A stretch of DNA of 64,000 nucleotides from Halocatena salina (GTDB lineage: Archaea > Halobacteriota > Halobacteria > Halobacteriales > Haloarculaceae): positions 2,356,001 through 2,420,000 of the forward strand of contig NZ_CP096019.1 in assembly GCF_023115355.1 (NCBI RefSeq). Direction: 5' to 3'. Position 1 is the stretch's first letter, and each line of letters starts with the position of its first letter. A program made the translations under genes and the position numbers. Shown here one piece after another: positions 1 to 64,000 of the stretch. The notes beneath the pieces are model-generated. The model was not told the DNA's origin. It was given only the letters and a program-made list of their open reading frames with translations, and searched no databases.

Positions 1-576
1 ATGGATGTTGATGATCTGTCGCTCGTAGCGAAACACGACCTCGGGACCGAGGATCCGCATGTACCGCGCTAGAACCACGAGATCGACGTCGTACTCCGAG
101 AGCAACGTTAACAGCCGTTCCTCGTCGGGCGTGCCGCTTTCATCACCGATGTCATAAAAGGGGACGTCGTACGCTGTGGCGATGTGTTCGAGATCGGAAT
201 GGTTTCCGATGACGACCCCGATCTCAGCGTCAAGCTCGCCGTCTCGTTTCGCCTCCAAGATCGCCTCCAAACAGTGGGATTCTTTGGTGACGAGTATTCC
301 GAGCCGTTTGGCCGTCGACTCCGTAGGAAACCGGATCTGTACGCTTACGCCCAGATCATCCCCGAGTTCGTGGAGATCCTCGCGGAGCGTTTCCGGCCGA
401 CAGACCATCCCGGTGGTGTCGACGTGCATCGTCATCCGGAACAGACCGTCTTGAACGGCTTGATCTAAGTTCTCGATGTTGATACCGCGTTCGAAGAGGA
501 GATTCGTGATATTCGCTATCAGCCCCGTGTCGTCGGTGCCAACGATGGTTATCTCTGTGTACTCTTGTGCTTTCAT
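1..576 (-). CDS. purU: Formyltetrahydrofolate deformylase-like protein (3' end outside window)
   Basis: The first 192 residues are visible; the gene runs off the left edge. Residues about 6-90 form an ACT domain (EITIVGTDDTGLIANITNLL) and the following part enters a formyltransferase fold (RLGILVTKESHCLEAIL, later DLVVLARYMRILGPEVV), the ACT-plus-formyltransferase order of PurU. PurU hydrolyses 10-formyl-THF to THF and formate, feeding purine and one-carbon balance. The last visible residues, INIH, match the start of the family's conserved NIHHS segment, which carries part of the active site and lies outside. A TATA-like element about 30 nt before the ATG supports this start. Family assignment is firm; the exact activity in haloarchaea is inferred. 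Confidence 0.85.
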   Translation of the reverse strand, partial: MKAQEYTEITIVGTDDTGLIANITNLLFERGINIENLDQAVQDGLFRMTMHVDTTGMVCRPETLREDLHELGDDLGVSVQIRFPTESTAKRLGILVTKESHCLEAILEAKRDGELDAEIGVVIGNHSDLEHIATAYDVPFYDIGDESGTPDEERLLTLLSEYDVDLVVLARYMRILGPEVVFRYERQIINIH

Positions 577-602
577 GGAGAATATACCTCGTATCGTCCG
601 GT

Positions 603-614
603 GCTATTATATTA
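603..614 (-). promoter_or_regulatory. TATA-like promoter element of the purU-like gene
   Basis: On the minus strand this reads TAATATAATA, centred about 33 nt before the start codon at 576. That spacing fits a leaderless or very short-leader archaeal transcript. Confidence 0.5.
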
Positions 615-707
615 GGGGCGGCTGTCGATATAAAAATCCATCGTCTCGGGTCGAGTACGCCCACTGTGTAGTGGTATCGAACGACAGCCGGTCCACCAAT
701 GAGAAGA

Positions 708-893
708 TCAGGTCGTCTCCGTTTTCATTCCCTTTTTCAGTACTATTGGAGTGATGATAGCATCAATAACTCCGATAGCGAGCACCAGCCACCGCATCGT
801 TCCATCGAGGAAGGTGAACGCGATGAACGCCAAAACCACAAACCCACCGATACCTGCCGCGTACGGAAGGATCGTCTCTAACTGATCACTCAT
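708..893 (-). CDS. Small two-helix membrane protein
   Basis: 61 residues with two hydrophobic segments (about 10-28 and 34-51) separated by the short acidic loop FLDGTMR, ending in a basic and polar tail (KKGMKTETT). The layout is that of the many small two-transmembrane proteins of haloarchaea. No catalytic motif is visible and no function can be assigned. It stands alone, transcribed in the same direction as the purU-like gene. Confidence 0.65.
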   Translation of the reverse strand: MSDQLETILPYAAGIGGFVVLAFIAFTFLDGTMRWLVLAIGVIDAIITPIVLKKGMKTETT

Positions 894-1041
894 AATTCTA
901 ATATCTTCGAATAGAACTTTATGTGTTTCTATCTATCCGAATGCATTATCGTATCTACTGCTGTGTTCGGTGGTTCTCGTGGCGGAATGGGGGCAGTTCG
1001 TTCGATCGAGGCTTTTTCCCTATCGGTTCGCTACAACCCGT

Positions 1042-1668
1042 ATGGTCTCCCCGTTCGAGGTACTACAGATCGACGCGGACGCCGACGATGCCGAGGTCGA
1101 ACGTGCGTATCGGCAGCGGGTGAAGGAGACCCATCCGGATCAGGGTGGATCGATCAGCGAATTTCAGCAGGTACAATCAGCATATACAATGCTCACCGGT
1201 GAGGACGTCGAGGACGGTCATCCCGATGACAACGCTGGACGAACGGATACATCTCGGGTGGAATATCTCAACTACGAAGTTCTCGACGATCACGGGTGGA
1301 ACTTCGACGACGAAAACCTGTTCGAGAAAGCAACCGCTGTGGATCTACCACCGGCTGACCACGGGCAGTTTCTGGTCCACCCCCACGAATCACTACTCGA
1401 AGCGGCCGAGAACCGCGGCTTCGTGTGGCCGTACGCCTGCCGCGGCGGGGCGTGTGCCAACTGCGCGGTCGGCGTCCTCGAAGGGGAACTGGAGATGCCG
1501 GTCAACACCATTCTGCCCTCGGAGATGCTCGAGTGTGGAATCCGTCTTTCGTGCAATGGATTCCCGATCACCGAGACGATGAAGGTCGTCTATAACATCA
1601 AACACCTCCCACGTCTCGACGACCTCCGGTTGCCGCCTCGTCCGTTCGAAGACGCCTATGACGACTGA
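1042..1668 (+). CDS. 2Fe-2S ferredoxin with N-terminal J-domain
   Basis: 208 residues. Residues about 3-52 are a short DnaJ J-domain with the HPD motif at 31-33 (KETHPDQGG). Residues about 72-195 are a halophilic plant-type ferredoxin: the entry segment VEYLNYEVLDDHGW is typical of haloarchaeal ferredoxin, and four cluster ligands are visible, Cys133, Cys138, Cys141 and Cys171 (CRGGACANC ... RLSC). It should be a cytosolic one-electron carrier; what the J-domain recruits is unknown. The ATG at 1042 was chosen because it starts just before the J-domain; an in-frame start at 970 would add 24 residues with no domain match. The gene converges on the regulator at 1745. Confidence 0.85.
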   Translation: MVSPFEVLQIDADADDAEVERAYRQRVKETHPDQGGSISEFQQVQSAYTMLTGEDVEDGHPDDNAGRTDTSRVEYLNYEVLDDHGWNFDDENLFEKATAVDLPPADHGQFLVHPHESLLEAAENRGFVWPYACRGGACANCAVGVLEGELEMPVNTILPSEMLECGIRLSCNGFPITETMKVVYNIKHLPRLDDLRLPPRPFEDAYDD

Positions 1669-1720
1669 CGTTCCCGTACAGACGCGGCTCCTGCTGATAG
1701 CGGGAGCGAGCCGATCCGGA

Positions 1721-1743
1721 GCAGACCTCTCGGAGAGGTCTGC
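1721..1743. terminator. Perfect 10-bp-stem hairpin between convergent genes
   Basis: GCAGACCTCT, a CGG loop, then AGAGGTCTGC. It sits 52 nt after the ferredoxin stop and 2 nt from the stop of the convergent regulator. It could act as a bidirectional terminator or stabilise both 3' ends. No T-run follows on the plus strand, so the role is inferred from position and perfect symmetry. Confidence 0.45.
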
Positions 1744-1744
1744 G

Positions 1745-2020
1745 CTACGCGAGGTTTTCGGCTTCGATCGTCTCCCAAATATCCGTTCCCTGTTCGGTGA
1801 TCCCATACACCCGGCCTTTCTTCCGGTCATCCGAGACGAGCAACTCGACAAGCGTTTGTTCGCGCAACTCGCCGAGTGCTCGTGAGATGTGCGACATGGA
1901 CAGCTCCGTGTCTTCGGCAAGCTGTGACGGCGTTGCTGGTCGGTTCACCAGATACTCTAGGACGGTCACACGATACGTCGAGGCGAGGACGAAGCTCACC
2001 TCATCCCATTGTGGTGCCAT
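1745..2020 (-). CDS. Winged-helix transcriptional regulator (ArsR/MarR-like)
   Basis: 91 residues. A helix-turn-helix is clear at about 29-55 (TPSQLAEDTELSMSHISRAL), followed by a wing containing VSDDRKKGRVYGITEQG. The protein is almost only a DNA-binding domain, with no visible metal-binding cysteines or ligand domain. It lies just downstream of the ABC-2 exporter genes on the same strand (about 80 nt gap), but separate transcription is equally possible. Its target is unknown. Confidence 0.75.
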   Translation of the reverse strand: MAPQWDEVSFVLASTYRVTVLEYLVNRPATPSQLAEDTELSMSHISRALGELREQTLVELLVSDDRKKGRVYGITEQGTDIWETIEAENLA

Positions 2021-2098
2021 TCCATACCACGATGTATAGTTTGTCTGCTAGCCACTTGAGTACTCGGGCCATACTCGGCGGAGAACAGGGAACCAGTG

Positions 2099-2887
2099 TC
2101 AGTCAGTCAATCCGTAGCCGTGTTTGAACAGCCATACGTCGAATGCGACGACGATCACGGTCGCTCCTGCGAGCACGGTGAGGGACACCAACGGGCCGAT
2201 GTCGCTGAAGTCGAGAAACGCGAACCGGACGCCCTCGACCATGTACACCATCGGGTTGAGCAGTGATACGGACTGCCAAAATGAGGACAAGGCGCTCAAG
2301 GGGTAGAAGACCGCGCCGAAAAACACCAACGGTCGAATGATGAACTGATTCATCACGGTCAGGTGGTCGAAATCCTCGGCCCACAGTCCGCCGATGACGC
2401 CAAATCCCGCGAACAGCAGCGTGATTACGAACACGAACGCGACGATGTAGACGGGATGTGCGAATTCGACCGGCGTCATCGACGGAATGAGGTTCGTGAA
2501 CAGTACACCGACCCCTGTTATCAACACGGCGATGAGCGTACCCCGAAGCGCGCTTGCTACGACGTACGCGAGCACCATTTCGGTGTAAGAAAGAGGTGAC
2601 GTCTGGACTTCATGGATGTACTTGTTCCATCGTCCGTGGAAAATGGAAAACGAGGCGTTTTGGAAGGCATCGCTGACCGCGCCGAGTACGACCAGTCCCG
2701 GGAGGATGAAATGGATGTACGTAACGTCGCCACCGACATCGATGCGTCCACCGAGAATCACGCCGAACACGATTAGATAGAGGGAGTTCGTGATGGCCGG
2801 CGGAAGAAACGTGTTCCGAGGACGGCGAACGAACCTGAGTATCTCCCGGTGGACAAGCGTCCGCAGTCCGGCCGAACCGATGCTCAT
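2099..2887 (-). CDS. ABC-2 type transporter permease
   Basis: 262 residues with about six hydrophobic segments after a cytoplasmic N-terminus (RTLVHREILRFVRRPRNTFLPP) typical of DrrB/NodJ-type ABC-2 permeases. The conserved central segment FIIRPLVFFGAVFYPLSAL is present. It would form the membrane channel of an exporter for lipids, polysaccharides or drugs. Its ATG overlaps the stop of the ATPase gene (ATGA), so the pair is translationally coupled. The substrate cannot be read from the sequence. Confidence 0.85.
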   Translation of the reverse strand: MSIGSAGLRTLVHREILRFVRRPRNTFLPPAITNSLYLIVFGVILGGRIDVGGDVTYIHFILPGLVVLGAVSDAFQNASFSIFHGRWNKYIHEVQTSPLSYTEMVLAYVVASALRGTLIAVLITGVGVLFTNLIPSMTPVEFAHPVYIVAFVFVITLLFAGFGVIGGLWAEDFDHLTVMNQFIIRPLVFFGAVFYPLSALSSFWQSVSLLNPMVYMVEGVRFAFLDFSDIGPLVSLTVLAGATVIVVAFDVWLFKHGYGLTD

Positions 2888-3849
2888 AGCATCCCCTCCG
2901 GTGTGGCTAACTCTGGATCGGACGTCGGTTCATCGTCGGTGCCGGTCAACGAGACGAACACCTCTTCGAGCGACGTGCGCGAGATATCTAGATCGATCAC
3001 GGTGTATCCCTGCCGATCAAGACTACGAACGAGCGCGGGTGCAACCGCCCCGCCTTTGGGGGCTGTCACCACGAGGGTGCTGTCCTCGATATCCATCTCC
3101 TGGATGCGTTCGTCGTCGATCTCCGGGAGACGAGCTGGAGGAGATTCGAGACGGAGACGAATCGTGTCGTTTCCCCGTTCCATCAACGACTCCGGACTCG
3201 CGACGGTGAGCTTCTGTCCGTCATCCATGATGGCAACCGTATCACACAGACGCTCGGCCTCCTCGATGTAGTGGGTCGTCAGTAAGATCGTGGTTCCTTC
3301 GTCGTTGAGCTCAGTGATGATCTCCCAGAGGTCGTGGCGAAGCTCTACGTCCACACCGGCAGTCGGCTCGTCGAGGATGAGCAGATCCGGATCCGAGACG
3401 AGCGCCCTGGCGAGCATGAATCGGCGCTTCATCCCGCCCGATAGCCAGTCGAACCGGGTGTTGCGCTTGTCGTAAATTCCAACCGTTTTGAGCGCCCTGT
3501 CGGCGCGTTTTTTTGCCGTTTCGCCGGTAATACCGTGGTAGCCCGCCTTATGAATCAACACTTCTCGAATCGGGAAAAATCGGTCGACATTGAACTCCTG
3601 AGGTGCGAGTCCGATCCGATCGCGGGCTTCCCGGTACTCCGTCTGTACGCCGTGACCGAACACGCTTGCCTCTCCCCCTGATTTACGAACGAGTCCGACG
3701 AGGATGTTGATGAACGTCGTCTTTCCCGCGCCGTTAGGTCCGAGCAAGCCAAAGAATTCGCCCTGCTCGACAGAGAGAGAGATCCCATCCAGCGCTCGAA
3801 CGCTGCCGTAGCTTTTTTCGAGATCCGTCGTAGAAATGGCAAGCGACAC
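2884..3849 (-). CDS. ABC-2 exporter ATP-binding protein
   Basis: 321 residues. Walker A GPNGAGKTT, signature LSGGMKRR (within FDWLSGGMKRRFMLARAL), Walker B LLILDEPTAGVD and the switch histidine (LLTTHYIEEAERL) are all present. The C-terminal third is the DrrA-type extension ending in the conserved EEVFVSLTG. It powers the permease encoded by the overlapping downstream gene. The start is set at the GTG at 3849 (VSLAISTTDLEKSYGS), where homology to ABC ATPases begins; the frame stays open upstream to 4017 but that part is arginine-rich and resembles no ABC N-terminus. Confidence 0.88.
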   Translation of the reverse strand: MSLAISTTDLEKSYGSVRALDGISLSVEQGEFFGLLGPNGAGKTTFINILVGLVRKSGGEASVFGHGVQTEYREARDRIGLAPQEFNVDRFFPIREVLIHKAGYHGITGETAKKRADRALKTVGIYDKRNTRFDWLSGGMKRRFMLARALVSDPDLLILDEPTAGVDVELRHDLWEIITELNDEGTTILLTTHYIEEAERLCDTVAIMDDGQKLTVASPESLMERGNDTIRLRLESPPARLPEIDDERIQEMDIEDSTLVVTAPKGGAVAPALVRSLDRQGYTVIDLDISRTSLEEVFVSLTGTDDEPTSDPELATPEGML

Positions 3850-4202
3850 GAACGGATATACGGCGGGCAAACGATTAAACGTGTTGTATCGATCCGGTGT
3901 CTTCGATAAGCGGTAGCGCGGCGTCTCCTTCCTCAAAGCGCGGACGAGGCGAAAAATCTGGTTTGAACTCGGACGATGCGATTTCCTATTTCGATACACG
4001 ACCCGCCGACGGAACACCGTTCAGCCATGGGATTCGGTGGTGCCGGAAACGACAGTATAGATCACTATTGTCGACTCTATATCATTCATTCCCATCATAT
4101 TATTGTATAGTATACCGTTGTATCAGAGTTCTCAATACATATCTTACCCGAATGTACCAATATTATAAACCTCTTTAGGATCGATCTGCTTGTAGTTTGG
4201 TG
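3850..4202. other. Intergenic region between divergent exporter and pst operon
   Basis: A 353-bp gap between divergent genes. The right half (about 4080-4175) is strongly AT-rich and carries the pstS promoter. No further gene is convincing. I could not identify a phosphate-response element with certainty. Confidence 0.5.
4161..4169 (+). promoter_or_regulatory. pstS: TATA-like element of the pst operon
   Basis: TATTATAAA in an AT-rich run, about 35-40 nt before the pstS ATG at 4203, leaving room for a short leader. It is the only good TATA match close to the gene. Confidence 0.45.
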
Positions 4203-5225
4203 ATGGCGTACGATCCAAACGTGCCTAAATCGGTGTCACGACGGACGTTCCTGGTGGCATCGGGAGCGATCGGTGTAACGTCACTTGCTGGATGTTTATC
4301 CGATAACACCGGAGCGAACACCGATAACGATTCTGAGAATGGGAACTCACAGCTGTCGGGTGACATTCGTATATCCGGGAGTAGTACCGTGTATCCCATC
4401 GCTCAGGCGATAAGCCGACAGTTCCAGACAGATCACTCAGAGGTCAGCTTCAATCTCACGAGGGATGGGAGCTCTGGGGGGTTCACGAACGTCTTCATTC
4501 CGGGCGACAGCGACATCAACAACGCGAGCCGGCCGATTTCGGAGGAGGAAGTACAGCAGTGTCGGGACAACGGCTTCGAGCCGGTTGAGTTTTTCATCGC
4601 GCAGGACGCGCTCACCGTCGTCGTGAACAACGACAACGACTGGATGGACTCGATCACGATCGAGACGCTCAAGGAGATCTGGTCCCCCGACTCAGCTCCG
4701 AAAACGTGGGCGGACGTCAACTCCGAGTGGCCCGACCAGCCGTTCGATCTGTACGGTCCGGCGACGACGTCAGGCACGTTCGACTACTTTACGGAAACGG
4801 TCGTCGGTGAGGAAGGGAAGATCCGCGATGATTTCGAAGGAACAGAAGAGGATGATCTCATCGCTCAAGGGATTCAGGGCAACAAACACGCGATGGGCTA
4901 TCTTCCGTTCGCCTACTACACGAACAACCCGGACACGGTGAAAGCACTCGATCTGGGTCAGGGCAGTGGCAATCCAGTCGAACCAAGTTTGGAGAGCGCA
5001 CAGAACGGTAATTACCCCTTGGCTCGGCCATTGTACTTCTATGCCAATATGAACAAACTACAGGACAAAAAGCATCTCCAGGAGTTCATTCGATTCTACG
5101 TCAATCAGGCCGACGAGGACTTCGTTGCCAACGATATCGGGTACGTTCCGAGCAGCAAAAAGATGGTTGATGACAACGTGGCTAACCTTGAATCGGGGAG
5201 CAACGGCGAGTATAAGCACAACTAG
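4203..5225 (+). CDS. pstS: Phosphate ABC transporter substrate-binding lipoprotein PstS
   Basis: 340 residues. The N-terminus has a twin-arginine motif (SRRTF, residues 12-16), a hydrophobic stretch and a lipobox LAGC with the lipid-attachment Cys31, so it is exported by Tat and anchored outside the membrane. The mature part starts with the PstS signature ISGSSTVYPIAQAIS and contains the phosphate-contacting segments RDGSSGGF, NNASRPIS and YGPATTSGTFDYF. It delivers phosphate to PstC/PstA. TTG and GTG codons lie just upstream in frame (4197, 4200); the ATG is preferred. First gene of a five-gene operon. Confidence 0.95.
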   Translation: MAYDPNVPKSVSRRTFLVASGAIGVTSLAGCLSDNTGANTDNDSENGNSQLSGDIRISGSSTVYPIAQAISRQFQTDHSEVSFNLTRDGSSGGFTNVFIPGDSDINNASRPISEEEVQQCRDNGFEPVEFFIAQDALTVVVNNDNDWMDSITIETLKEIWSPDSAPKTWADVNSEWPDQPFDLYGPATTSGTFDYFTETVVGEEGKIRDDFEGTEEDDLIAQGIQGNKHAMGYLPFAYYTNNPDTVKALDLGQGSGNPVEPSLESAQNGNYPLARPLYFYANMNKLQDKKHLQEFIRFYVNQADEDFVANDIGYVPSSKKMVDDNVANLESGSNGEYKHN

Positions 5226-5260
5226 CGCCGACATGAAGTTGGACAATCATTTCTTTAACG

Positions 5261-6310
5261 ATGAGTGAACGATCGACCCCAGCGACAGAGCGTGCAGATG
5301 GTTCCTCCACAGCCGGGTCGGATCCGGGGACAGAATCGTTACAGCGAAACGAGTTCGTCGTTCGGAAAGAGAAGCTATACGGATGGCTCATCGCCTTGTG
5401 TGCGGTCCTAACGGTGCTCGTAACCGTCGGAATCATTTTCGCGCTTTCCGGTCAAGCCCTAGTATTTTGGGGAGAGATTTCACCGATCGCGTTTTTCACC
5501 GGCACGAAGTGGAGTCCGATCATTGACAACGCCTATGGGGTACTTCCGCTGGTGAGTGGGACGCTTATCGTTACTCTCTGCTCGGCACTCATCGCACTCC
5601 CCATCGGTTTGGCCGCAGCGATCTATCTGAGCGAATACGCGAGCGAACGGGCACGCTCCGCGCTGAAGCCTGCACTCGAAATCCTCGCTGGTGTTCCGAC
5701 GGTCATCTACGGCTACATGGCGCTGGTGTACATCACTCCCCTGTTTCAGGAACTGTTTCCGTTATCGGTCCAGCTGATCCCCTCGTGGCTCCCGATCGTT
5801 CCCGAGTTCACGCTGGCTATCCCTGCAGTACAGACGTTCAATGCTCTCTCTGCGAGCATAGTTGTCGGGATAATGATTATCCCGATGGTGTCCTCGATCA
5901 GCGAAGACGCATTGGGAGCGGTGCCCGACAGCCTTCGGCAAGCCGGATACGGGTTGGGATCAACGAAGTTCGATGTCTCGACGAAGATCGTCGTGCCTGC
6001 GGCCACCTCCGGGATCGTCGCCTCCTACGTGTTGGCGATCTCGCGCGCGATCGGTGAGACGATGGCCGTGACGATGGCAATGGGAATGAGTCCTCAAATG
6101 CCTCATTTCCCGAACGTTCTCACCAACCTCGCTGACTCCAGTCAGACGATCACTGCTGCTATGGTACAGATCGCTGGGGCCGATTCGCTCGGTCACGGTC
6201 CCACGTACGAGTCGATGTTTGCGCTCGGACTGACGTTGTTTTGTATTACACTTTCGATGAACGCACTGGCTGAACTTGTCAGACGACGCTTCAGGGAGGT
6301 GTATGAGTGA
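5261..6310 (+). CDS. pstC: Phosphate ABC transporter permease PstC
   Basis: 349 residues. An acidic, serine-rich cytoplasmic N-terminus of about 45 residues precedes six predicted membrane helices. The permease core is recognisable (YGVLPLVSGTLIVTL, LEILAGVPTVIYGYMAL), as is the EAA loop that docks on PstB (PDSLRQAGYGLGSTKFDV) and the family motif SRAIGETMAVTMAMG. It pairs with PstA as the phosphate channel. The gene starts 35 nt after pstS and its stop overlaps the pstA start by one base (TGATG). Confidence 0.95.
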   Translation: MSERSTPATERADGSSTAGSDPGTESLQRNEFVVRKEKLYGWLIALCAVLTVLVTVGIIFALSGQALVFWGEISPIAFFTGTKWSPIIDNAYGVLPLVSGTLIVTLCSALIALPIGLAAAIYLSEYASERARSALKPALEILAGVPTVIYGYMALVYITPLFQELFPLSVQLIPSWLPIVPEFTLAIPAVQTFNALSASIVVGIMIIPMVSSISEDALGAVPDSLRQAGYGLGSTKFDVSTKIVVPAATSGIVASYVLAISRAIGETMAVTMAMGMSPQMPHFPNVLTNLADSSQTITAAMVQIAGADSLGHGPTYESMFALGLTLFCITLSMNALAELVRRRFREVYE

Positions 6311-7938
6311 TGGCGACCGATGAAGCATCCGCTGACAGCCTGCATGGATCGACTGGCGTTCGGCTCGAACGGCTGAAAGGTCGTCTCTTTGCGAGCGCGC
6401 TCGTAGGCGCGACACTCGTCGGTATCGTCTCGTTGATGGTGTTGTTCGGGTACATCGCGTTCGATGCCTTCCAGCCGTTGACCGCCTCGACCCAGTGGTA
6501 TCTCATCTATCTCGGTACACTCGTGACACCGACCGCGGCGTTCACCCTGTACGCCCGCCGTCACCCGCCCGTCAGGGCGGTGAACACGAAAACGTTCGCC
6601 GTCGTCTGTGGCTCGCTCCTCGTGAGCCTTCTCGGTTACGTCGTCGCTGAGGCACTCGATCCGTACGACGTTCTCCTCTACGTGCTGTTTGGAGCGCTCC
6701 CACCGGTTATCGTCCTCGCGTACGCTCGACAGTCCGCAGATCGGACGTACACCGGGCCAACGATGGTGGGATCGATCCTTGTCGGGATCGCCCTCGCTGC
6801 CGGTCTGTACGGCGTGTTCCGTCCTATCGTCGGCATCGTCGCTCGATGGGTCGCATACGTGGGTTTCGTCACGCTCCCCGTTGGAGCGGGTACGGTCTCG
6901 GTCGTGTCGCGTCGGGGGTCGCTTCGTGAGGCAGCACTCGCTGGAGCCATCGTCGTCGTCGGAACGCTCGCTGTCGCCGTCGGTGCGCTCGTGACTGGGA
7001 TCGAACCATCGTTGCCGGTCGTGCTGTTTTCCGGAGCCGTCGTCCCGATCGGCTACGTTATCGGCGACACTGTCGTGAACGAACCGGAGGGTCGGATCGG
7101 CATGTTGGGACCGTTCGTGTTCCTCGGCGGTGTGGTTCTCGGTGCCGTTCTCGAACGCAGCTTCGGCGTACAGGGTCCTGAAACGTATCTCACGCCGACG
7201 CTCTTGTTGAACTCGTGGCACGGGCAGGATGCACTGGCGGCGGGCATCTATCCCCAGCTCGTCGGTTCGATCGTGATCGTCGGCTTTATGTCGCTTCTAG
7301 CGTTTCCGGTCGGTGTCGGAGCCGCGGTGTACCTAGAGGAATACGTCCACCACTCCGGGTGGCGCGGCCGATTGGCAGCGTTCTTAGAGATCAACATATC
7401 GAACCTCGCTGGGGTTCCGTCGGTCGTGTACGGACTGTTGGGTCTCGCGTTGTTCCGGAACACGTTGGGATTCGGGACGGGCGTCGTCGTTGCCGCCGCT
7501 GGAACGCTCGGGTTTCTCATCCTCCCGATCGTGATCGTCTCCGCCCAAGAGGCGCTCCGATCGGTTCCGGATTCGTTGCGCCAAGCCGCTTACGGGATGG
7601 GTGCCAGCCGATGGCAGACGCTGCGTACAGTCGTCATTCCGGAGGCGTTTCCCGGCATCTTGACCGGCACGATCTTGGCTCTCGCCCGGGCGATCGGGGA
7701 AACCGCGCCGCTGGTCATCATTTCTGTCGCTACCACGACGTACACGCCACCGGAAGGACTGTTTTCGAGTGCGGCTGCCCTTCCGCTCCAGATTTTTGCC
7801 GCTCGAAGCAACGTCGATCCAACATTCAGACACGGCATCGTTCCGGCTACCGCCGTCGTGTTATTGGTCCTGATGTTGGTGATGAACACCACAGCGATCA
7901 TCCTCCGAAACCGGTACAACAGGGATACACATGAGTGA
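6310..7938 (+). CDS. pstA: Phosphate ABC transporter permease PstA (long form)
   Basis: 542 residues, nearly twice the length of a bacterial PstA. The C-terminal part (about 260-542) is a normal Pst[39 protein letters not shown], the EAA loop [19 protein letters not shown] and [16 protein letters not shown]. The first 250 residues add about six extra hydrophobic segments, an arrangement I associate with haloarchaeal PstA. The ATG at 6310 shares a base with the pstC stop; a GTG at 6307 is the alternative. The last 8 nt overlap pstB. Confidence 0.93.
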
Positions 7939-8767
7939 ACACGAACCCACCCAAGCACGAGCATCGACCGCCGACGCTGAAGCCACAGTTGGCGGAGATG
8001 AGCAGTCGATCGGAACGCGCACGATCATCGAAGCTCGAAACGTAAGCGTGTACTACGATGGGGAGCAAGCGCTCCAAACGGTTGATCTGGAGATTCCCCG
8101 GCGACAGGTGACGGCAATCATCGGCCCGTCGGGCTGTGGAAAATCGACGTTCCTCCGGTGTATCAATCGGATGAACGATCTCGTCGATGCTGCGACCATC
8201 GAGGGAGAGCTTCGATTCGATGGTACGAACATCTACGATCCCGATGTCGATCCAGTCGCGTTGCGTCGCCGAGTCGGGATGGTGTTCCAGCATCCGAACC
8301 CGTTTCCAAAGAGTATCTACGACAACGTCGCTTACGGACTCAGGATTCACGGACGCACCGACAACCTAGACGAGCGAGTCGAACGGGCACTCAAGCGAGC
8401 AGCACTCTTCGAAGAAGTGAGCGATCAACTCGAGAAGAGCGCGCTTGCCCTTTCGGGCGGCCAACAACAGCGGCTCTGTATCGCTCGCTGTCTCGCGGTC
8501 GATCCGGAGATCATCCTGATGGATGAACCGGCGAGCGCACTCGATCCCGTCGCCACGTCGAAGATCGAGGATCTCATCGACTCGTTAGCCCAAGAGTATA
8601 CGGTGATCATCGTCACCCACAACATGCAACAGGCCGCGCGGATCTCGGACCAGACGGCGGTCTTTCTCACGGGCGGTGAACTGGCCGAGTACGACGACAC
8701 GGATACGATCTTCGAAGATCCCGACAGCCAGCGGGTTGAGGACTACATCACCGGTAAGTTCGGGTGA
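7931..8767 (+). CDS. pstB: Phosphate ABC transporter ATPase PstB
   Basis: 278 residues, complete ABC ATPase: Walker [10 protein letters not shown] followed by the PstB hallmark [11 protein letters not shown], a Q-loop ([19 protein letters not shown]), signature ALSGGQQQR, Walker [14 protein letters not shown] and switch histidine [13 protein letters not shown]. About 35 acidic residues precede the domain. It energises PstCA. The start overlaps pstA by 8 nt and the stop overlaps the phoU GTG (GTGA), pointing to one translationally coupled transcript. Confidence 0.96.
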
Positions 8768-9450
8768 CTGTCGTGACACGGGAACAGTACCAACAATCGC
8801 TCGAAACACTCCGGGAGAACGTCCTCGATATGGGCGAACTCGTTACGGATCGTCTCGATTCGGCTCTGTCGAGTCTTGCTACTGGCGATGAAACGCTCGC
8901 ACGAACGGTCATCGAGGGCGACGAGGAGATCAACGACACGTATCTCGCGTTGGAACAGCAGTGCGTCGAGCTGTTGGCATTGCAACAGCCTGTTGCGAGC
9001 GACCTGCGGCTTATCTCGGCGTCATTCAAGATCATCACGGATCTAGAGCGGATCGGAGATCTGGCGACCAACCTCGGGGAGTACGCGTTGGCCGTACGAC
9101 AGGACTGGCCGTCCCGAGTAGCCGTCGACGACATTGGCCGTGACGCCCTGTCTCTCCTCGATCGAAGTCTGGACGCCTACGCCACCCAGTCCGCCGACGC
9201 GTGCCAGGAGATCGCCACGGACGACGATAGGATCGATGCACTTTGTCAACGGGCGAATGAGACTGTCGTGCGCGATCTCATCACGCACGAAGCCGACGGT
9301 GATGGTCCGTGGGCAGTCGAGGAGTTACTCGATGAGGTGTCACGCGTGTTATTGACGATCCGTGACATCGAACGGATCGCCGATCACGCAGTGAACATCG
9401 CAGCACGCACCCTGTATATGATCGAGAACGATCCCCGCCTCATCTACTGA
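8764..9450 (+). CDS. phoU: Phosphate uptake regulator PhoU
   Basis: 228 residues, all-helical, with the two PhoU repeats. Each has a metal-binding type motif: [16 protein letters not shown] in the first half and [19 protein letters not shown] in the second. PhoU signals phosphate sufficiency by acting on the Pst transporter and its control circuit. The GTG start at 8764 overlaps the pstB stop. It is the last gene of the pst operon; the next gene starts more than 200 nt later. Confidence 0.93.
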
Positions 9451-9663
9451 ACAGATCGTCTTTCCATCGATCCTAAACCCTCCACGCGCTCCGGTGTGGT
9501 TACAGGATCGAATGTATGCGTCTCTCGATCATTCAGTATTCATTTTGATATATTTTTCGCACGTATAGTTTTATATTTCTCTCTCTATTCTCTGCTATGT
9601 CATGTTCGTCTCGCTATCGTGGGTGCGTAGACAGTACTTATCCGAGTACATCCCCAACGGTCA

Positions 9664-9816
9664 ATGATGCCAGACGTCACACTCGATAACGAGACGATCG
9701 AACAGCTCGATTCGCTTCGGGTCGAAGACGAAAGCTACGACGAGATCATCACCGAACTCATCAGTATCTACCAGGCGACTGAGCTGACTCTTTTTAAAGC
9801 GGGTGATGAAATCTGA
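9664..9816 (+). CDS. Small haloarchaeal antitoxin-like protein (DUF7557-like)
   Basis: 50 residues beginning MMPDVTLDNETIEQLDSLR and containing VEDESYDEIITELISIYQ. The pattern of a short beta strand, then a helix with E.LD.L, then SYDEII.ELI resembles VapB/AbrB-side antitoxins and ribbon-helix-helix-like haloarchaeal small proteins. No toxin gene follows directly, so a toxin-antitoxin role is not shown. The second ATG (9667) is an equally good start. Confidence 0.6.
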   Translation: MMPDVTLDNETIEQLDSLRVEDESYDEIITELISIYQATELTLFKAGDEI

Positions 9817-10053
9817 GATAACATCACCTGTTCCTGGATCCACGGACGAACAGCGGATTGTCAGTCGTTTTCGTCAGGCGAAGTCGTCTCACCGAACTCC
9901 ATCAGTCGGCTCTGGTCCGCCGATACTGCCTTGACCGCGAAAGCGGGAACAGTAGCTGGCTATGGAGTGGCGCACTCTATGTAATACATATAATAATATC
10001 TATACAATTATGGGAAAGAAATATGTGATATGATATCTTAGCCATGAATAGAT

Positions 10054-10335
10054 ATGTATGACTTGACTGGTTTCCAACGAGACCTGTTGTACGTTATTGC
10101 AGGCAGCGACGACCCACACGGACTGGCGATCAAAGACGAACTCGAAAAGTATTATGAGAAGGAAATCCACCACGGCCGATTATATCCAAATCTCGATACG
10201 TTAGTGGGAAAAGGGTTGATCGAGAAGGGCCACCGCGATCGACGGACGAACTACTACACGGTTACGCGTCGAGGCCAGCGCGAGATCGACGCACGTACTG
10301 ACTGGCAAGCGCAGTACGTCGATCCCGTGGCCTGA
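10054..10335 (+). CDS. PadR-family transcriptional regulator
   Basis: 93 residues, a single winged helix of PadR type: LTGFQRDLLYVIAG, GLAIKDELEKYY, then the PadR hallmark HHGRLYPNLDTLVGKGLIEKG and a wing DRRTNYYTVTRRG. The C-terminal effector or dimer helix of longer PadR proteins is missing, as in the short haloarchaeal type. A very AT-rich stretch (about 9990-10040) precedes it and probably holds the promoter. Target unknown. Confidence 0.85.
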   Translation: MYDLTGFQRDLLYVIAGSDDPHGLAIKDELEKYYEKEIHHGRLYPNLDTLVGKGLIEKGHRDRRTNYYTVTRRGQREIDARTDWQAQYVDPVA

Positions 10336-10538
10336 ACCGAGTCTCGCTACATTATTGTAGTTTCGATGGTGTGTTGTGCGCTGACTATTACATTTTGACG
10401 ACATAAGACACATATTCATCCGATATCTGGCAGTGGCAGCAGTCTGTAGAGATCGACCGGAACCGGCGCACGACGGTGAAATCAAAAGATCGTGCGGACG
10501 CTACCCACGAGACGGGACCGATGGATCACCGATTTACA

Positions 10539-11852
10539 TCACTTATTATTGATGAGTTGTGTGGGTGTAATGACATCGACGTCTTTCTTCTCGATATGAT
10601 CGAGGATCTTCTGGAAGTCCGCTTTCGGAAGCCACCCATCGCCGTCGCCGATCTCGTGGAAGTAAAGAACGGCGAGCTGATTGAACTCATCGGCCATATC
10701 GATGATACGGCGGGCCCCTCGGATGGACTCCCCGTTTATCCGAGAGATGAACGACGGGTTACTCGGGGCCTTCGCGTTGTTTGGACTTCCTCCCTGAAGG
10801 TACGCTGTCTCGAACATTTCGTCGATATTTTTGAGTGCCGCGTTGTTCAAGCGATGGTTCGGCAGAACGAAGTGTTTCGCTCCTTGCTTGAACCCCTGTA
10901 CTTTGAGGTACTGTTTGACTTGTTGGAGGGCCTGTTTTTGCCCCTCGTCATTTATAGTTGACAGGGCTTTGCCGTAGTGACCGATGATGTCCCATCCTGC
11001 TTTCGACATCTCGCGCATCTGCTGATCGGTCACGTAGTTCTCGCCATTGACCGCGTCCGGAATGATCGCTGCCGACCCGGGCCACCCCCGCTCTTGCAAC
11101 ATCGGGAAGGCGTTCTCGTAGGTGGTGTAGAATCCGTCGTCGAACTGGAGCATTACTTTCCCCTTGTTCGCCTTGGGGACCTTCCGAAGATCATCGACCA
11201 ACACCTTGAACTTCTTGCCGTCCTGTCGTGGTCCGACCTGAATCTCTATCTTCGTCACGTTACCCAGCTTGGGATTCCCGTTTTTGTCCGTGTAGCCGAG
11301 ATCGAACCGAACCCACTGATCGAGCTCACGGGGGAACTGACGAATCGCTGTAACCATGGCGCTCTCAGCCGGTGCGATGACGTTCACCGCGATTTTCATG
11401 CGACTGTCTTGGAGTTTCAGATTTGGCTTCTTTATCTTCGCTGCCAGCGAGAGATCGTGTTTGGACAGATCGAGTGCACTTTCCCCACCCGAATCGGAGA
11501 AGAACGTTTTGGTGATCTTGGCGACGTTCTCCCCTTTCGGTTCGAGCACCACGGATTGGTCCCCTTGGAATACGTCGTCAGTGGTGGTCGACAGCTTCCC
11601 TGCGGCGGGTTGCCAATCCTGAACGTTACTGAAGTCGACAACAGATTGCCCCGGTGCGTTGTTTCCACCGTTTCCGCCACCACCGTTGGTGGTGGTCGTG
11701 GTGGTGTTGCTGGTGCTGTTGTTAGTTCCCCCGGGATCAGCGGGTTCGTTCCCCCCACCTCCGCCCGGAAGAGAGGAACACCCGGCTAGCGACACTACTC
11801 CAGCGGCACCAACCGTCGTGAGAAATGCACGGCGAGTAGATTCTTTTCCCAT
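10539..11852 (-). CDS. Secreted polysaccharide deacetylase-like lipoprotein
   Basis: 437 residues. Twin-arginine signal (TRRAF) and lipobox LAGC near residue 25, then a linker rich in Gly, Asn, Ser and Thr (about 28-70). Residues about 75-225 look like a beta-sandwich carbohydrate-binding-type domain (DFSNVQDWQ... FKVLVDDLRKVP). From about 230 comes a NodB-type domain starting KVMLQFDDGFYTTYENAFPML; the DDG acids are present, but the second motif reads GHYGKAL, so only one of the two usual zinc histidines is obvious. It probably de-N-acetylates or otherwise trims an extracellular glycan; given the nearby chitinase, chitin or its oligomers is an inference only. Confidence 0.8.
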   Translation of the reverse strand: MGKESTRRAFLTTVGAAGVVSLAGCSSLPGGGGGNEPADPGGTNNSTSNTTTTTTNGGGGNGGNNAPGQSVVDFSNVQDWQPAAGKLSTTTDDVFQGDQSVVLEPKGENVAKITKTFFSDSGGESALDLSKHDLSLAAKIKKPNLKLQDSRMKIAVNVIAPAESAMVTAIRQFPRELDQWVRFDLGYTDKNGNPKLGNVTKIEIQVGPRQDGKKFKVLVDDLRKVPKANKGKVMLQFDDGFYTTYENAFPMLQERGWPGSAAIIPDAVNGENYVTDQQMREMSKAGWDIIGHYGKALSTINDEGQKQALQQVKQYLKVQGFKQGAKHFVLPNHRLNNAALKNIDEMFETAYLQGGSPNNAKAPSNPSFISRINGESIRGARRIIDMADEFNQLAVLYFHEIGDGDGWLPKADFQKILDHIEKKDVDVITPTQLINNK

Positions 11853-11902
11853 ACGATAGCTTCCAGCACAACGTACTATATGTTTTGTGAATCACCGATC
11901 GT

Positions 11903-12094
11903 TTACCGTGCTGTCGACAGATCCATGAGCATCGATTGCTGTTCCAGTGAAACAAACAGTATGTGCGTACCAGTCGTACCGACTGCCAGCACTTCCCAGT
12001 CCTGATCGTGCCCTGTATAGTAGTTCGACTGCTGAACATCCAAAAAGATCGGTGATGACAGCGAGCGACGGTCGAACCACGCTGTAAAATGATG
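11903..12094 (-). pseudogene. Possible coding remnant, 64 open codons without a start
   Basis: The frame is open from just after an in-frame TAG (12095-12097) to the TAA at 11903. It translates to protein-like text (SNYYTGHDQDWEVLAVGTTG) with modestly GC-rich third positions, but has no ATG or GTG near its beginning; only a TTG could start it internally. It may be the tail of a decayed gene or a small gene with an unusual start. I do not recognise it. Confidence 0.25.
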
Positions 12095-12554
12095 CTATCT
12101 GCTTTCGATATCGGATGAGATGATCTAAGACTAATCATTAGAAGTAACAACTCGATCTGATGCAGTGTTCCATGTTCTTTATTATCGTGGTGTTGATGTG
12201 TCCAGACCCGGCTCCGCGTGGCAAGAAACGGTGAAACTGTTGGTTCATACTGGACCGACCGCTCGAACAGTATCGTATCCACCATTTATCAGAATCGTCT
12301 AAAACCGCATGTGGCTATCGGAGAACATGATAACTAGATAGTATCACATCGACATCTAGTGCCACTTCCTCGTCGGGAGAGCTACTTTCGTATGAGTGAA
12401 TTATTTTACTGATGTAGCTACCGGAGATAGTTCTTATCTGGATGTCGTACAGATAGCAGAAATCAGTTTGGATATGTTCAGTACATTGCCACACACTAAC
12501 AATAACGTGTTAGGCAGACCCCGATAGCGTACGCGTGCTGAGACGCGTTCGATC

Positions 12555-12578
12555 CATTACAGACGTATGTGTGTAATG
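12555..12578. repeat. 24-bp palindrome family, copy 1
   Basis: CATTACA, ten bases GACGTATGTG, TGTAATG. The 7-bp arms are perfect. It matches the window consensus CATTACA-AGCGTACGCT-TGTAATG at 19 of 24 positions. It lies in the gap between the deacetylase and chitinase genes, about 440 nt before the chitinase start. Confidence 0.55.
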
Positions 12579-13021
12579 AGCACCTGCAAAGGTCCGTTCA
12601 CGAGAGATGAATACGTTCGGGAACTCCGACCCATGACCGAGACAGTGGGTGTTCACGGTCGGTGAACGGTTCGGGGAGCCGTTCTACCCCCATCCCGGAT
12701 CGAGATGGATATCTTCGGGCGATCGCTGTTGTGAGTAAACCTCTTGAACTGACTGCTTTCGGGTGTTCTCTCTGTAGGAGTACCGATCGTCTCTCACTCG
12801 TGAACGTTTCGTGCTCGGAGTCGCCCTTCTCTTTAAACAGTTACCCACTACTCTCGTGAATCATTCCCACACCTTTCGCCCAATATATCATTAATATTTT
12901 AATTACCGAAATTATTTTATAGTAATAGGTTATTATTCCAATCAGCGTGGAGAGCAAGGGGACTGTATACCCACAGTAGTATCGTTTGCAAATCGAATGA
13001 CAGATACGACTACACACGACG

Positions 13022-14725
13022 ATGAACGACTCACGACGCGACCTACTTCGGAAAGTATCGACGCTTCCCATGGTGTTGTACGGGATTAGCTCGACAGCAG
13101 CAGCAGCGGACTGTAGCGACGTCAGCACATGGGACGCCACGACGGCTTATGCCGGCGGTGATCGAGTGGTGTCCGGCGGTGCACTTTGGGAGGCCCAGTG
13201 GTGGACTCGTGGCAACGAACCGGATGAAAGCGACGATGTCTGGGGGAAACTCGGCGACTGTGACGGGCCCGGTGGTGGAAACGCTTCGCCGACGGCTGCG
13301 TTCACGGCCACGCCGTCGTCGCCCTCGCCGGGCGAGTCAGTCACCCTTGACGCCAGCGATGCGACCGATAGCGACGGATCGATTCAGTCATATGAATGGA
13401 CGTTCGGCGACGATACCACTGCAACGGGGCAATCAACTGACCACACCTACGCCGCAAGCGGCGAGTACACCATTACCCTCACCGTTACTGACGACGATGG
13501 GGCGACCGATTCGACCACACAGACGGTGTCGGTCGGTGACACCACGAGCGAGTTCAAGATTATCGGCTACTATCCCGGCTGGAAATCCACATCTGAGTAC
13601 GATTACTACCCAGAGGATGTTCCGTGGGACAAACTCACTGACGTGAAATACGCGTTCCTCGGCGTCGACGCCCAAAACGGGATCCCAACGATCATGAGCG
13701 ACCAGGATCGGAAAAACCTCGAAGCGTTCAAGGAACTGAAGTCGGGACCGGCCTCCGATACGCGGATCCACGTTTCGATCGGGGGCTGGGCCGATTCGAA
13801 GGGTTTCAGCGAGATCGCTGCGAGTCAGGACACGCGCCAGAGCTTCGCACAGCGATCGGTCGAAATCGTACGTGAATACGATCTCGACGGTGTTGACATC
13901 GACTGGGAGCATCCCGGAAGCCAACAGGGCAACTGTCAATGTGGGAGCAACCAGGACTACGAGACCCACATCGATCTGCTGAAGACACTCCGGGACGCGC
14001 TCGATGCAGCCGGTTCGGAAGACGGGCGGAAGTACTGGTTATCCGTCGCCAACGGTGGGTCGGACTGGAACACTGGCGGACTTCGACACGGTGAGATCGG
14101 TGAAATCTGCGATTACGCGATGATCATGGCGTATGATTTCACTGGGTCGTGGATGGATGTTGCAGGACTGAACGCGCCGATTTACGGTGACGCTCACCCC
14201 ACAGAGAACGCACAGTACGGGCAAACGTATCACAACCAGTACTACGTCGAATACGCTGTTGATACGTTGTGGGCCGGTGAGCACGGCGAGACTGGATACT
14301 GGCCGGGTCAATGGGAGTATCCACCAGCACCACCTGCTGAGCACGACGAGTTGGTGTTAGGGCTGCCGTTCTATGGCCGTGGTTTCAACGGGACTGAACT
14401 GTACGGAGGCTACACCGGGCTTCCGGAAGGAACGTGGCACCATCTGCTCGAAGACGGGGCAGAGCCGACAGGAGCCTTCGACTTCGGGGATCTCGAAGAG
14501 AACTACATCGACGCAGACGGCTGGGAGCGCCACTACCACCAGCCCGGTGAGGTACCGTACCTCATCAACGAATCGGAGAACACGCTCATCAGCTACGACG
14601 ACGAACAGTCCATTGCGGAAAAGGTTTCCTTCGCCAAAGAACGAGGGATGCAGGGTGTGATGTTCTGGGATCTGGCCCAAGACTGGAACGAAACGCTCCT
14701 CGACACGATCAATCAAACCGTATAA
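13022..14725 (+). CDS. Secreted GH18 chitinase with chitin-binding and PKD domains
   Basis: 567 residues. A twin-arginine signal (SRRDLL, cleavage near AAA-DC at about 29) directs Tat export. Residues about 31-80 are a CBM5/12-type chitin-binding module (WDATTAYAGGDRV, LWEAQWWTRGNEP), 88-172 a PKD domain (YEWTFGD, YTITLTVTDDDG) and 178-565 a GH18 barrel with SIGGW at 252-256 and the catalytic motif DGVDIDWE at 289-296 (acid/base Glu296). It should cleave chitin outside the cell by the substrate-assisted mechanism, retaining configuration. It is monocistronic, and the upstream gap carries the promoter. Confidence 0.94.
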   Translation: MNDSRRDLLRKVSTLPMVLYGISSTAAAADCSDVSTWDATTAYAGGDRVVSGGALWEAQWWTRGNEPDESDDVWGKLGDCDGPGGGNASPTAAFTATPSSPSPGESVTLDASDATDSDGSIQSYEWTFGDDTTATGQSTDHTYAASGEYTITLTVTDDDGATDSTTQTVSVGDTTSEFKIIGYYPGWKSTSEYDYYPEDVPWDKLTDVKYAFLGVDAQNGIPTIMSDQDRKNLEAFKELKSGPASDTRIHVSIGGWADSKGFSEIAASQDTRQSFAQRSVEIVREYDLDGVDIDWEHPGSQQGNCQCGSNQDYETHIDLLKTLRDALDAAGSEDGRKYWLSVANGGSDWNTGGLRHGEIGEICDYAMIMAYDFTGSWMDVAGLNAPIYGDAHPTENAQYGQTYHNQYYVEYAVDTLWAGEHGETGYWPGQWEYPPAPPAEHDELVLGLPFYGRGFNGTELYGGYTGLPEGTWHHLLEDGAEPTGAFDFGDLEENYIDADGWERHYHQPGEVPYLINESENTLISYDDEQSIAEKVSFAKERGMQGVMFWDLAQDWNETLLDTINQTV

Positions 14726-15107
14726 ATCGGCAAACGTCTGATCAGCGACAGCCATGGGACCACGACCGCCCTGTCTGTCGATCCTATCCGTTATCCCGTT
14801 CCTTGCAACGCGTTTATTGACTCACTGTCATAACACCCTACCGCCAAAGCGCAGCTCTGTTCATACGAGGATTCGATATGCAATTATAACTATGCATGGT
14901 GCATGTGAATCAGCAGCTATGGCGCTAGCGTACGGTGTAAATGTCCTGTCGACGCTCTTCTCCCGGTGTGTCGAAGCTCGCGTATTGATTGATTAGATAC
15001 TATAACTTGGAACCGCGGCTGTCTTCGATCGGGAACTCGTCATCTCCTCCGATTGTATTGTTCTATAGAACAGAACGTTTATTCGGGAAGATACTAAAGG
15101 AAAAGTC
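14726..15107. other. Intergenic region with regulator promoter at its right end
   Basis: A 382-bp gap. Its right end has a perfect 14-bp palindrome and a TATA-like element for the IclR gene. The rest shows no gene and no copy of the 24-bp palindrome family. Confidence 0.5.
15059..15072. promoter_or_regulatory. Perfect 14-bp palindrome, candidate IclR-family operator
   Basis: TGTTCTATAGAACA reads the same on both strands. It lies 36-49 nt before the start of the IclR regulator and just upstream of a TATA-like TTTATTC (about 15078-15084). That is the position of an upstream operator in an archaeal promoter. Binding by the adjacent regulator is inferred from place and symmetry. Confidence 0.5.
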
Positions 15108-15863
15108 ATGGACGCCAAATATCCGGTGCGGACCACGGAAAAAACGCTCGCTCTGATCGAACAGTTGATGGAGCACGGTTCCTGTGGGGTGACCGAACTG
15201 GCAAACGGGCTTGATATGGGTAAGAGCGCTGTCCACAATCATCTGACGACACTTCAAAAGCACGGGTACGTACAACAGAGCGACGACGAATATCAGCTCA
15301 GTTTGAAATTCCTCGAAGTCGGCGGCCGTATTCGTAAGTCGATGGAACTGTACCAGGTAGCCGAACCCGAAGTGAAGTCGTTGGCGGCCGAAACGGGTGA
15401 ACTCGCTAATATTCTCATCGAGGAACAGGGGATGGGCGTTTACCTGATGCGGGCGAAAGGAGCTGATGCCGTGGATCTCGACACGTACGCTGGTCTCCGG
15501 ACGCGTCTTCACACGACGGCACTCGGAAAAGCGATTCTCGCTCATCTTCCGGAATCACGGGTCGATGAGATCCTCGATCAACACGGTCTCTCACAGAAAA
15601 CGCCTAAAAGTATCAGCACGCGTGAGGAGTTGTTTCAGGCGCTCGGTGACATCCGCGAGCGCGGATACGCTATCGACGATGGTGAGCGTCTCGAAGGGCT
15701 TCGGTGTCTCGGTGCTCCCGTCAGAACGTCCTCGGGAGAGGTGTTGGGTGCGATTAGCGTCTCGGCTCCCGCGAGTCGCGTTAGCGACGAGGACCTCCAC
15801 GGCGATCTGCCCGAAAAGGTGCTTAGTGCTGCGAACGTGATCGAACTCAACATCAACTATTGA
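15108..15863 (+). CDS. xacR: IclR-family transcriptional regulator, XacR-like
   Basis: 251 residues. N-terminal winged helix (about 6-65: [37 protein letters not shown]) and an IclR effector domain (about 78-245) with THTALGKA-type ([12 protein letters not shown]) and [14 protein letters not shown] segments. In Haloferax volcanii the IclR protein XacR controls oxidative pentose degradation. Here the gene sits next to the xacF- and gfo6-like genes, so the name is given from family plus context. It probably autoregulates through the palindrome just upstream. Leaderless transcript likely. Confidence 0.8.
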
Positions 15864-15888
15864 GGCCGTTCTATCATTTTGGACGGCC
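15864..15888 (+). terminator. Inverted repeat after the IclR gene
   Basis: GGCCGT, thirteen bases, ACGGCC directly after the stop codon. A hairpin of six GC-rich pairs with a T-containing loop; a plausible 3' end signal, but weak evidence. Confidence 0.3.
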
Positions 15889-16094
15889 ACTGAAGACGCT
15901 TCGATCCGTCTTCTGGCGCTTTGGTCCGTAGCTCTGGATGCATACGTGATTATGGAAGCGTCGTCGACGATACACGGCGCGTACCCGTTCTGTATTTCAG
16001 AATTTGGATCTCACGCGTTCCCCCTATCCGCACATCTGTATGGGCGACCGAAGCGGTACTGAACGTGGGAAAACGTCAGAGGGACTAGATGGTC

Positions 16095-17537
16095 TCAGTA
16101 GTTGTCGTAGACGGTCTTTTCGATGGTGTAGAAATCCAATCCGGCGTCGCCTTGTTCGCGCCACGTTTCCGAGGACGAACGTTTGAACCCACCGAACGGC
16201 ACGTGGAGTTCGAGACCAGTGGTTTTCTCGTTGACCTTCACGACGCCCGCTTCTGCCTCCTCGACGAACCGGTTGGCTTCCGTATGATCGTCGGTGACGA
16301 TGCTGGCAGAGAGCCCGTACTCGACGCCGTTAGCTACTTCGAGCCCTTCTTCGAAGTCCTTGACCTGCAACACGGCGACGACGGGACCGAACACTTCCTC
16401 TTGGGCGATACGCATGTCGTGTTCGACGTCGGTGAAGACGGTCGGCTCTACGAAATACCCGTCACCGAGATCCTCCGGAACGCCGCCACCTGTGGCAAGT
16501 GTCGCTCCTTCGTTTTGGGCGACATCGACGTATTCGAGGGTCGAATCCCGTTCGTCGGCGCTCACCTGTGGACCCATCTCGTGGTCAGCGCCGGGACCGA
16601 TGTCGATGGTCTCCGCCCGATCGACCAGCTCCGAAACGAAGTCGTCGTACACGTCTTCGTGGACGATGGCACGGGAACACGCCGTACAGGACTGTCCTGT
16701 GGTTCCGAATCCACCCGAAGCGACGATATCGGCGGCCTCTGCTGGGTCGGCCGACGCGGAGACTACCGTCGGGTTTTTCCCGCCTAATTCAGTCTGGATG
16801 CGTTTTCCGGCGTCGGTCGCTTGGTCGTACACCATCTGACCGACCTGACTGCTGCCGGTGAACGAGACGACATCGGTGTCCTCGTTCTCGATGAACTCGT
16901 TGCCGACCTCGCTTCCGGGACCAGTCACTACGTTGAGCACACCGTCGGGGAGTCCCGCTTCTTCGAGTGCTGCCGCCATTTCGATGACGACGCCGGGAGC
17001 GAGTGATGCAGGCTTGATGACGACACTGTTACCCGCAGCGAGCGCGGGCGCAAGCTTCCACGCTGGGATAGCGATCGGATAGTTCCACGGTGTGATGAGC
17101 GCGGCGACACCGACCGGTTCCTTCCGGATGTAGAGATTCGTACTGGGGGCGCTCGCACCCTTCACCGTTCCGCCGAGATCAGCTGCCTTGGTTGCGAAGT
17201 AATAGAAAATGTCGATCGCGCGCTGGACCTCACCGGCGGCTTCCGGGCGGGCTTTCCCTTCCTCGGCGATCAGGAGATCAGTTAGCTCTGATTTGCGCTC
17301 TTCGAGGAGCGCTCCAGCCGTCCGAAGGATGCTCCCGCGCTCGGGACCGGGAGTGGCTGCCCACTCCGATTTCGCATCGGCTGCGGCCTCGACTGCTGTC
17401 GCCGCGTCGGCCGCGCTGGATCGTTGATACTGTGTGACGACCTCACTCGGATCTGCAGGATTCGTTACGTCGATCGTCTCGTCTGTTTCGGTCGAAACCC
17501 ACTCGCCGTCGATATAATTCTCTCGTGTCTCCACCAT
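16095..17537 (-). CDS. xacF: Alpha-ketoglutarate semialdehyde dehydrogenase
   Basis: 480 residues, full-length NAD(P) aldehyde dehydrogenase. ITPWNYP at 148-154 contacts the cofactor, ELGGK holds the general base Glu250, and GQSCTACSR holds the catalytic Cys284. PFGGFKRSSS near the end fits the KGSADH/XacF group. It oxidises 2,5-dioxopentanoate to alpha-ketoglutarate, the last step of oxidative xylose and arabinose degradation, and this role is supported by the divergent xylose dehydrogenase and the downstream keto-deoxypentonate dehydratase. Substrate is inferred from family and context. Confidence 0.85.
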   Translation of the reverse strand: MVETRENYIDGEWVSTETDETIDVTNPADPSEVVTQYQRSSAADAATAVEAAADAKSEWAATPGPERGSILRTAGALLEERKSELTDLLIAEEGKARPEAAGEVQRAIDIFYYFATKAADLGGTVKGASAPSTNLYIRKEPVGVAALITPWNYPIAIPAWKLAPALAAGNSVVIKPASLAPGVVIEMAAALEEAGLPDGVLNVVTGPGSEVGNEFIENEDTDVVSFTGSSQVGQMVYDQATDAGKRIQTELGGKNPTVVSASADPAEAADIVASGGFGTTGQSCTACSRAIVHEDVYDDFVSELVDRAETIDIGPGADHEMGPQVSADERDSTLEYVDVAQNEGATLATGGGVPEDLGDGYFVEPTVFTDVEHDMRIAQEEVFGPVVAVLQVKDFEEGLEVANGVEYGLSASIVTDDHTEANRFVEEAEAGVVKVNEKTTGLELHVPFGGFKRSSSETWREQGDAGLDFYTIEKTVYDNY

Positions 17538-17640
17538 TAGGTGGGTATTCTCGGTTCACTCATACTATTCTTACGGTTTTTCGAGCGCAGTCATTCCCCC
17601 GTCCACTACATTTTTGGCGGTTGCCTCGAACTGGAATAGC

Positions 17641-18732
17641 ATGGCGATCGACGACTATTTGCGGAGTCTGAGAGACCGAGACTGGCAACGGCTGGAGTCG
17701 GGGACGCTTCGCCTCGCCTTGGTCGGTCTCGGGTGGTGGACGCGCGAGCAGGCGATTCCGGCCATCGAGTCGGCAGCGTTCTGTGAGACGACCGTCGCAG
17801 TCAGCGATAGCCAGGAAAAAGCCGCGGACGTGGTGGCCGGGACGGATCGGTTGGAGACAGCGATCACCTACGAAGAGTTCGTGGCCGGCAACGCAACTGA
17901 CGAGTACGACGCCGTTTACATCTGTACGCCAAACGCACGTCATCTACCGTACGCTGTGGCGGCTGCCGACCACGGGAAGGCAGTTCTCTGTGAGAAACCG
18001 ATCGAAGCAACTCAGCAACGCGCCGAGGAACTCGTTACGGCCACAGAGGATGTTCCGCTGATGATCGCCTACCGGATGCAGACCGACCCGCAGGTGCGCC
18101 GGCTGCGCGAACTCATCGCGGATGGCGCTATCGGTGATCCAGTCGTCGTCCACGGCCATATGGGCCAACAGTTGCTCGATGTGGTGTCGGGATCGCCCGA
18201 CCAGTGGCGTCTCGACCCGGAACTCGCTGGGTACGGCGCGACGGTGATGGATCTCGGTATCTACCCGCTCAACACCGCTCGGTTCGTCCTCGACGCCGAT
18301 CCAGTGAGTGTGACTGCACAGATGCACTCGGAAAACGAGGCGTTTCGAGACGTACCCGACCAGCACGCCGCGTTTACGATACAGTTCGACGATGGGACGT
18401 ATGCAGCCTGTACGGCCAGCCAGAACGCGTATCGCTCGGGACAGTTACGGATCGTCGGCACGGAGGGAGAGCTCCGACTCGAACCCACGTTCCTCGGCGA
18501 ATCGCCCCAGCAGCTGACGCTTCGATCGTTCGATGGGAGAACGGCGGAGATAGACGACGGTCGTCGTGACGTGTTCGGTGATGAGATGACCGAGGAGTTC
18601 GACTATTTCGCCGACAGGGTTCTTCGTGAGGAACCGTTGTCACCCGACGGCGAGCACGCACTCGTGGACATGCGGACACTCGCAGCTATTTATGAAGCGG
18701 CCGAGACTGGCCGTGAAATCTCGGTGACGTAG
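17641..18732 (+). CDS. gfo6: D-xylose 1-dehydrogenase, Gfo6-type
   Basis: 363 residues of the Gfo/Idh/MocA family. The nucleotide-binding segment is LALVGLGWWTREQAIPAIE, the EKP motif is in VLCEKPIEA, and DLGIYPLN is the family's substrate-side motif. GWWT, together with QWRLD and TASQNAY, closely resembles the haloarchaeal xylose dehydrogenase of Haloarcula and Haloferax, which makes xylonolactone using NADP. The ATG at 17641 is preferred over an in-frame start at 17614; a T-rich promoter-like segment lies about 28 nt upstream. Divergent from xacF across a 103-bp shared promoter region. Confidence 0.88.
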   Translation: MAIDDYLRSLRDRDWQRLESGTLRLALVGLGWWTREQAIPAIESAAFCETTVAVSDSQEKAADVVAGTDRLETAITYEEFVAGNATDEYDAVYICTPNARHLPYAVAAADHGKAVLCEKPIEATQQRAEELVTATEDVPLMIAYRMQTDPQVRRLRELIADGAIGDPVVVHGHMGQQLLDVVSGSPDQWRLDPELAGYGATVMDLGIYPLNTARFVLDADPVSVTAQMHSENEAFRDVPDQHAAFTIQFDDGTYAACTASQNAYRSGQLRIVGTEGELRLEPTFLGESPQQLTLRSFDGRTAEIDDGRRDVFGDEMTEEFDYFADRVLREEPLSPDGEHALVDMRTLAAIYEAAETGREISVT

Positions 18733-18759
18733 CGGGATCGAAGCGGTGTAGTACACCGC

Positions 18760-19110
18760 TCACGCGGTAGAGCGCCCTTGCTGTTCGAGGATGTCGACGA
18801 ACTCGTTCGTGAACTCGACCGTCCGGGTCGGAAGCCCGTACCGGTCAGTCTCCATGTCGTACTGCTGGAGTTTTGAAACCGTCTCTTCGGTGTGTGGAAG
18901 CGTCGTTACCGTCTCACGAACATCGATCTCAAGGACTCCCTTGTCGGTGTTCAACCACGCCTGTGTCCGTTGTTTCTCGTCGTATTCGATGGTGTACGTT
19001 TCGCCACCGATCGCGGCCACGATGTCGTCGATCGTTCCGATCTCGATCCGTTCGGTGTCAGCACTGAGAAACAGCGTGTCGTCCACACACTCGGGTTCGT
19101 ACCGTGCCAT
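18760..19110 (-). CDS. Haloarchaeal hypothetical protein
   Basis: 116 residues, soluble and acidic, with mixed alpha/beta pattern (TERIEIGTIDDIVAAIGG, TYTIEYDEKQ, FTNEFVDILEQQG). No catalytic or metal-binding motif stands out and I do not recognise the family. It lies convergent to gfo6 and downstream of the ABC importer genes on the same strand (66 nt from the ATPase stop), so it may be the last gene of that transcript. Confidence 0.6.
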   Translation of the reverse strand: MARYEPECVDDTLFLSADTERIEIGTIDDIVAAIGGETYTIEYDEKQRTQAWLNTDKGVLEIDVRETVTTLPHTEETVSKLQQYDMETDRYGLPTRTVEFTNEFVDILEQQGRSTA

Positions 19111-19175
19111 CAGTACGGTGTGTCGCCGTTCACTAATAGCGTTGTCGCTGTTCGTTCCCTCGGGAGCCGACGGTG

Positions 19176-21389
19176 TCAGCTCGGATCGTTCCGCCGGTGG
19201 GCACCCTCCAAGGGTTCGCTGTCCCAGTACTCGTGGTCGGGATGTTCACGGAAGCACGCGGCCCTTCCGTCTCCGCCGTCGATTTCCTGTAGCTCCGGAT
19301 GTTCGTTGCGACACGCCTCTCGGGCGACGGGACAGCGGGTGTGGAACCGACAGCCCGAGGGCGGATCGACCGGATCCGGCACATCGATCTTCCTGATGGG
19401 CGGATCGTCGGCTTCCATGGCATCGAGATCCAAATTCGGCGTCGCCCACCGGAGCACTTCCGTGTAGGGATGGCGCGGATCGTGAATGAGTCGCTCGGCC
19501 GAGCCGATCTCGACGATCTCACCGAGGTACATCACGGCGATCCGTCCGTCGCCGTGCTCGGCGAAATACCGTGCGTTCGAGAGATCGTGTGAGATGAACA
19601 GAAATGAGGTGTCGAACTCCGACTGTAGTTCGAGCATCAGATCCATGATCTCGATGCGCAACGAGACATCGACCGCACTGATCGCCTCGTCGGCGAGGAT
19701 CGCGTTCGGATTCATCAACAACGCCCGAGCGAGGGCGACACGTTGTTTTTCGCCGCCGGACAGCTGATGTGGATACCGGTCGATGAAATCCTCCGGCGGC
19801 GTCATGCCGACCCGTTCGAGCAACGAGTAGATCCGGCTCCGTCGCTCGTTCATGTCGGCGTTTGGATGAGTGTGTCGGAGCGGTTCCGAAAGGATGTCGG
19901 CGATACGCCGGTTGGGGTTGAGCGCGCTGCCCGGATCCTGGTGAATGATCTGGAGTGCCGACCGGATCTCGTCGGATGAGATGGTGCTGTCGCTGGTGTC
20001 CGCCGTCCAGATGTCCTGTCCTCGGTATTCGATCGAGCCGCCGGTCGGACGTTGCAATCCGATCATCGTCTTACCCAACGTCGTTTTGCCACAGCCGCTT
20101 TCGCCGAGGAGACAGACGAGGTCCTGTTCTTGGATGTCGAGCGAAACGTCATCGACTGCTCGTACGGTGTCGGGATCGCTGCTGAACCGTTCGAGCAGTC
20201 CCTGCTCTTTCGTGAAGTGGACATCGACGTCCGTGAGCGACAGGAGCGGTGGCTCATCTGCCCTCGTATCCCGTCGTTCGGGCGTCCGGTCTGATGCCGC
20301 GTTCGTTTGGCCTGCATCGTACCAATCGCTCGTCGTTCCGACGTTGAGGGAAATCTCCTCGCGGGCCTCCGTCCAGTGGTGACATGCCGTTCGGTGGTCG
20401 GTACCGAACTCATCGAGAACGTCGAGTGGTGGGTCCTCGGTTCGGCATTTCTCCGTTGCAAGGTCACACCGAGGATGGAACCGACAGCCCGACGGGACGC
20501 TCACTGGAGCAGGACCTTCGCCATCGATGGGTTGCATCTCCACCAGTGGCGCGTCGATGTTCGGCGTTGCGTTCAACAGCGCCCGCGTGTAGGGATGGGC
20601 TGAGTCGCCGATGATATCGTCACGTGGACCGATTTCGGCGAACTGGAACGCGTAGATGATTGCCATCCGATCGGCGAGCGACGCGACCAGCGGGAGATCG
20701 TGGGTGATGAAGACGATCGTCAGATCGTACGTCGCTTGGAGGTCGTCGAGGAGTTGGAGGATCGACCGCTGCATCAACAGATCGAGCGCGGCCGTCGGTT
20801 CGTCCATCACGAGCACCTCGGGGTTCAACACCATGCTCAGGGCGATCAAGGCGCGCTGTTGCATCCCGCCCGACAGCTCGTGTGGGTACGAATCGAGCAC
20901 CCGATCCGGTTCGAGATAGAGGTTTTCGAGCAGCCCTCGCGCGAAGTCCATCCCTTCGGAGACGTTCTTATCGTGGGTTCGGAGTGTCTCCGTGAAATGG
21001 GTCCCGATCTTCATCGTCGGGTTGAACGAACTCATCGCGCCCTGAAACACCATCGACACCTCTTCCCAACGGAACTGACGAAGCTCCTCGTCGCTCAATT
21101 CCAACACGTCGACGGTCGATCCGTCGTCCCGGTGATAGCGGATCTGTCCGCTGAGCACTCCCGGATCGGGCACGGCATCGAGCAACGCGGAGGCAAACAT
21201 CGATTTTCCGCTCCCGCTTTCGCCGACGATGCCGAGGACCTCGTGTCGGTCGATGGTGACGGTAACGTCGTTGAGAACGTACGTCTCCCCATCGTCGTAG
21301 GTGACGCTCGTATCGTTGATTTCGAGGATCGGATCGTCGCTGCCCTCGTCTGATGCCGTCTGATTTCCGTATGCACTGTCAGTAGACAT
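19176..21389 (-). CDS. Peptide/oligosaccharide ABC importer ATPase, fused DppD-DppF type
   Basis: 737 residues carrying two complete ABC ATPases. The first half has GESGSGKS, LSGGMQQR and LVMDEPTAALD; the second has GESGCGKT, LSGGEKQR and ILADEAISAVD. Each half ends in the oligo_HPY extension with its cysteine pattern (GCRFHPRCDLATEKC; GCRFHTRCPVAREAC). Usually these are two genes; here they are joined by a linker of about 60 residues. It powers OppB/OppC-like permeases encoded directly upstream (the ATG abuts the permease TGA). Position among xylan genes suggests xylo-oligosaccharides rather than peptides. Confidence 0.9.
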   Translation of the reverse strand: MSTDSAYGNQTASDEGSDDPILEINDTSVTYDDGETYVLNDVTVTIDRHEVLGIVGESGSGKSMFASALLDAVPDPGVLSGQIRYHRDDGSTVDVLELSDEELRQFRWEEVSMVFQGAMSSFNPTMKIGTHFTETLRTHDKNVSEGMDFARGLLENLYLEPDRVLDSYPHELSGGMQQRALIALSMVLNPEVLVMDEPTAALDLLMQRSILQLLDDLQATYDLTIVFITHDLPLVASLADRMAIIYAFQFAEIGPRDDIIGDSAHPYTRALLNATPNIDAPLVEMQPIDGEGPAPVSVPSGCRFHPRCDLATEKCRTEDPPLDVLDEFGTDHRTACHHWTEAREEISLNVGTTSDWYDAGQTNAASDRTPERRDTRADEPPLLSLTDVDVHFTKEQGLLERFSSDPDTVRAVDDVSLDIQEQDLVCLLGESGCGKTTLGKTMIGLQRPTGGSIEYRGQDIWTADTSDSTISSDEIRSALQIIHQDPGSALNPNRRIADILSEPLRHTHPNADMNERRSRIYSLLERVGMTPPEDFIDRYPHQLSGGEKQRVALARALLMNPNAILADEAISAVDVSLRIEIMDLMLELQSEFDTSFLFISHDLSNARYFAEHGDGRIAVMYLGEIVEIGSAERLIHDPRHPYTEVLRWATPNLDLDAMEADDPPIRKIDVPDPVDPPSGCRFHTRCPVAREACRNEHPELQEIDGGDGRAACFREHPDHEYWDSEPLEGAHRRNDPS

Positions 21390-22403
21390 TCACATCAACC
21401 CCGATGTCGTCGTGTCGCTTTCCTCTTCGATCGATTCCGATTCGCCGGTGAGACGGGTACGGACCTGCGGGTTGAACACCCGGTCGAGTCCTTGGCTCAC
21501 TAAGATGAGTCCGAACGTAAGTCCGACGATGGCGACGATCGGGACGAGAAGCCAGTGGAACGCCTCCATGGTGAGCAGACCGCCCCGTTCGTACGCGTAG
21601 TTCAGCGTGACGCCCCAGTTCTGCCCGGTGTACGGTAACACGCCGAGGAAATACAAGCCGACGGACGCGAAGATGGTGTAGCGCGCGGCGAGCACGAAGT
21701 TGACCATCACATACGGCATGAGGTTCGGCAGCACATCCTTGAGGAGGATGCGCGGTGTGCTCGTTCCCATCGTTCGGGCAGCTTCGATGTAGCTCGATTC
21801 CCGGATCGAGAGCACCTGTGACCGGATCGAACGACCCAACCCTGCCCAGTAGTTGATCGTGAGGATCACCCCGAGAAAGATCGGGTTTTCCGGTTTGAAC
21901 GTGATCGCGAGCACGATGACGAGCGGCAGGCCCGGAATCGCCATGAAGAAATCGGAGATCGACGTGATAATGTTGTCGACGGTTCCGCCTTTGTACCCGG
22001 AGACTGTACCGACGAGGACCGCGATCCCGGTCGCCCACACGCCGCCCGCCAACACCATCAACAGGATGAACGGCGTCGAATCGATGATCAGAGCCAGCAG
22101 GTCGACGCCGGACTGTGTCGTTCCCAGCGGGAACTGCATGGTCTCGAAGGGTTTGAGGAGCGGATCGGCCTGATTGGTCGAGGGGTTGCGCCAGAGGCCG
22201 AACACTTCGACCATCGCCATAAGCCCGTAGACACTCAGGATGAGGAGCCCGATCCGGGTGCGCATATCCGCCCACGCGATGACGGCCGGCTCGTAGATCC
22301 AGCGACGGCCGAACTCGCGTAGCCGTTCGCGGCGGCTCATCTCCACCGACGACGCCTCTGACCGCCAGTCGATCTCGTCCGTAGAATCGGCCTCAGTAGC
22401 CAT
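21390..22403 (-). CDS. ABC importer permease, DppC/OppC family
   Basis: 337 residues. A long cytoplasmic N-terminus (WRSEASSVEMSRRERLREFGRRW) is followed by six membrane helices and the EAA loop (EAARTMGTSTPRILLKDVLPN). It forms the channel with the OppB-type protein. The ATG at 22403 lies within the last 11 nt of the upstream permease gene, so they are co-translated; a GTG at 22412 is the alternative. Confidence 0.9.
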   Translation of the reverse strand: MATEADSTDEIDWRSEASSVEMSRRERLREFGRRWIYEPAVIAWADMRTRIGLLILSVYGLMAMVEVFGLWRNPSTNQADPLLKPFETMQFPLGTTQSGVDLLALIIDSTPFILLMVLAGGVWATGIAVLVGTVSGYKGGTVDNIITSISDFFMAIPGLPLVIVLAITFKPENPIFLGVILTINYWAGLGRSIRSQVLSIRESSYIEAARTMGTSTPRILLKDVLPNLMPYVMVNFVLAARYTIFASVGLYFLGVLPYTGQNWGVTLNYAYERGGLLTMEAFHWLLVPIVAIVGLTFGLILVSQGLDRVFNPQVRTRLTGESESIEEESDTTTSGLM

Positions 22404-23391
22404 CGGTATCACCTGCGCTGATGCGTGGATCGATCAGTCCGTACGTCAGATCTGCGACACACACCGCGACGACGAGGGTGACCGTGATGACGAGGAAACA
22501 GCCCATCATCAGCGGGTAGTCGTTCGCGTTGACGGCCTCGATCAGGTAGTAGCCGAGTCCGGGATAGGAAAAGATCTCTTCGAGCACGACGGTTCCCCCT
22601 AGGCGAAACCCGATCAACAAGAGCAGCCCGGTGTACATCGGCAGGATGGCGTTCTGGGCAACGTATCGGGTGGCGATGCGGCCATCGGAGAGCCCGCGCA
22701 GCCGAGCGACCTCGACGTACTCCTTGCCGAGCACCTGAATGCTGTTACTCCGCATGTTGAGCGCCGTCGATCCGATCCCACCGATGGTGAACGCGATGAT
22801 CGGAAGAGCGGCGTGGTGCAGAACGCTGGTGAAATACTCGAGCGTAAAGCCTGCTTCGACGGTCCGCGCGACCGCGTTCCCGGTCGGAAAGAGTTGGAAC
22901 TGGTACCCTAGGAAAAACAGGAAGATCACCGCGAAAATGTAGTACGGGACCGCCATCAAGAAGATCGAACTTCCCGAAAATACGGTGTCAAAGATCGAAC
23001 CCTCCCAGTACGCCTGAACGGCACCGATCAGCACGCCGATGACGAACATCAGCACCGTCGAAACGACGACCAGAAGCACCGTCCACGGGAGCGCCCGCGC
23101 GATGATTTCGAGAACGGGAGCTCCATAGGAGATCGATTCCCCCAGATCTAACTGTACGACACCGACGAGATAATCGAGATACTGCTGCCACAGCGGCGCT
23201 TCGGGCCGAATGTTCTGGAGCGCCTGGATGCGTGCGTCGACCTGTTCGGCCGGAACGCCCTGCCGGAGGAGCTGCACTCGCAACTGGGTGAACGGGCCAC
23301 CAGGGAGCAGACGGATCAACCCGAAGCTAAGCGTCGCAACCGCGAACACGGTGAGTGGAATCCGCAGCGTTCGTCTGAGATAGTAGTTCAT
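22393..23391 (-). CDS. ABC importer permease, DppB/OppB family
   Basis: 332 residues with the OppB start YYLRRTLRIPLTVFAVATLSF and FGLIRLLPGGP, six helices, and the EAA loop (EVARLRGLSDGRIATRYV). LGESISYGAPV is the conserved periplasmic-side motif (LGxSxxxxxPV). It is the second gene of the importer operon, 37 nt after the binding-protein gene and overlapping the next permease. Confidence 0.92.
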   Translation of the reverse strand: MNYYLRRTLRIPLTVFAVATLSFGLIRLLPGGPFTQLRVQLLRQGVPAEQVDARIQALQNIRPEAPLWQQYLDYLVGVVQLDLGESISYGAPVLEIIARALPWTVLLVVVSTVLMFVIGVLIGAVQAYWEGSIFDTVFSGSSIFLMAVPYYIFAVIFLFFLGYQFQLFPTGNAVARTVEAGFTLEYFTSVLHHAALPIIAFTIGGIGSTALNMRSNSIQVLGKEYVEVARLRGLSDGRIATRYVAQNAILPMYTGLLLLIGFRLGGTVVLEEIFSYPGLGYYLIEAVNANDYPLMMGCFLVITVTLVVAVCVADLTYGLIDPRISAGDTDGY

Positions 23392-23428
23392 GATGTTTTT
23401 CGATCGATATGGTCTGTGGTTTGTGAAC

Positions 23429-25165
23429 TCATCCGTCGTACTGTAGTTCGCCTTCGTGAGGCCACCAGAACTGGGGCCATTTGACGTTTCGGTTCGGGCT
23501 ATCCTCGGCGGCGACCGTCCAGTTGTCGTTCGTTACCCACGACTGTTCATATTTGGAGACGAGTCCGAGGAACGGCAGTTCGATGTGGCTGTGCCAGGCC
23601 GATCGTTGGACGTACGGTCTCGACCCCTCGTCACTGGGCTGCTGGGCGATCTGTTCGGTTTCCTCCAACGGCGTAAGCGTCATCTCTCCGCCGTCTCTCC
23701 CGGGGATCGTTTGTTCGGATTGGGCTTTCTCCCGGTAGTTGTGACCGCCGCCGATCTCCTCCTCCCAGAGCTGGTAGCGCAACGGGAAGTACGGGAACGC
23801 CGACCGTGAGCCACCCGGTAGCCAGTAGAGACTTCCCATCGTGAAGTTGCTGTTGGAGTAGTGGCTGAACCAGTCGTTCGTCGGCAGCGTGCTGATCGTG
23901 AGATCAAAGCCGAAGCTGTTCAACTGGTCGACGACGGTATCGGTCATCGTCGTCCAATCGGTCCAGCCCGCGGGAGAGTAGTACTCTCCCCCGATCGTGC
24001 CGTCCGAGTTCTGCCATTTCCCGTTCTGTTTGGAGTAGCCAGCGTCTTCAAGTAGTGTGGTCGCTTTCTCAGTTTGGCTCGATTTTGGACCGTACGTTTC
24101 GAAATCGTCCAGCCAGTCGCCGAGCCAGTACTCCTGATCGCGGGGCGCGATCCCACAGGGTGTCTGGGAGACGAACTTCGACCGCGGCCCGGCGTTGTCG
24201 ACGATCGCTTGGCGATTGATGACGTGTGCGACCGCCTGGCGAACCGCGCGCTGGCCGAAATGCGGATCATTGTGGTTGAACACGATGCCGTACCCCCATT
24301 TGGCCGGAATGTTGATCTCCACAACGTGGTCTGGGAACTCATTGACTATCTCTGGGGGCACGAACAGGCTCGACGATGCATCGATCTCCTTGGCCGTGCT
24401 CAACGCCTGGTGTTGGGCGCTGTTCCCGCCGAAGCTCTGGAGCAGATACGTGTCGATGTTGATGTTATCGGCGTTGTAAAACTCCGGATTTGGTTCGAAT
24501 TCGAACGCCTGCTTGCCTTTGCTCACGAACGAGAACGGCCCGCTTGCGACGGGATCTTCCCACGCCCATTGTAGAAACTCGGACTCATCTTTGTCGAGGA
24601 ATTTCTCGTGGGTTTCTTTTTTCGTATCCACAAAGAAGTTCGTGAGTTCGAACTTGATGATCTGAGGGTTCGTGGTGTTCGACAGCAGTAGTTTCGCCGT
24701 TTTGTCGTCGACGATCTCATAATCATCGAGATAGCCCCACAGCGACGTCCCGGTTTTCTTCGCCAGTTGGAGCTGTACGTCCAAATCTTCGGTCGTCCAT
24801 TCATCGCCGTTATCCCACGTTAAATCGTCCCGGAACGTGAGCGTAGCCTCTTGTTCGGTGACCTGTAGATCCTTGAGCGCTCCAAGGAGGAACTTCTCTT
24901 CGTTAAACGAGTATTTCAAAAACGGTGCAAAGACTGCCCGTCCGGGGGGCCACCTGTAGTTTTGGATCCCAGAAGTGTTGAAGTGGTGATCGACCGGATT
25001 ACCGGTGAAGGCGTTTCGAAACGTGGCAGTATCCTGACCGCCACCGGATTGATTTCCTCCGGCGCAGCCGGAAAGCATCGCCATCCCGGATGCCCCGGCC
25101 ACTGCTAACATTTCACGACGGCTAATCATGCCGTCGTAGTCGCTCAAACCGCTGTTAGATTCCAT
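23429..25165 (-). CDS. ABC importer substrate-binding lipoprotein (SBP family 5)
   Basis: 578 residues. A Tat-type signal with ISRREML (residues 13-19) and lipobox LSGC precedes a Gly/Ser linker. The body is a family-5 solute-binding protein (LTFRDDLTWDNGDEWTTEDL, NHNDPHFGQRAVRQAVAHVINRQA). Such proteins bind peptides but also oligosaccharides; gene context points to xylo-oligosaccharides or aldouronic acids. A TATA-like box 29 nt before ATG 25165 supports this start over an in-frame one at 25201. Divergent from the GH67 gene. Confidence 0.88.
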   Translation of the reverse strand: MESNSGLSDYDGMISRREMLAVAGASGMAMLSGCAGGNQSGGGQDTATFRNAFTGNPVDHHFNTSGIQNYRWPPGRAVFAPFLKYSFNEEKFLLGALKDLQVTEQEATLTFRDDLTWDNGDEWTTEDLDVQLQLAKKTGTSLWGYLDDYEIVDDKTAKLLLSNTTNPQIIKFELTNFFVDTKKETHEKFLDKDESEFLQWAWEDPVASGPFSFVSKGKQAFEFEPNPEFYNADNINIDTYLLQSFGGNSAQHQALSTAKEIDASSSLFVPPEIVNEFPDHVVEINIPAKWGYGIVFNHNDPHFGQRAVRQAVAHVINRQAIVDNAGPRSKFVSQTPCGIAPRDQEYWLGDWLDDFETYGPKSSQTEKATTLLEDAGYSKQNGKWQNSDGTIGGEYYSPAGWTDWTTMTDTVVDQLNSFGFDLTISTLPTNDWFSHYSNSNFTMGSLYWLPGGSRSAFPYFPLRYQLWEEEIGGGHNYREKAQSEQTIPGRDGGEMTLTPLEETEQIAQQPSDEGSRPYVQRSAWHSHIELPFLGLVSKYEQSWVTNDNWTVAAEDSPNRNVKWPQFWWPHEGELQYDG

Positions 25166-25190
25166 AACATGGGATACGTAACCATGGTTG

Positions 25191-25198
25191 ATAATAAA
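25191..25198 (-). promoter_or_regulatory. TATA-like box of the ABC importer operon
   Basis: TTTATTAT on the minus strand, centred 29 nt before ATG 25165. The spacing fits a leaderless transcript and decides the start codon of the binding protein. Confidence 0.55.
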
Positions 25199-25348
25199 CA
25201 TTGTGGATGATCATCACGTTTTGATACGATGTTGGACACCGATCCGGGATTAGCGGATCTTCGAGGACGATCGGGGATCGACAGCGCACTCGGACGTTTT
25301 AATGACCAGCACAGTTTTACAGATCGCCATCGATAGGTCGATCGATCG

Positions 25349-27418
25349 ATGAACCAGTACGACGATTGTTGGCTCCGATACAGCTGTGTCGTCGAGGGCG
25401 AGCGCTTGGATTCGTACCGACGGTGGTGTACGCATGCGTACGTCGCCGAAACGGCACCGGAACTGAACGCGGTTCGAGACGAGTTGCGGCGGGCACTCCC
25501 CGAACTGCTCGGAACCGATCCCCACCTTTGGCAGCATCCACCGACGACGGTCGAGGGATTTCTCGCCATCGGGACTCCCGCGGACATGGAGATGATCGCC
25601 GAATCGGTACCGGTCGATGTCGTTCACGATCTCGACGACGGAGGGTTTCTCATCCGGTCGGTGAGCTGGGACGGCATGGACTGTCTCGTCGTAACCGCGC
25701 CCACCGATCGAGGATTGGTGTACGGAACGTTCCATCTGCTCCGATTGATGCAGATCGGCGAACCGATCGAGGAGTTGTCCGTCCGCGAGGAACCGGCGTA
25801 CGAACACCGAGTACTCAACCAGTGGGATACCCCGTTTCACCGGTCGGTCGAGCGTGGCTACGGTGGAGAGTCGATCTTCGACTGGGAACGACTGCCCGAT
25901 CTCCGGCCGAGATACGAAGCGTACGCCCGTCTGCTCGCCTCGGTCGGGATCAACGGGATCGTTCTCAACAACGTCAATACGACCAAGCCCTCACGAGCGA
26001 GCGCAAACGACGCGTTCGAGGCGTTCGAAGGGTGGCAGCTGCTCGAATCACGCCGCCTTGAGGATCTCACCGGGCTCGCGTCGATGTTTCGGCGGTACGG
26101 AATCCGGACGTATCTCTCGGTCAATTTCGCGTCTCCGATGCTTGTCGGAGGTCTCGACACCGCGGATCCAGAGAATCCGGACGTTCGAGCGTGGTGGCGG
26201 GAGAAAGTCGACGAGATATACGACCTCATCCCGGATTTCGGTGGGTTCTTGGTCAAAGCCGATTCGGAGGGTCAGCCCGGTCCGTACGACTACGACCGCG
26301 ATCACGTGGCGGGAGCGAACGCTATCGCGGCAGCCCTCGAGCCACATGGCGGACGGGTTTGGTGGCGAGCATTCGTGTACGGCTCACACGAAGACCGGGC
26401 GGTGCAGGCGTACGAAACGTTCGAACCGCTAGATGGGGCGTTCGCCGACAACGTCACTGTTCAGATAAAGAACGGCCCGGTCGACTTTCAACCCCGTGAG
26501 CCAGTGTCGACCCTGTTTGGTGCGATGTCGGAGACGAATCTGGGATTGGAGCTACAGATCACTGGGGAGTACACTGGGCAGGGCGTGCACGCAACGTACC
26601 ACCTCCCGATGTGGAAGGAAGTACTCGAATTTGACACCTACGCCGACGGTGAGGACACGCCGGTTCGGTCGCTGTTCGAAGACGACGGCGCGGGGATCGT
26701 GGGCGTCGGGAACGTCGGGGAAGACCACAACTGGACGGGACACTACCTCGCTCAAGCGAATCTGTACGCCTTCGGCCGTGTCGTGTGGTCTCCTGATCGG
26801 TCCACTGAGGCGATCACCGAGGAGTGGATCCACCAGACGTTCGGCACCGACGAGGACGTCGTGGACACCGTCAGCGAGATCCTTCAGCACTCCTGGGAAG
26901 CCTGCATTGACTACGAAACCGGTGGACTCGGTCTCATGCACATGATGCACAACGGCGAGGAGTATCTCGAAAACCATTATCATCCATCGCCGAAGGAGTG
27001 GCCCGGCTACCACGGCGCGAGTGAGGACGGTATCGGTGTCGATCGGACCGAAAGCGGGAGCGGCTACGCCGCGCAGTATCCGCCACCGATCGCAGACCGC
27101 TATAACTCCGTTCGGACGTGCCCCGAGAAGTACCTTCTTTTCTTCCACCACCTTCCGTGGGAGTACGAGCTGACTGACGGAACGACGGTCGTTCAGCGAC
27201 TGTACGACAACTGTTTCGCGGGCGTCGAGGAGATCGAACGACTTCGAGAACGGTGGCACGGACTCGATGGAGCGATCGACGATCGACGGTACCGCCACGT
27301 CGCAGAGCGGTTCGACGAACAACTCGCACACGCCAAACGATGGCGGACGGTTCTCACGTCGTACTTTTATGAGTATTCCGGTGTTCCCGACGAACAGGGT
27401 CGCATCCGAGACGAGTAA
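25349..27418 (+). CDS. GH67 alpha-glucuronidase
   Basis: 689 residues, full-length GH67. The N-terminal domain (about 1-145) is followed by the catalytic barrel. Using the characterised Cellvibrio enzyme as guide (Glu292, Asp365, Glu393), the equivalents here are Glu307 in KADSEGQPGP, Asp379 in NGPVDFQPREP and Glu407 in ITGEYTGQ, with matching spacing. The enzyme removes 4-O-methyl-glucuronic acid from the non-reducing end of short aldouronic acids. No signal peptide is seen, so it acts in the cytoplasm on imported oligomers. Divergent from the importer operon, which shares its promoter region. Confidence 0.95.
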   Translation: MNQYDDCWLRYSCVVEGERLDSYRRWCTHAYVAETAPELNAVRDELRRALPELLGTDPHLWQHPPTTVEGFLAIGTPADMEMIAESVPVDVVHDLDDGGFLIRSVSWDGMDCLVVTAPTDRGLVYGTFHLLRLMQIGEPIEELSVREEPAYEHRVLNQWDTPFHRSVERGYGGESIFDWERLPDLRPRYEAYARLLASVGINGIVLNNVNTTKPSRASANDAFEAFEGWQLLESRRLEDLTGLASMFRRYGIRTYLSVNFASPMLVGGLDTADPENPDVRAWWREKVDEIYDLIPDFGGFLVKADSEGQPGPYDYDRDHVAGANAIAAALEPHGGRVWWRAFVYGSHEDRAVQAYETFEPLDGAFADNVTVQIKNGPVDFQPREPVSTLFGAMSETNLGLELQITGEYTGQGVHATYHLPMWKEVLEFDTYADGEDTPVRSLFEDDGAGIVGVGNVGEDHNWTGHYLAQANLYAFGRVVWSPDRSTEAITEEWIHQTFGTDEDVVDTVSEILQHSWEACIDYETGGLGLMHMMHNGEEYLENHYHPSPKEWPGYHGASEDGIGVDRTESGSGYAAQYPPPIADRYNSVRTCPEKYLLFFHHLPWEYELTDGTTVVQRLYDNCFAGVEEIERLRERWHGLDGAIDDRRYRHVAERFDEQLAHAKRWRTVLTSYFYEYSGVPDEQGRIRDE

Positions 27419-27473
27419 CGTCTGTCCGCCCGCTCACCGCCGTGTTTTTCACGTCGCCGACCGATCTCATTCT

Positions 27474-27707
27474 ATGTCGAACCGTTCCGTGCTGCTCGAT
27501 CTCGTCTGTGCCCAGCGTCGACAGATGAAGCTACTGCTCGCGCTCTTGATCGCCTGTGGGCTGCTCATCGGGCTGTCAGTCCTGTACGTTGGGCCGGGCG
27601 ACGCGTCGTTTCCCGTTCTCGTCGTTGATATTGTCCTCGTCGTCGGTGGCTTCGTCTTCTTCAGCACGGCCTTCTGGTACTGTACAAACCGAGCGATGGA
27701 CGAGTGA
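27474..27707 (+). CDS. Small two-helix membrane protein
   Basis: 77 residues: a basic N-terminus (DLVCAQRRQMK) then two hydrophobic helices (about 20-38 and 47-66). The ATG at 27474 was chosen because upstream in-frame sequence is low-complexity and overlaps the GH67 3' end. No function can be read; it follows GH67 by 55 nt on the same strand. Confidence 0.6.
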   Translation: MSNRSVLLDLVCAQRRQMKLLLALLIACGLLIGLSVLYVGPGDASFPVLVVDIVLVVGGFVFFSTAFWYCTNRAMDE

Positions 27708-27728
27708 CCGTTCGGGCGTTCGATCGCA

Positions 27729-28634
27729 CTATGTGGTGTCGGTGAGGAAGTTCGCCGTCTTCGTTGCGAGCGATCGAACGGTTTCGTCGGCCGCCGTTTC
27801 GGCGACGGTTCGCAGTTTCGGAATCGCTGCGTCGTCACCGAGATAGCCGAGCGCACGGATGGCCCGCGCACGGACGACGGTGCTTTCACGATCGAGGCAG
27901 TCGATCAGTCGATCTCCGAAAGGTGCGACGACCGTCGGATCGATGGCCGCGAGTTCAGCGAGCGCATCGACAGCGCCCCCGGCAACGACAGGATCCACGT
28001 CGTCCAACAGCGCACCGAGGCTGACGGCGCTGTCGAACACCGATCGTGGTTCCGTCTCGGTGACTGCGACGACGACGTTGATCAGCGTTCGCCGCCCGGC
28101 GATCAGTCGGTTCCGCTCGGCTGCCTCGTGTCGTTGAAGCGTCTGTCGCGTCACACGGTCGGTTCCGGTGCTAATATCCGTCGTGGTGTGATCCGGTTCG
28201 GTGTCGTCGAGGGAATCGAGCAGCCGCTGCGTGTGTGGCGCGACCAGCTCCGGTCGCTCCACGACGAGCTTCCCGAGAACCGTTCCAGTGGTCAGTCGAA
28301 CGTCGACCACGTCGCTATCGAGTGCATCGATCAGCCCCGAAACCCTGCTGTCGAGTGCGTGTGGGTCGTCTTCCACGACGGCGTCGAGGATGCCGATCGC
28401 ACGGAGCGCGATCGGGGCGTTGTCCTCACCGGCTAGCGATGCGATCGCATCGAGAAATGGCACCACGGTATCGACGTTCTGCTCTGCGAGCGTTTCACAG
28501 ACGTTCGCACCCCGCTGTCGGATCAGCGGGTCCGAAGACGCGAGGGCCCCATGCACGTCGGACTCGTCGACAGCGCCGGGCGTAACCGACTCAGGATCGA
28601 CCTCATCGAGCGGTGCGGTAGAATCCGTGGTCAT
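27729..28634 (-). CDS. HEAT-repeat protein
   Basis: 301 residues made of repeated helix pairs: IRQRGANVCETLAEQ, APIALRAIGILDAVV, VAGGAVDALAELAAIDP, VVRARAIRALGYLGDDAAIPKLRTVAETA. These are HEAT/armadillo-type or PBS-lyase-like repeats, giving a solenoid for protein contacts. No catalytic domain accompanies them. Many haloarchaea carry such proteins; the partner is unknown. The ATG at 28634 begins the acidic N-terminus; the upstream open frame is rejected as non-coding. Confidence 0.75.
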   Translation of the reverse strand: MTTDSTAPLDEVDPESVTPGAVDESDVHGALASSDPLIRQRGANVCETLAEQNVDTVVPFLDAIASLAGEDNAPIALRAIGILDAVVEDDPHALDSRVSGLIDALDSDVVDVRLTTGTVLGKLVVERPELVAPHTQRLLDSLDDTEPDHTTTDISTGTDRVTRQTLQRHEAAERNRLIAGRRTLINVVVAVTETEPRSVFDSAVSLGALLDDVDPVVAGGAVDALAELAAIDPTVVAPFGDRLIDCLDRESTVVRARAIRALGYLGDDAAIPKLRTVAETAADETVRSLATKTANFLTDTT

Positions 28635-28754
28635 ATCACCATCTATGTGGCATGGAGTAAATACGTACGGAATCTCCCTCCTCTGCCAGTGCAACGAGAG
28701 AATCACCCCTGCCGTGGTGTGATATTCGTCTGCTCTCATCTGTTGGCGATACTC

Positions 28755-28760
28755 TTTTAA
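28755..28760 (+). promoter_or_regulatory. TATA-like element of the xacE-like gene
   Basis: TTTTAA about 25 nt before the ATG at 28783, consistent with a leaderless transcript. Confidence 0.4.
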
Positions 28761-28782
28761 CGATATCAGTGCATCAACGTGT

Positions 28783-29667
28783 ATGCGGTATTATCGACTC
28801 TCCGACGGAGAGCATGGGTCGCGCTCTGGATCTCTCGTCGTCATCGACGACGATGACGACGCGTATGACTTGACGACGGCGTCGGACGATCTCGGGTCGT
28901 TCACTGAACTCGCGCGCGCGGCGAACGCCAGCGATCAGTCGATCGATGCCATCGCCCGACGCCGAATCTCCGACGCCGAATCTCGTGATCTCGACACGAT
29001 CGATAGGAATGCTCTTCTGCCAGTTATTCCAGACGAAGTGTGGGCGGCAGGCGTCACATACAGGATCAGCGAACAGGCTCGCACGGCTGAGAGTGGGAAG
29101 CCGGAAGTGTACATCGACGTGTACGACAGCGAACGTCCCGAGCTGTTCTTGAAGGCGACAGCCTCGCGGACCGTCGGCCCTGGGGATGCCGTCGGCGTTC
29201 GAGGTGACTCGGAGTGGGACGTGCCGGAGCCGGAGTTGGGCATCGTCCTCCACCGCGGGGAGGTAGTCGGCTACACGATCGGCAACGACGTGTCGAGCCG
29301 GGACATCGAGGGTGAAAACCCCCTGTACCTGCCCCAAGCGAAAGTGTACGATCGCTGTTGCTCGCTCGGTCCCTGTGTTGCCAGCCCGGAATCCGTCGAA
29401 GACCCCCACGATCTCACGATGTCGCTCACCATCGAACGTGACAACGAGGTGGTGTACGAGGAAACCACCTCGACCGGCGAGATGGTGACCACCTGCGATC
29501 AGTTGGTCACATATCTGCGACAGCACAACAGCCTCCCAGAAACGCTCGTTCTTCTTACCGGCACCGCGCTCGTCCCACCGGAGACGTTCACGCTCCACGA
29601 GCAGGATCAGATCACGATCGACATCGATCGTATCGGACGGCTCGTCAACGACACCGTCGTCGTTTGA
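28783..29667 (+). CDS. xacE: 2-keto-3-deoxypentonate dehydratase (FAH fold)
   Basis: 294 residues of the fumarylacetoacetate hydrolase family. Metal-site residues are in VPEPELGIVL (acidic pair) and GNDVSSRDIEGENPLYLPQAK, the latter typical of 2-keto-3-deoxy-arabinonate/xylonate dehydratases. It converts 2-keto-3-deoxypentonate to 2,5-dioxopentanoate, the substrate of the XacF-like dehydrogenase in this window. It stands between the HEAT protein and the GH3 glycosidase, convergent with the latter. Confidence 0.85.
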   Translation: MRYYRLSDGEHGSRSGSLVVIDDDDDAYDLTTASDDLGSFTELARAANASDQSIDAIARRRISDAESRDLDTIDRNALLPVIPDEVWAAGVTYRISEQARTAESGKPEVYIDVYDSERPELFLKATASRTVGPGDAVGVRGDSEWDVPEPELGIVLHRGEVVGYTIGNDVSSRDIEGENPLYLPQAKVYDRCCSLGPCVASPESVEDPHDLTMSLTIERDNEVVYEETTSTGEMVTTCDQLVTYLRQHNSLPETLVLLTGTALVPPETFTLHEQDQITIDIDRIGRLVNDTVVV

Positions 29668-29679
29668 ACGGGACGGTGT

Positions 29680-32001
29680 TCAGCGTTCGGCGCCTGACAC
29701 GCCCGTCTTAGTGAAGTACGTTCGTTCGGGCAACGGCACGGGTTTCGTTTCCGTCACCTCGAACGAGGCTGACGTAACGATGTCGGCTGCCGAATGGCCG
29801 ACCCGGAACTCGTACGGACCCGCCTCGACGGCAAGATCGAGATTTCGGTCGTGGTAGGCGAGTTGTGAGGCGTCGACTTCGAAACGGACCCGTTTGGCCT
29901 CGCCCGCATCGATGTGGACGCGTTCGAATCCGACGAGTTCCTGAACCGGACGCGCTTGATCTGGATTCTGCGCGCTGGCGTACAACTGTACTACGTCGTG
30001 GCCCGATCGATCACCGGTGTTCGCGACGGTTATCTCGGCGGTCACCGTTCCTGTCGGTGGAAGCTCGTCGGTCGACAGCGAGAGATCACCGTACTCGAAG
30101 TCGGTGTAGCTCAACCCGTGGCCGAACACGTACAGCGGATCACTCCCCGTGTAGACGTACTCCTCGGTCGCGGTGTTGGGCTTGCGACTGTAATGGATCG
30201 GGAGTTGTCCGACGGTGCGCGGGATGGACACCGGGAGATGGCCACTGGGGTTGTGTTCACCGAACAGCACGCTTGCGACCCCCTCCCCGCCCTGTTCGCC
30301 GGGGAGCCACGCCTGAAGCACGGCAGGGACGCGCTCGGCGATCCACTCGATCGAGTGGGGTTTGCCACTCACGACGACGACGATGAGCGGCGTGTCTGTC
30401 TCGTGACATCGCTCAACTAGTTCCTGTTGGACACCGGGAAGACCCAGATCCACCACGTCGCAGCCCTCACCGCTCGTCGGGACGCTTGGCCTGTCGTCGT
30501 CCCCCTCGGCATCGGAGAAGTCCACGGCAGAGCGAGCACCGACGAACGCAACGGCGACATCGGCATCGGTCACAGCGTCGACAGCCCGGTCGATCCCGTC
30601 GGTATCGTGGCCGGTCGTTGTACAACCCCGTTCGTAGCGCACCTCGAATCCGCAATCGTCACTCCGGACGCGGACGGCATCGAGGGGGGTCGTCGCCTCG
30701 AAGTCGATCTCCTCTTCGGGATAGTGGGCGGGGTAGGCGTAATCACCCATCAGCTCTTGGGGATCGTCCGCCTTCGGGCCGACGACCGCGAGCGTATCCA
30801 ACTCCTCTCCAAGGGGGAGCAGGTCGTCCTCGTTCTTCAACAACGTCATCGATTCGCGCGCCGCCCGCGCGGTGAGTTCCGTCGCCGCGGTTCCGAACGG
30901 ATCACTCGCCGTCTTGGGATCGACCGAAGCGTCGTCGAGCAGTCCTTTCCGCGCTTTCATGCGCAGGACGCGCCGAACGGCCCGGTCGATCGTTTCTTCG
31001 TCAAGCTGGCCTTCCTCGACGGCAGCACTGAGATGTTCTCCGTAGCAGTCCGTGTATGGGAGTTCGACGTCGATCCCAGCCTCGAGTGCGGTGATCCCTG
31101 CTTCCTGCCGGTCGGCAGCCACGCCGTGCTCGCTCCGGAGGAATTCGACGCTGTAATAGTCGGAGACGACCGTTCCCTCGAAGCCCCACTCTCCGCGGAG
31201 AACGTCGGTCAGTAACCAGTGATCGCTGGCACAGGGCACGCCGTCGATGTCGTGGTAGGCGTTCATCACGGATTCGGCATTCGCCGTTCGAACCGCTGCC
31301 TCGAAGGGGAACAAGTGGGTCTCACGGAGTTCGCGACGACCGAGTGACACCGAACTCCGATTCTTGCCGCCAGCGCCAACGCTGTGGCCGGCGAAATGTT
31401 TCAACGTTGCCGAGATCCCATCACCATCATTCTGGAGTCCGTCGACGTAGCTACACGCCATCGACGCGACGAGATACGGGTCCTCGCCGAACGTCTCTTC
31501 GACGCGTCCCCACCGAAGATCACGCGCCACGTCGAGAACCGGGGACAGGGCGTGTGCAGTGCCGATCGCCTCCAACTGGCTCCGGATGCTGTCGGTGATC
31601 TCCGCGAGAAGATCCGGCGACCACGTGCTCGCCACTCCAATCATCTGTGGGAACGTCGTTCCTTCAGGACCCATGTAACCGCTCAGACACTCCTCGTGGG
31701 GAATGGCCGGGATGCCGAGACGGGTCTCCTCTTGAAGATACCCCTGTATATCGTTCGTGCGTTCGGCGGCCGTCTGTGGCGACAGTCCACCCTCACCACC
31801 GAGACGCGTCAAGTGCCCGATCCCGTTCGAGAGGTGTTCGTCGAGTGCTGTTTCGTCGAGGCGACCACGCTCGTCGAAGAGCGCATCGGCGTTCACCGAT
31901 CCGAGTTGTGCCGCTTTTTCCGTGAGTGTCATCCGTTCGAGGATCTGTTCCACCCGATCGGTGGTCGTTCGACTGTCCCCACCGTCTGGATCTGGTTGCA
32001 T
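29680..32001 (-). CDS. GH3 glycoside hydrolase, probable beta-xylosidase or beta-glucosidase
   Basis: 773 residues: GH3 barrel (about 15-330), the alpha/beta sandwich domain (about 395-600) and a C-terminal fibronectin-III-like domain (about 660-760, TVTAEITVANTGDRSGHDVVQLY). The nucleophile Asp is in FEGTVVSDYYSVEF and KHFAGHS is conserved. No signal peptide is present, so it is cytoplasmic. Xylosidase activity is inferred from the GH67 and pentose genes around it. ATG 32001 is preferred because a TCTTAA element lies 28 nt upstream; ATG 32019 would add six residues. Confidence 0.88.
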   Translation of the reverse strand: MQPDPDGGDSRTTTDRVEQILERMTLTEKAAQLGSVNADALFDERGRLDETALDEHLSNGIGHLTRLGGEGGLSPQTAAERTNDIQGYLQEETRLGIPAIPHEECLSGYMGPEGTTFPQMIGVASTWSPDLLAEITDSIRSQLEAIGTAHALSPVLDVARDLRWGRVEETFGEDPYLVASMACSYVDGLQNDGDGISATLKHFAGHSVGAGGKNRSSVSLGRRELRETHLFPFEAAVRTANAESVMNAYHDIDGVPCASDHWLLTDVLRGEWGFEGTVVSDYYSVEFLRSEHGVAADRQEAGITALEAGIDVELPYTDCYGEHLSAAVEEGQLDEETIDRAVRRVLRMKARKGLLDDASVDPKTASDPFGTAATELTARAARESMTLLKNEDDLLPLGEELDTLAVVGPKADDPQELMGDYAYPAHYPEEEIDFEATTPLDAVRVRSDDCGFEVRYERGCTTTGHDTDGIDRAVDAVTDADVAVAFVGARSAVDFSDAEGDDDRPSVPTSGEGCDVVDLGLPGVQQELVERCHETDTPLIVVVVSGKPHSIEWIAERVPAVLQAWLPGEQGGEGVASVLFGEHNPSGHLPVSIPRTVGQLPIHYSRKPNTATEEYVYTGSDPLYVFGHGLSYTDFEYGDLSLSTDELPPTGTVTAEITVANTGDRSGHDVVQLYASAQNPDQARPVQELVGFERVHIDAGEAKRVRFEVDASQLAYHDRNLDLAVEAGPYEFRVGHSAADIVTSASFEVTETKPVPLPERTYFTKTGVSGAER

Positions 32002-32952
32002 CACCAGAGTTCTTTCCATCACACGTCTTAACGGTTCGGGTGTCGATAACCGTGAAAGACGGGAGATATCCCCCCTTCCGTCTCCCCTGGTGTTCTCTAT
32101 ATGAGAATAGCGTGGTTCAGTGACGATAGACGCAAACGACGCTAATTTTACCATCTACCACTCTGATATATCTACGTCGGACACGCCCACTCTCGGGCTT
32201 CCTGCTTGTATTCTCGAATACAGAACAAAATGGCAGTCTCGCTGTCGTTCGGATCGCATCAGGTAGAATTACAACCGTACTCTTGTAATGGAGAGTGCTA
32301 GTCGCACCGGTTTCACCGCTGTGCTCGATACACTGAACTGGTAACTGGCGATCCCGAACTCTGATGGCTCCATGGCTGTTCGCCCAGTTCGGTACTCATC
32401 GATCTCCGGTATGTGATCACAACGGGTCGGTTTCGACCGTGCCATTGAGTGAATCCAAGCGTTCTTCATGGAAGAATGAACCGTCACGAGCCGAGAACGA
32501 CGCTTTCCCCGGCCTACCTCCGTTCGAGAAGGATGACGATTCGGCGATGGATCGCCGTCGACATCAGCGTGAGAACGATGAACTAATAGTTACTGATAGA
32601 TAATACCTATAGCTATGATGGATTGTGGAGGCCAATGGACGGCCGTCCGGTGAGTAGCCGATGCGTTCGTGTTCGTAACGGATTCCTACGTCGTGGATAC
32701 ATCCACTACATGTCTTCTGTATACTCTTTGAAATACGCTGTCGCATCTACCAAGAATTTGTCTTCTTTCGACATTTCATATTTCGTATTTGGATGCTCCT
32801 ACTTTCTGTACCACAGATGACCAAATAACTGTCCCCTGATAGGCGTTCCATAAGGACGGATTGAAGTCCGTGCCATCATCAGAACGGGTAGGCGATGCTC
32901 GGACACCGACGTTTCGAGACCGATACGGTCATCACGACGGAGACGTTCCCGT
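32002..32952. other. 0.95 kb gene-poor gap with one 24-bp palindrome
   Basis: The second largest gap. It holds TTCTC-TATAT-GAGAA (32093-32107) about 92 nt before the GH3 start, one copy of the 24-bp palindrome family (32267-32290), and AT-rich sequence near 32590-32830. No gene is convincing; the short open frames here have random-looking translations. Confidence 0.5.
32267..32290. repeat. 24-bp palindrome family, copy 2
   Basis: AATTACA, ACCGTACTCT, TGTAATG; 21 of 24 positions match the consensus CATTACA-AGCGTACGCT-TGTAATG. It lies about 265 nt upstream of the GH3 start and far from the next gene on the other side. Confidence 0.6.
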
Positions 32953-33586
32953 GACGGACCACATCAAGACCAGCCGCTCCTAACGGCTGGAGCGTCTCTC
33001 GACGCTGTTAACGTCGCTATCGTCTTAGTTCATGGACGAGAGGCGACTGCCCGGGAGATCGTCCAGATGGCCAAAGAGTTCCCACACGAGGATGTCGCGT
33101 ATCTCGCTCTCCAAGCCGCTCACAACATGGTATCCGAACGCGTTTACGGCTCCTGTCGAATCGAACGAATCCGGCCGCACGTCGGGGTTGCAGGCGATCG
33201 CAGACGCGGTCGAGCGGGCTAACGAGAGTGCCATTCCACCAGACCACGTCGTTCTGCTCGGATTCTCTCACGGCGGCTGTCTCAGCAGCGAATTCGTCGC
33301 ACGAAATCCCACGCGATATGGTGGTCTCGCGGTGTTGAGCGGCAGTCTCATCGGTGAAACCGTTGCGCCCGAGAACTACGACGGAGACCTCGAATCGACG
33401 CCCATCTTTCTCGGCTGTAGCGACGTCGATCCACACGTTCCCGAACAGCGAGTTCACCGGTCGGCAGCGATCTTCGAACAGTTGAACGGAGACGTGACCA
33501 AGCGACTGTACGAGGGAATGGGGCACGGTATCAATGGGACGGAGATCGACCACGTTTCCGGTATGATCGCTCCGCTCGTGGAATGA
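32953..33586 (+). pseudogene. Frameshifted MhqD-like carboxylesterase/phospholipase
   Basis: Two adjacent frames together make one alpha/beta hydrolase of about 210 residues. The first frame (32953-33126) reads NVAIVLVHGREATAREIVQM and ends in ALQAAHN; the second (from 33128) continues WYPNAFTAPVESNES and carries the whole catalytic triad: Ser in GFSHGG, Asp in CSDVDPH, His in GMGHGIN. The natural junction N-T-W-Y-P is broken by loss of two bases (or gain of one) at about 33127. The first frame also lacks a start codon; a GTG at 32951 is in the wrong frame, suggesting a second lesion. The downstream ATG at 33032 would make only a headless protein. Confidence 0.8.
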
Positions 33587-33687
33587 CGCCGGGGCAACCC
33601 GATCCAGACAGTCGCGTACGGCCGGTGTTTTTCGTTAGGAAACGTAGTAACAGTGATGTCACCTGGTGTTCCGAGGGGTAGCTGAGC

Positions 33688-33695
33688 TATAAATA
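33688..33695 (+). promoter_or_regulatory. TATA box of the VOC-family gene
   Basis: TATAAATA, one of the clearest TATA boxes in the window, ending 19-25 nt before the two candidate ATG codons (33714 and 33720). Confidence 0.6.
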
Positions 33696-33713
33696 GCTCT
33701 CTTCCCCTATCAG

Positions 33714-34667
33714 ATGGTGATGGCACCGACCACGCGCGGTCTTCACCACGTGACTGCGATCGCTGGCGATCCACAGGAGAACGCTGAATTCTACGTCGAA
33801 ACGCTCGGTCTCAGATTCATAAAAAAGACAGTAAACCACGACGATACGTACACCTACCATTTCTACTTCGGCGATGGCGAGGGAACTCCCGGAACGAACA
33901 TCACGTTTTTCCCGTGGGGTGACCGAGGTCGATCAGGACAGTTCGGCGCAGGACAAACGAAGACCACGGCGTATTCCGTTCCCTCGGGGTCGCTCGACTA
34001 CTGGATCGACAGACTAGAAGCACACGGCGTCGACGTTACGGAGCCGACCGATCGATTCGGTGAAACAGTCATCGAGTTCGAGGACCCGGACGGCATCACG
34101 CTCTCGCTCGTCGCAACCGACGCCCCTACCGCTCATCCGTGGGAAGCGAGCCCCGTTCCGGAACGACACCAACTACGCGGGTTGAACAGCGTCACTCTAG
34201 CCGTTAATGAGATCGAACCGACCGCCGATGTACTGACCACGGGACTCGGCTACGAGTTCGAGACCGAGGAGGATGGACGACACCGATACCGAGCTACTGA
34301 CAGCGGATCAGGTTCAACCGTCGATCTTCTCGAAACGGATCGAGCACGCGGTCGGTCTGGGATCGGCACCGTTCACCACGTCGCGTACAAAGCTCAGGAT
34401 ACGACCGAACAGGAACGGTGGCGCGAACATCTGGCTGATCAGAATCTACGGGTCACTGAGATCATCGACCGAACGTACTTCCAGTCGATCTACTTCCGCG
34501 AACCGGGCGGAGTTCTCTTCGAGATCGCGACGACGGAACCCGGATTTACCGTCGATCAAACGGATGACGAACTCGGAGCTGATCTTGCGCTTCCGGAGTG
34601 GCTGGAACACGAACGCGAAGAGATCGAGTCACACCTCCCGTCGTTCGAGACGCCATCGAGGATCTAA
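33714..34667 (+). CDS. VOC-family ring-cleaving dioxygenase / MhqO-like protein
   Basis: 317 residues with two tandem glyoxalase/bleomycin-resistance (VOC) modules. The first begins RGLHHVTAIAGDPQENAEFY and the second LNSVTLAVNEIEPTADVLTTGLG. Metal-ligand positions are visible (His in LHHVT, His in VHHVAY, Glu in GGVLFEIATTEPG). In Bacillus the MhqO dioxygenase and MhqD esterase are made from one operon and protect against quinones and hydroquinones; here the esterase partner directly upstream is frameshifted. The ATG at 33720 is an alternative start. Confidence 0.85.
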   Translation: MVMAPTTRGLHHVTAIAGDPQENAEFYVETLGLRFIKKTVNHDDTYTYHFYFGDGEGTPGTNITFFPWGDRGRSGQFGAGQTKTTAYSVPSGSLDYWIDRLEAHGVDVTEPTDRFGETVIEFEDPDGITLSLVATDAPTAHPWEASPVPERHQLRGLNSVTLAVNEIEPTADVLTTGLGYEFETEEDGRHRYRATDSGSGSTVDLLETDRARGRSGIGTVHHVAYKAQDTTEQERWREHLADQNLRVTEIIDRTYFQSIYFREPGGVLFEIATTEPGFTVDQTDDELGADLALPEWLEHEREEIESHLPSFETPSRI

Positions 34668-34746
34668 CGACAGCCATCGACAGCGAGACGACACAGCAAA
34701 GGCAGGCACAGTAGTGATACCGTTTATCATCCTCTGATAAAATGCA

Positions 34747-35103
34747 ATGGCTCTTGCAGAAACCGTCTCCAAGATCGACCGCCTGAGCGACCAACAGAGA
34801 GAATGTATCGAACGGTGTCAGGAGGCAACCGAGGTCTGTGAGTGGTGTGCCGACGAGTGTACGGACCACGGCGAGGAAATGGCACGGTGTCTCCGTCTCT
34901 GTCGGGACGTCGTCGATATCGCGTCGCTTCACGCCCGGTTTATGGCCCGCGATTCCGGCTACAGCTCGGAGCTCGCTGGGATCTGTGCTGACCTGTGTGA
35001 GGAATGCGCCGACGAATGTCGCCGTCACGACCACGACCACTGTCAGGTCTGTGCGGAGGTTCTCCCGGACTGTGCCGAAAGCTGTCGCGCGATGAGCGCC
35101 TGA
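34747..35103 (+). CDS. Cysteine-rich four-helix-bundle copper protein (Csp/DUF326-like)
   Basis: 118 residues with 15 cysteines, mostly spaced as CxxxC or CxxC along helices (ECIERCQEATEVCEWCADEC; ICADLCEECADEC; CQVCAEVLPDC). This is the pattern of the copper storage proteins and DUF326 four-helix bundles, which load Cu(I) inside the bundle. No signal peptide is seen, so it would be a cytosolic store. Neighbours (VOC protein, Mn catalase) fit a metal and redox stress setting. Start at 34747; an ATG at 34742 is out of frame. Confidence 0.85.
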   Translation: MALAETVSKIDRLSDQQRECIERCQEATEVCEWCADECTDHGEEMARCLRLCRDVVDIASLHARFMARDSGYSSELAGICADLCEECADECRRHDHDHCQVCAEVLPDCAESCRAMSA

Positions 35104-35167
35104 TGGTGATGGGGTGAACGACGAACGATCGGGAGCCGGTCGGAAGCGAACCACTACCGACTGGACG

Positions 35168-36031
35168 TCACATCGATGACCGATGGTCGTCGAACGTTCG
35201 CAACGGTGTCGTTTCGTCCGCAAACGGGACGACACCGGCAAGCCGTCGGCGGGCGTGCCTTCCAAAGAGTTGGATGAACGACGCGACGCCCTCCTCGCTC
35301 GCGGCGTGGGCGTCGACGTAGGTGTACCGGAGTCGCCCCACGAGCGACTCGGATGACCGATCAGTGCTCTTTTCAGCCGTCGTCAGTTCCTCGCTCAGTA
35401 CCTCGTAGTAGCCGAGTCCGCCATGGCCCTTGGCATACTGATCCGCGCGGATGCCTCGTACGATGACCTTCGTGTTATCGGTGGGGAGAACGGTCTCTGG
35501 ACGCTTCGTCGCCTCGAACGCGTCGGCCCCATCGGACTCGACGGCCGGCGGGTCCAGATCTACCGATGCGTCGGACGGAACGAGTTCCGTCCACGTTTGG
35601 CTCGCGTTCGACCCCCGGAGTGTGTCGAGCTGTTCGGTTGAGAGCATCGATCGCCATCGCTCCGGTGACCGAAGCAACGCAGTGCCGTCAACGCTCTCGA
35701 ACGCCTCGTATTCGGCGGTTGGAGCCGTGGCTGCTTCATCAGGAAGCATCGGACGAACCGCGTGGAACACATCAACGTCACGACTGAGAAACCGCTCGAA
35801 TCCCTTCTCTGTACTGACGGTACTGACCGACAGAGCGACGTCGTTTCGTCGAAGTGTCTCATCGAGATCTTCGGAAACTGGCGCAAGAGTCCGGTCTCGC
35901 GCGACGGTGACCGACGCGGACGGCTCCCCGTTGACCGTGCGGCTCAGGCCCGTGACTCCGGATACCGCAACACCGGTCGCGACGAGAACGTCTCGTCGCG
36001 AAAGCCCCGAGAAGGTGCGTTGGTACGGCAT
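35168..36031 (-). CDS. Tat-exported periplasmic-binding-like protein (PstS-like superfamily)
   Basis: 287 residues. Twin-arginine signal (SRRDVLVATGVAVSG) without a lipobox cysteine. The mature part has the PBP-like order seen in PstS relatives: a segment on choosing (VDVFHAVRPMLPDEAATA), a WTELVPSD segment where PstS proteins have W-x-D, and repeated strands. It lacks the GSST phosphate loop, so the ligand is unknown. It follows the Mn catalase gene on the same strand with a one-base gap, so the two are probably co-transcribed. Function not assigned. Confidence 0.6.
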   Translation of the reverse strand: MPYQRTFSGLSRRDVLVATGVAVSGVTGLSRTVNGEPSASVTVARDRTLAPVSEDLDETLRRNDVALSVSTVSTEKGFERFLSRDVDVFHAVRPMLPDEAATAPTAEYEAFESVDGTALLRSPERWRSMLSTEQLDTLRGSNASQTWTELVPSDASVDLDPPAVESDGADAFEATKRPETVLPTDNTKVIVRGIRADQYAKGHGGLGYYEVLSEELTTAEKSTDRSSESLVGRLRYTYVDAHAASEEGVASFIQLFGRHARRRLAGVVPFADETTPLRTFDDHRSSM

Positions 36032-36032
36032 C

Positions 36033-36848
36033 TCAGTTCACTTCGTTGTACATTTCTTCGATGACCTTTTCGAGATCCGGTTTTCCGCCGCCGGGTTGCT
36101 CGGACAGGAATGAGAACTCGCCTTTTCCGTCGGGAGATTCACCCTGCGTCCATGGCTGTTCTGGGTCCTCACTTTCCCCACAGAACGTAGACATAAATGC
36201 GTAGTTGTACTTCTGATTTTCTTCTTCTTGTGGGAAGCTGCCCGGGATCGGCATGGGTTCCTCGAAGCACTCTTCGAGGACGACGCGCCACTGGTTTTGG
36301 TGCATGGTATCCCGGGCGATGAGATACGAGAGCATATCTTTCATCCCGGGATCGTCAGTCATCTCCCACAGGCGGGTTGCCAAGAGGCGCCCCGTCGATT
36401 CGGCCATCACGTTCGCGTACATATCGGCGGCCATATTGCCGCTTGCGACGACGTAGTTGCCGCTGAATGGAACGCCGTTACTGTCGACCGGCATCGCATG
36501 GAGGCCCGCCGAAAGCGCCTGTCGGGGCTGTCCACTGTCCATCATGGTGGCGATGATCGGATCTTCTCTCGCGCGATCGCGGTCTTTCTCGGAGGCACCC
36601 TCTAAGTTCTTCGCCACGGCGGTTGCAAGCATCTCGATGTGTCCGAGTTCTTCAGCAGCAGTCTCCATCAACATCGTCCGGAATTGATGTTTCTTTTTAG
36701 GAACTGCAAACGCCTGAAACATGTACTGGAGGGCAACGCGCATCTCTCCCTCGACACCACCGATCGCTTGCTGGAGCATCTTCGCAAACTCCGGATCCGG
36801 CTCTTCGACGCGTACCTCATACTGAAGCTCTTTACTGTGGTGGAACAT
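36033..36848 (-). CDS. Manganese catalase
   Basis: 271 residues, ferritin-like Mn catalase. Helices carry the dimanganese ligands: Glu in GVEGEMRVALQYMFQAF, EELGHIEM, Glu in MAESTGRLLATRLWEM and His in ARDTMHQNQWRVV. The C-terminal tail (PWTQGESPDGKGEF) is typical. It dismutates hydrogen peroxide without heme. The upstream region has a half copy of the 24-bp palindrome (about 36900-36911) 52-63 nt before the start. Confidence 0.94.
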   Translation of the reverse strand: MFHHSKELQYEVRVEEPDPEFAKMLQQAIGGVEGEMRVALQYMFQAFAVPKKKHQFRTMLMETAAEELGHIEMLATAVAKNLEGASEKDRDRAREDPIIATMMDSGQPRQALSAGLHAMPVDSNGVPFSGNYVVASGNMAADMYANVMAESTGRLLATRLWEMTDDPGMKDMLSYLIARDTMHQNQWRVVLEECFEEPMPIPGSFPQEEENQKYNYAFMSTFCGESEDPEQPWTQGESPDGKGEFSFLSEQPGGGKPDLEKVIEEMYNEVN

Positions 36849-36945
36849 CTGTATCCATTACGATCGGTGACTACCTGTAGCGATATTTATTCTGCCTTCA
36901 TACACTTGTAATCATTATAAAAATAAAAAGAAAATATATGAGTGA

Positions 36946-36959
36946 ACTCGGATCCGAGT
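36946..36959. repeat. Perfect 14-bp palindrome
   Basis: ACTCGGATCCGAGT, about 98-111 nt upstream of the Mn catalase start. The right arm is repeated once 43 bp further on as TCCGAGTAGC. It may be an operator; no regulator can be named. Confidence 0.35.
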
Positions 36960-37010
36960 AGCTGTCGGTGCCAGAAAACAGTAGTACGAGTCGCGTCCGA
37001 GTAGCGCTTC

Positions 37011-37034
37011 CATTACATTCGTACCCCTGTAAAA
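37011..37034. repeat. 24-bp palindrome family, copy 3
   Basis: CATTACA, TTCGTACCCC, TGTAAAA; 18 of 24 consensus positions, the most diverged of the five. The 5-bp arms TTACA/TGTAA and the CGTAC core are kept. It lies 163 nt upstream of the Mn catalase start. Confidence 0.45.
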
Positions 37035-37340
37035 GCAGGCACGGATACTACGTCATGATACCGATCCTAAGCCGGTCACAAACTCCCTCGTTCCGTACGC
37101 CCGCTAGTGAAACCTTGCGGTGGGTTGGGCGCGAGTGCTCCCATCGGACGATTCCCTACTCGATGACGAACCGGGTGGCCCCGTCAAGCGTGCTGTCTGG
37201 GGGTTTGACGGTGATGTGCGCCATGAAAGAGCTACTACATTCGTTCAGACGACCTTGATCGCAGCATATCCGAGCAACGCCGAACGGGAGATCGACACTG
37301 GAACCGTTCGGTCGAGTTGTGTTCTCCGTGTAAGGAATGG

Positions 37341-37838
37341 CTACGTGTTGGATCCGACCCACGTCCCGAGCGTGAGACCGTAGATGATATGACTCACGTG
37401 GAAAATGAGCTGTTCGTTCGCTTCGAGATCCATGTCCAACAGCCGTTTTAACACGATCCGTTCCCCGAAGACCGACAGGAACAGTCCGAACGCGATCCCT
37501 CGAAGGATTCCCTGCTGTTCGTCGGTGACGTCCGAGCCGGTTCCGCCGGGAGCACAACACAGTATGAAAGCGATCCCGCTCGCAGTGCCATACAACAGAT
37601 GGAGCACGATACCTTGAACCGTATACTCCTCGGGCGGACCCGCGGCGACGTACTTCGCCCAGAAGTTCGCTGTTGGGGGCAGCGAGCGCGTGATCGGTAT
37701 GCGAAACGCCGTCATCACGAAGGTCCCGATGATTCCGCCTTTCACTCCCCGTCGGATGGCGTCGAATCCGCTCGCTGCTGTCTGTGTTGCCTGTTCGGAT
37801 CGATCTTGTCCGACGGCTTCGAGGACGTTCGAAAACAT
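37341..37838 (-). CDS. Haloarchaeal membrane protein (DUF6789-like)
   Basis: 165 residues with four hydrophobic segments (about 33-50, 75-95, 112-130, 145-160). Recognisable features are GVKGGIIGTFVMTAFRIP, an ANFWAKYV segment and HLLYGTASGIAF. This matches the general look of DUF6789-type four-helix membrane proteins. No function is known to me. Confidence 0.65.
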   Translation of the reverse strand: MFSNVLEAVGQDRSEQATQTAASGFDAIRRGVKGGIIGTFVMTAFRIPITRSLPPTANFWAKYVAAGPPEEYTVQGIVLHLLYGTASGIAFILCCAPGGTGSDVTDEQQGILRGIAFGLFLSVFGERIVLKRLLDMDLEANEQLIFHVSHIIYGLTLGTWVGSNT

Positions 37839-37981
37839 GAGATTCCGTCACCGATGACTGTCAGCAGCCAGTTTGATAGCGTTATCGGTCCGGGGATCAC
37901 GATCGCACCACGTCCCGATGTCCGTGATGATCGATAGCACCACTGGGACTTATTGTCGTACATCCCCTTACGATCCTACGG

Positions 37982-38863
37982 GTGCTACGCGTGAGCCAAA
38001 AAGAGACGACCACGGACTCACAGGACGACTCGGAGAAGATACCCTCCCGTGAAATGTGGGCCAAACGGTCTCCTCAACAGGAACAAACGGCAAAGAAGAC
38101 GACTCAACGATCCGAGGAGACAATCAGCGATCGGTCGGGAGAGCACGTTCGACTCCGGGTGTTCCGCTACGATCCCGATGTCGAGGACAAACGCGAGCCA
38201 CGCTTCGACGAGTTCGTCGTTCCGTTTGAACAGGGAATGACGGTGTTGGACGCACTGATCTACGCCCGTGACACGTTCGATCCGTCGTTGACCTTCCGAC
38301 ACTCCTGTCGGCAGGCGATCTGTGGCTCTGATGCCTTTTTCATCAACGGTCGACAGCGCCTCGGCTGCCGGACACAGATCGAGGGACTTACAGAACCGAT
38401 ACAGGTCGAGCCGCTTCCACATCAGGAGGTGCTAAAGGATCTCGTCGTCGACATGGAACATTTCTACGACCAGATGAAGGCGGTCGATCCGTACTTTCAA
38501 ACCGAACAAAAACCGGATGACGCGCTCGAAGAACAGCGCCAGCGACCGGAGAACCGCGAAAAGATCAAGATGAGCACGCGCTGTATCTGGTGTGGAGCGT
38601 GTACGTCCTCCTGTAACATCGCGTCCGGAGGCAACTATCTCGGTCCGGCGGCGATCAACAAATCTTACCGATTTCTGATGGACGAACGCGAAGGTGAGGA
38701 CCGCAAACAGCAACGACTCGAAACGATGGAAGAAGAAGTGGGGGTGTGGCGGTGTCAAACCCAGTTTTCCTGCACTGAAGTTTGTCCGAAAGACATCCCT
38801 CTGACCCAACACATTCAGGAGCTCAAGCGTGAGGCGGTCAAGACATCGCTCAAATTCTGGTGA
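37982..38863 (+). CDS. Lone SdhB-like succinate dehydrogenase/fumarate reductase iron-sulfur subunit with N-terminal extension
   Basis: 293 residues. Residues about 55-150 are the 2Fe-2S domain (CRQAICGSDAFFING ... LGC; the Asp in GSD also replaces Cys in E. coli SdhB). Residues about 195-290 hold CIWCGACTSSC and FSCTEVCPKDIP for the 4Fe-4S and 3Fe-4S clusters. The first 50 residues are a charged extension (SQKETTTDSQDDSEKIPSRE) absent from usual SdhB. No sdhA, sdhC or sdhD gene is near, so it is either an extra subunit or part of another electron-transfer complex. Starts at GTG 37982 or GTG 37991. Confidence 0.85.
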   Translation: MLRVSQKETTTDSQDDSEKIPSREMWAKRSPQQEQTAKKTTQRSEETISDRSGEHVRLRVFRYDPDVEDKREPRFDEFVVPFEQGMTVLDALIYARDTFDPSLTFRHSCRQAICGSDAFFINGRQRLGCRTQIEGLTEPIQVEPLPHQEVLKDLVVDMEHFYDQMKAVDPYFQTEQKPDDALEEQRQRPENREKIKMSTRCIWCGACTSSCNIASGGNYLGPAAINKSYRFLMDEREGEDRKQQRLETMEEEVGVWRCQTQFSCTEVCPKDIPLTQHIQELKREAVKTSLKFW

Positions 38864-38878
38864 GCCGACCCCAATCGA

Positions 38879-39304
38879 TTACGGTTCGTAGCCCGGAGAC
38901 TGCTTTTCGATGACTGTAGTCGCATCCGCCAACTGTTCGCCGGTCAACGAGACGACGTCATCCAGTGAAACGATGCCCACCAGCGAATCGGAGCTATCAA
39001 CGACTGGGAGCCGTCTCACTCCCTCCGCAGCCATCGTTCTCGCTGCCGCGAGGCTATCCTCGTCTTCTTGCAGCGTCACCACTCCATCGGTCATTATCTC
39101 CTCGGTGGTTACTGCCGAGACATCTCCTTGGTGGTCACCTGCTGCAAGCGCGATCTGGCGGTCGGTGAGGACGCCCACCACTTTGCCCTCGTCTTCGACG
39201 ACGAGTGATCCGACGTTTTCTTGATTCATCCGCTTGGCGCAGTCGCTCACGGCTTCATTTTTCGATGCTGTTACCGGATCGTTTGAAATCTCTTTCACGG
39301 GCAT
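38879..39304 (-). CDS. Two-CBS-domain protein
   Basis: 141 residues made of one CBS pair: first domain about 8-62 (AKRMNQENVGSLVVEDEGKVVGVLTDRQIAL), second about 72-130 (AARTMAAEGVRRLPVVDSSDSLVGIVSLDDVV). CBS pairs sense adenine nucleotides. No attached effector domain, so it likely regulates a partner. Convergent with the sdhB-like gene. Confidence 0.9.
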   Translation of the reverse strand: MPVKEISNDPVTASKNEAVSDCAKRMNQENVGSLVVEDEGKVVGVLTDRQIALAAGDHQGDVSAVTTEEIMTDGVVTLQEDEDSLAAARTMAAEGVRRLPVVDSSDSLVGIVSLDDVVSLTGEQLADATTVIEKQSPGYEP

Positions 39305-39391
39305 GCGTCACTAGCAGTATCCTCCCAATCCGGCCTAAGTACCACGCCTGTATCTGCCACGACGTGTTCGGAACGGACGGAGACACTCCTG

Positions 39392-39724
39392 TCAATCTTC
39401 AGTCCAGTACATCAACGCCTCTTTCGGTTCACCACACCCCGTACACTGGTCCGGCAGTCCCGATTTGATCTGTCCCATCTCGCCACACTCCGTACACCGC
39501 CACATCAGTTCTCCTTCTCCGAATTCGTGACCGGAGCGGGCGTGTTCGACCGTCAGACTCTCGACACCAGTCCGTGTGGTCACGAAAACGCCTCCTTCTC
39601 CGATCCCACGGATCGTTCCGATCGGGTCGCCGTCTTCGGTGTACACCGTTTGTCCAACGCCAAGTGTCTGTTCATCGGCTCCAGTGTCCGGTTGTTCCCC
39701 TTCCGGTGGCGTTTCCCCATTCAT
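39392..39724 (-). CDS. Rubredoxin-like zinc-ribbon protein
   Basis: 110 residues. A disordered acidic N-terminus, a small beta domain (VGQTVYTEDGDPIGTIRGIGEGGVFV, PRC-barrel-like) and a C-terminal knuckle pair CTECGEMG ... CTGCGEPKEAL. The CxxC pair spacing suits a zinc ribbon or rubredoxin iron site. Matches a common haloarchaeal family without assigned function. Confidence 0.75.
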   Translation of the reverse strand: MNGETPPEGEQPDTGADEQTLGVGQTVYTEDGDPIGTIRGIGEGGVFVTTRTGVESLTVEHARSGHEFGEGELMWRCTECGEMGQIKSGLPDQCTGCGEPKEALMYWTED

Positions 39725-39831
39725 AGTCGATTACTCGTCGCCTAGTCACTTAAATCTCTGCCCCGCTGCTTCCTGAAAGCGCTGGATATGCGTGGAAAAG
39801 ACGTATAGAGCCGACGGCTCCAAGGGAGGAT

Positions 39832-40167
39832 ATGCCCGAAGATGATACCGATCGTGAGGGGGGTGTCGACTTCACAGACACCATGCCGATCCTTGAGGAA
39901 GCGTCGTATCCGATGACAGTCGAGGAGCTGGTCGGAGAACACGGCGACCACGAGGTGGACCGAACCAACGCCGAGCCAATCACGCTCAGAGATCTGTTCG
40001 ACCCGATGGGCGAGAACACGTTCGAGTCGCCCTCGGAGGTCCGACAGATGATTCTGAACCTGATGCCGAAAGAATCGGTCGGTCGTGAAGGGTACTCCGA
40101 CCGCGGTGGCGCGACCCCCGAAGAAACTGCGGAAGTCGATCGGCAGAACGAAGACGAATCGGTGTGA
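39832..40167 (+). CDS. DUF5789-like haloarchaeal protein
   Basis: 111 residues, very acidic. The core SYPMTVEELVGEHGDHEVDRTN and DLFDPMGENTFESPSEVRQMIL matches the DUF5789 pattern as I know it. A TATA-like segment (tatagag, about 39806) lies upstream. No function known. Confidence 0.7.
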   Translation: MPEDDTDREGGVDFTDTMPILEEASYPMTVEELVGEHGDHEVDRTNAEPITLRDLFDPMGENTFESPSEVRQMILNLMPKESVGREGYSDRGGATPEETAEVDRQNEDESV

Positions 40168-40188
40168 TTTGCGTGTTTGGACGGGGTT

Positions 40189-40606
40189 TCACTCCGACGA
40201 TCGGGACTCCTCACTGATATTTGACAGCGTGTTCAAGGCGTTTTCCTCTTTCTGATGGTACTGTTCGAGCAGCTCGGCGACATCGTTCATTCCGAGGTCG
40301 GTGCCTACGACACGCTCATCCCACGCTTCCGATCTCGTAATGTTCCGTCTTCTGTTCGGCCGAGAGGATGAATCGATCGAGAACTTGTTGATCGAGATCT
40401 CGGCTGGCGAATCCGTCGTGGTCTTCGATCAGTTCACCGACCGCTTTATTCAGATTTTCTTCCGGTTCTATTTCCATCATCTCAAACACCTCTTCGAGTC
40501 GGTGAACGTGCGCTTCTGTTTCCGAACGGTGTTCCGAGAAAGCGTCCCGTAATGCGTCTTCGGAGGTCTGTTGCTATAGTTCCGCGAGCGTCTCGACGGG
40601 TTCAGT
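40189..40606 (-). pseudogene. Decayed DUF892 (YciE/YciF ferritin-like) gene
   Basis: Fragments of one ferritin-like protein lie in two frames. From about 40573 down: SEDALRDAFSEHRSETEAH, then LEEVFEMMEIEPEENLNKAV, LDRFILSAEQKTEHYEI, ending at a TGA near 40306; the protein continues in another frame as VVGTDLGMNDVAELLEQYH to the TGA at 40189-40191. An in-frame TAG at 40574-40576 and absence of the usual first helix complete the damage. DUF892 genes often occur near Mn catalase, as here 4 kb away. Confidence 0.75.
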
Positions 40607-40910
40607 CGCGTGGTTGCTCCGTATCCCACTCCGTGTGTTCCTGTCGGAAGATGTCGATCGCATCCCGTGCTTCGGCGATTTGGGTCTCAGTATCGCCGCT
40701 GGCCGCATCGAGGAGTCCAGCGAGCTTCTCCTCGATCGGCGTGAGCCGGTCGACTTCCGTCGCTGGATCGGTGTCCTGTGTCGTTTGTTCTTCGGTGAGT
40801 TCCATCAGACCTTCATCGATCGAAGCGAGCTGTTCGCGGACGGCTGCGTTGTCGGTCGTCTCCCGAGCACGCCGAACGGACCGGCGCGCGACTGATAGCT
40901 GATCGATCAT
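40602..40910 (-). CDS. Haloarchaeal helical protein (DUF7553-like)
   Basis: 102 residues, almost entirely helical and acidic, with heptad-like leucines (VARRSVRRARETTDNAAVREQ; IEEKLAGLLDAASGDTETQI). It looks like a short coiled-coil family common in haloarchaea; the family name is tentative. Its 3' end touches the DUF892 remnant, so the deletion that damaged that gene may end here. Confidence 0.6.
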   Translation of the reverse strand: MIDQLSVARRSVRRARETTDNAAVREQLASIDEGLMELTEEQTTQDTDPATEVDRLTPIEEKLAGLLDAASGDTETQIAEARDAIDIFRQEHTEWDTEQPRD

Positions 40911-41078
40911 CGCTCGTTTCTCGGGTAACCGGCGGCTTAGTCACGAGGCCTGTATTCCCCTGCTGAGTGCGTTCGAGCGCCATACCGAGGATTCCGACGC
41001 GAACGCCGCAGTCGCAAGCTGAAGCACTATTGGTCAGGCATCCGTTTCCGTGAGGCGTCGATCCCCTCGTGGTTCAGC

Positions 41079-41771
41079 ATGATGAGCATTCCTCTTGCGT
41101 TCGGCTGGCGTCGCGTTCTGTTTGCTAACTGGCCCATCGAGCGCGATTTGCTCGCTCGTCACCTACCGGAGCCGTTTGCTGTTCATGAATACGACGGTAC
41201 GGGATGGCTGACGATCGTTCCGTTCGTCAACACAGATACGCGACCGCTCGGCGTTCCACGGCGTCTCGGAATGGACCTTCCGGAGTTGAATCTACGGACG
41301 TACGTCGTCTGTGACGGTGAACCCGGCATCTATTTTTTCAGTCTTGATGCTCCCAGCGTGCTCGCCGTATTCGGAGCACGGCTCACTCATCGTCTGCCGT
41401 ACTACTACGCTCGGATGTCCGTCGACTACAGCACAAACGGGATTTGCTTTCGAAGCCGACGACGGCATCCGGGCAGCCGCCCAGCGAGTTACGCAGTCAC
41501 GTACCGACCGACTGGTTCCTCGTTCACAGCCGAACTGGACTCCCTCGGTGCGTTCCTGACCGATCGTCGCCGCCTTTACACCCAGTCACAGGACGGACAG
41601 ATCCGATACACCGATGTCGAACATGGGCCGTGGATACTGTACGATGCAAGCGTCGAGACAACTGACAACACGCTCTTTCGGGCAAACGGGTTCGGCCCTC
41701 CTGACACCGAACCAGTGTGTTACTACAGCCCCGGTGTGGACGTGGTTACGACACCCAGCAAGCGCTGGTAA
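41079..41771 (+). CDS. DUF2071 (YqjF-like) protein
   Basis: 230 residues. The start (WRRVLFANWPIERDLLARHLPE) and the segments LNLRTYVVCDGEPGIYFFSLDA and LPYYYARM are hallmarks of DUF2071, a fold related to acetoacetate decarboxylase. The enzyme activity of this family is unknown to me. Monocistronic; two tandem ATGs (41079, 41082) are possible starts. Confidence 0.85.
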   Translation: MMSIPLAFGWRRVLFANWPIERDLLARHLPEPFAVHEYDGTGWLTIVPFVNTDTRPLGVPRRLGMDLPELNLRTYVVCDGEPGIYFFSLDAPSVLAVFGARLTHRLPYYYARMSVDYSTNGICFRSRRRHPGSRPASYAVTYRPTGSSFTAELDSLGAFLTDRRRLYTQSQDGQIRYTDVEHGPWILYDASVETTDNTLFRANGFGPPDTEPVCYYSPGVDVVTTPSKRW

Positions 41772-41810
41772 CAGACGGTGGGTGGGAATGAATGGGGGGT
41801 CACCGGTGTA

Positions 41811-42758
41811 CTAGTACGACGGAAGGATCTCGTTCTCATAGAAATCGAAGAACCTCTCCTGATCGGGACCGACCTGATGAACGTACACGTGATCGAAACC
41901 CGCATCGGCGTACGTTTCGATCATCTCGATGTGATCGTCCGGATCGGGCCCACAGGCGACGAGTTCGGCAACGTCATCCTCGGAAACCATCTCCACGGCC
42001 TGCTCGAACTGTTTTGGTGTCGGGAGCAGCTGTCCGAGTTCACCAGTGAGTGCGACGTTCGGCCACCACTCGTGAGCGATTTTACGGGCTTCGGACTCCG
42101 ATTCGGCATAACAGACCGTCATCTGTCCGTAGCACGGGCCATCGTTCGTTTCCGTGAACGTCTCGACCAGTGACTCTTTGGGAGCGGTGCTAACGAGTCC
42201 GTCGCCGATGTCTCTCGCCGCTCGGGTCGATTTGGGTCCCGTCCCAGAGACGTAGATCGGCGGCGGTTCTTCTGGGAGCGTGAACAGCCGGGCGTTCTCG
42301 ACGGTGTAATGGTCCCCTCGGTGGGTGACGTTCTCGCCGGTCCAGAGTTTCCGCATGATCTCGACCGCCTCAATGAGCATCTCCAATCGAACGTCGAACG
42401 GCGGCCAGCGCTCGCCAGTGACGTGCTCGTTGAGGTTCTCGCCCGTGCCGACACCGAAGAAAAAGCGACCGTCGAACATCGCTGCCGTGGTGGCGACTGC
42501 GTGAGCCGTCACTGCCGGATGCATTCGCACGGTCGGACACGTAACGCCCGTTCCGACATCGAGTGCGTCGGTCGCCTCGGCGATAGCACCGAGCGCACTC
42601 CAGACGAACGGCGCGTTTCCTTGTGTTGAGGTCCATGGATGGAAATGGTCCGAAATGAGAGCATATCCAAAGCCAGCTTCTTGGGCACGAACCGCGTTCT
42701 CGACCAGCGTGTTCGGTCCCCGTTCCTCGCTACTGAGCGTGTATCCGATGTTCGTCAC
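41811..42758 (-). CDS. F420-dependent LLM-class oxidoreductase, TIGR03557 family
   Basis: 315 residues, luciferase-like TIM barrel. EAGFGYALISDHFHPW, ALGAIAEATDALDVGTGVTCPT and GVGTGENLNEHVTG match F420-dependent glucose-6-phosphate dehydrogenase relatives. It should use coenzyme F420 to oxidise or reduce a small substrate, possibly a sugar phosphate or alcohol. It starts with GTG at 42758, overlapping the stop of a 29-codon frame (GTGA). Confidence 0.88.
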   Translation of the reverse strand: MTNIGYTLSSEERGPNTLVENAVRAQEAGFGYALISDHFHPWTSTQGNAPFVWSALGAIAEATDALDVGTGVTCPTVRMHPAVTAHAVATTAAMFDGRFFFGVGTGENLNEHVTGERWPPFDVRLEMLIEAVEIMRKLWTGENVTHRGDHYTVENARLFTLPEEPPPIYVSGTGPKSTRAARDIGDGLVSTAPKESLVETFTETNDGPCYGQMTVCYAESESEARKIAHEWWPNVALTGELGQLLPTPKQFEQAVEMVSEDDVAELVACGPDPDDHIEMIETYADAGFDHVYVHQVGPDQERFFDFYENEILPSY

Positions 42759-42844
42759 GGTCGATCACCCTGAGCCGTGATGAAACCCATCGGACCGTCA
42801 GCGGGCTGTGCGTCGTCGAGATCGATAACGGATGGATGTGACAT
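42755..42844 (-). CDS. Possible 29-residue peptide coupled to the F420 enzyme
   Basis: ATG at 42844, then SHPSVIDLDDAQPADGP and FITAQGDRP, with the TGA overlapping the GTG of the F420 enzyme. The acidic composition and exact coupling favour a real small gene or the truncated start of a larger one. No homologue is known to me. Confidence 0.35.
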   Translation of the reverse strand: MSHPSVIDLDDAQPADGPMGFITAQGDRP

Positions 42845-43098
42845 TTTCGATTGGGAAGTGCTAATTCGGCTGCGTCGGTTGGCTCTCCGAGCTGCTCTAC
42901 GAGACGGTAGAGCCGGAACTACGGCTGATCGTGGCTGACAGCCGAGCACGATCCTGGGACTAGGGTGGGTCGACGGGAACGGATCGCTCCGGTGTCTACC
43001 ATCGGTGTCGCGTGATCGTCCCTTCTGATCGCATCGTTACCTACCACGGCACCCTACAAGAATGTTCGGCCGACCATGGCTGGTCATCGTTCGGGAGA

Positions 43099-43377
43099 TT
43101 ATTCGTGTGTCTCCGTCTCGAAACGGAACACCGTGACGTACGACCCGATGTCGGATGGAACGCGCTCTAACATGGAACGTGGAAGCGTTTGCAGGGCGTT
43201 CCGATCGTCCCATCCGAGCGTCGTCATCGTGGCATCATCGAGAGTGTCGGCGGGGTCGATCGTCACGTCCTCAGCCACGACGCCATGGATAACGCCGAGT
43301 TCGTCCCCGTTCTCATTGATAATCGGCAACCCCGTGTCTTCGGATCTCACGCCCCGTGGAGACGTTTCTTTCGTCAT
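43099..43377 (-). CDS. PRC-barrel-like protein
   Basis: 92 residues. LPIINENGDELGVIHGVVAEDVTIDP is a PRC-barrel beta sheet, and LGWDDRNALQTLPRSMLERV matches the linker and tail of haloarchaeal PRC-barrel proteins (usually LGW-x-D ... V). The ATG at 43377 begins the domain; the upstream 12 codons are rejected. PRC-barrels bind RNA or protein partners; function unknown. Confidence 0.65.
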   Translation of the reverse strand: MTKETSPRGVRSEDTGLPIINENGDELGVIHGVVAEDVTIDPADTLDDATMTTLGWDDRNALQTLPRSMLERVPSDIGSYVTVFRFETETHE

Positions 43378-43447
43378 GCCCTGAGATCTATGCTCCGTAA
43401 CCGTAACGACCACGCAGGAACTGGCAGGCGTTTCAGGGATCCGTTAG

Positions 43448-44779
43448 CTACGGCTGGTGCGCTTCGCGCCACCGATCCAACGCCGCTATCACCGGGCTAC
43501 TCGTGATACCGTGGATGAGCATCGAGCTGAGCACGACAGCACCGATGAAGGCCCACAGTTGATCGGTAGCGAACAACGCGAACTCCTTTTTTTGTATCTC
43601 GTAGATCCCGTGACTGAGGTAATAAAATGATCCGATGCCTCGAATCCCGAACGCCGCGATGACGAACCGTTCGTGCCACGCGTCGGGTGCGCCGATCAGC
43701 CCGATCAACCCCGCCAGCGGCCGGACGATCAGTACGACCGAAATGGCGAGGAGCACCTGCAACACATTGAGCGGGGCGAGTAGGCCTGTCGTGAGTGCAC
43801 CCCCGAACAGGACCAGCACCGCTGCCATCAGCAGCCGTTCGACGACGACAGCGAAATCGTGAAGCGCCACGTAGTAGTCGTCTTTCCACTCGAAGTGGCG
43901 CAGCGTGAGCGCACCGACGAACACGGCGATGAAGCCATACCCGTGCAGCAGTTCCGTTATCCCGTACGTGATCAACGTCGCAGCCAGCGCTTCCGTTCCC
44001 TCCATCACCCGAGCCAGTTCGGTACTCGATGGGTGGTGAAAGATGAACACTGCGGTGAGATACCCGATAGTGATCCCGACGACGACCCCCACGGTGATCT
44101 GGTACACGACGTCGACGAGAAACCACTCCATCAGCCAACTGCTTGCTCCGATCGGATGGATCGTTCCGATGACCGGTAGGTGGAGTCCGGTCGATCCGGT
44201 GGCTGCCGTCGCGGCCGTCACGATGGCGAGGTTAGTGAACGGAAAGGCCAGCCCGTCGTTGAATCCCGCCTCTGAGGTGAGCGCGAACCTGATCGATCCC
44301 TCTTGTTCGTCCGGATCGATGTCCGCGTCGGTGTGGGTGGTTGGAGGCGTCGCTTGAACGTCCGAAGCCAACACGGGATCAGTCGGTGCGATGACGGCCC
44401 CTACGAGGATGGCGATGGCGGGATGGACATCGAGGAACCACCATGCAAGGAGGGCAACGAGCAGGATCGTCAGCGGCATCGTGATACCCAATAGCCGCCA
44501 CGTCGGGATCCAACTCCGCCAATCGAACGGCCGGTCGAGTTTCAATCCGGCGCTCATGAGCGCGATGATGATGACCAGCTCGGTAAGGTGTTCGGCGATC
44601 CGTGGGTGAGCGATCGGATCTGGTGGTGGAATATCGATGGGAGCGGAAAAGAGAACGATCCCAAAGATGAGATACAGCAGCGGAAACGAGATCGGTTTTT
44701 CCGAGAGCAAACGCGGAAGTACTGCCGCTCCGAGGAGGGTGACACCGACCACGAGTAGGACGATCTCGTATACAGCCAT
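43448..44779 (-). CDS. CPA1-family cation:proton antiporter
   Basis: 443 residues with about twelve membrane helices. It has the CPA1 landmarks: HLTELVIIIALMSAGLKLDRP, GAVIAPTDPVLASDVQ and SEAGFNDGLAFPFTNLAI (helices that bind the cation in NhaP-type proteins), then AFGIRGIGSFYYLSHG. It would exchange sodium or potassium for protons. The ATG at 44779 starts the first helix; an upstream arginine-rich stretch is excluded. Confidence 0.9.
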   Translation of the reverse strand: MAVYEIVLLVVGVTLLGAAVLPRLLSEKPISFPLLYLIFGIVLFSAPIDIPPPDPIAHPRIAEHLTELVIIIALMSAGLKLDRPFDWRSWIPTWRLLGITMPLTILLVALLAWWFLDVHPAIAILVGAVIAPTDPVLASDVQATPPTTHTDADIDPDEQEGSIRFALTSEAGFNDGLAFPFTNLAIVTAATAATGSTGLHLPVIGTIHPIGASSWLMEWFLVDVVYQITVGVVVGITIGYLTAVFIFHHPSSTELARVMEGTEALAATLITYGITELLHGYGFIAVFVGALTLRHFEWKDDYYVALHDFAVVVERLLMAAVLVLFGGALTTGLLAPLNVLQVLLAISVVLIVRPLAGLIGLIGAPDAWHERFVIAAFGIRGIGSFYYLSHGIYEIQKKEFALFATDQLWAFIGAVVLSSMLIHGITSSPVIAALDRWREAHQP

Positions 44780-45033
44780 GATTAGCGTCGTGGGACCGTC
44801 CGCAGTGATTGCCCGCCTGGTCTTCCGATAGCGCGTGGTAGAACGCCAGCTGGTTGGACACCGTCGTAGGACATGAACCTGTATTCGACCGGCAACCACA
44901 GTAAGGGTTCACCAAGCAGTGTCAAGTCGATCCCCCGCACCCTTTGCGATGACGTCGCCCAGTATTTACCGGGTGAAGGACCTTCTGATCTGAGTGTGTC
45001 GATTTACTTTTGTCATAACACCCGGTGATCGAT

Positions 45034-46599
45034 ATGGATGACACCAACGCTCCGGACGACAGCCCCCCGACCGGACTGGCAGGGCAACACGAGCCGATCT
45101 GGTTCGATACCACCCCCGAAACAGGGTATGAAGCACTTGATGGCGAGGTGAGCGTCGACACTGCCGTTATCGGAGGCGGAATTGCGGGCATCACGACGGC
45201 GTACGAACTCCGAAACGCCGGTCAGTCGGTTGCCCTGATCGAGCGCGATCGGATCCTTCGTGCAGTCACGGGCCACACGACGGCAAAACTCACGTCGCTA
45301 CACGGCCTGCTGTACGCCCACCTCTGTGAACACGTCAGCCAGCAACACGTCCGTCAGTACGCTCGTGCCAACGAGGCGGCAATCGACAGGGTCGAGACGA
45401 CAATCAAAACGCACGACATCGACTGTGAATTCGTGCGCACCCCAGCATACACCTACACCGAGTCCGAAGACGGGCGCCAGAAGATCCGAGCGGAGGTCGA
45501 AGCTGCGCGTGATCTCGGGCTTCCCGCTTCCTACGTCGAATCGACGGATCTGCCGTACGACGTGGAAGCAGCCGTCGAGTTCACCGACCAAGCGCGGTTC
45601 GATCCCCGACGATATCTGCTCGAACTCACACGAACCCTCCCGGGCGATGGCAGCCACGTCTTCGAACAGACGACGGTCCAAGACGTGACGGACGGCTCAC
45701 CGTGTCGCGTGACGACCGACCGCGGTGAGGTGACCGCTGACGATGTCGTGATCGGAACGCACTTCCCGATCCGGGATCCTGCCCTGTACTTCGCTCGGCT
45801 CACTCCCAAACGCTCGTATGTCATCGGTGCGCGCCTCGCTGCTGATCCGCCTGAGGGACTGTACTACGATCCCGAGGAGCCGTATTTTTCGGTGCGGCCA
45901 CAGCCCGCTGATAACGCGTCGATGGTGCTGATCGGCGGGCAGAACCACCGAACGGGTCACGGAGACAGCACGATACAGCACTACCGCCGCTTGGAGCGTC
46001 AAGCCCGCGAACGGTTCGACATCGACTCGATCGAGTACCGGTGGGCGACACAGGATTACGTCGCCATCGACCGCGTCCCGTTCGTGGGACGGCTCGCGCC
46101 CCAGATGCGCCATCTGTACGTGGCGACCGGGTTCGGTGGCTGGGGGATGACAAACGGTGTTGTCGCTGGACGGCTCCTCAGCGATCTGATCCTCGGTCGA
46201 GAGAACCCCTATCGCCCGGTGTATCGGCCGACACGACTCCACCGTGGGTCTTCCCTCGGACGGCTGCTTACCCACAATACCCACGCTGTAAAACACCGAA
46301 TCGGAGATCGAATCGGTAGTCCCCCTCGTCTCGACCGTGCTCAGCTCGATCGGGATGAAGCGACAGTCCTCACCGAACAGGGAGATCCCGTCGCCGCGTA
46401 CCGCGACGAATCGGGACGGCTCCACGCCGTCTCGGCGATCTGTCCCCACATGGGATGTCTTCTCACGTGGAACGACGGGGAGAAATCCTGGGACTGTCCG
46501 TGTCATGGATCCCGCTTCGACCTCGATGGCACTGTCCTCGACACACCGGCAGTAGCGAACCTCGACCAGTACGACCACCTGATGCAGGACGAACGATGA
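45034..46599 (+). CDS. FAD-dependent oxidoreductase with C-terminal Rieske domain
   Basis: 521 residues. A DAO-type FAD domain (TAVIGGGIAGITTAYELRNAG at about 45-65; GGWGMTNGVVAGRLL near 375) is followed by a Rieske 2Fe-2S domain (about 425-521) with all four ligands: CPHMGC and CPCHGS. This fusion is a known group in bacteria and haloarchaea; its substrate is unclear, probably an amine or a glycine-like compound. ATG 45034 is preferred over GTG 45025. The stop overlaps the start of a 36-codon frame. Confidence 0.9.
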   Translation: MDDTNAPDDSPPTGLAGQHEPIWFDTTPETGYEALDGEVSVDTAVIGGGIAGITTAYELRNAGQSVALIERDRILRAVTGHTTAKLTSLHGLLYAHLCEHVSQQHVRQYARANEAAIDRVETTIKTHDIDCEFVRTPAYTYTESEDGRQKIRAEVEAARDLGLPASYVESTDLPYDVEAAVEFTDQARFDPRRYLLELTRTLPGDGSHVFEQTTVQDVTDGSPCRVTTDRGEVTADDVVIGTHFPIRDPALYFARLTPKRSYVIGARLAADPPEGLYYDPEEPYFSVRPQPADNASMVLIGGQNHRTGHGDSTIQHYRRLERQARERFDIDSIEYRWATQDYVAIDRVPFVGRLAPQMRHLYVATGFGGWGMTNGVVAGRLLSDLILGRENPYRPVYRPTRLHRGSSLGRLLTHNTHAVKHRIGDRIGSPPRLDRAQLDRDEATVLTEQGDPVAAYRDESGRLHAVSAICPHMGCLLTWNDGEKSWDCPCHGSRFDLDGTVLDTPAVANLDQYDHLMQDER

Positions 46600-46706
46600 A
46601 TGACCTCTCCGATCTCACTACACCCAACGCTGTGGAAAAGCGTCCCGGAAAGCAAAAGGCGGTGATTGATAACGACCGCTCGCTCACATTCATCCACGAT
46701 GGATGA
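46596..46706 (+). CDS. Possible 36-residue peptide coupled to the Rieske gene
   Basis: ATG at 46596 overlaps the TGA of the Rieske oxidoreductase (ATGA). It reads MNDLSDLTTPNAVEKRP then AVIDNDRSLTFIHDG. Acidic start, no repeats, and tight coupling favour translation. No homologue recognised. Confidence 0.4.
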   Translation: MNDLSDLTTPNAVEKRPGKQKAVIDNDRSLTFIHDG

Positions 46707-46745
46707 TGTCGAGAGACCACTCCTCTCGATGTTATTCGCCACGTC

Positions 46746-47300
46746 ATGACCATGGAACCCGATTTCGAAACTGAATTCGAAGAAGCGCTTATGAACGTTC
46801 CCGGGGATCAGTACGACCGATCCCGTTTTGTTCCGGGCAGTGGGTCGCTCGACGCGGAGATCGTTTTCGTCGGGGAGGCCCCGGGTGAACAGGAAGTCAA
46901 ACAGAACGAACCGTTCGTCGGACCGGCGGGGACGCGACTCCGTTCGATGTTCGACGACGTCGGTCTCGACCGAACGGAGCCGTACATCACGAACCTCGTG
47001 AAGGTTAGACCACCGGAAAATCGCAATCCCCGCCGGGCGGAGATCGACGCATGGAAACCGCTTCTCGACGTGGAACTCGAACGCGTCGATCCCACAGTCG
47101 TGGTACCGCTCGGGACGTTTGCCACCCGCGAGCTGCTCGACACCGATCGGACGATTTCGGCCCTCCGGGGGCAAGCCTACGAGCGATCCGGTCGCCTCGT
47201 CGTTCCAACGTACCACCCAGCAGCGTCGTTCTACGATGAAAGCACTGTAGACGCGCTCGCGGAGGATCTTCGCTTGGCCGCAGACAAAATAGGTTTATAG
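46746..47300 (+). CDS. Uracil-DNA-glycosylase family-4/5-like protein without cysteines
   Basis: 184 residues. Family motifs are clear: GEAPGEQE at 44-51 (active-site motif 1), FVGPAG, TNLVKVRPPENRNP at 82-95 and TYHPAA at 155-160 (motif 2). Family-4 enzymes hold a 4Fe-4S cluster through four Cys; this protein has none. The usual Cys in VVKCRPP is Val87 here, the one in the following helix is Trp103, and the N-terminal CxxC region is absent. It may be a diverged glycosylase or an inactive binder. Alternative ATG at 46752. Confidence 0.8.
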   Translation: MTMEPDFETEFEEALMNVPGDQYDRSRFVPGSGSLDAEIVFVGEAPGEQEVKQNEPFVGPAGTRLRSMFDDVGLDRTEPYITNLVKVRPPENRNPRRAEIDAWKPLLDVELERVDPTVVVPLGTFATRELLDTDRTISALRGQAYERSGRLVVPTYHPAASFYDESTVDALAEDLRLAADKIGL

Positions 47301-47355
47301 CATACCGAGGACGATCGCAGGGCACATTTTTCCCGTTGCCCGTCGTCGGTTCGGT

Positions 47356-48669
47356 GTGCGTCTCGTTCAGATACTCGTTTCCGATCACCAACGCGACACC
47401 GTCACCGATGTCCTCGATGCGGAGGAAATCGACTACATCCGACAGCGGGTCCAGACGAACGATCCCGATGCCACCAAGTGGCTCATCGAGTTTCCGGTGC
47501 CGACTGACGCGATCGGGTACGTTTTCGATCAGTTGTACGACGTAGGGATCGACGAGGACCAGTACACCACCATCGTAAGCCTCGAAGGAGCGGTGACGCC
47601 CAGAACGGAATCGCTTCTCGATCGGTTCGCGAGTGATTTCGACACGTTGACCCGCCTCGAACTCCGTTCGAAAGCCCGAGACATCAGCTATGATCTGCGG
47701 TCGTTTCTCGTGATGATCTTTCTGAGCGCGATCGTCGCAACCGTGGGGCTACTCATGGACTCTCCGGCGGTCGTCGTGGGATCGATGGTTATCGCCCCGA
47801 TCATCGGACCGGTGATGACTACGACTGTCGGTGCTGCCACCGGTGATCGGGAAATGCTGTTGCACAGCCTTCGGAATCAGGCGCTCGGCTTCATGGTGGC
47901 GATTCTCGGGGCAATGCTTTGTAGCGTCAGTCTACAGCTCGGTGGGATCGTGCCGAACACGCTAGACGTTTCGACGGTCGAACTGATCTCCCTCCGGAGT
48001 GCGCCGAGCTGGCTCACCGTCCTGATCGGCGTTGCCTCCGGCGCCGCTGGTGCCTTTGCGTTGACGACCAAAGGCTCTACGTCACTCGTTGGCGTAATGA
48101 TCGCGGCTGCACTCATCCCTGCGGCTGCGACCGTCGGTATTGCCGCCATGTGGGGCGCGCCTCGGCTGGCCGTCGGTTCGCTGCTGTTGTTGATACTTAC
48201 ACTTCTCCTGATCAACGCGAGCGCGTTCGCCGTGCTGTGGTGGTTCCAGTATCGTCCCCCCCGCCAAGGATGGCTCATTTCGGTCGACGCCGGAACGTGG
48301 GTAGTAGTTGCGACGGGGATCGTTTTGCTCGTCCTCACGGTTCTCACGGCAGGAGCCTTCTATCAGCAGAGTTCGTTCGAACAAACAGTCAATCACGAAG
48401 TGCAGACGACCCTCGATGATTCCGAATACGAGTCTCTCGAACCAGTTACGATACGAACCGAGTACAACGGTCCCGGTCCGTTCAGCTCCCCTGAGACGAT
48501 CACAGTCGTCGTGAGCCGGATGGATGGCGATAACAACCCCTCTGGAGTGGCAGAAACGATCGACAAACGCATTACCGAATCGACCGGTGAGAACGTCGTC
48601 GTTCGCGTTCGCTTCGAAAACTACCAGTACTCGGGCGCTGAATCACGCCCGGATATCCACAGTCGGTGA
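47356..48669 (+). CDS. DUF389 / TIGR00341 membrane protein
   Basis: 437 residues. N-terminal ferredoxin-like domain (about 1-110: VRLVQILVSDHQRDTVTDVL), then about eight membrane helices with the DUF389 segment DSPAVVVGSMVIAPIIGPVM and GSTSLVGVMIAAALIPAAATVGI. A C-terminal soluble domain (about 345-437) follows. GTG start at 47356. The family is widespread; function unknown. Confidence 0.88.
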   Translation: MRLVQILVSDHQRDTVTDVLDAEEIDYIRQRVQTNDPDATKWLIEFPVPTDAIGYVFDQLYDVGIDEDQYTTIVSLEGAVTPRTESLLDRFASDFDTLTRLELRSKARDISYDLRSFLVMIFLSAIVATVGLLMDSPAVVVGSMVIAPIIGPVMTTTVGAATGDREMLLHSLRNQALGFMVAILGAMLCSVSLQLGGIVPNTLDVSTVELISLRSAPSWLTVLIGVASGAAGAFALTTKGSTSLVGVMIAAALIPAAATVGIAAMWGAPRLAVGSLLLLILTLLLINASAFAVLWWFQYRPPRQGWLISVDAGTWVVVATGIVLLVLTVLTAGAFYQQSSFEQTVNHEVQTTLDDSEYESLEPVTIRTEYNGPGPFSSPETITVVVSRMDGDNNPSGVAETIDKRITESTGENVVVRVRFENYQYSGAESRPDIHSR

Positions 48670-48680
48670 CCATGGATCGC

Positions 48681-48893
48681 TCACTGGTCGTCAATGTACC
48701 GGAATCCGGTGACGGTTATCTCCCCGCACGTCGGGCAGACACTTTCGACTACACCGTCGGGACGCCGATCGGCGAGGGTGGCTGGAGCGGATAGTCCGAT
48801 CGACTGCCGGCGTTGGCATTCATCGCAGATAATCGTCACCGTCGTTGACGATCCTGTTTTCTCCGCCGGGGTAAGACCACTGTTTTGGGCCAT
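48681..48893 (-). CDS. Small zinc-ribbon protein
   Basis: 70 residues with two CxxC knuckles (CDECQRRQS, CPTCGEITV) about 28 residues apart, giving a zinc ribbon. Typical haloarchaeal small zinc-finger protein. A left half copy of the 24-bp palindrome (TTACAAG at about 48935) sits about 40 nt before the start. Confidence 0.7.
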   Translation of the reverse strand: MAQNSGLTPAEKTGSSTTVTIICDECQRRQSIGLSAPATLADRRPDGVVESVCPTCGEITVTGFRYIDDQ

Positions 48894-49296
48894 TTGTTTC
48901 CCTCCCCCTGCTGTCGAACAGGCAGGGCAATTACAAGTATGATACGGACGATCAAGTTTGTATTGGTGTCGGTGGAAGTGAACCCTTCCACAAGTGTAGC
49001 CATTTCCGCAGCTCCCCGATCGATACAGGAGGTAGCTGGATGCTAACGGGGGTGAATTTCATTACAAGCGCATGCTTGTAAAGACAAGTTCACGTGTAGG
49101 CGTTGTTCAACACGAGCGTGATCATCCAACGATACCCCATTCTTAGGGCCGTTCACGCGGAAATCGTTGGCCGCTGACGTCCCCGTCGCCCGAACGACCG
49201 CCGCGACGGATCGTCGACCGCTCACGACACACGACGGTCCGCGACCTTGTATTGGAAGACAGAACGAGTAGCTTTCGGAGGCTCGTCAAATCATAT
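48894..49296. other. Gap with a 24-bp palindrome copy
   Basis: A 403-bp gap between divergent genes. It holds a left half-site near 48935 and a full palindrome at 49060-49083. No gene is convincing. Confidence 0.5.
49060..49083. repeat. 24-bp palindrome family, copy 4
   Basis: CATTACA, AGCGCATGCT, TGTAAAG; 21 of 24 consensus positions. TTACAAGC and GCTTGTAA form perfect 8-bp arms. It lies about 165 nt upstream of the zinc-ribbon gene and 215 nt upstream of the membrane-protein gene on the other side. Confidence 0.6.
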
Positions 49297-49656
49297 ATGG
49301 CGTTCATCGACACACTGGTCGTATTCGTGATCAGTCTGCTCGTCGGAGCAACTGGCATCTACATCGGTGCACGGATCATCACCGACACAGAGAGCTTCAC
49401 GTATGCGATCATTACAGCACTCATCGCTTCGGTCGTGTGGGCCATCGTGGGTTTCTTCCTCGGATGGATCCCATTTCTCGGCCCGCTCCTCGGGCTACTG
49501 GCGTATCTTGGCGTGATCAACTGGCGCTACCCCGGCGGGTGGCTCAGCGCGATCGGCATTGCGCTGATCGCGTGGGTCGCCTCGTTGATCATCCTATACG
49601 TGCTCGCTATCCTCGGTATCGTCACGCCCGACGCGATCGGCGTCGTCGGTATGTAA
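49297..49656 (+). CDS. Four-helix membrane protein
   Basis: 119 residues, nearly all hydrophobic, four membrane helices (about 5-25, 34-56, 60-80, 85-108). GWIPFLGPLLGLLAYLGVINWRYPGGW is the conserved middle, quoted in part here. ATG at 49297 begins the first helix. Function unknown. Confidence 0.75.
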   Translation: MAFIDTLVVFVISLLVGATGIYIGARIITDTESFTYAIITALIASVVWAIVGFFLGWIPFLGPLLGLLAYLGVINWRYPGGWLSAIGIALIAWVASLIILYVLAILGIVTPDAIGVVGM

Positions 49657-49848
49657 GGGGACGTAACTCTTCCGAACGGCGGCGCTGTGGCACACTCCGT
49701 TGTATAATACGATCACGTAGTGAGACGTTTCCGACAGATGGTTCACGGGGTCTGATAGACATCGATTCGTCGATGATCGCGTGGGTGTGACGACCACCGG
49801 AAACGCTACCAAAACGGTGCTTTCGTATTCGTCCCACGTAGTGACCGT

Positions 49849-50388
49849 ATGGGCCACGCCGAACTCGCAGAGATGCTCCGCGACGATCCGGTTGAGCGGG
49901 ATCTTACCGCGCTTTCTGACGGCAGCACCGACGTGTACTACCGCATTATGGACGCACACGGTGACTATCTCAGTTCGCGTGAGGCGTTCGATGAACGGAT
50001 CGCGGCCGGTGTCTCGGAGACGTTCACCGCCGATCGATCGACGGTGACGATCGGGGGACGAGCGGTGAATATGGCCCATCAAGCGTATGAATTCGGCGAT
50101 ACGATCGCTCTACGCGGTCATCTCGACGATCATCGATTCGCTCTCCTTCGAGACCGTCTCGATGGGCCGGCGACGGTGTACGTGTACGACTTCGATGGTG
50201 ATCTGACGACCCAGTCCCAGACGTCCGTCGTTGCGCTCTGTCGTGCCTTGGAGACGCTCGAACAGTCCTACGACGTCGTGGTCAGCGCAAACGGTGCTGA
50301 GACCGCGTACCTACGCGAGGCCCTCTCGATCGAAGAAGACGATCCCGAGGCGATGCTCCGACAGTTCCGGAACGAGCTCGCGGGATGA
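49849..50388 (+). CDS. Protein resembling the N-terminal part of a PfkB-type carbohydrate kinase
   Basis: 179 residues. TIGGRAVNMAHQAYEFGDTI and ALRGHLDD follow the PfkB/ribokinase N-terminal pattern (GG-x-x-x-N-x-A, then LG and G-x-x-G/DD). The C-terminal ATP-binding half (GAGD motif) is missing. An unusual strand VYVYDFDGDLTTQSQTSVVAL follows. It may be a substrate-binding relic, a regulator or a new family. No partner gene adjacent. Confidence 0.6.
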   Translation: MGHAELAEMLRDDPVERDLTALSDGSTDVYYRIMDAHGDYLSSREAFDERIAAGVSETFTADRSTVTIGGRAVNMAHQAYEFGDTIALRGHLDDHRFALLRDRLDGPATVYVYDFDGDLTTQSQTSVVALCRALETLEQSYDVVVSANGAETAYLREALSIEEDDPEAMLRQFRNELAG

Positions 50389-50461
50389 ATCGGACTCCCC
50401 GTCGGCCGTCGCTGCAAATACCAGGCTGATGCTTTCAACGATAGATCGTCTTCAGTCGACT

Positions 50462-50734
50462 ATGCCCGAGACACCGTCCCCGGAGATGGTCGAAGAGAGC
50501 GATAACTACTACCACGTCAGATACAACGATCCGGATCAGTTCGATACGATACGGACTCCGGATTGGGCGGCAAACGCAGCGGAATCGGTTTCACAAGGAA
50601 GCGAAGTTCGTACCGGACAAACAGCAGATTCCGACGATTGGCTGGTCGAGAGCGTGCTGATCCCGACTGAAGGAGTAGACGAAGACGGCGCGAAAGAACA
50701 GGCCCAACAGATCGTCGAGAAGCTCGAATCCTAA
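50462..50734 (+). CDS. Haloarchaeal hypothetical protein
   Basis: 90 residues, acidic: SPEMVEESDNYYHVRYNDPDQF, FDTIRTPDWAANAAESVSQ and a C-terminal helix EDGAKEQAQQIVEKLES. It looks like a conserved small haloarchaeal protein; I cannot name the family. The ATG at 50462 begins the conserved part. Confidence 0.65.
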   Translation: MPETPSPEMVEESDNYYHVRYNDPDQFDTIRTPDWAANAAESVSQGSEVRTGQTADSDDWLVESVLIPTEGVDEDGAKEQAQQIVEKLES

Positions 50735-50784
50735 ACAGGATGTCCCTCGGACTTTTGCTTGTGCTTCCCGTACACCCAACAGCA

Positions 50785-51051
50785 ATGTCAGATACATCAC
50801 TGGAGAACGAGGAATCGTCCACGAAAGCCCGAATGATGATCGAACCTGACGCGTTGCACGAGGGAGAGGACGAACTCTTCCTCGACTGTCCACAGTGTGG
50901 TTCGACCACGACGATCTCTCGGATACTCAATAAAGGCCGTTGTTCTGGATATTTGGATTCAGCACAAGCAGAGTCCACAACCGAGGACGAACAGCTCCTC
51001 GATCCGATCTGCACTGCGAAATTGTCGCTCGAACTCGTCTGGACATCTTGA
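50785..51051 (+). CDS. Small zinc-finger protein
   Basis: 88 residues with CPQCGS (CxxC) and two further cysteines (GRCSG and PICTA) that could complete a zinc site. Acidic N-terminus. Follows the previous small gene by 50 nt and converges on the CBS-RaiA-like gene. Function unknown. Confidence 0.65.
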   Translation: MSDTSLENEESSTKARMMIEPDALHEGEDELFLDCPQCGSTTTISRILNKGRCSGYLDSAQAESTTEDEQLLDPICTAKLSLELVWTS

Positions 51052-51073
51052 TCCGTTCGAGCGGATCGACCTG

Positions 51074-52306
51074 CTACTCGGCTGTGCGCCACCAGCTGAG
51101 CAGCTTCTTGGTCTGTGAGGAGGAACGATTCCGTCGTTCACCGGGGTGCTTTCGAGATTTGTCTTCGAGGGCGTTTCCTTCCGCGATAGCGGCCGCTTCC
51201 TTGAAGGCCGGGCGGGCACCGTACTCCTCGGCCGATCCCACGAACCGCCCTTGATCGGTGAACAACCGAACGGTCACGAGCAACAACGGCGTGCCACGCT
51301 GGCGCTCTTGGTGTTCGTGAAAAACGACGTTTGCTTCTAAAATATCCATATTTTGGTATTTTTCATCGATCTTCTCGATGCGAGAAGAGATATCAGCGCG
51401 AGTAAGGCCTCCTTCTAGATGTTCGACACCGAACACTTGGATGTCCATGTAGCTCTCTTCGTCGACCGTCAGCGCGCGCAGAACGTCGGTCGTCGTCATA
51501 ATGCCGGTCGGAGTGCCGTTCGGGTTGGTGACGACCAACGAGGAGTATTCGGTACCGAGTATCTCATCGACGGCTTCGTTGAGCGGTGTCTCGGGGGTAA
51601 CGGTGTAAACGGGGGTCGACATCACATCCCGGGCCGGGAGATCAAGCATTCGAGCAGATTCGCCCGAGCGATCACCGAAGCCGGGATGGCTTCGGTAGCC
51701 CGAGGACGATCCCGCGCCGGCGTGACCATCGAAGCCGTCGGGCGCGCCACCCCGGTTGCGATCCATCTTCCGCACGATGAACTCCACGAGGTCGAAGACG
51801 CTGATGAGACCGATCGCTTCCGTCTCCTCGATCACCGGCACGCGAGAGATGTCGTTTTCACGGAGCACGTTAATGACCCGACCCAGAGTATCGTCCGGTT
51901 TGACCGAGATGAGATCTCGAGTGAAGACGTCCTCCACGTTGAGGGCGTCTAGATGCTCCAACACGAGATTGAGGATGGCATGGTCGGTAATGACGCCATA
52001 GAACTGTGTTCCCTCATAGACGGGCAACAGTTTCAGTTCGCTTTCGACCATCAACCGCGCCGTTTCGCGGACATCCTCCGTCCGACTGACCCGTGGGGGA
52101 CTCCGAACGATCGTCCGTAACTTCTCTTCTGGGTCGTGGTGGGAATCAAGCAGTTCCTTTCGTGGAATGACTCCTTCGACCTCCTCGCCCTCCACGAGGA
52201 TGGCGTTCGTCAGTATCTCCTCGTCGAACGCCCCCCGGAGCTTCGACACCCGCGTCTCTGGATCGAACGATGCGTGCTCGGTCGTCACGGCCTCAGAGAT
52301 GTCCAT
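51074..52306 (-). CDS. CBS-domain protein with C-terminal RaiA/HPF-like domain
   Basis: 410 residues. About 1-175 hold two to three CBS domains (HASFDPETRVSKL, ARLMVESELKLLPVYEGTQF, LRENDISRVPVIEETEAIGL); a flexible Gly/Ser/Asp linker follows; about 225-280 hold another CBS (DVMSTPVYTVTPETPLNEAV, SSLVVTNPNGTPTGIMTT). Residues about 285-385 look like a RaiA/HPF ribosome-hibernation domain: MDIQVFGVEHLEGGLTRADI, IEKIDEKYQNMDILEANVVF, VTVRLFTDQGRFVGS, YGARPAFKEAAAIAEGNAL. If right, it couples adenine-nucleotide sensing to ribosome binding. Confidence 0.75.
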   Translation of the reverse strand: MDISEAVTTEHASFDPETRVSKLRGAFDEEILTNAILVEGEEVEGVIPRKELLDSHHDPEEKLRTIVRSPPRVSRTEDVRETARLMVESELKLLPVYEGTQFYGVITDHAILNLVLEHLDALNVEDVFTRDLISVKPDDTLGRVINVLRENDISRVPVIEETEAIGLISVFDLVEFIVRKMDRNRGGAPDGFDGHAGAGSSSGYRSHPGFGDRSGESARMLDLPARDVMSTPVYTVTPETPLNEAVDEILGTEYSSLVVTNPNGTPTGIMTTTDVLRALTVDEESYMDIQVFGVEHLEGGLTRADISSRIEKIDEKYQNMDILEANVVFHEHQERQRGTPLLLVTVRLFTDQGRFVGSAEEYGARPAFKEAAAIAEGNALEDKSRKHPGERRNRSSSQTKKLLSWWRTAE

Positions 52307-52745
52307 GGCTAGAAGATGTGTTATCGTACGAAAAAAGTCGTGTGGTTGCAGTGACTGCTGTGGCGCGTAATCTCATCGGCGGGACTATCTTCCTTCGGTC
52401 CCGATAATACGCGATCGCAGACAGCTCACGCCAATCCGATCACTACGGTCCACACTCGATTCATAAGGAGTGAGAGACACCGGCATAATGGACATCATTC
52501 CCATGATCAACCCAGACATTTCCAAGCACGACCATTACAAGCATACGCTTGTAATAGGAGTGGATTATACACGTAATTTATAGTTATGCTATTAAATAGC
52601 GCGCGATGATTGCGTGGATCTGGTGCTTCGAGGCATGGTTTGATAACGATAGTGTGAGTGCGGTAGTGACTGGTCGTCTGAAAACGTGATCGGTGACCGA
52701 GCGCCACGGACTAGTATCACGTATCTATCATCGATATCAGACGAA
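52307..52745. other. Gap with a 24-bp palindrome copy
   Basis: A 439-bp gap between the CBS gene start and the MOT1-like gene end. It carries the palindrome at 52533-52556 and an AT-rich stretch after it (52560-52600). No gene is convincing. Confidence 0.5.
52533..52556. repeat. 24-bp palindrome family, copy 5
   Basis: CATTACA, AGCATACGCT, TGTAATA; 22 of 24 consensus positions, the best copy. It lies about 225 nt upstream of the CBS-RaiA-like gene start. Confidence 0.6.
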
Positions 52746-53840
52746 TCAGTTTTCGGCGGTAGTTCGTTTCAGTGCCAGATGAGCGAGGATCCCAACGACG
52801 AATGCGACGCCGAGATTCACGACGATGGCCACCACACCGATAGCTACTGAGAGCGAGCGGTTGGTTGACTGAAGGACGCTCGTCGCCAGCGACGTCCCGA
52901 CGATCACGAGTAACACGCCAAGCATCGCCAGCGGAAACGCGCGTAGCAGCGGTGCCGTCGTGAAGAAGGCGATCCCGAGATACAACATCCCGCCGACGAC
53001 GTTGGCACCGCCCGTTCGTGCCCCGAACTCGTGTTTTCCCGCAATCCCATCACAACCGTGGCACATCGGGATCCCGCCGATCGGAATCACCACAAGATTC
53101 GTCGTTCCCATGCTCGTCGACAGCTCGTCGGGCGTGATCTCTTCTCCGAAGCGATCGGCGATCAACAGCGAGCTTGCGAGTGCCGCGTTCCCGATCGTCA
53201 TCGCCAACTGCGCAACCACGCTATCCACGGTGGCCCACGTGATTCCGAATGTGAGCGACGCTGGCGGTGGTCCCGGCCAGTGGGGAGCTGGCAGGCCGGC
53301 CGTTCCGAGGGCGATCCCTATCCCGACGGCCAAGACGACGAGCGCGCTCACGTTTTTGGAACCTGCACAGACGAGCACGACGACGATCAGCGATCCCACA
53401 CCAGCGAGAACCCACCCTTCGCTAGCGAGTTGGAGACCGGTTTCGACGAGGAGCATCCCGACCGCGAACTGCACGCCTCGGACGACTGGCGTCCCGATCC
53501 AGCGTTCGACAGTTGCGAGGACGCCACCGAGACCGATCACGAGGAGAACGACGCCCAGTATCATTCCGGCAGTGGCGAGTTCGGCGTACGTGAGCGTTCC
53601 CGCGATGGCGAGAGCAGCCAACGCCTTCATCGGTTCGACCGAAACGGGCAGGCCGTATCTGATACCCCAGACGATCTGGAAGATGCCGAAGGCCAACAGC
53701 ACGTGCGAAACCGAGACACCGGTTACGAGTCCGAGGGCAACGACGATCGGCAACACCGTGATCGAATCACCGATCGCTCCCGTGACCTCGTTCGAGCCGA
53801 AGGCGAGTCGTCGATTGTCGATCCGATCGAGGAAAGACAC
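52746..53840 (-). CDS. Sulfate/molybdate transporter, MOT1-like
   Basis: 364 residues with about ten membrane helices. AFGSNEVTGAIGDSITVLPI at the start and GLPVSVEPMKALAA and IGGIPMCHGCDGIAGKHEFG further on are the signatures of the MFS_MOT1 family. It would take up molybdate or sulfate. A GTG at 53840 is preferred as start; a GTG at 53867 would add nine residues. Confidence 0.85.
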   Translation of the reverse strand: MSFLDRIDNRRLAFGSNEVTGAIGDSITVLPIVVALGLVTGVSVSHVLLAFGIFQIVWGIRYGLPVSVEPMKALAALAIAGTLTYAELATAGMILGVVLLVIGLGGVLATVERWIGTPVVRGVQFAVGMLLVETGLQLASEGWVLAGVGSLIVVVLVCAGSKNVSALVVLAVGIGIALGTAGLPAPHWPGPPPASLTFGITWATVDSVVAQLAMTIGNAALASSLLIADRFGEEITPDELSTSMGTTNLVVIPIGGIPMCHGCDGIAGKHEFGARTGGANVVGGMLYLGIAFFTTAPLLRAFPLAMLGVLLVIVGTSLATSVLQSTNRSLSVAIGVVAIVVNLGVAFVVGILAHLALKRTTAEN

Positions 53841-53915
53841 TGTTCGAACACCACCCGTGTCCCACACGCTTGAGGCGCAGGGATCGTCACTGTTCAGCAG
53901 ATCACTGTGCGATGC

Positions 53916-54347
53916 TTACCGAACGATGGTAACGGGTACTGATGACCGACGAGTAACCGCTTCGGCGACGCTTCCGAGGAGAATACGACTCGCACCGGAA
54001 CGGCCGTGGCTTCCGATGACGATGTGATCCATCCCGTGGTCGTCGGCGTACGCCACGATGGCGCGTTTGGTCGATCCGGTTTGTATCTCGGTGTCGATGG
54101 TGACGTCGTGGGCGTCGGCCTGTTCGGTCGCCTCCGCCAACAGCTGTTGAGCCTCTTGCCGTCGTTGCTCTTGAATGGCCTCGTGATTCACCATCCCACC
54201 TTCTACCCCGCCGTAAGCGTACTGCTCGGCAGGATCCAGAACGTGAATGACAGTGATGTCGTCTTCGGCGTGTTCTGTCAACGCATAGTCCAATGCCTCA
54301 CGCGATTGCTCGGAGCTATCGATCGGAACGAGAATGTTCCGGGACAT
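53916..54347 (-). CDS. Universal stress protein (UspA family)
   Basis: 143 residues, single Usp domain. N-terminal NILVPIDSSEQSREALDYAL, and the ATP-binding motif at the end (GSHGRSGASRILLGSVAE followed by VPVTIV). ATP-binding Usp proteins act in stress adaptation. Small separate transcript; divergent from the HTH-10 gene. Confidence 0.93.
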   Translation of the reverse strand: MSRNILVPIDSSEQSREALDYALTEHAEDDITVIHVLDPAEQYAYGGVEGGMVNHEAIQEQRRQEAQQLLAEATEQADAHDVTIDTEIQTGSTKRAIVAYADDHGMDHIVIGSHGRSGASRILLGSVAEAVTRRSSVPVTIVR

Positions 54348-54574
54348 CGATGGAGGTTACGACGTCGAGTCGTAAATATTGTCCGCTGGGTGAGCAATCG
54401 ACGGAAACGTCCGAGGATCCACCGGCCACACAGGAGCCATGGATGATATACCGGACGCGATCGATCCCTGACGGCTGGATATGTTAGCTCGGCACTCCTT
54501 ATATAACCCTTGAATATCGAAGCTTCTATATCCGTTGTTATCAATGACAACGATACAGCAATACTCGGGCACAC

Positions 54575-55252
54575 ATGACTGAAACAAACATCGTCGTCGA
54601 TATCACGATCCCAGCCGAGAGTTTCGAACTGGGACAGGTGTTCAGCGAGTTTCAAGACCTCACCGTACGCCTTGAACGAATCGTCCCGCTTCGCTCCGAG
54701 CCGTTGCCGTTGTTGTGGGTGTCACACGACGACCGATCGGCGGTGCAGACGGCGCTTCAGGATCATTCCCAAACTGAACTCGTTCGGATCATTTCGACAG
54801 CGAACGACGAAGAGCTGTTCGAAGTGCAGTGGCAAGCGGAGATCGGCGGACTTATCCAGATCATGATCGACGCAGATGCCCGCCTGCTCAAAGCCGAGGG
54901 TACCACAGAAGAGTGGCGATTCCGGCTTCGCTTTGCGACCCACGAGGATCTCACGGCGTTCAATCAGGCCGTTACCGACAGTGGCATTCCGCTGTTGCTT
55001 CGGCAGCTGCATAGTTCGACCGACTCGACCGACGAATCGTCGTTATCAGCCAAACAACGAGAAGCGATCACGATGGCGTATCGCCGGGGGTATTTCAACG
55101 TGCCGCGAGACAGTTCCGTCACTGAGCTCGCTGATGCGGTGGACATCAGCGATTCTGCGTTGTCTCAGCGCCTCCGTCGCGGTCTCTCCGTACTGGTACG
55201 AGAAACGCTCATCTCTAACACGGCAAGCGAGAGAACGACGGGCTGGGAATGA
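54575..55252 (+). CDS. HTH-10 family transcriptional regulator (bacterio-opsin activator type), first copy
   Basis: 225 residues. N-terminal Bat-like sensor domain (about 5-155: IPAESFELGQVFSEF, EVQWQAEIGGLIQIMIDAD, WRFRLRFATHEDL) and C-terminal HTH-10 (about 165-215: SAKQREAITMAYRRGYFNVPR, then SDSALSQRLRRG). A haloarchaeal regulator class with many targets. A second, diverged copy follows 134 nt downstream. Confidence 0.88.
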   Translation: MTETNIVVDITIPAESFELGQVFSEFQDLTVRLERIVPLRSEPLPLLWVSHDDRSAVQTALQDHSQTELVRIISTANDEELFEVQWQAEIGGLIQIMIDADARLLKAEGTTEEWRFRLRFATHEDLTAFNQAVTDSGIPLLLRQLHSSTDSTDESSLSAKQREAITMAYRRGYFNVPRDSSVTELADAVDISDSALSQRLRRGLSVLVRETLISNTASERTTGWE

Positions 55253-55386
55253 CTGCTGGGACCTTCACTACTGAAGGGCCAGTGAGCAACCGATCCTCCG
55301 GGCAATTATTATTCTATGGTTGTGGCTGAATTAATAGACGGACACTCAAGGAAATACTTACCGGGGTAGTACCCAATCAAACAGTC

Positions 55387-56127
55387 ATGGGTATCCGAAC
55401 CGAACGGAACGCGACCCGGGTCGCTGGGATCGGTCACCGAGACGAAAGTACCCTCGTGTGTGGACGTCTTCCTACCGAGGCGTTCGCACTGCACGAAACC
55501 TTCAGTACGATTCCGGATCTCACCGTCGAGTGTGCCCCGCTCGCAGCGGCAGGCGAGACGGCCAATATGTCCATGTTGTGGGCCAACACGGACGAAGCTG
55601 ATCTGATAGATGTCTTGGAGAACGATCCGACCGTTTTTGCTGCCAAAGAACTTTGCCGAACCGAGGACCGGCACTTATACCGGGTAGAATGGACTCCTGA
55701 CGTTCACCGTTGCATCGAGATCCTCCTCCAATCTCAAGGTATCTTGCTCAGCAATCGAGGCGTCCGTTCGGGATGGTCCGTCGAAATCCTCTATCCCACC
55801 CGTGAGGACGTCCGGACCGCGATGGAGTGCTGTGAGCGGTACGAACTGTCCGTTACGATCGATTCGATTCGGTCTCTCGATTCCGATCGGGCGGTCGAGT
55901 GTGGGCTGACACCGGCACAGCATACGGTTCTCACCCAGGCGTGCCGAGACGGATATTTCGACGTTCCACGGGAGATCGGGCTCGAGGAACTGGCGGATAA
56001 GATGAACGTCTCTCACCAAGCTCTCTCCGAACGGTTGCGTCGTGGGCACGACACGCTCATCAGATCCACACTCATCGAAACGTCCTCCGTCTCGCCGACA
56101 GCCCCCTCATCGACGTTGTCCCTGTAG
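55387..56127 (+). CDS. HTH-10 family transcriptional regulator, second copy
   Basis: 246 residues, same layout as the previous gene: sensor domain (about 10-165: STLVCGRLPTEAFALHETFS, YRVEWTPDVHRCIEILLQS) and HTH-10 (about 180-235: TPAQHTVLTQACRDGYFDVPR, HQALSERLRRG). The sensor half is quite diverged from its neighbour, so it likely answers to another signal. Confidence 0.87.
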   Translation: MGIRTERNATRVAGIGHRDESTLVCGRLPTEAFALHETFSTIPDLTVECAPLAAAGETANMSMLWANTDEADLIDVLENDPTVFAAKELCRTEDRHLYRVEWTPDVHRCIEILLQSQGILLSNRGVRSGWSVEILYPTREDVRTAMECCERYELSVTIDSIRSLDSDRAVECGLTPAQHTVLTQACRDGYFDVPREIGLEELADKMNVSHQALSERLRRGHDTLIRSTLIETSSVSPTAPSSTLSL

Positions 56128-56199
56128 TTCGGTCCTCCGGGACGATCGACATGCATTATCAACCACTATGGCTAACCGGCCGTCCCTACAACCACAATT

Positions 56200-56589
56200 A
56201 TGGATTTCGATACGTTCCTCGGCGAGGTTCAGCAACGAGCAAAACTCGCCTCGCAAGGAGAGGCACTCAGGATAACACGCGCAACACTTACCACGCTCGG
56301 GGAGCGGCTCGGTTCGGGCGAAGCGACGGATCTCGCGGCCCCACTACCCATGGAGATCGACCGGTTCCTCACGGAGGCCCAATCTGAACAACGGATCGAT
56401 TACGACGAATTCGTCGATCGGGTCGCAGACCGTGCCTCAACGGACCAGTCCGACGCGAACTTCTACGCGCAAGTCGTTCTCGATGTCGTCGCGGACACCG
56501 TGCCCGAAAGCGAATTCAGGGACGTTCGAGACCAACTTCCGAGCGAATACGACAATCTATTCAAGCTGTTGAGTTCTGAAAACTATTAA
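56200..56589 (+). CDS. DUF2267 protein
   Basis: 129 residues, two helical repeats typical of DUF2267: MDFDTFLGEVQQRAKL with ALRITRATLTTLGERLGSGEA, then IDYDEFVDRVADRA with FYAQVVLDVVADTVPESEF. Family of unknown role, often found with stress genes. It precedes the ABCE1-like gene by 82 nt on the same strand. Confidence 0.88.
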   Translation: MDFDTFLGEVQQRAKLASQGEALRITRATLTTLGERLGSGEATDLAAPLPMEIDRFLTEAQSEQRIDYDEFVDRVADRASTDQSDANFYAQVVLDVVADTVPESEFRDVRDQLPSEYDNLFKLLSSENY

Positions 56590-56671
56590 ACGCCCGGTTG
56601 GGCGTCGATGACCGTCTGCGTGTGCGGGAGCCGCGGAAATTCACTTGTGGTCTGGTCCACTACTCGTTCGC

Positions 56672-58465
56672 ATGGGAGACCCCACTACAGCAGCGCAAAA
56701 AGACAAGTACGTGGCGGTGATCGATCAGGAGAAGGTCACCGACGAGGTTCGAGACATTGCGCTGAAATACGATCCCCTGAATCAGGCGGGACGAGACGAG
56801 GGGTTTCACTTGACGGACAACGGAGAGCTACACATCGATGACGAGGCAGTGATCGAGGAACACAGGATCGTCGCAAACAAGATCCCGAACGACGCGATCG
56901 AAATCGTTCGTCTTCCTGCCGAACGTGGTGAGTTGGTTCACCAGTTCGGGGACAACGGGTTTCGTCTCTACGAACTACCTGGACCGGCCGAGGGGCGCGT
57001 TGTCGGCTTGCTCGGTCCGAACGGTGTCGGCAAATCGACCGCGCTCGGAATACTCAGCGGCTCGTTGAAACCGAACCTCGGAGATTCCGCAGTCGATCCG
57101 GGATGGGACACCATCGTTCGTGAGTTTCGCGGCACGGCCGTACAGACGTATCTCGAACAGCTCCGGGATGGGGCCGTTCGGACAGTGTACAAACCCCAGC
57201 GGATCGATCGGGTGCACGATCAGTACGACGGGACCGTTGCTGAGCTCCTCGGTGAGCGCGACGAACGGGGCGCGTGCGATGAGCTCCTCGAACGCCTCGA
57301 TCTCAGTGCGCTCGCTGACCGGCGCGTCGACAACGTTTCCGGTGGAGAGTTACAGCGTGTTGCGGTCGCGGCGACGCTCGTGGCCGACGCCGATACGTAT
57401 CTGATCGACGAACCGTCGTCGTATCTCGATGTCGATCAACGGCTGACCGTCGCCCGAACGATACAGGAGTACACCGAGGATTCCGTGGCGCTCGTCGTCG
57501 ATCACGACCTCATCACGCTAGACGTCGTTGCCGATACGGTTCACGTGGTGTACGGCGAACCGGCGGGGTTCGGTGTCGTCTCGCGGCCGCTTTCGACTCG
57601 ACGCGGGATCAATCAGTTTCTCGAAGGCTATTTGCGCGACGAAAACGTCCGGATCCGAGAACAGGCCATCGACTTCCTTCGAGATTCCACACGTTACGCC
57701 GATCATCGAACGGACACGTTCGAGTTCCCGACGTTGAAGACGTCGTTCGAATCGTTTTCGTTGCGCATTGAACCGGGAACGCTTCGTGAGGGGGCGGTTC
57801 TGGGCATCCTCGGTCGAAACGGGCTGGGAAAAACGACGTTCGCAAAGCTGCTTGCGGGAATTCTCACGCCGGATGAGGGCGAGCTCGGCACTGACGTCAG
57901 CGTCTCGTACAAACCCCAGTATCTGCAACCCGCCTTCGAGGGCACGGTAGAAGAACTGTTCGCCAGTCACCTCGGTGTCCACAGCCAACCGTACGAAACC
58001 GATCTTTGGCAGTCGTTCGACCTCGATTCATTATCAGAACGAGCGGTGTCTGATCTTTCGGGCGGTGAGCTACAGCGAGTGAGTATCGCGCTCGCGCTCG
58101 GTCGGGACGCACAGCTGTACCTGTTAGACGAGCCGTCTGCGTATCTCGACGCCCGGCAGCGAACGGCGTTCGGTGCGACGCTGCGCCAGTTCGTCACCCG
58201 AGAGAACGTGTACTGCCTCGTTATCGAACACGATCTGCTCCTCCTCGACTACGTTTCTGATCAGACCATGGTGTTCGAAGGTGATCCTGGAACACGAGGG
58301 ATCGGTCGGTCCCCGCGGCCCGTTCACCACGGGATAAATCGGTTCTTACAGACCGTGGGCGTGACCTTCCGGAAGGATCCAACTACCGGCCGCCCCCGGG
58401 CAAACAAACCCGGAAGCCAGAAAGACCGGGAGCAGAAATCGTCCGACAACTACTACGTCGTGTAG
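56672..58465 (+). CDS. ABCE1/RLI-like ribosome-recycling ATPase lacking all iron-sulfur cysteines
   Basis: 597 residues, full length. Both ATPase sites look intact: site 1 GPNGVGKST (115-123), VSGGELQR (222-229), LIDEPSSYLD (244-253), DHD; site 2 GRNGLGKTT (381-389), LSGGELQR (462-469), LLDEPSAYLD (484-493), EHD. The helix-loop-helix of ABCE1 (FRGTAVQTYLEQL, 152-164) and the C-terminal tail (VTFRKDPTTGRPRANKPGS) are kept. The N-terminal region (about 12-80) still follows the RLI pattern (VAVIDQEKV ... ALKYDP ... NDAIEIV), but the eight cluster cysteines are gone; the first Cys is residue 202. Canonical ABCE1 splits ribosomes by moving its 4Fe-4S domain, so this paralogue must act differently. 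Confidence 0.92.
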   Translation: MGDPTTAAQKDKYVAVIDQEKVTDEVRDIALKYDPLNQAGRDEGFHLTDNGELHIDDEAVIEEHRIVANKIPNDAIEIVRLPAERGELVHQFGDNGFRLYELPGPAEGRVVGLLGPNGVGKSTALGILSGSLKPNLGDSAVDPGWDTIVREFRGTAVQTYLEQLRDGAVRTVYKPQRIDRVHDQYDGTVAELLGERDERGACDELLERLDLSALADRRVDNVSGGELQRVAVAATLVADADTYLIDEPSSYLDVDQRLTVARTIQEYTEDSVALVVDHDLITLDVVADTVHVVYGEPAGFGVVSRPLSTRRGINQFLEGYLRDENVRIREQAIDFLRDSTRYADHRTDTFEFPTLKTSFESFSLRIEPGTLREGAVLGILGRNGLGKTTFAKLLAGILTPDEGELGTDVSVSYKPQYLQPAFEGTVEELFASHLGVHSQPYETDLWQSFDLDSLSERAVSDLSGGELQRVSIALALGRDAQLYLLDEPSAYLDARQRTAFGATLRQFVTRENVYCLVIEHDLLLLDYVSDQTMVFEGDPGTRGIGRSPRPVHHGINRFLQTVGVTFRKDPTTGRPRANKPGSQKDREQKSSDNYYVV

Positions 58466-58502
58466 ATCTCCCACCTGAACGACTGCTTGCAACTGCCGGG
58501 TC

Positions 58503-59624
58503 TCACTGCGCTTCGAGAAGTTTGTCGACGTGCGATCGAAGGGATCTCCGGAACGTTTTCCGGCAGAACCGCCCTGTGGAACACGTGGGAGGCTCGTCGG
58601 CCTCCACTGCTCGTACGATGAGTGTAACAGCCTCCTCGAGGGAAGCGAACAGCCGGTCGGAACGACCGTCGAGCACCTCCTGTTGGCCCCCGCTTGCGGG
58701 AGCGAACGCAATCATCCCTGCCATGGCGTACTCGGCGACAGTCATCCCAAAATGCTCTTTTGGCTTCATATTCAGGCCGTATCTGTGTGTACACAACAGT
58801 CGTTCGAGCCGGCTGCGTGTGACGTTCTGTTCCACGACGACGTACGGTCGTTCACGGGCTTTGGCGGTGATCCGTTCGGCGTAATTTCGGTACGCCCGTG
58901 GTGTGGCTCCGACGACGTGGAGGTGAAGATCGTATCCTCGTTCGCGGAGGCGATCGATCACCGTGATCGCATCGAGCACTCGTTTGTCCGGGGCGAGTCG
59001 CCCGGTCACGACGATCCCCGCCTCGCGATCCGACCACGGACGGTCACACGGGATCGGCCCGACAGGGGGAAAGCACACGGTCGGCCGGACGCCGTAGATC
59101 GTGTCGACCACTGACGCTGTCCACGAGGAATTCGAAAGCAGTGTGACGTCGTGATCGGCCATCTCGGCACGCGTGGGACCGGCGAGACGACTCCATAGAC
59201 GGTTCAGACGGCCCGGAGCAGCCTCGGGGAGTCGGTGGAGATTGAACTGGGGATAATGGACGTACTGGACCGATGGAAGCGATAGGGAGAACTCGTTTGC
59301 CGTGCTCACCGCGAGATCGAATTCGTCAGCAAATGATCGAAAAAAGCGGTAGAGCACGACACTCCGGAACGCGAGTTGTGGACCGATCCACGGAACGCCA
59401 GCCGAAAGCGTCCTCGAAATCGCCGTTGCGACTGGTGGCATCCTGACGGTGAGGTCCGCGACGGAGACGTCAAATCGATCCGCGAGCGCTACTGGGTTCG
59501 TCTCCGAGACGGTAACCAGTGTGACGTCATGGTCGGTCTGGAGCGCCTCACAGGCAGCGAGACAAACGGCGTCAGCTCCACCATGAAAATCGAGAGTGTT
59601 GTGGAGAACAGCAACGCGGGCCAT
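58503..59624 (-). CDS. Family-4-type glycosyltransferase
   Basis: 373 residues, GT-B fold. N-terminal acceptor half begins VAVLHNTLDFHGGADAVCLA; the C-terminal nucleotide-sugar half has VTGRLAPDKRVLDAITVIDRL, KEHFGMTVAEYAMAGMIAFA (E-x7-E type motif) and a terminal VDKLLEA. It transfers a sugar from a nucleotide donor, probably in glycolipid or glycan assembly. Starts at ATG 59624 (59633 also possible). Divergent from the Gfo-AKR operon, which may supply its acceptor. Confidence 0.88.
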   Translation of the reverse strand: MARVAVLHNTLDFHGGADAVCLAACEALQTDHDVTLVTVSETNPVALADRFDVSVADLTVRMPPVATAISRTLSAGVPWIGPQLAFRSVVLYRFFRSFADEFDLAVSTANEFSLSLPSVQYVHYPQFNLHRLPEAAPGRLNRLWSRLAGPTRAEMADHDVTLLSNSSWTASVVDTIYGVRPTVCFPPVGPIPCDRPWSDREAGIVVTGRLAPDKRVLDAITVIDRLRERGYDLHLHVVGATPRAYRNYAERITAKARERPYVVVEQNVTRSRLERLLCTHRYGLNMKPKEHFGMTVAEYAMAGMIAFAPASGGQQEVLDGRSDRLFASLEEAVTLIVRAVEADEPPTCSTGRFCRKTFRRSLRSHVDKLLEAQ

Positions 59625-59697
59625 ATACGGCATTCGTGTCGACTTTCAATAACTCTACGCCCTCCACCTTTTTGCGTTTCCACCCGAAAGGTCCGTC

Positions 59698-61683
59698 GTG
59701 AAGTGTGCGTTTGTTGGTGCGGGATCGGTCGCAGAGGACTACGCGGCTGGTCTCTCCGAATCACCACTCGAACTGACAGCAGTCTGTGATCTGGATGTTG
59801 ATCGAGCCGCTCGACTCGCTGCCACCACCGGGGCAGTTCCCTACGCCGATCTCCAGGAGTTGCTCGACAACGAGACTGTGCCACTCCTCGTGAATCTCAC
59901 GAGCCACGGCGCTCACGCGGCCGTCACGAAGCAGTGTTTAATGGATGATAGACATGTCTTTAGCGAGAAACCCCTCGCGTTCGACGTCGAAGCGGCCCAA
60001 GCGCTCCTCGAAACTGCCGAACAGCGCGAACTCGCGCTAGGGTGTGCTCCGATCAACCACAGGGGTGGTGCTCAGCGCCACGCCGAATCGTTACTCGGTG
60101 ACGGACGTCTCGGAACGGTTCGCCTTGGATACGTTCATGCACACGTCGGTCGGGTGACGGAGTGGCACGACGATCCCGGCTCGTTCCTCGAAGCGGGACC
60201 GTTGTACGACGGCGCTGTTTATCCGCTGACGCTTCTCGTCGCGTGGTTCGGCCGCATCGAACGCGTTCGGATCGCAGACGCGCTCGACGTATGGCCCACA
60301 CGAACGTCACGGTCGCCCGATAGAGCCTCCCACGTGGAGGCGACCATCGAGTTCGCAACCGGGCTGGTGGTTCGGCTCACGGCAAGCCTGTACGCACCCC
60401 ACCGAAGCCGCGAATTCAATAGCCTCGAACTCCACGGCGACGGCGGCTCGCTCTATCTCGCAGACAGCGGAGCACTCGATACCGAGACTGATACCGTTTC
60501 AGTCGGGGGTTCGGGACGAACGTACGTCGCCGCACCCTGTCAGTTCACCCGGCGCGAGCAGCGGTATCTCGACGGTCCCGAGCGGCTCGCAGTCGCCATT
60601 GAGCGCGGACGGCGACCGACGACTGGGGGCCGCCGTGGGCGGCATATCGTCGCAGTCTGCAATGCCATCGAAGCAGCCGCATCCTCGGGTGAGCCGGTGT
60701 CGGTTGCTGACCATCCCGTCTCGTCTCGAACGCCTCGTCCACCGCCCGTTCGTCCCGTTGCGGACGATAGGTCGGTTCTCGACGGAAGCGAACGCACTGC
60801 CGGGATCCGACTGCCACCGATCGGTTTCGGGTGTTCGCGCTATCGGGATGGTGAGTACGTCGACCGACGGAACTCCATCACGACCGCGCTCGATGCAGGC
60901 TATCGGCTGTTCGACTCCGCAGAACTGTACGGCAACGAAGCGCGGATCGGCGAGTTGCTCGCTGCCCCCGGCGCGCCCGACCGTAGCGGGCTGGTTCTCG
61001 TGAGCAAGGTTTGGAACACGAACCACGGTCACGTGGCGGAAGCCTGTGAAGGAAGTCTCGACGCGCTCGGCGTGGAGTCACTCGACTGTTATATGATTCA
61101 TTGGCCCACGGCGTGGGCGTATCAAGGTCCATTGCGGAATCTCGCCACGAAACCACCGACCGAACAGGAAGCGATGGCCTTCCCGACCGACGACGATGGG
61201 CAGCCGGAGACGGTGGACGTGTCACTGACTCGGACGTGGCGACGAATGGAACGGCTCCACGATCGCGGACTCGTGCGGACGCTCGGGGTCTGTAACGTCT
61301 CGGTGGAGCAGTTGACGACCATCGTCGGTTCGGCTCGCGTTCTACCGGCTGTCGTACAGATCGAGTCACACCCCTACCGTCCCCGGACCGAACTCGTTCG
61401 GGCGTGTCACCAGCGAGGCATCAGGGTGATGGCCCACTCTCCTCTCTCCGCGCCGGGACTCCTTTCCGATCCGATCCTCACGTCCATCGCCGAGCGACAC
61501 GGGCGGTCACCTGCGGCAGTCGTGCTCGCGTGGAACGTCCAGCGCAGCGTCGTTCCGATCCCGGCTAGTATCGACCGTGATCACATCGTTGCGAACCTCG
61601 CGGCTGCTCGGCTCGAACTCACTCCCGAGGACTGCGAACGGATCGCGACGCTTGAAGATCCGGAGTTCGACCGATCCCCGTGA
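59698..61683 (+). CDS. Fusion of Gfo/Idh/MocA oxidoreductase and aldo/keto reductase
   Basis: 661 residues. Residues about 1-330 are a Gfo/Idh/MocA enzyme (FVGAGSVAEDYAAGL, VFSEKPLAFD, then EWHDDPGSFLEAGPLYDGAVYPL). A linker of about 40 Pro/Arg/Ser-rich residues leads to an AKR domain (about 365-655) with the full tetrad: Asp and Tyr in RLFDSAELYGNE, Lys in LVLVSKVW, His in CYMIHWP; PIPAS near the end contacts NADP. The two could carry out consecutive redox steps on one sugar or polyol. GTG start at 59698. Its TGA overlaps the next gene (GTGA). Confidence 0.9.
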   Translation: MKCAFVGAGSVAEDYAAGLSESPLELTAVCDLDVDRAARLAATTGAVPYADLQELLDNETVPLLVNLTSHGAHAAVTKQCLMDDRHVFSEKPLAFDVEAAQALLETAEQRELALGCAPINHRGGAQRHAESLLGDGRLGTVRLGYVHAHVGRVTEWHDDPGSFLEAGPLYDGAVYPLTLLVAWFGRIERVRIADALDVWPTRTSRSPDRASHVEATIEFATGLVVRLTASLYAPHRSREFNSLELHGDGGSLYLADSGALDTETDTVSVGGSGRTYVAAPCQFTRREQRYLDGPERLAVAIERGRRPTTGGRRGRHIVAVCNAIEAAASSGEPVSVADHPVSSRTPRPPPVRPVADDRSVLDGSERTAGIRLPPIGFGCSRYRDGEYVDRRNSITTALDAGYRLFDSAELYGNEARIGELLAAPGAPDRSGLVLVSKVWNTNHGHVAEACEGSLDALGVESLDCYMIHWPTAWAYQGPLRNLATKPPTEQEAMAFPTDDDGQPETVDVSLTRTWRRMERLHDRGLVRTLGVCNVSVEQLTTIVGSARVLPAVVQIESHPYRPRTELVRACHQRGIRVMAHSPLSAPGLLSDPILTSIAERHGRSPAAVVLAWNVQRSVVPIPASIDRDHIVANLAAARLELTPEDCERIATLEDPEFDRSP

Positions 61684-62456
61684 CGACGACCACTACAGCC
61701 AGTCTTCGACGTGATTGGACCGTCGCCGTCGTCCTCTTTGCGTTTGCGCTACTCGCCGGAGCGGGCGGCGTCGCCCTCGTTACGGCACCCCCTATCGCAA
61801 CGCAGTGGTTCGTTCCTACGACCATCGTCGGGATCTTTGAGCTTCGATTCCTCCAACAGCATCTCGACACGAACCATCCTGTCGATACGGAGATGGGGGT
61901 GTACGACACACTCGGGCTCGCAAACGCAGTGACGCTTACCCGCGGTGCGGCCTTTGCGGCTGTTGCTGGATTTGCTGTCGTCGAACCGACACCAGCTCTG
62001 GCGTGGGTGCCAGCATTGCTCTACGGCTCGGGCTGTCTGCTCGATTGGGCCGACGGACTCACAGCCCGCGTTCTGGGGCGAACGACGGTGCTCGGCACGA
62101 AGCTGGACATGGCGTTTGATACGCTCGGCTTTCTGGTTGCTCCCGTCGTTGCCGTGCTCTGGGGTCGGCTGCCCGTCTGGTATCTGTCGCTTTCGGCCGC
62201 GCGGTATCTCTTCAAGGCTGGTCGTGGACTGCGCCACCGACAGGGGAAACCGGTCGAAAAATTACCGCCAAGCGCAGTTCGGCGGCCGCTCGCAGGAGTA
62301 CAGATGGTGTTCATCACTGTCGCGCTAGCCCCTGTCCTTTCACCCAAGACGGTCGAAACGCTCGCAATCGTCGTCCTTCCGCCGTCTTTGCTCGTGTTCC
62401 TGCGGGATTATCTCGCCGTGGCGGGCTACCTCGATCGGCAGAAGGAACATTATTGA
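61680..62456 (+). CDS. CDP-alcohol phosphatidyltransferase family protein
   Basis: 258 residues with about six to eight membrane helices. The catalytic motif is complete: DGLTARVLGRTTVLGTKLDMAFD fits D-G-x2-A-R-x8-G-x3-D-x3-D (residues about 122-144, quoted only as a pattern elsewhere). Such enzymes join a CDP-linked lipid with a polyol or sugar phosphate. It is translationally coupled (GTGA) to the Gfo-AKR fusion, suggesting that fusion makes or modifies the alcohol head group. Confidence 0.88.
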   Translation: MTTTTTASLRRDWTVAVVLFAFALLAGAGGVALVTAPPIATQWFVPTTIVGIFELRFLQQHLDTNHPVDTEMGVYDTLGLANAVTLTRGAAFAAVAGFAVVEPTPALAWVPALLYGSGCLLDWADGLTARVLGRTTVLGTKLDMAFDTLGFLVAPVVAVLWGRLPVWYLSLSAARYLFKAGRGLRHRQGKPVEKLPPSAVRRPLAGVQMVFITVALAPVLSPKTVETLAIVVLPPSLLVFLRDYLAVAGYLDRQKEHY

Positions 62457-62468
62457 TCGAGATGTACA

Positions 62469-62675
62469 GTGGGTGTGAACACCACAGGCAACTGCGTGGT
62501 CCCGTTTCCGATCCTCCAGATCGATTGGGGATCGTCCACCGCCATCCCTTATCTACGGCGGTCGGTTCTCGATGGGACCGTTCGCGGTCAAGTCACCGTC
62601 GAAACCGGTGTAAAACGCTCATCAGCGGGGGCTGACGTCCCCATACCTCGACCACCACTGGGGGATGACCGATGA
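62469..62675 (+). CDS. Possible 68-residue protein between lipid and dehydrogenase genes
   Basis: GTG start, open to a TGA that overlaps the ATG of the next gene (ATGA). It reads GVNTTGNCVVPFPILQIDWG then TAIPYLRRSVLDGTVRGQVT. Composition is less acidic than usual here, with no domain match. The tight overlap argues for translation; low confidence. Confidence 0.35.
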   Translation: MGVNTTGNCVVPFPILQIDWGSSTAIPYLRRSVLDGTVRGQVTVETGVKRSSAGADVPIPRPPLGDDR

Positions 62676-63670
62676 ATCGGCGGTCGCTCTATTTCACCGC
62701 GCCACACGAGACCGAACTTCGGACGACGACGTTCGATCCGGCTGCGGATGAGGTAGTCGTCGAAACGCGCATTTCGGCCATCAACTGCGGCACCGAACTC
62801 CTCGTTTATCGCGGAGAGGTCCCTACGGAACTTCCAGCCGATAAGACCATCGATGCACTCGATGGTGATCTCTCGTTTCCTCTCCGGTATGGGTACGCTG
62901 CGGTCGGTGAGATCGTCTCGACCGGTCGAGCGGTCACTGACGACCGCATCGGCCAGCACGTCTTCGCGTTCAATCCCCACGAGTCTCGGTTCGCGACACA
63001 GCCCGATACCCTCGTTTCGGTACCCGACGACCTGACCGGGGAAACGATGGCAATACTCCCCGCAGTCGAGACGGCGACGTCGCTCGTGCTCGATGGCCGT
63101 CCGCGCGTCGGGGAACGGGTCGTCGTCTTCGGTGCAGGCGTCGTCGGACTGTGTACGATCGGGGTGCTTTCCGCGTTTCCCCTAGAGCGACTCGTCGCGG
63201 TCGACCCGCTCTCAGATCGACGTGAACACGCCCAGAAAATGGGTGCTGACGAGGCCATCGCGCCCAATGATCTCTCAGCAGTCACGAGAAACGAGGACGG
63301 GATGGATCTCGTGTACGAACTCTCCGGTCGACCGGCGGTGCTCGACGACGCGATCTCCGTGGCGGGGTATGATAGCCGTGTCGTCGTCGGATCGTGGTAC
63401 GGGATCAAGCAAGCACCGATCGATCTCGGAACGAACTTCCACCGCGATCGCATCACCATCGAATCGAGTCAGGTGAGTACACTATCACCCGAGCTTCGTG
63501 GCCGCTGGAGCAAATCACGGCGGGTCGACACCGCGCTCGATCAGCTTCGAACGCTTCCGGTCGCGTCGTTGATCACCCACCGCATTCCGTTCACAGACGC
63601 ACCGTCGGCGTACCGACTGCTCGACGAGGGGAGTGAATCCCCTTTACAAGTGCTTCTGACTTACCCATGA
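62672..63670 (+). CDS. Zinc-type alcohol dehydrogenase-like protein (MDR superfamily)
   Basis: 332 residues. N-terminal GroES-like part has ISAINCGTELLVYRGEVP and YGYAAVGEIVSTG; the Rossmann half has VVFGAGVVGLCTIGVL and LVAVDPLSDRREHA. It resembles the BchC-like branch of MDR enzymes rather than classic alcohol dehydrogenases. Structural-zinc cysteines are absent. Its stop overlaps the next gene (ATGA). Confidence 0.85.
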   Translation: MNRRSLYFTAPHETELRTTTFDPAADEVVVETRISAINCGTELLVYRGEVPTELPADKTIDALDGDLSFPLRYGYAAVGEIVSTGRAVTDDRIGQHVFAFNPHESRFATQPDTLVSVPDDLTGETMAILPAVETATSLVLDGRPRVGERVVVFGAGVVGLCTIGVLSAFPLERLVAVDPLSDRREHAQKMGADEAIAPNDLSAVTRNEDGMDLVYELSGRPAVLDDAISVAGYDSRVVVGSWYGIKQAPIDLGTNFHRDRITIESSQVSTLSPELRGRWSKSRRVDTALDQLRTLPVASLITHRIPFTDAPSAYRLLDEGSESPLQVLLTYP

Positions 63671-64000
63671 CGAACACGAACCACACGTACGAACTCGCGG
63701 TCACACGAGACTTCGTCGCACAGCACTATCTCACTGTCCCCGACCCGGGGGCTGAGGGTGACGTTCATAGTCACCGATACACCGTCGAACTGCGGTTCGC
63801 TGGACCGACGCTCGATGAGTACGGCTACCTCGTCGACATCGACGCCGTGAACGCTGTTCTCGACGATCTTGAAGAACGATACCGGGACGCCAAGCTCAAC
63901 GATCTTCCCGAGTTCGAGGGAACCAATCCGAGCGTCGAGCGATTTGCCCGGTTGTTCGGTGATCGCGTCGAAAACGAGATCCCCGAGCCGAATCCGACGG
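63667..64000 (+). CDS. 6-pyruvoyl-tetrahydropterin synthase / QueD-like protein (3' end outside window)
   Basis: 111 residues visible, cut by the window end. The zinc-site histidines are His in DFVAQHYL and the pair in HSHRYTVEL; GYLVDIDAVNAVLDDL and LNDLPEFEGTNPSVERFARLF are the family's later motifs. The family makes pterins or 6-carboxytetrahydropterin. In this operon with sugar and lipid genes its product may be a small molecule other than a tRNA or folate precursor; that is only inference. Confidence 0.88.
   Translation, partial: MTNTNHTYELAVTRDFVAQHYLTVPDPGAEGDVHSHRYTVELRFAGPTLDEYGYLVDIDAVNAVLDDLEERYRDAKLNDLPEFEGTNPSVERFARLFGDRVENEIPEPNPT

Follow-up and report, generated by a model that had tools for sequence, protein, structure and literature searches.

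The open frame at positions 56672-58465 (+) of the window, by which we mean the whole 64-kb stretch of DNA analyzed here, begins with an ATG and encodes a 597-aa Cys-less RLI/ABCE protein, whose place in the ABCE/RLI family as a form free of the cofactor is well supported by sequence. ABCE1 is described as dependent on two essential FeS clusters. Comparison of the Cys-less RLI with its relatives gives good support also to its history: it represents an old lineage, inherited separately from the host RLI and often carried on plasmids, whose sister is an RLI with four cluster Cys residues.

An RLI without cluster ligands

The NCBIfam RLI model NF009945 matches residues 13-596 with 701.6 bits (cutoff 469), and a Pfam scan of the product returns two ABC_tran stretches and no match to PF04068 (Fer4_RLI) or to the Fer4 families. 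Neither the eight Cys nor the PF04068 match that mark canonical ABCE1 is present: the only Cys are residues 202 and 515, and the first-pass annotation was exact in reporting none among residues 1-201. The nucleotide-binding domain (NBD) pair is complete, with both Walker A motifs (GPNGVGKS in NBD1, 57014-57037, and GRNGLGKT in NBD2, 57812-57835) and both ABC signatures (57338-57358 and 58058-58078), and with the Walker B/D-loop segments at 57407-57430 (catalytic E247) and 58127-58150 (catalytic E487), all on the + strand; the H-switch His is kept at both sites (H278 and H520). The protein also retains the features that mark RLI/ABCE membership, namely, the helix-loop-helix insert of NBD1 (57125-57172, +), hinge 1 (57599-57658, +) and hinge 2, the rRNA anchor (58361-58435, +). 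The earlier claim of a complete ABCE1 architecture with intact ATPase sites therefore stands, refined by two substitutions: E147 of the helix-loop-helix is Ala, as in some canonical haloarchaeal RLIs, and N70 of the cantilever is Arg. Architecture, ATPase sites, helix-loop-helix, hinges and predicted N-terminal fold are alike in this protein and in ABCE1/RLI/Rli1, the archaeal and eukaryotic recycling ATPase (PDB 3bk7 and 6tmf), whereas the Cys-less form lacks the eight ligands and the Fer4_RLI match and has K15, N17 and N70 changed.

The former FeS-cluster domain (residues 12-81; 56705-56914, +) has been substituted rather than deleted, as had been proposed, and aligns across both cluster motifs. 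In the numbering of Sulfolobus solfataricus, used throughout for ABCE residues and checked against chain d of 6tmf, the C11/C16/C20/C24 motif is replaced by VTDEVRDIALKYDPLNQAG (56735-56791, +), with V22, V26, A30 and D34 at the ligand positions, and the C51/C54/C57/C61 motif by residues 60-79 (56849-56908, +), with V60, H64, V67 and I71. The same kinds of residue recur throughout the Cys-less RLIs (22 of 22 aligned): V/L/I, V/I, A and D at the first four positions and V, H, V/I and I at the last four. No Cys occurs in this domain in 27 distinct relatives, all of them intact. By comparison, Cys occupies all eight ligand positions in 13 of 13 canonical haloarchaeal RLIs and in 25 of 25 other archaeal RLIs aligned, a count that leaves out one six-Cys protein from Diapherotrites. 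The absence of Cys is not a matter of chance, since 27 distinct relatives share it and like substitutes fill the eight positions in all 22. The excluded protein, from Diapherotrites LH_S9 (L010:5986-7740), lacks the equivalents of C24 and C57, and other Diapherotrites RLIs have eight Cys; it is apparently an independent partial loss.

Structure prediction suggests, with moderate confidence, that the N-terminal domain has kept its ferredoxin-like fold. The AlphaFold2 model of the full-length protein has a mean pLDDT of 83, with blocks of residues 11-80 at 84-91 and the last block at 77-84, and models the former cluster loops as helices 24-33 and 62-70. The closest structures to the full model are those of ABCE1, and its domain orientation is uninformative because of a pTM of 0.53 and poor global superposition. 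Modeled alone, the N-terminal domain reaches a pLDDT of 68 (core, 70-81) and best matches the FeS domain of 3bk7 (TM 0.62, 2.4 Å), at an E-value of only 0.005; among structures other than ABCE1, a ferredoxin ranks first. The alignment used for modeling includes canonical RLIs and may bias the predicted fold.

The residues that touch the ribosome have fared unequally. R144 of the helix-loop-helix and the hinge-1 residues N305 and N316 (N314 and N325 here) are present in the alignment, as are the equivalents of R565, R572, R574, K577, S580 and R584, the hinge-2 anchors described for the archaeal 30S complex (PMC7196836). The Cys-less group as a whole conserves the ATPase residues and the hinge-2 anchors, but several contacts of the FeS domain and cantilever are altered in all its members (K15 to E; N17 to R/K; N70 to R/Q/P). 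Position 147 is A, T, G or V, a change that is not distinctive because the Glu is also missing from 5 of 13 canonical haloarchaeal RLIs. As a separate observation, the NBD1 Walker B/D-loop segment reads DEITPYLD in four canonical haloarchaeal RLIs (L004, L037, L038 and L042) and DEPSSYLD or DEPSSFLD in the Cys-less, four-Cys and Pyrococcus RLIs.

The gene is under constraint. Pairwise NG86 dN/dS values are 0.08-0.20 among the Cys-less RLIs and 0.02-0.08 among canonical RLIs, and in 11 of 11 Cys-less pairs (not all of them independent) the N-terminal domain has a lower dN/dS than the NBDs, from which we conclude that the former FeS domain is actively maintained. The paralog and the canonical RLI have similar dS. 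It is very improbable that the gene is a degenerating copy derived from the host RLI or a product of sequencing or assembly error: one relative does have a broken reading frame (L063, G199:C4:132210-133604, a Cys-less RLI interrupted near residue 465), but 27 intact distinct sequences, a dN/dS of about 0.1 and a deep separate clade refute such an origin. The first-pass annotation had likewise argued against a dying gene, and the low dN/dS and the clade of intact relatives bear this out; isolated relaxed evolution, which it had named as a refuting pattern, is not what the dN/dS values describe.

Ancestry of the Cys-less and four-Cys forms

A canonical RLI, which the first-pass annotation had suggested seeking elsewhere in the genome, lies on the same contig (G000:C1:212780-214573, -); it has eight FeS Cys, matches both Fer4_RLI and Fer4, and is 47% identical to the Cys-less RLI. 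A further Fer4_RLI match in the host genome, a 182-aa frame at C1:691002, is, judging from its size, presumably a Tsr3-type protein. Among 392 genomes of the host's order, with carriers called by score and inspection of the N terminus, 17 encode a Cys-less RLI, each alongside a second RLI match (17 of 17); a family search added four more carriers (G403, G404, G411 and G430), and in the phylum sample all matches above the cutoff fall within the host's order. Eight complete plasmids bear the gene, one each in Haladaptatus salinisoli, Natronococcus sp. AD-5, Natrinema zhouii, Natrinema sp. DC36, Haloprofundus sp. MHR1 and Haloferacaceae archaeon XH8 and two in Haloarcula sinaiiensis; those genes that carry an annotation are labeled just RLI. 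RLIs with eight Cys also occur on plasmids (L055, Halarchaeum pCBA1220-03; L056, a Natronorubrum bangense plasmid), in both cases within a few kb of a gene for the β-CASP ribonuclease aCPSF1.

Only the NBDs and hinges went into the trees, which kept the FeS-domain trait itself from playing any part. The Cys-less RLIs form one clade (support 93/87), answering the earlier question of whether they would, and the four-Cys RLI is its sister (100/99); canonical haloarchaeal RLIs cluster apart from both, with methanogen RLIs. When the Cys-less and four-Cys forms are constrained to join canonical haloarchaeal RLIs, the AU test rejects the resulting tree (p = 0.006), which together with the unconstrained tree rules out a recent duplication of the host RLI. 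The description of the gene as an RLI paralog thus holds in the sense of a second RLI under constraint and fails in the sense of a copy that arose locally from the host RLI. Diapherotrites were considered as a donor when their six-Cys sequence grouped with the Cys-less clade in the first tree; it moved to Diapherotrites once eleven more of these were added, and the candidate was dropped.

The four-Cys RLI was found in four metagenome-assembled genomes (MAGs) from two uncultured haloarchaeal families, as loci L035, L034 and L032 in genomes G009, G025 and G037 of family f9 and locus L033 in genome G011 of family f11. It retains C11, C16, C20 and C61 and carries D24, V51, H54 and S/C57 at the other ligand positions. 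In a two-cluster ferredoxin, as in clostridia, one cluster is bound by Cys 1, 2, 3 and 8 together and the other by Cys 4, 5, 6 and 7; by this ferredoxin rule, on which the assignment rests, the four retained residues are exactly one cluster's ligands. Of the 70 ways in which four of the eight Cys could be lost at random, 2 would remove a complete set. The four-Cys RLI thus probably holds a single cluster. It is the sole RLI found in its four MAGs, in which the other Fer4_RLI matches are only short frames of 170-187 aa, and with completeness of 88-98% it is unlikely that a canonical copy was overlooked in all four. It differs from its Cys-less sister by keeping the four Cys and shares with it the DPLNRS/GFH segment as well as D24, V51 and H54; these three shared residues independently suggest that the common ancestor of the two forms had already lost one cluster, with the second loss coming later. 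The pattern, in trees without a fixed root, points to a stepwise loss, from two clusters to one to none.

Gene neighborhoods and candidate functions

The neighbors of the Cys-less RLI differ between clades A and B. In the host genus (clade A) they are of a stress type: in three species the gene is flanked by two BAT/HTH_10 (bacterio-opsin-activator-like) regulators, a CBS-domain protein and a universal stress protein. In the window, a DUF2267 protein, putatively linked, lies directly upstream (56200-56589, +), preceded by the two regulators (54575-56127, +; order conserved with G327 and G378) and the universal stress protein (53916-54347, -; position conserved with the same two genomes). An ORF at 59698-61683 (+) of the window encodes 661 aa and fuses a GFO/IDH/MocA oxidoreductase to an aldo/keto reductase. 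A DUF2249 gene is nearby in 7 of 13 clade-B loci, three of which share one plasmid island with genes for POR, a ferredoxin, FrdB, a tryptophanyl-tRNA synthetase (TrpRS) and a CGCGG RiPP; the Haloprofundus pMHR1-2 island (L122) holds several DUF2249 and CGCGG-RiPP genes, a hemerythrin, DUF542, a TrpRS gene and an FrdB-like subunit near the Cys-less RLI. In Haloferax mediterranei, denitrification is accompanied by a rise of all four DUF2249 genes (PMC11218638); the denitrification promoter motif CGAAYATDKTYG from the same study is absent from the window. We read these neighborhoods as pointing to a stress or anaerobic setting; the FeS enzymes on the clade-B island (POR, FrdB and ferredoxin) fit anaerobic life as well as FeS shortage.

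The reading that we favor, at about even odds, is that the Cys-less RLI is an FeS-independent ribosome-recycling or anti-association ATPase that serves as a backup when clusters fail; we infer both the splitting and the conditions of use. We posit that ATP-driven NBD closure would still swing the cluster-free domain into the intersubunit space, so that the protein, acting alongside the canonical RLI, could (i) split ribosomes with aRF1/aPelota or (ii) at least cap the 30S subunit against reassociation, with no need for iron or for the FeS assembly machinery. It could step in under cluster damage or iron shortage, upon exposure to reactive oxygen or nitrogen species or to metals, or in a shift to anaerobic conditions. 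That the cluster of yeast Rli1 is a main target of reactive oxygen (PMC5763138) favors such a backup role; that splitting has been linked to the FeS cluster domain in published studies (PMC6656783, PMC7196836) counts against it, and splitting could be impaired because the contacts of K15, N17, N70 and E147 are changed. An active factor nevertheless seems likelier than a pure binder, because the 30S anchors, the ATPase sites and a constrained N-terminal domain are all retained.

The main rival, which we consider rather unlikely, is that the protein binds 30S without splitting, as a cluster-free anti-association or hibernation factor in dormancy or stress. Retention of the hinge-2 anchors and NBD catalytic residues alongside changed K15, N17 and N70 would suit such a holder, as would the distinct ATP-site dynamics of a construct devoid of the FeS domain (PMC6656783) and the universal stress protein and DUF2267 neighbors in the host genus. 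However, constraint on the gene is strongest in the former FeS domain, which argues for a specific job over a relic, and the standing of the four-Cys sister as sole RLI in its genomes implies that losing one cluster need not end recycling. Quite unlikely, in our view, is a mobile accessory gene with a specialized role, such as a shield against a ribosome-targeting agent or a service to a plasmid, rather than in general recycling. Its patchy spread over haloarchaeal families, its many megaplasmids, the two copies in H. sinaiiensis and the second TrpRS on clade-B islands all suggest mobility, but the neighborhood common to three species and the similar dS look like vertical inheritance, and none of the phage records and viral contigs searched carries a Cys-less RLI, a result that also disposes of a phage or viral origin. 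A PADLOC match to mad3, which had raised the prospect of MADS defense, is generic: a canonical RLI scores 170 bits, above the 156 bits obtained here. Joining the backup splitter to the inferred ancestry yields a fuller account, in which ABCE lost its clusters stepwise, a single-cluster RLI performs all recycling in two families, and its cluster-free sister is a splitter that spread as an iron-independent backup; we hold this account tentatively and give it a little less than an even chance.

Relation to other FeS losses and significance

A general trend of FeS loss in haloarchaea is already known. Haloferax TFE-β has lost its FeS cluster, as apparently has haloarchaeal RNA polymerase subunit D (PMC5861453), and these are, like the Cys-less RLI, proteins of the core machinery minus a structural cluster; they belong to unrelated families in which lack of the cluster is the norm, whereas the Cys-less RLI coexists with a cluster-bearing canonical copy. 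Plants likewise can carry a second ABCE copy in one genome (PMC7839781, PMC9618717), but ABCE1 and ABCE2 are close paralogs, 81% identical in Arabidopsis (PMC7839781), and loss of FeS ligands is not described in the passages of these two papers that were consulted. The open-access literature searched describes neither a Cys-less nor a single-cluster RLI, an absence that is weak evidence. What appears to be new is the case of ABCE, together with the intermediate and the coexisting canonical copy.

These natural variants bear on an open question, namely what a ribosome splitter needs iron for. RLIs with two, one and no ligand sets, built on a conserved ATPase and found in cultivable haloarchaea, offer a means to test the clusters as structural, regulatory (redox or iron sensing) or mechanical elements. 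If the Cys-less form works, it would show that ribosome recycling can be sustained when FeS clusters fail; and if the loss was stepwise and the end product is a working splitter, neither cluster would be strictly needed for splitting.
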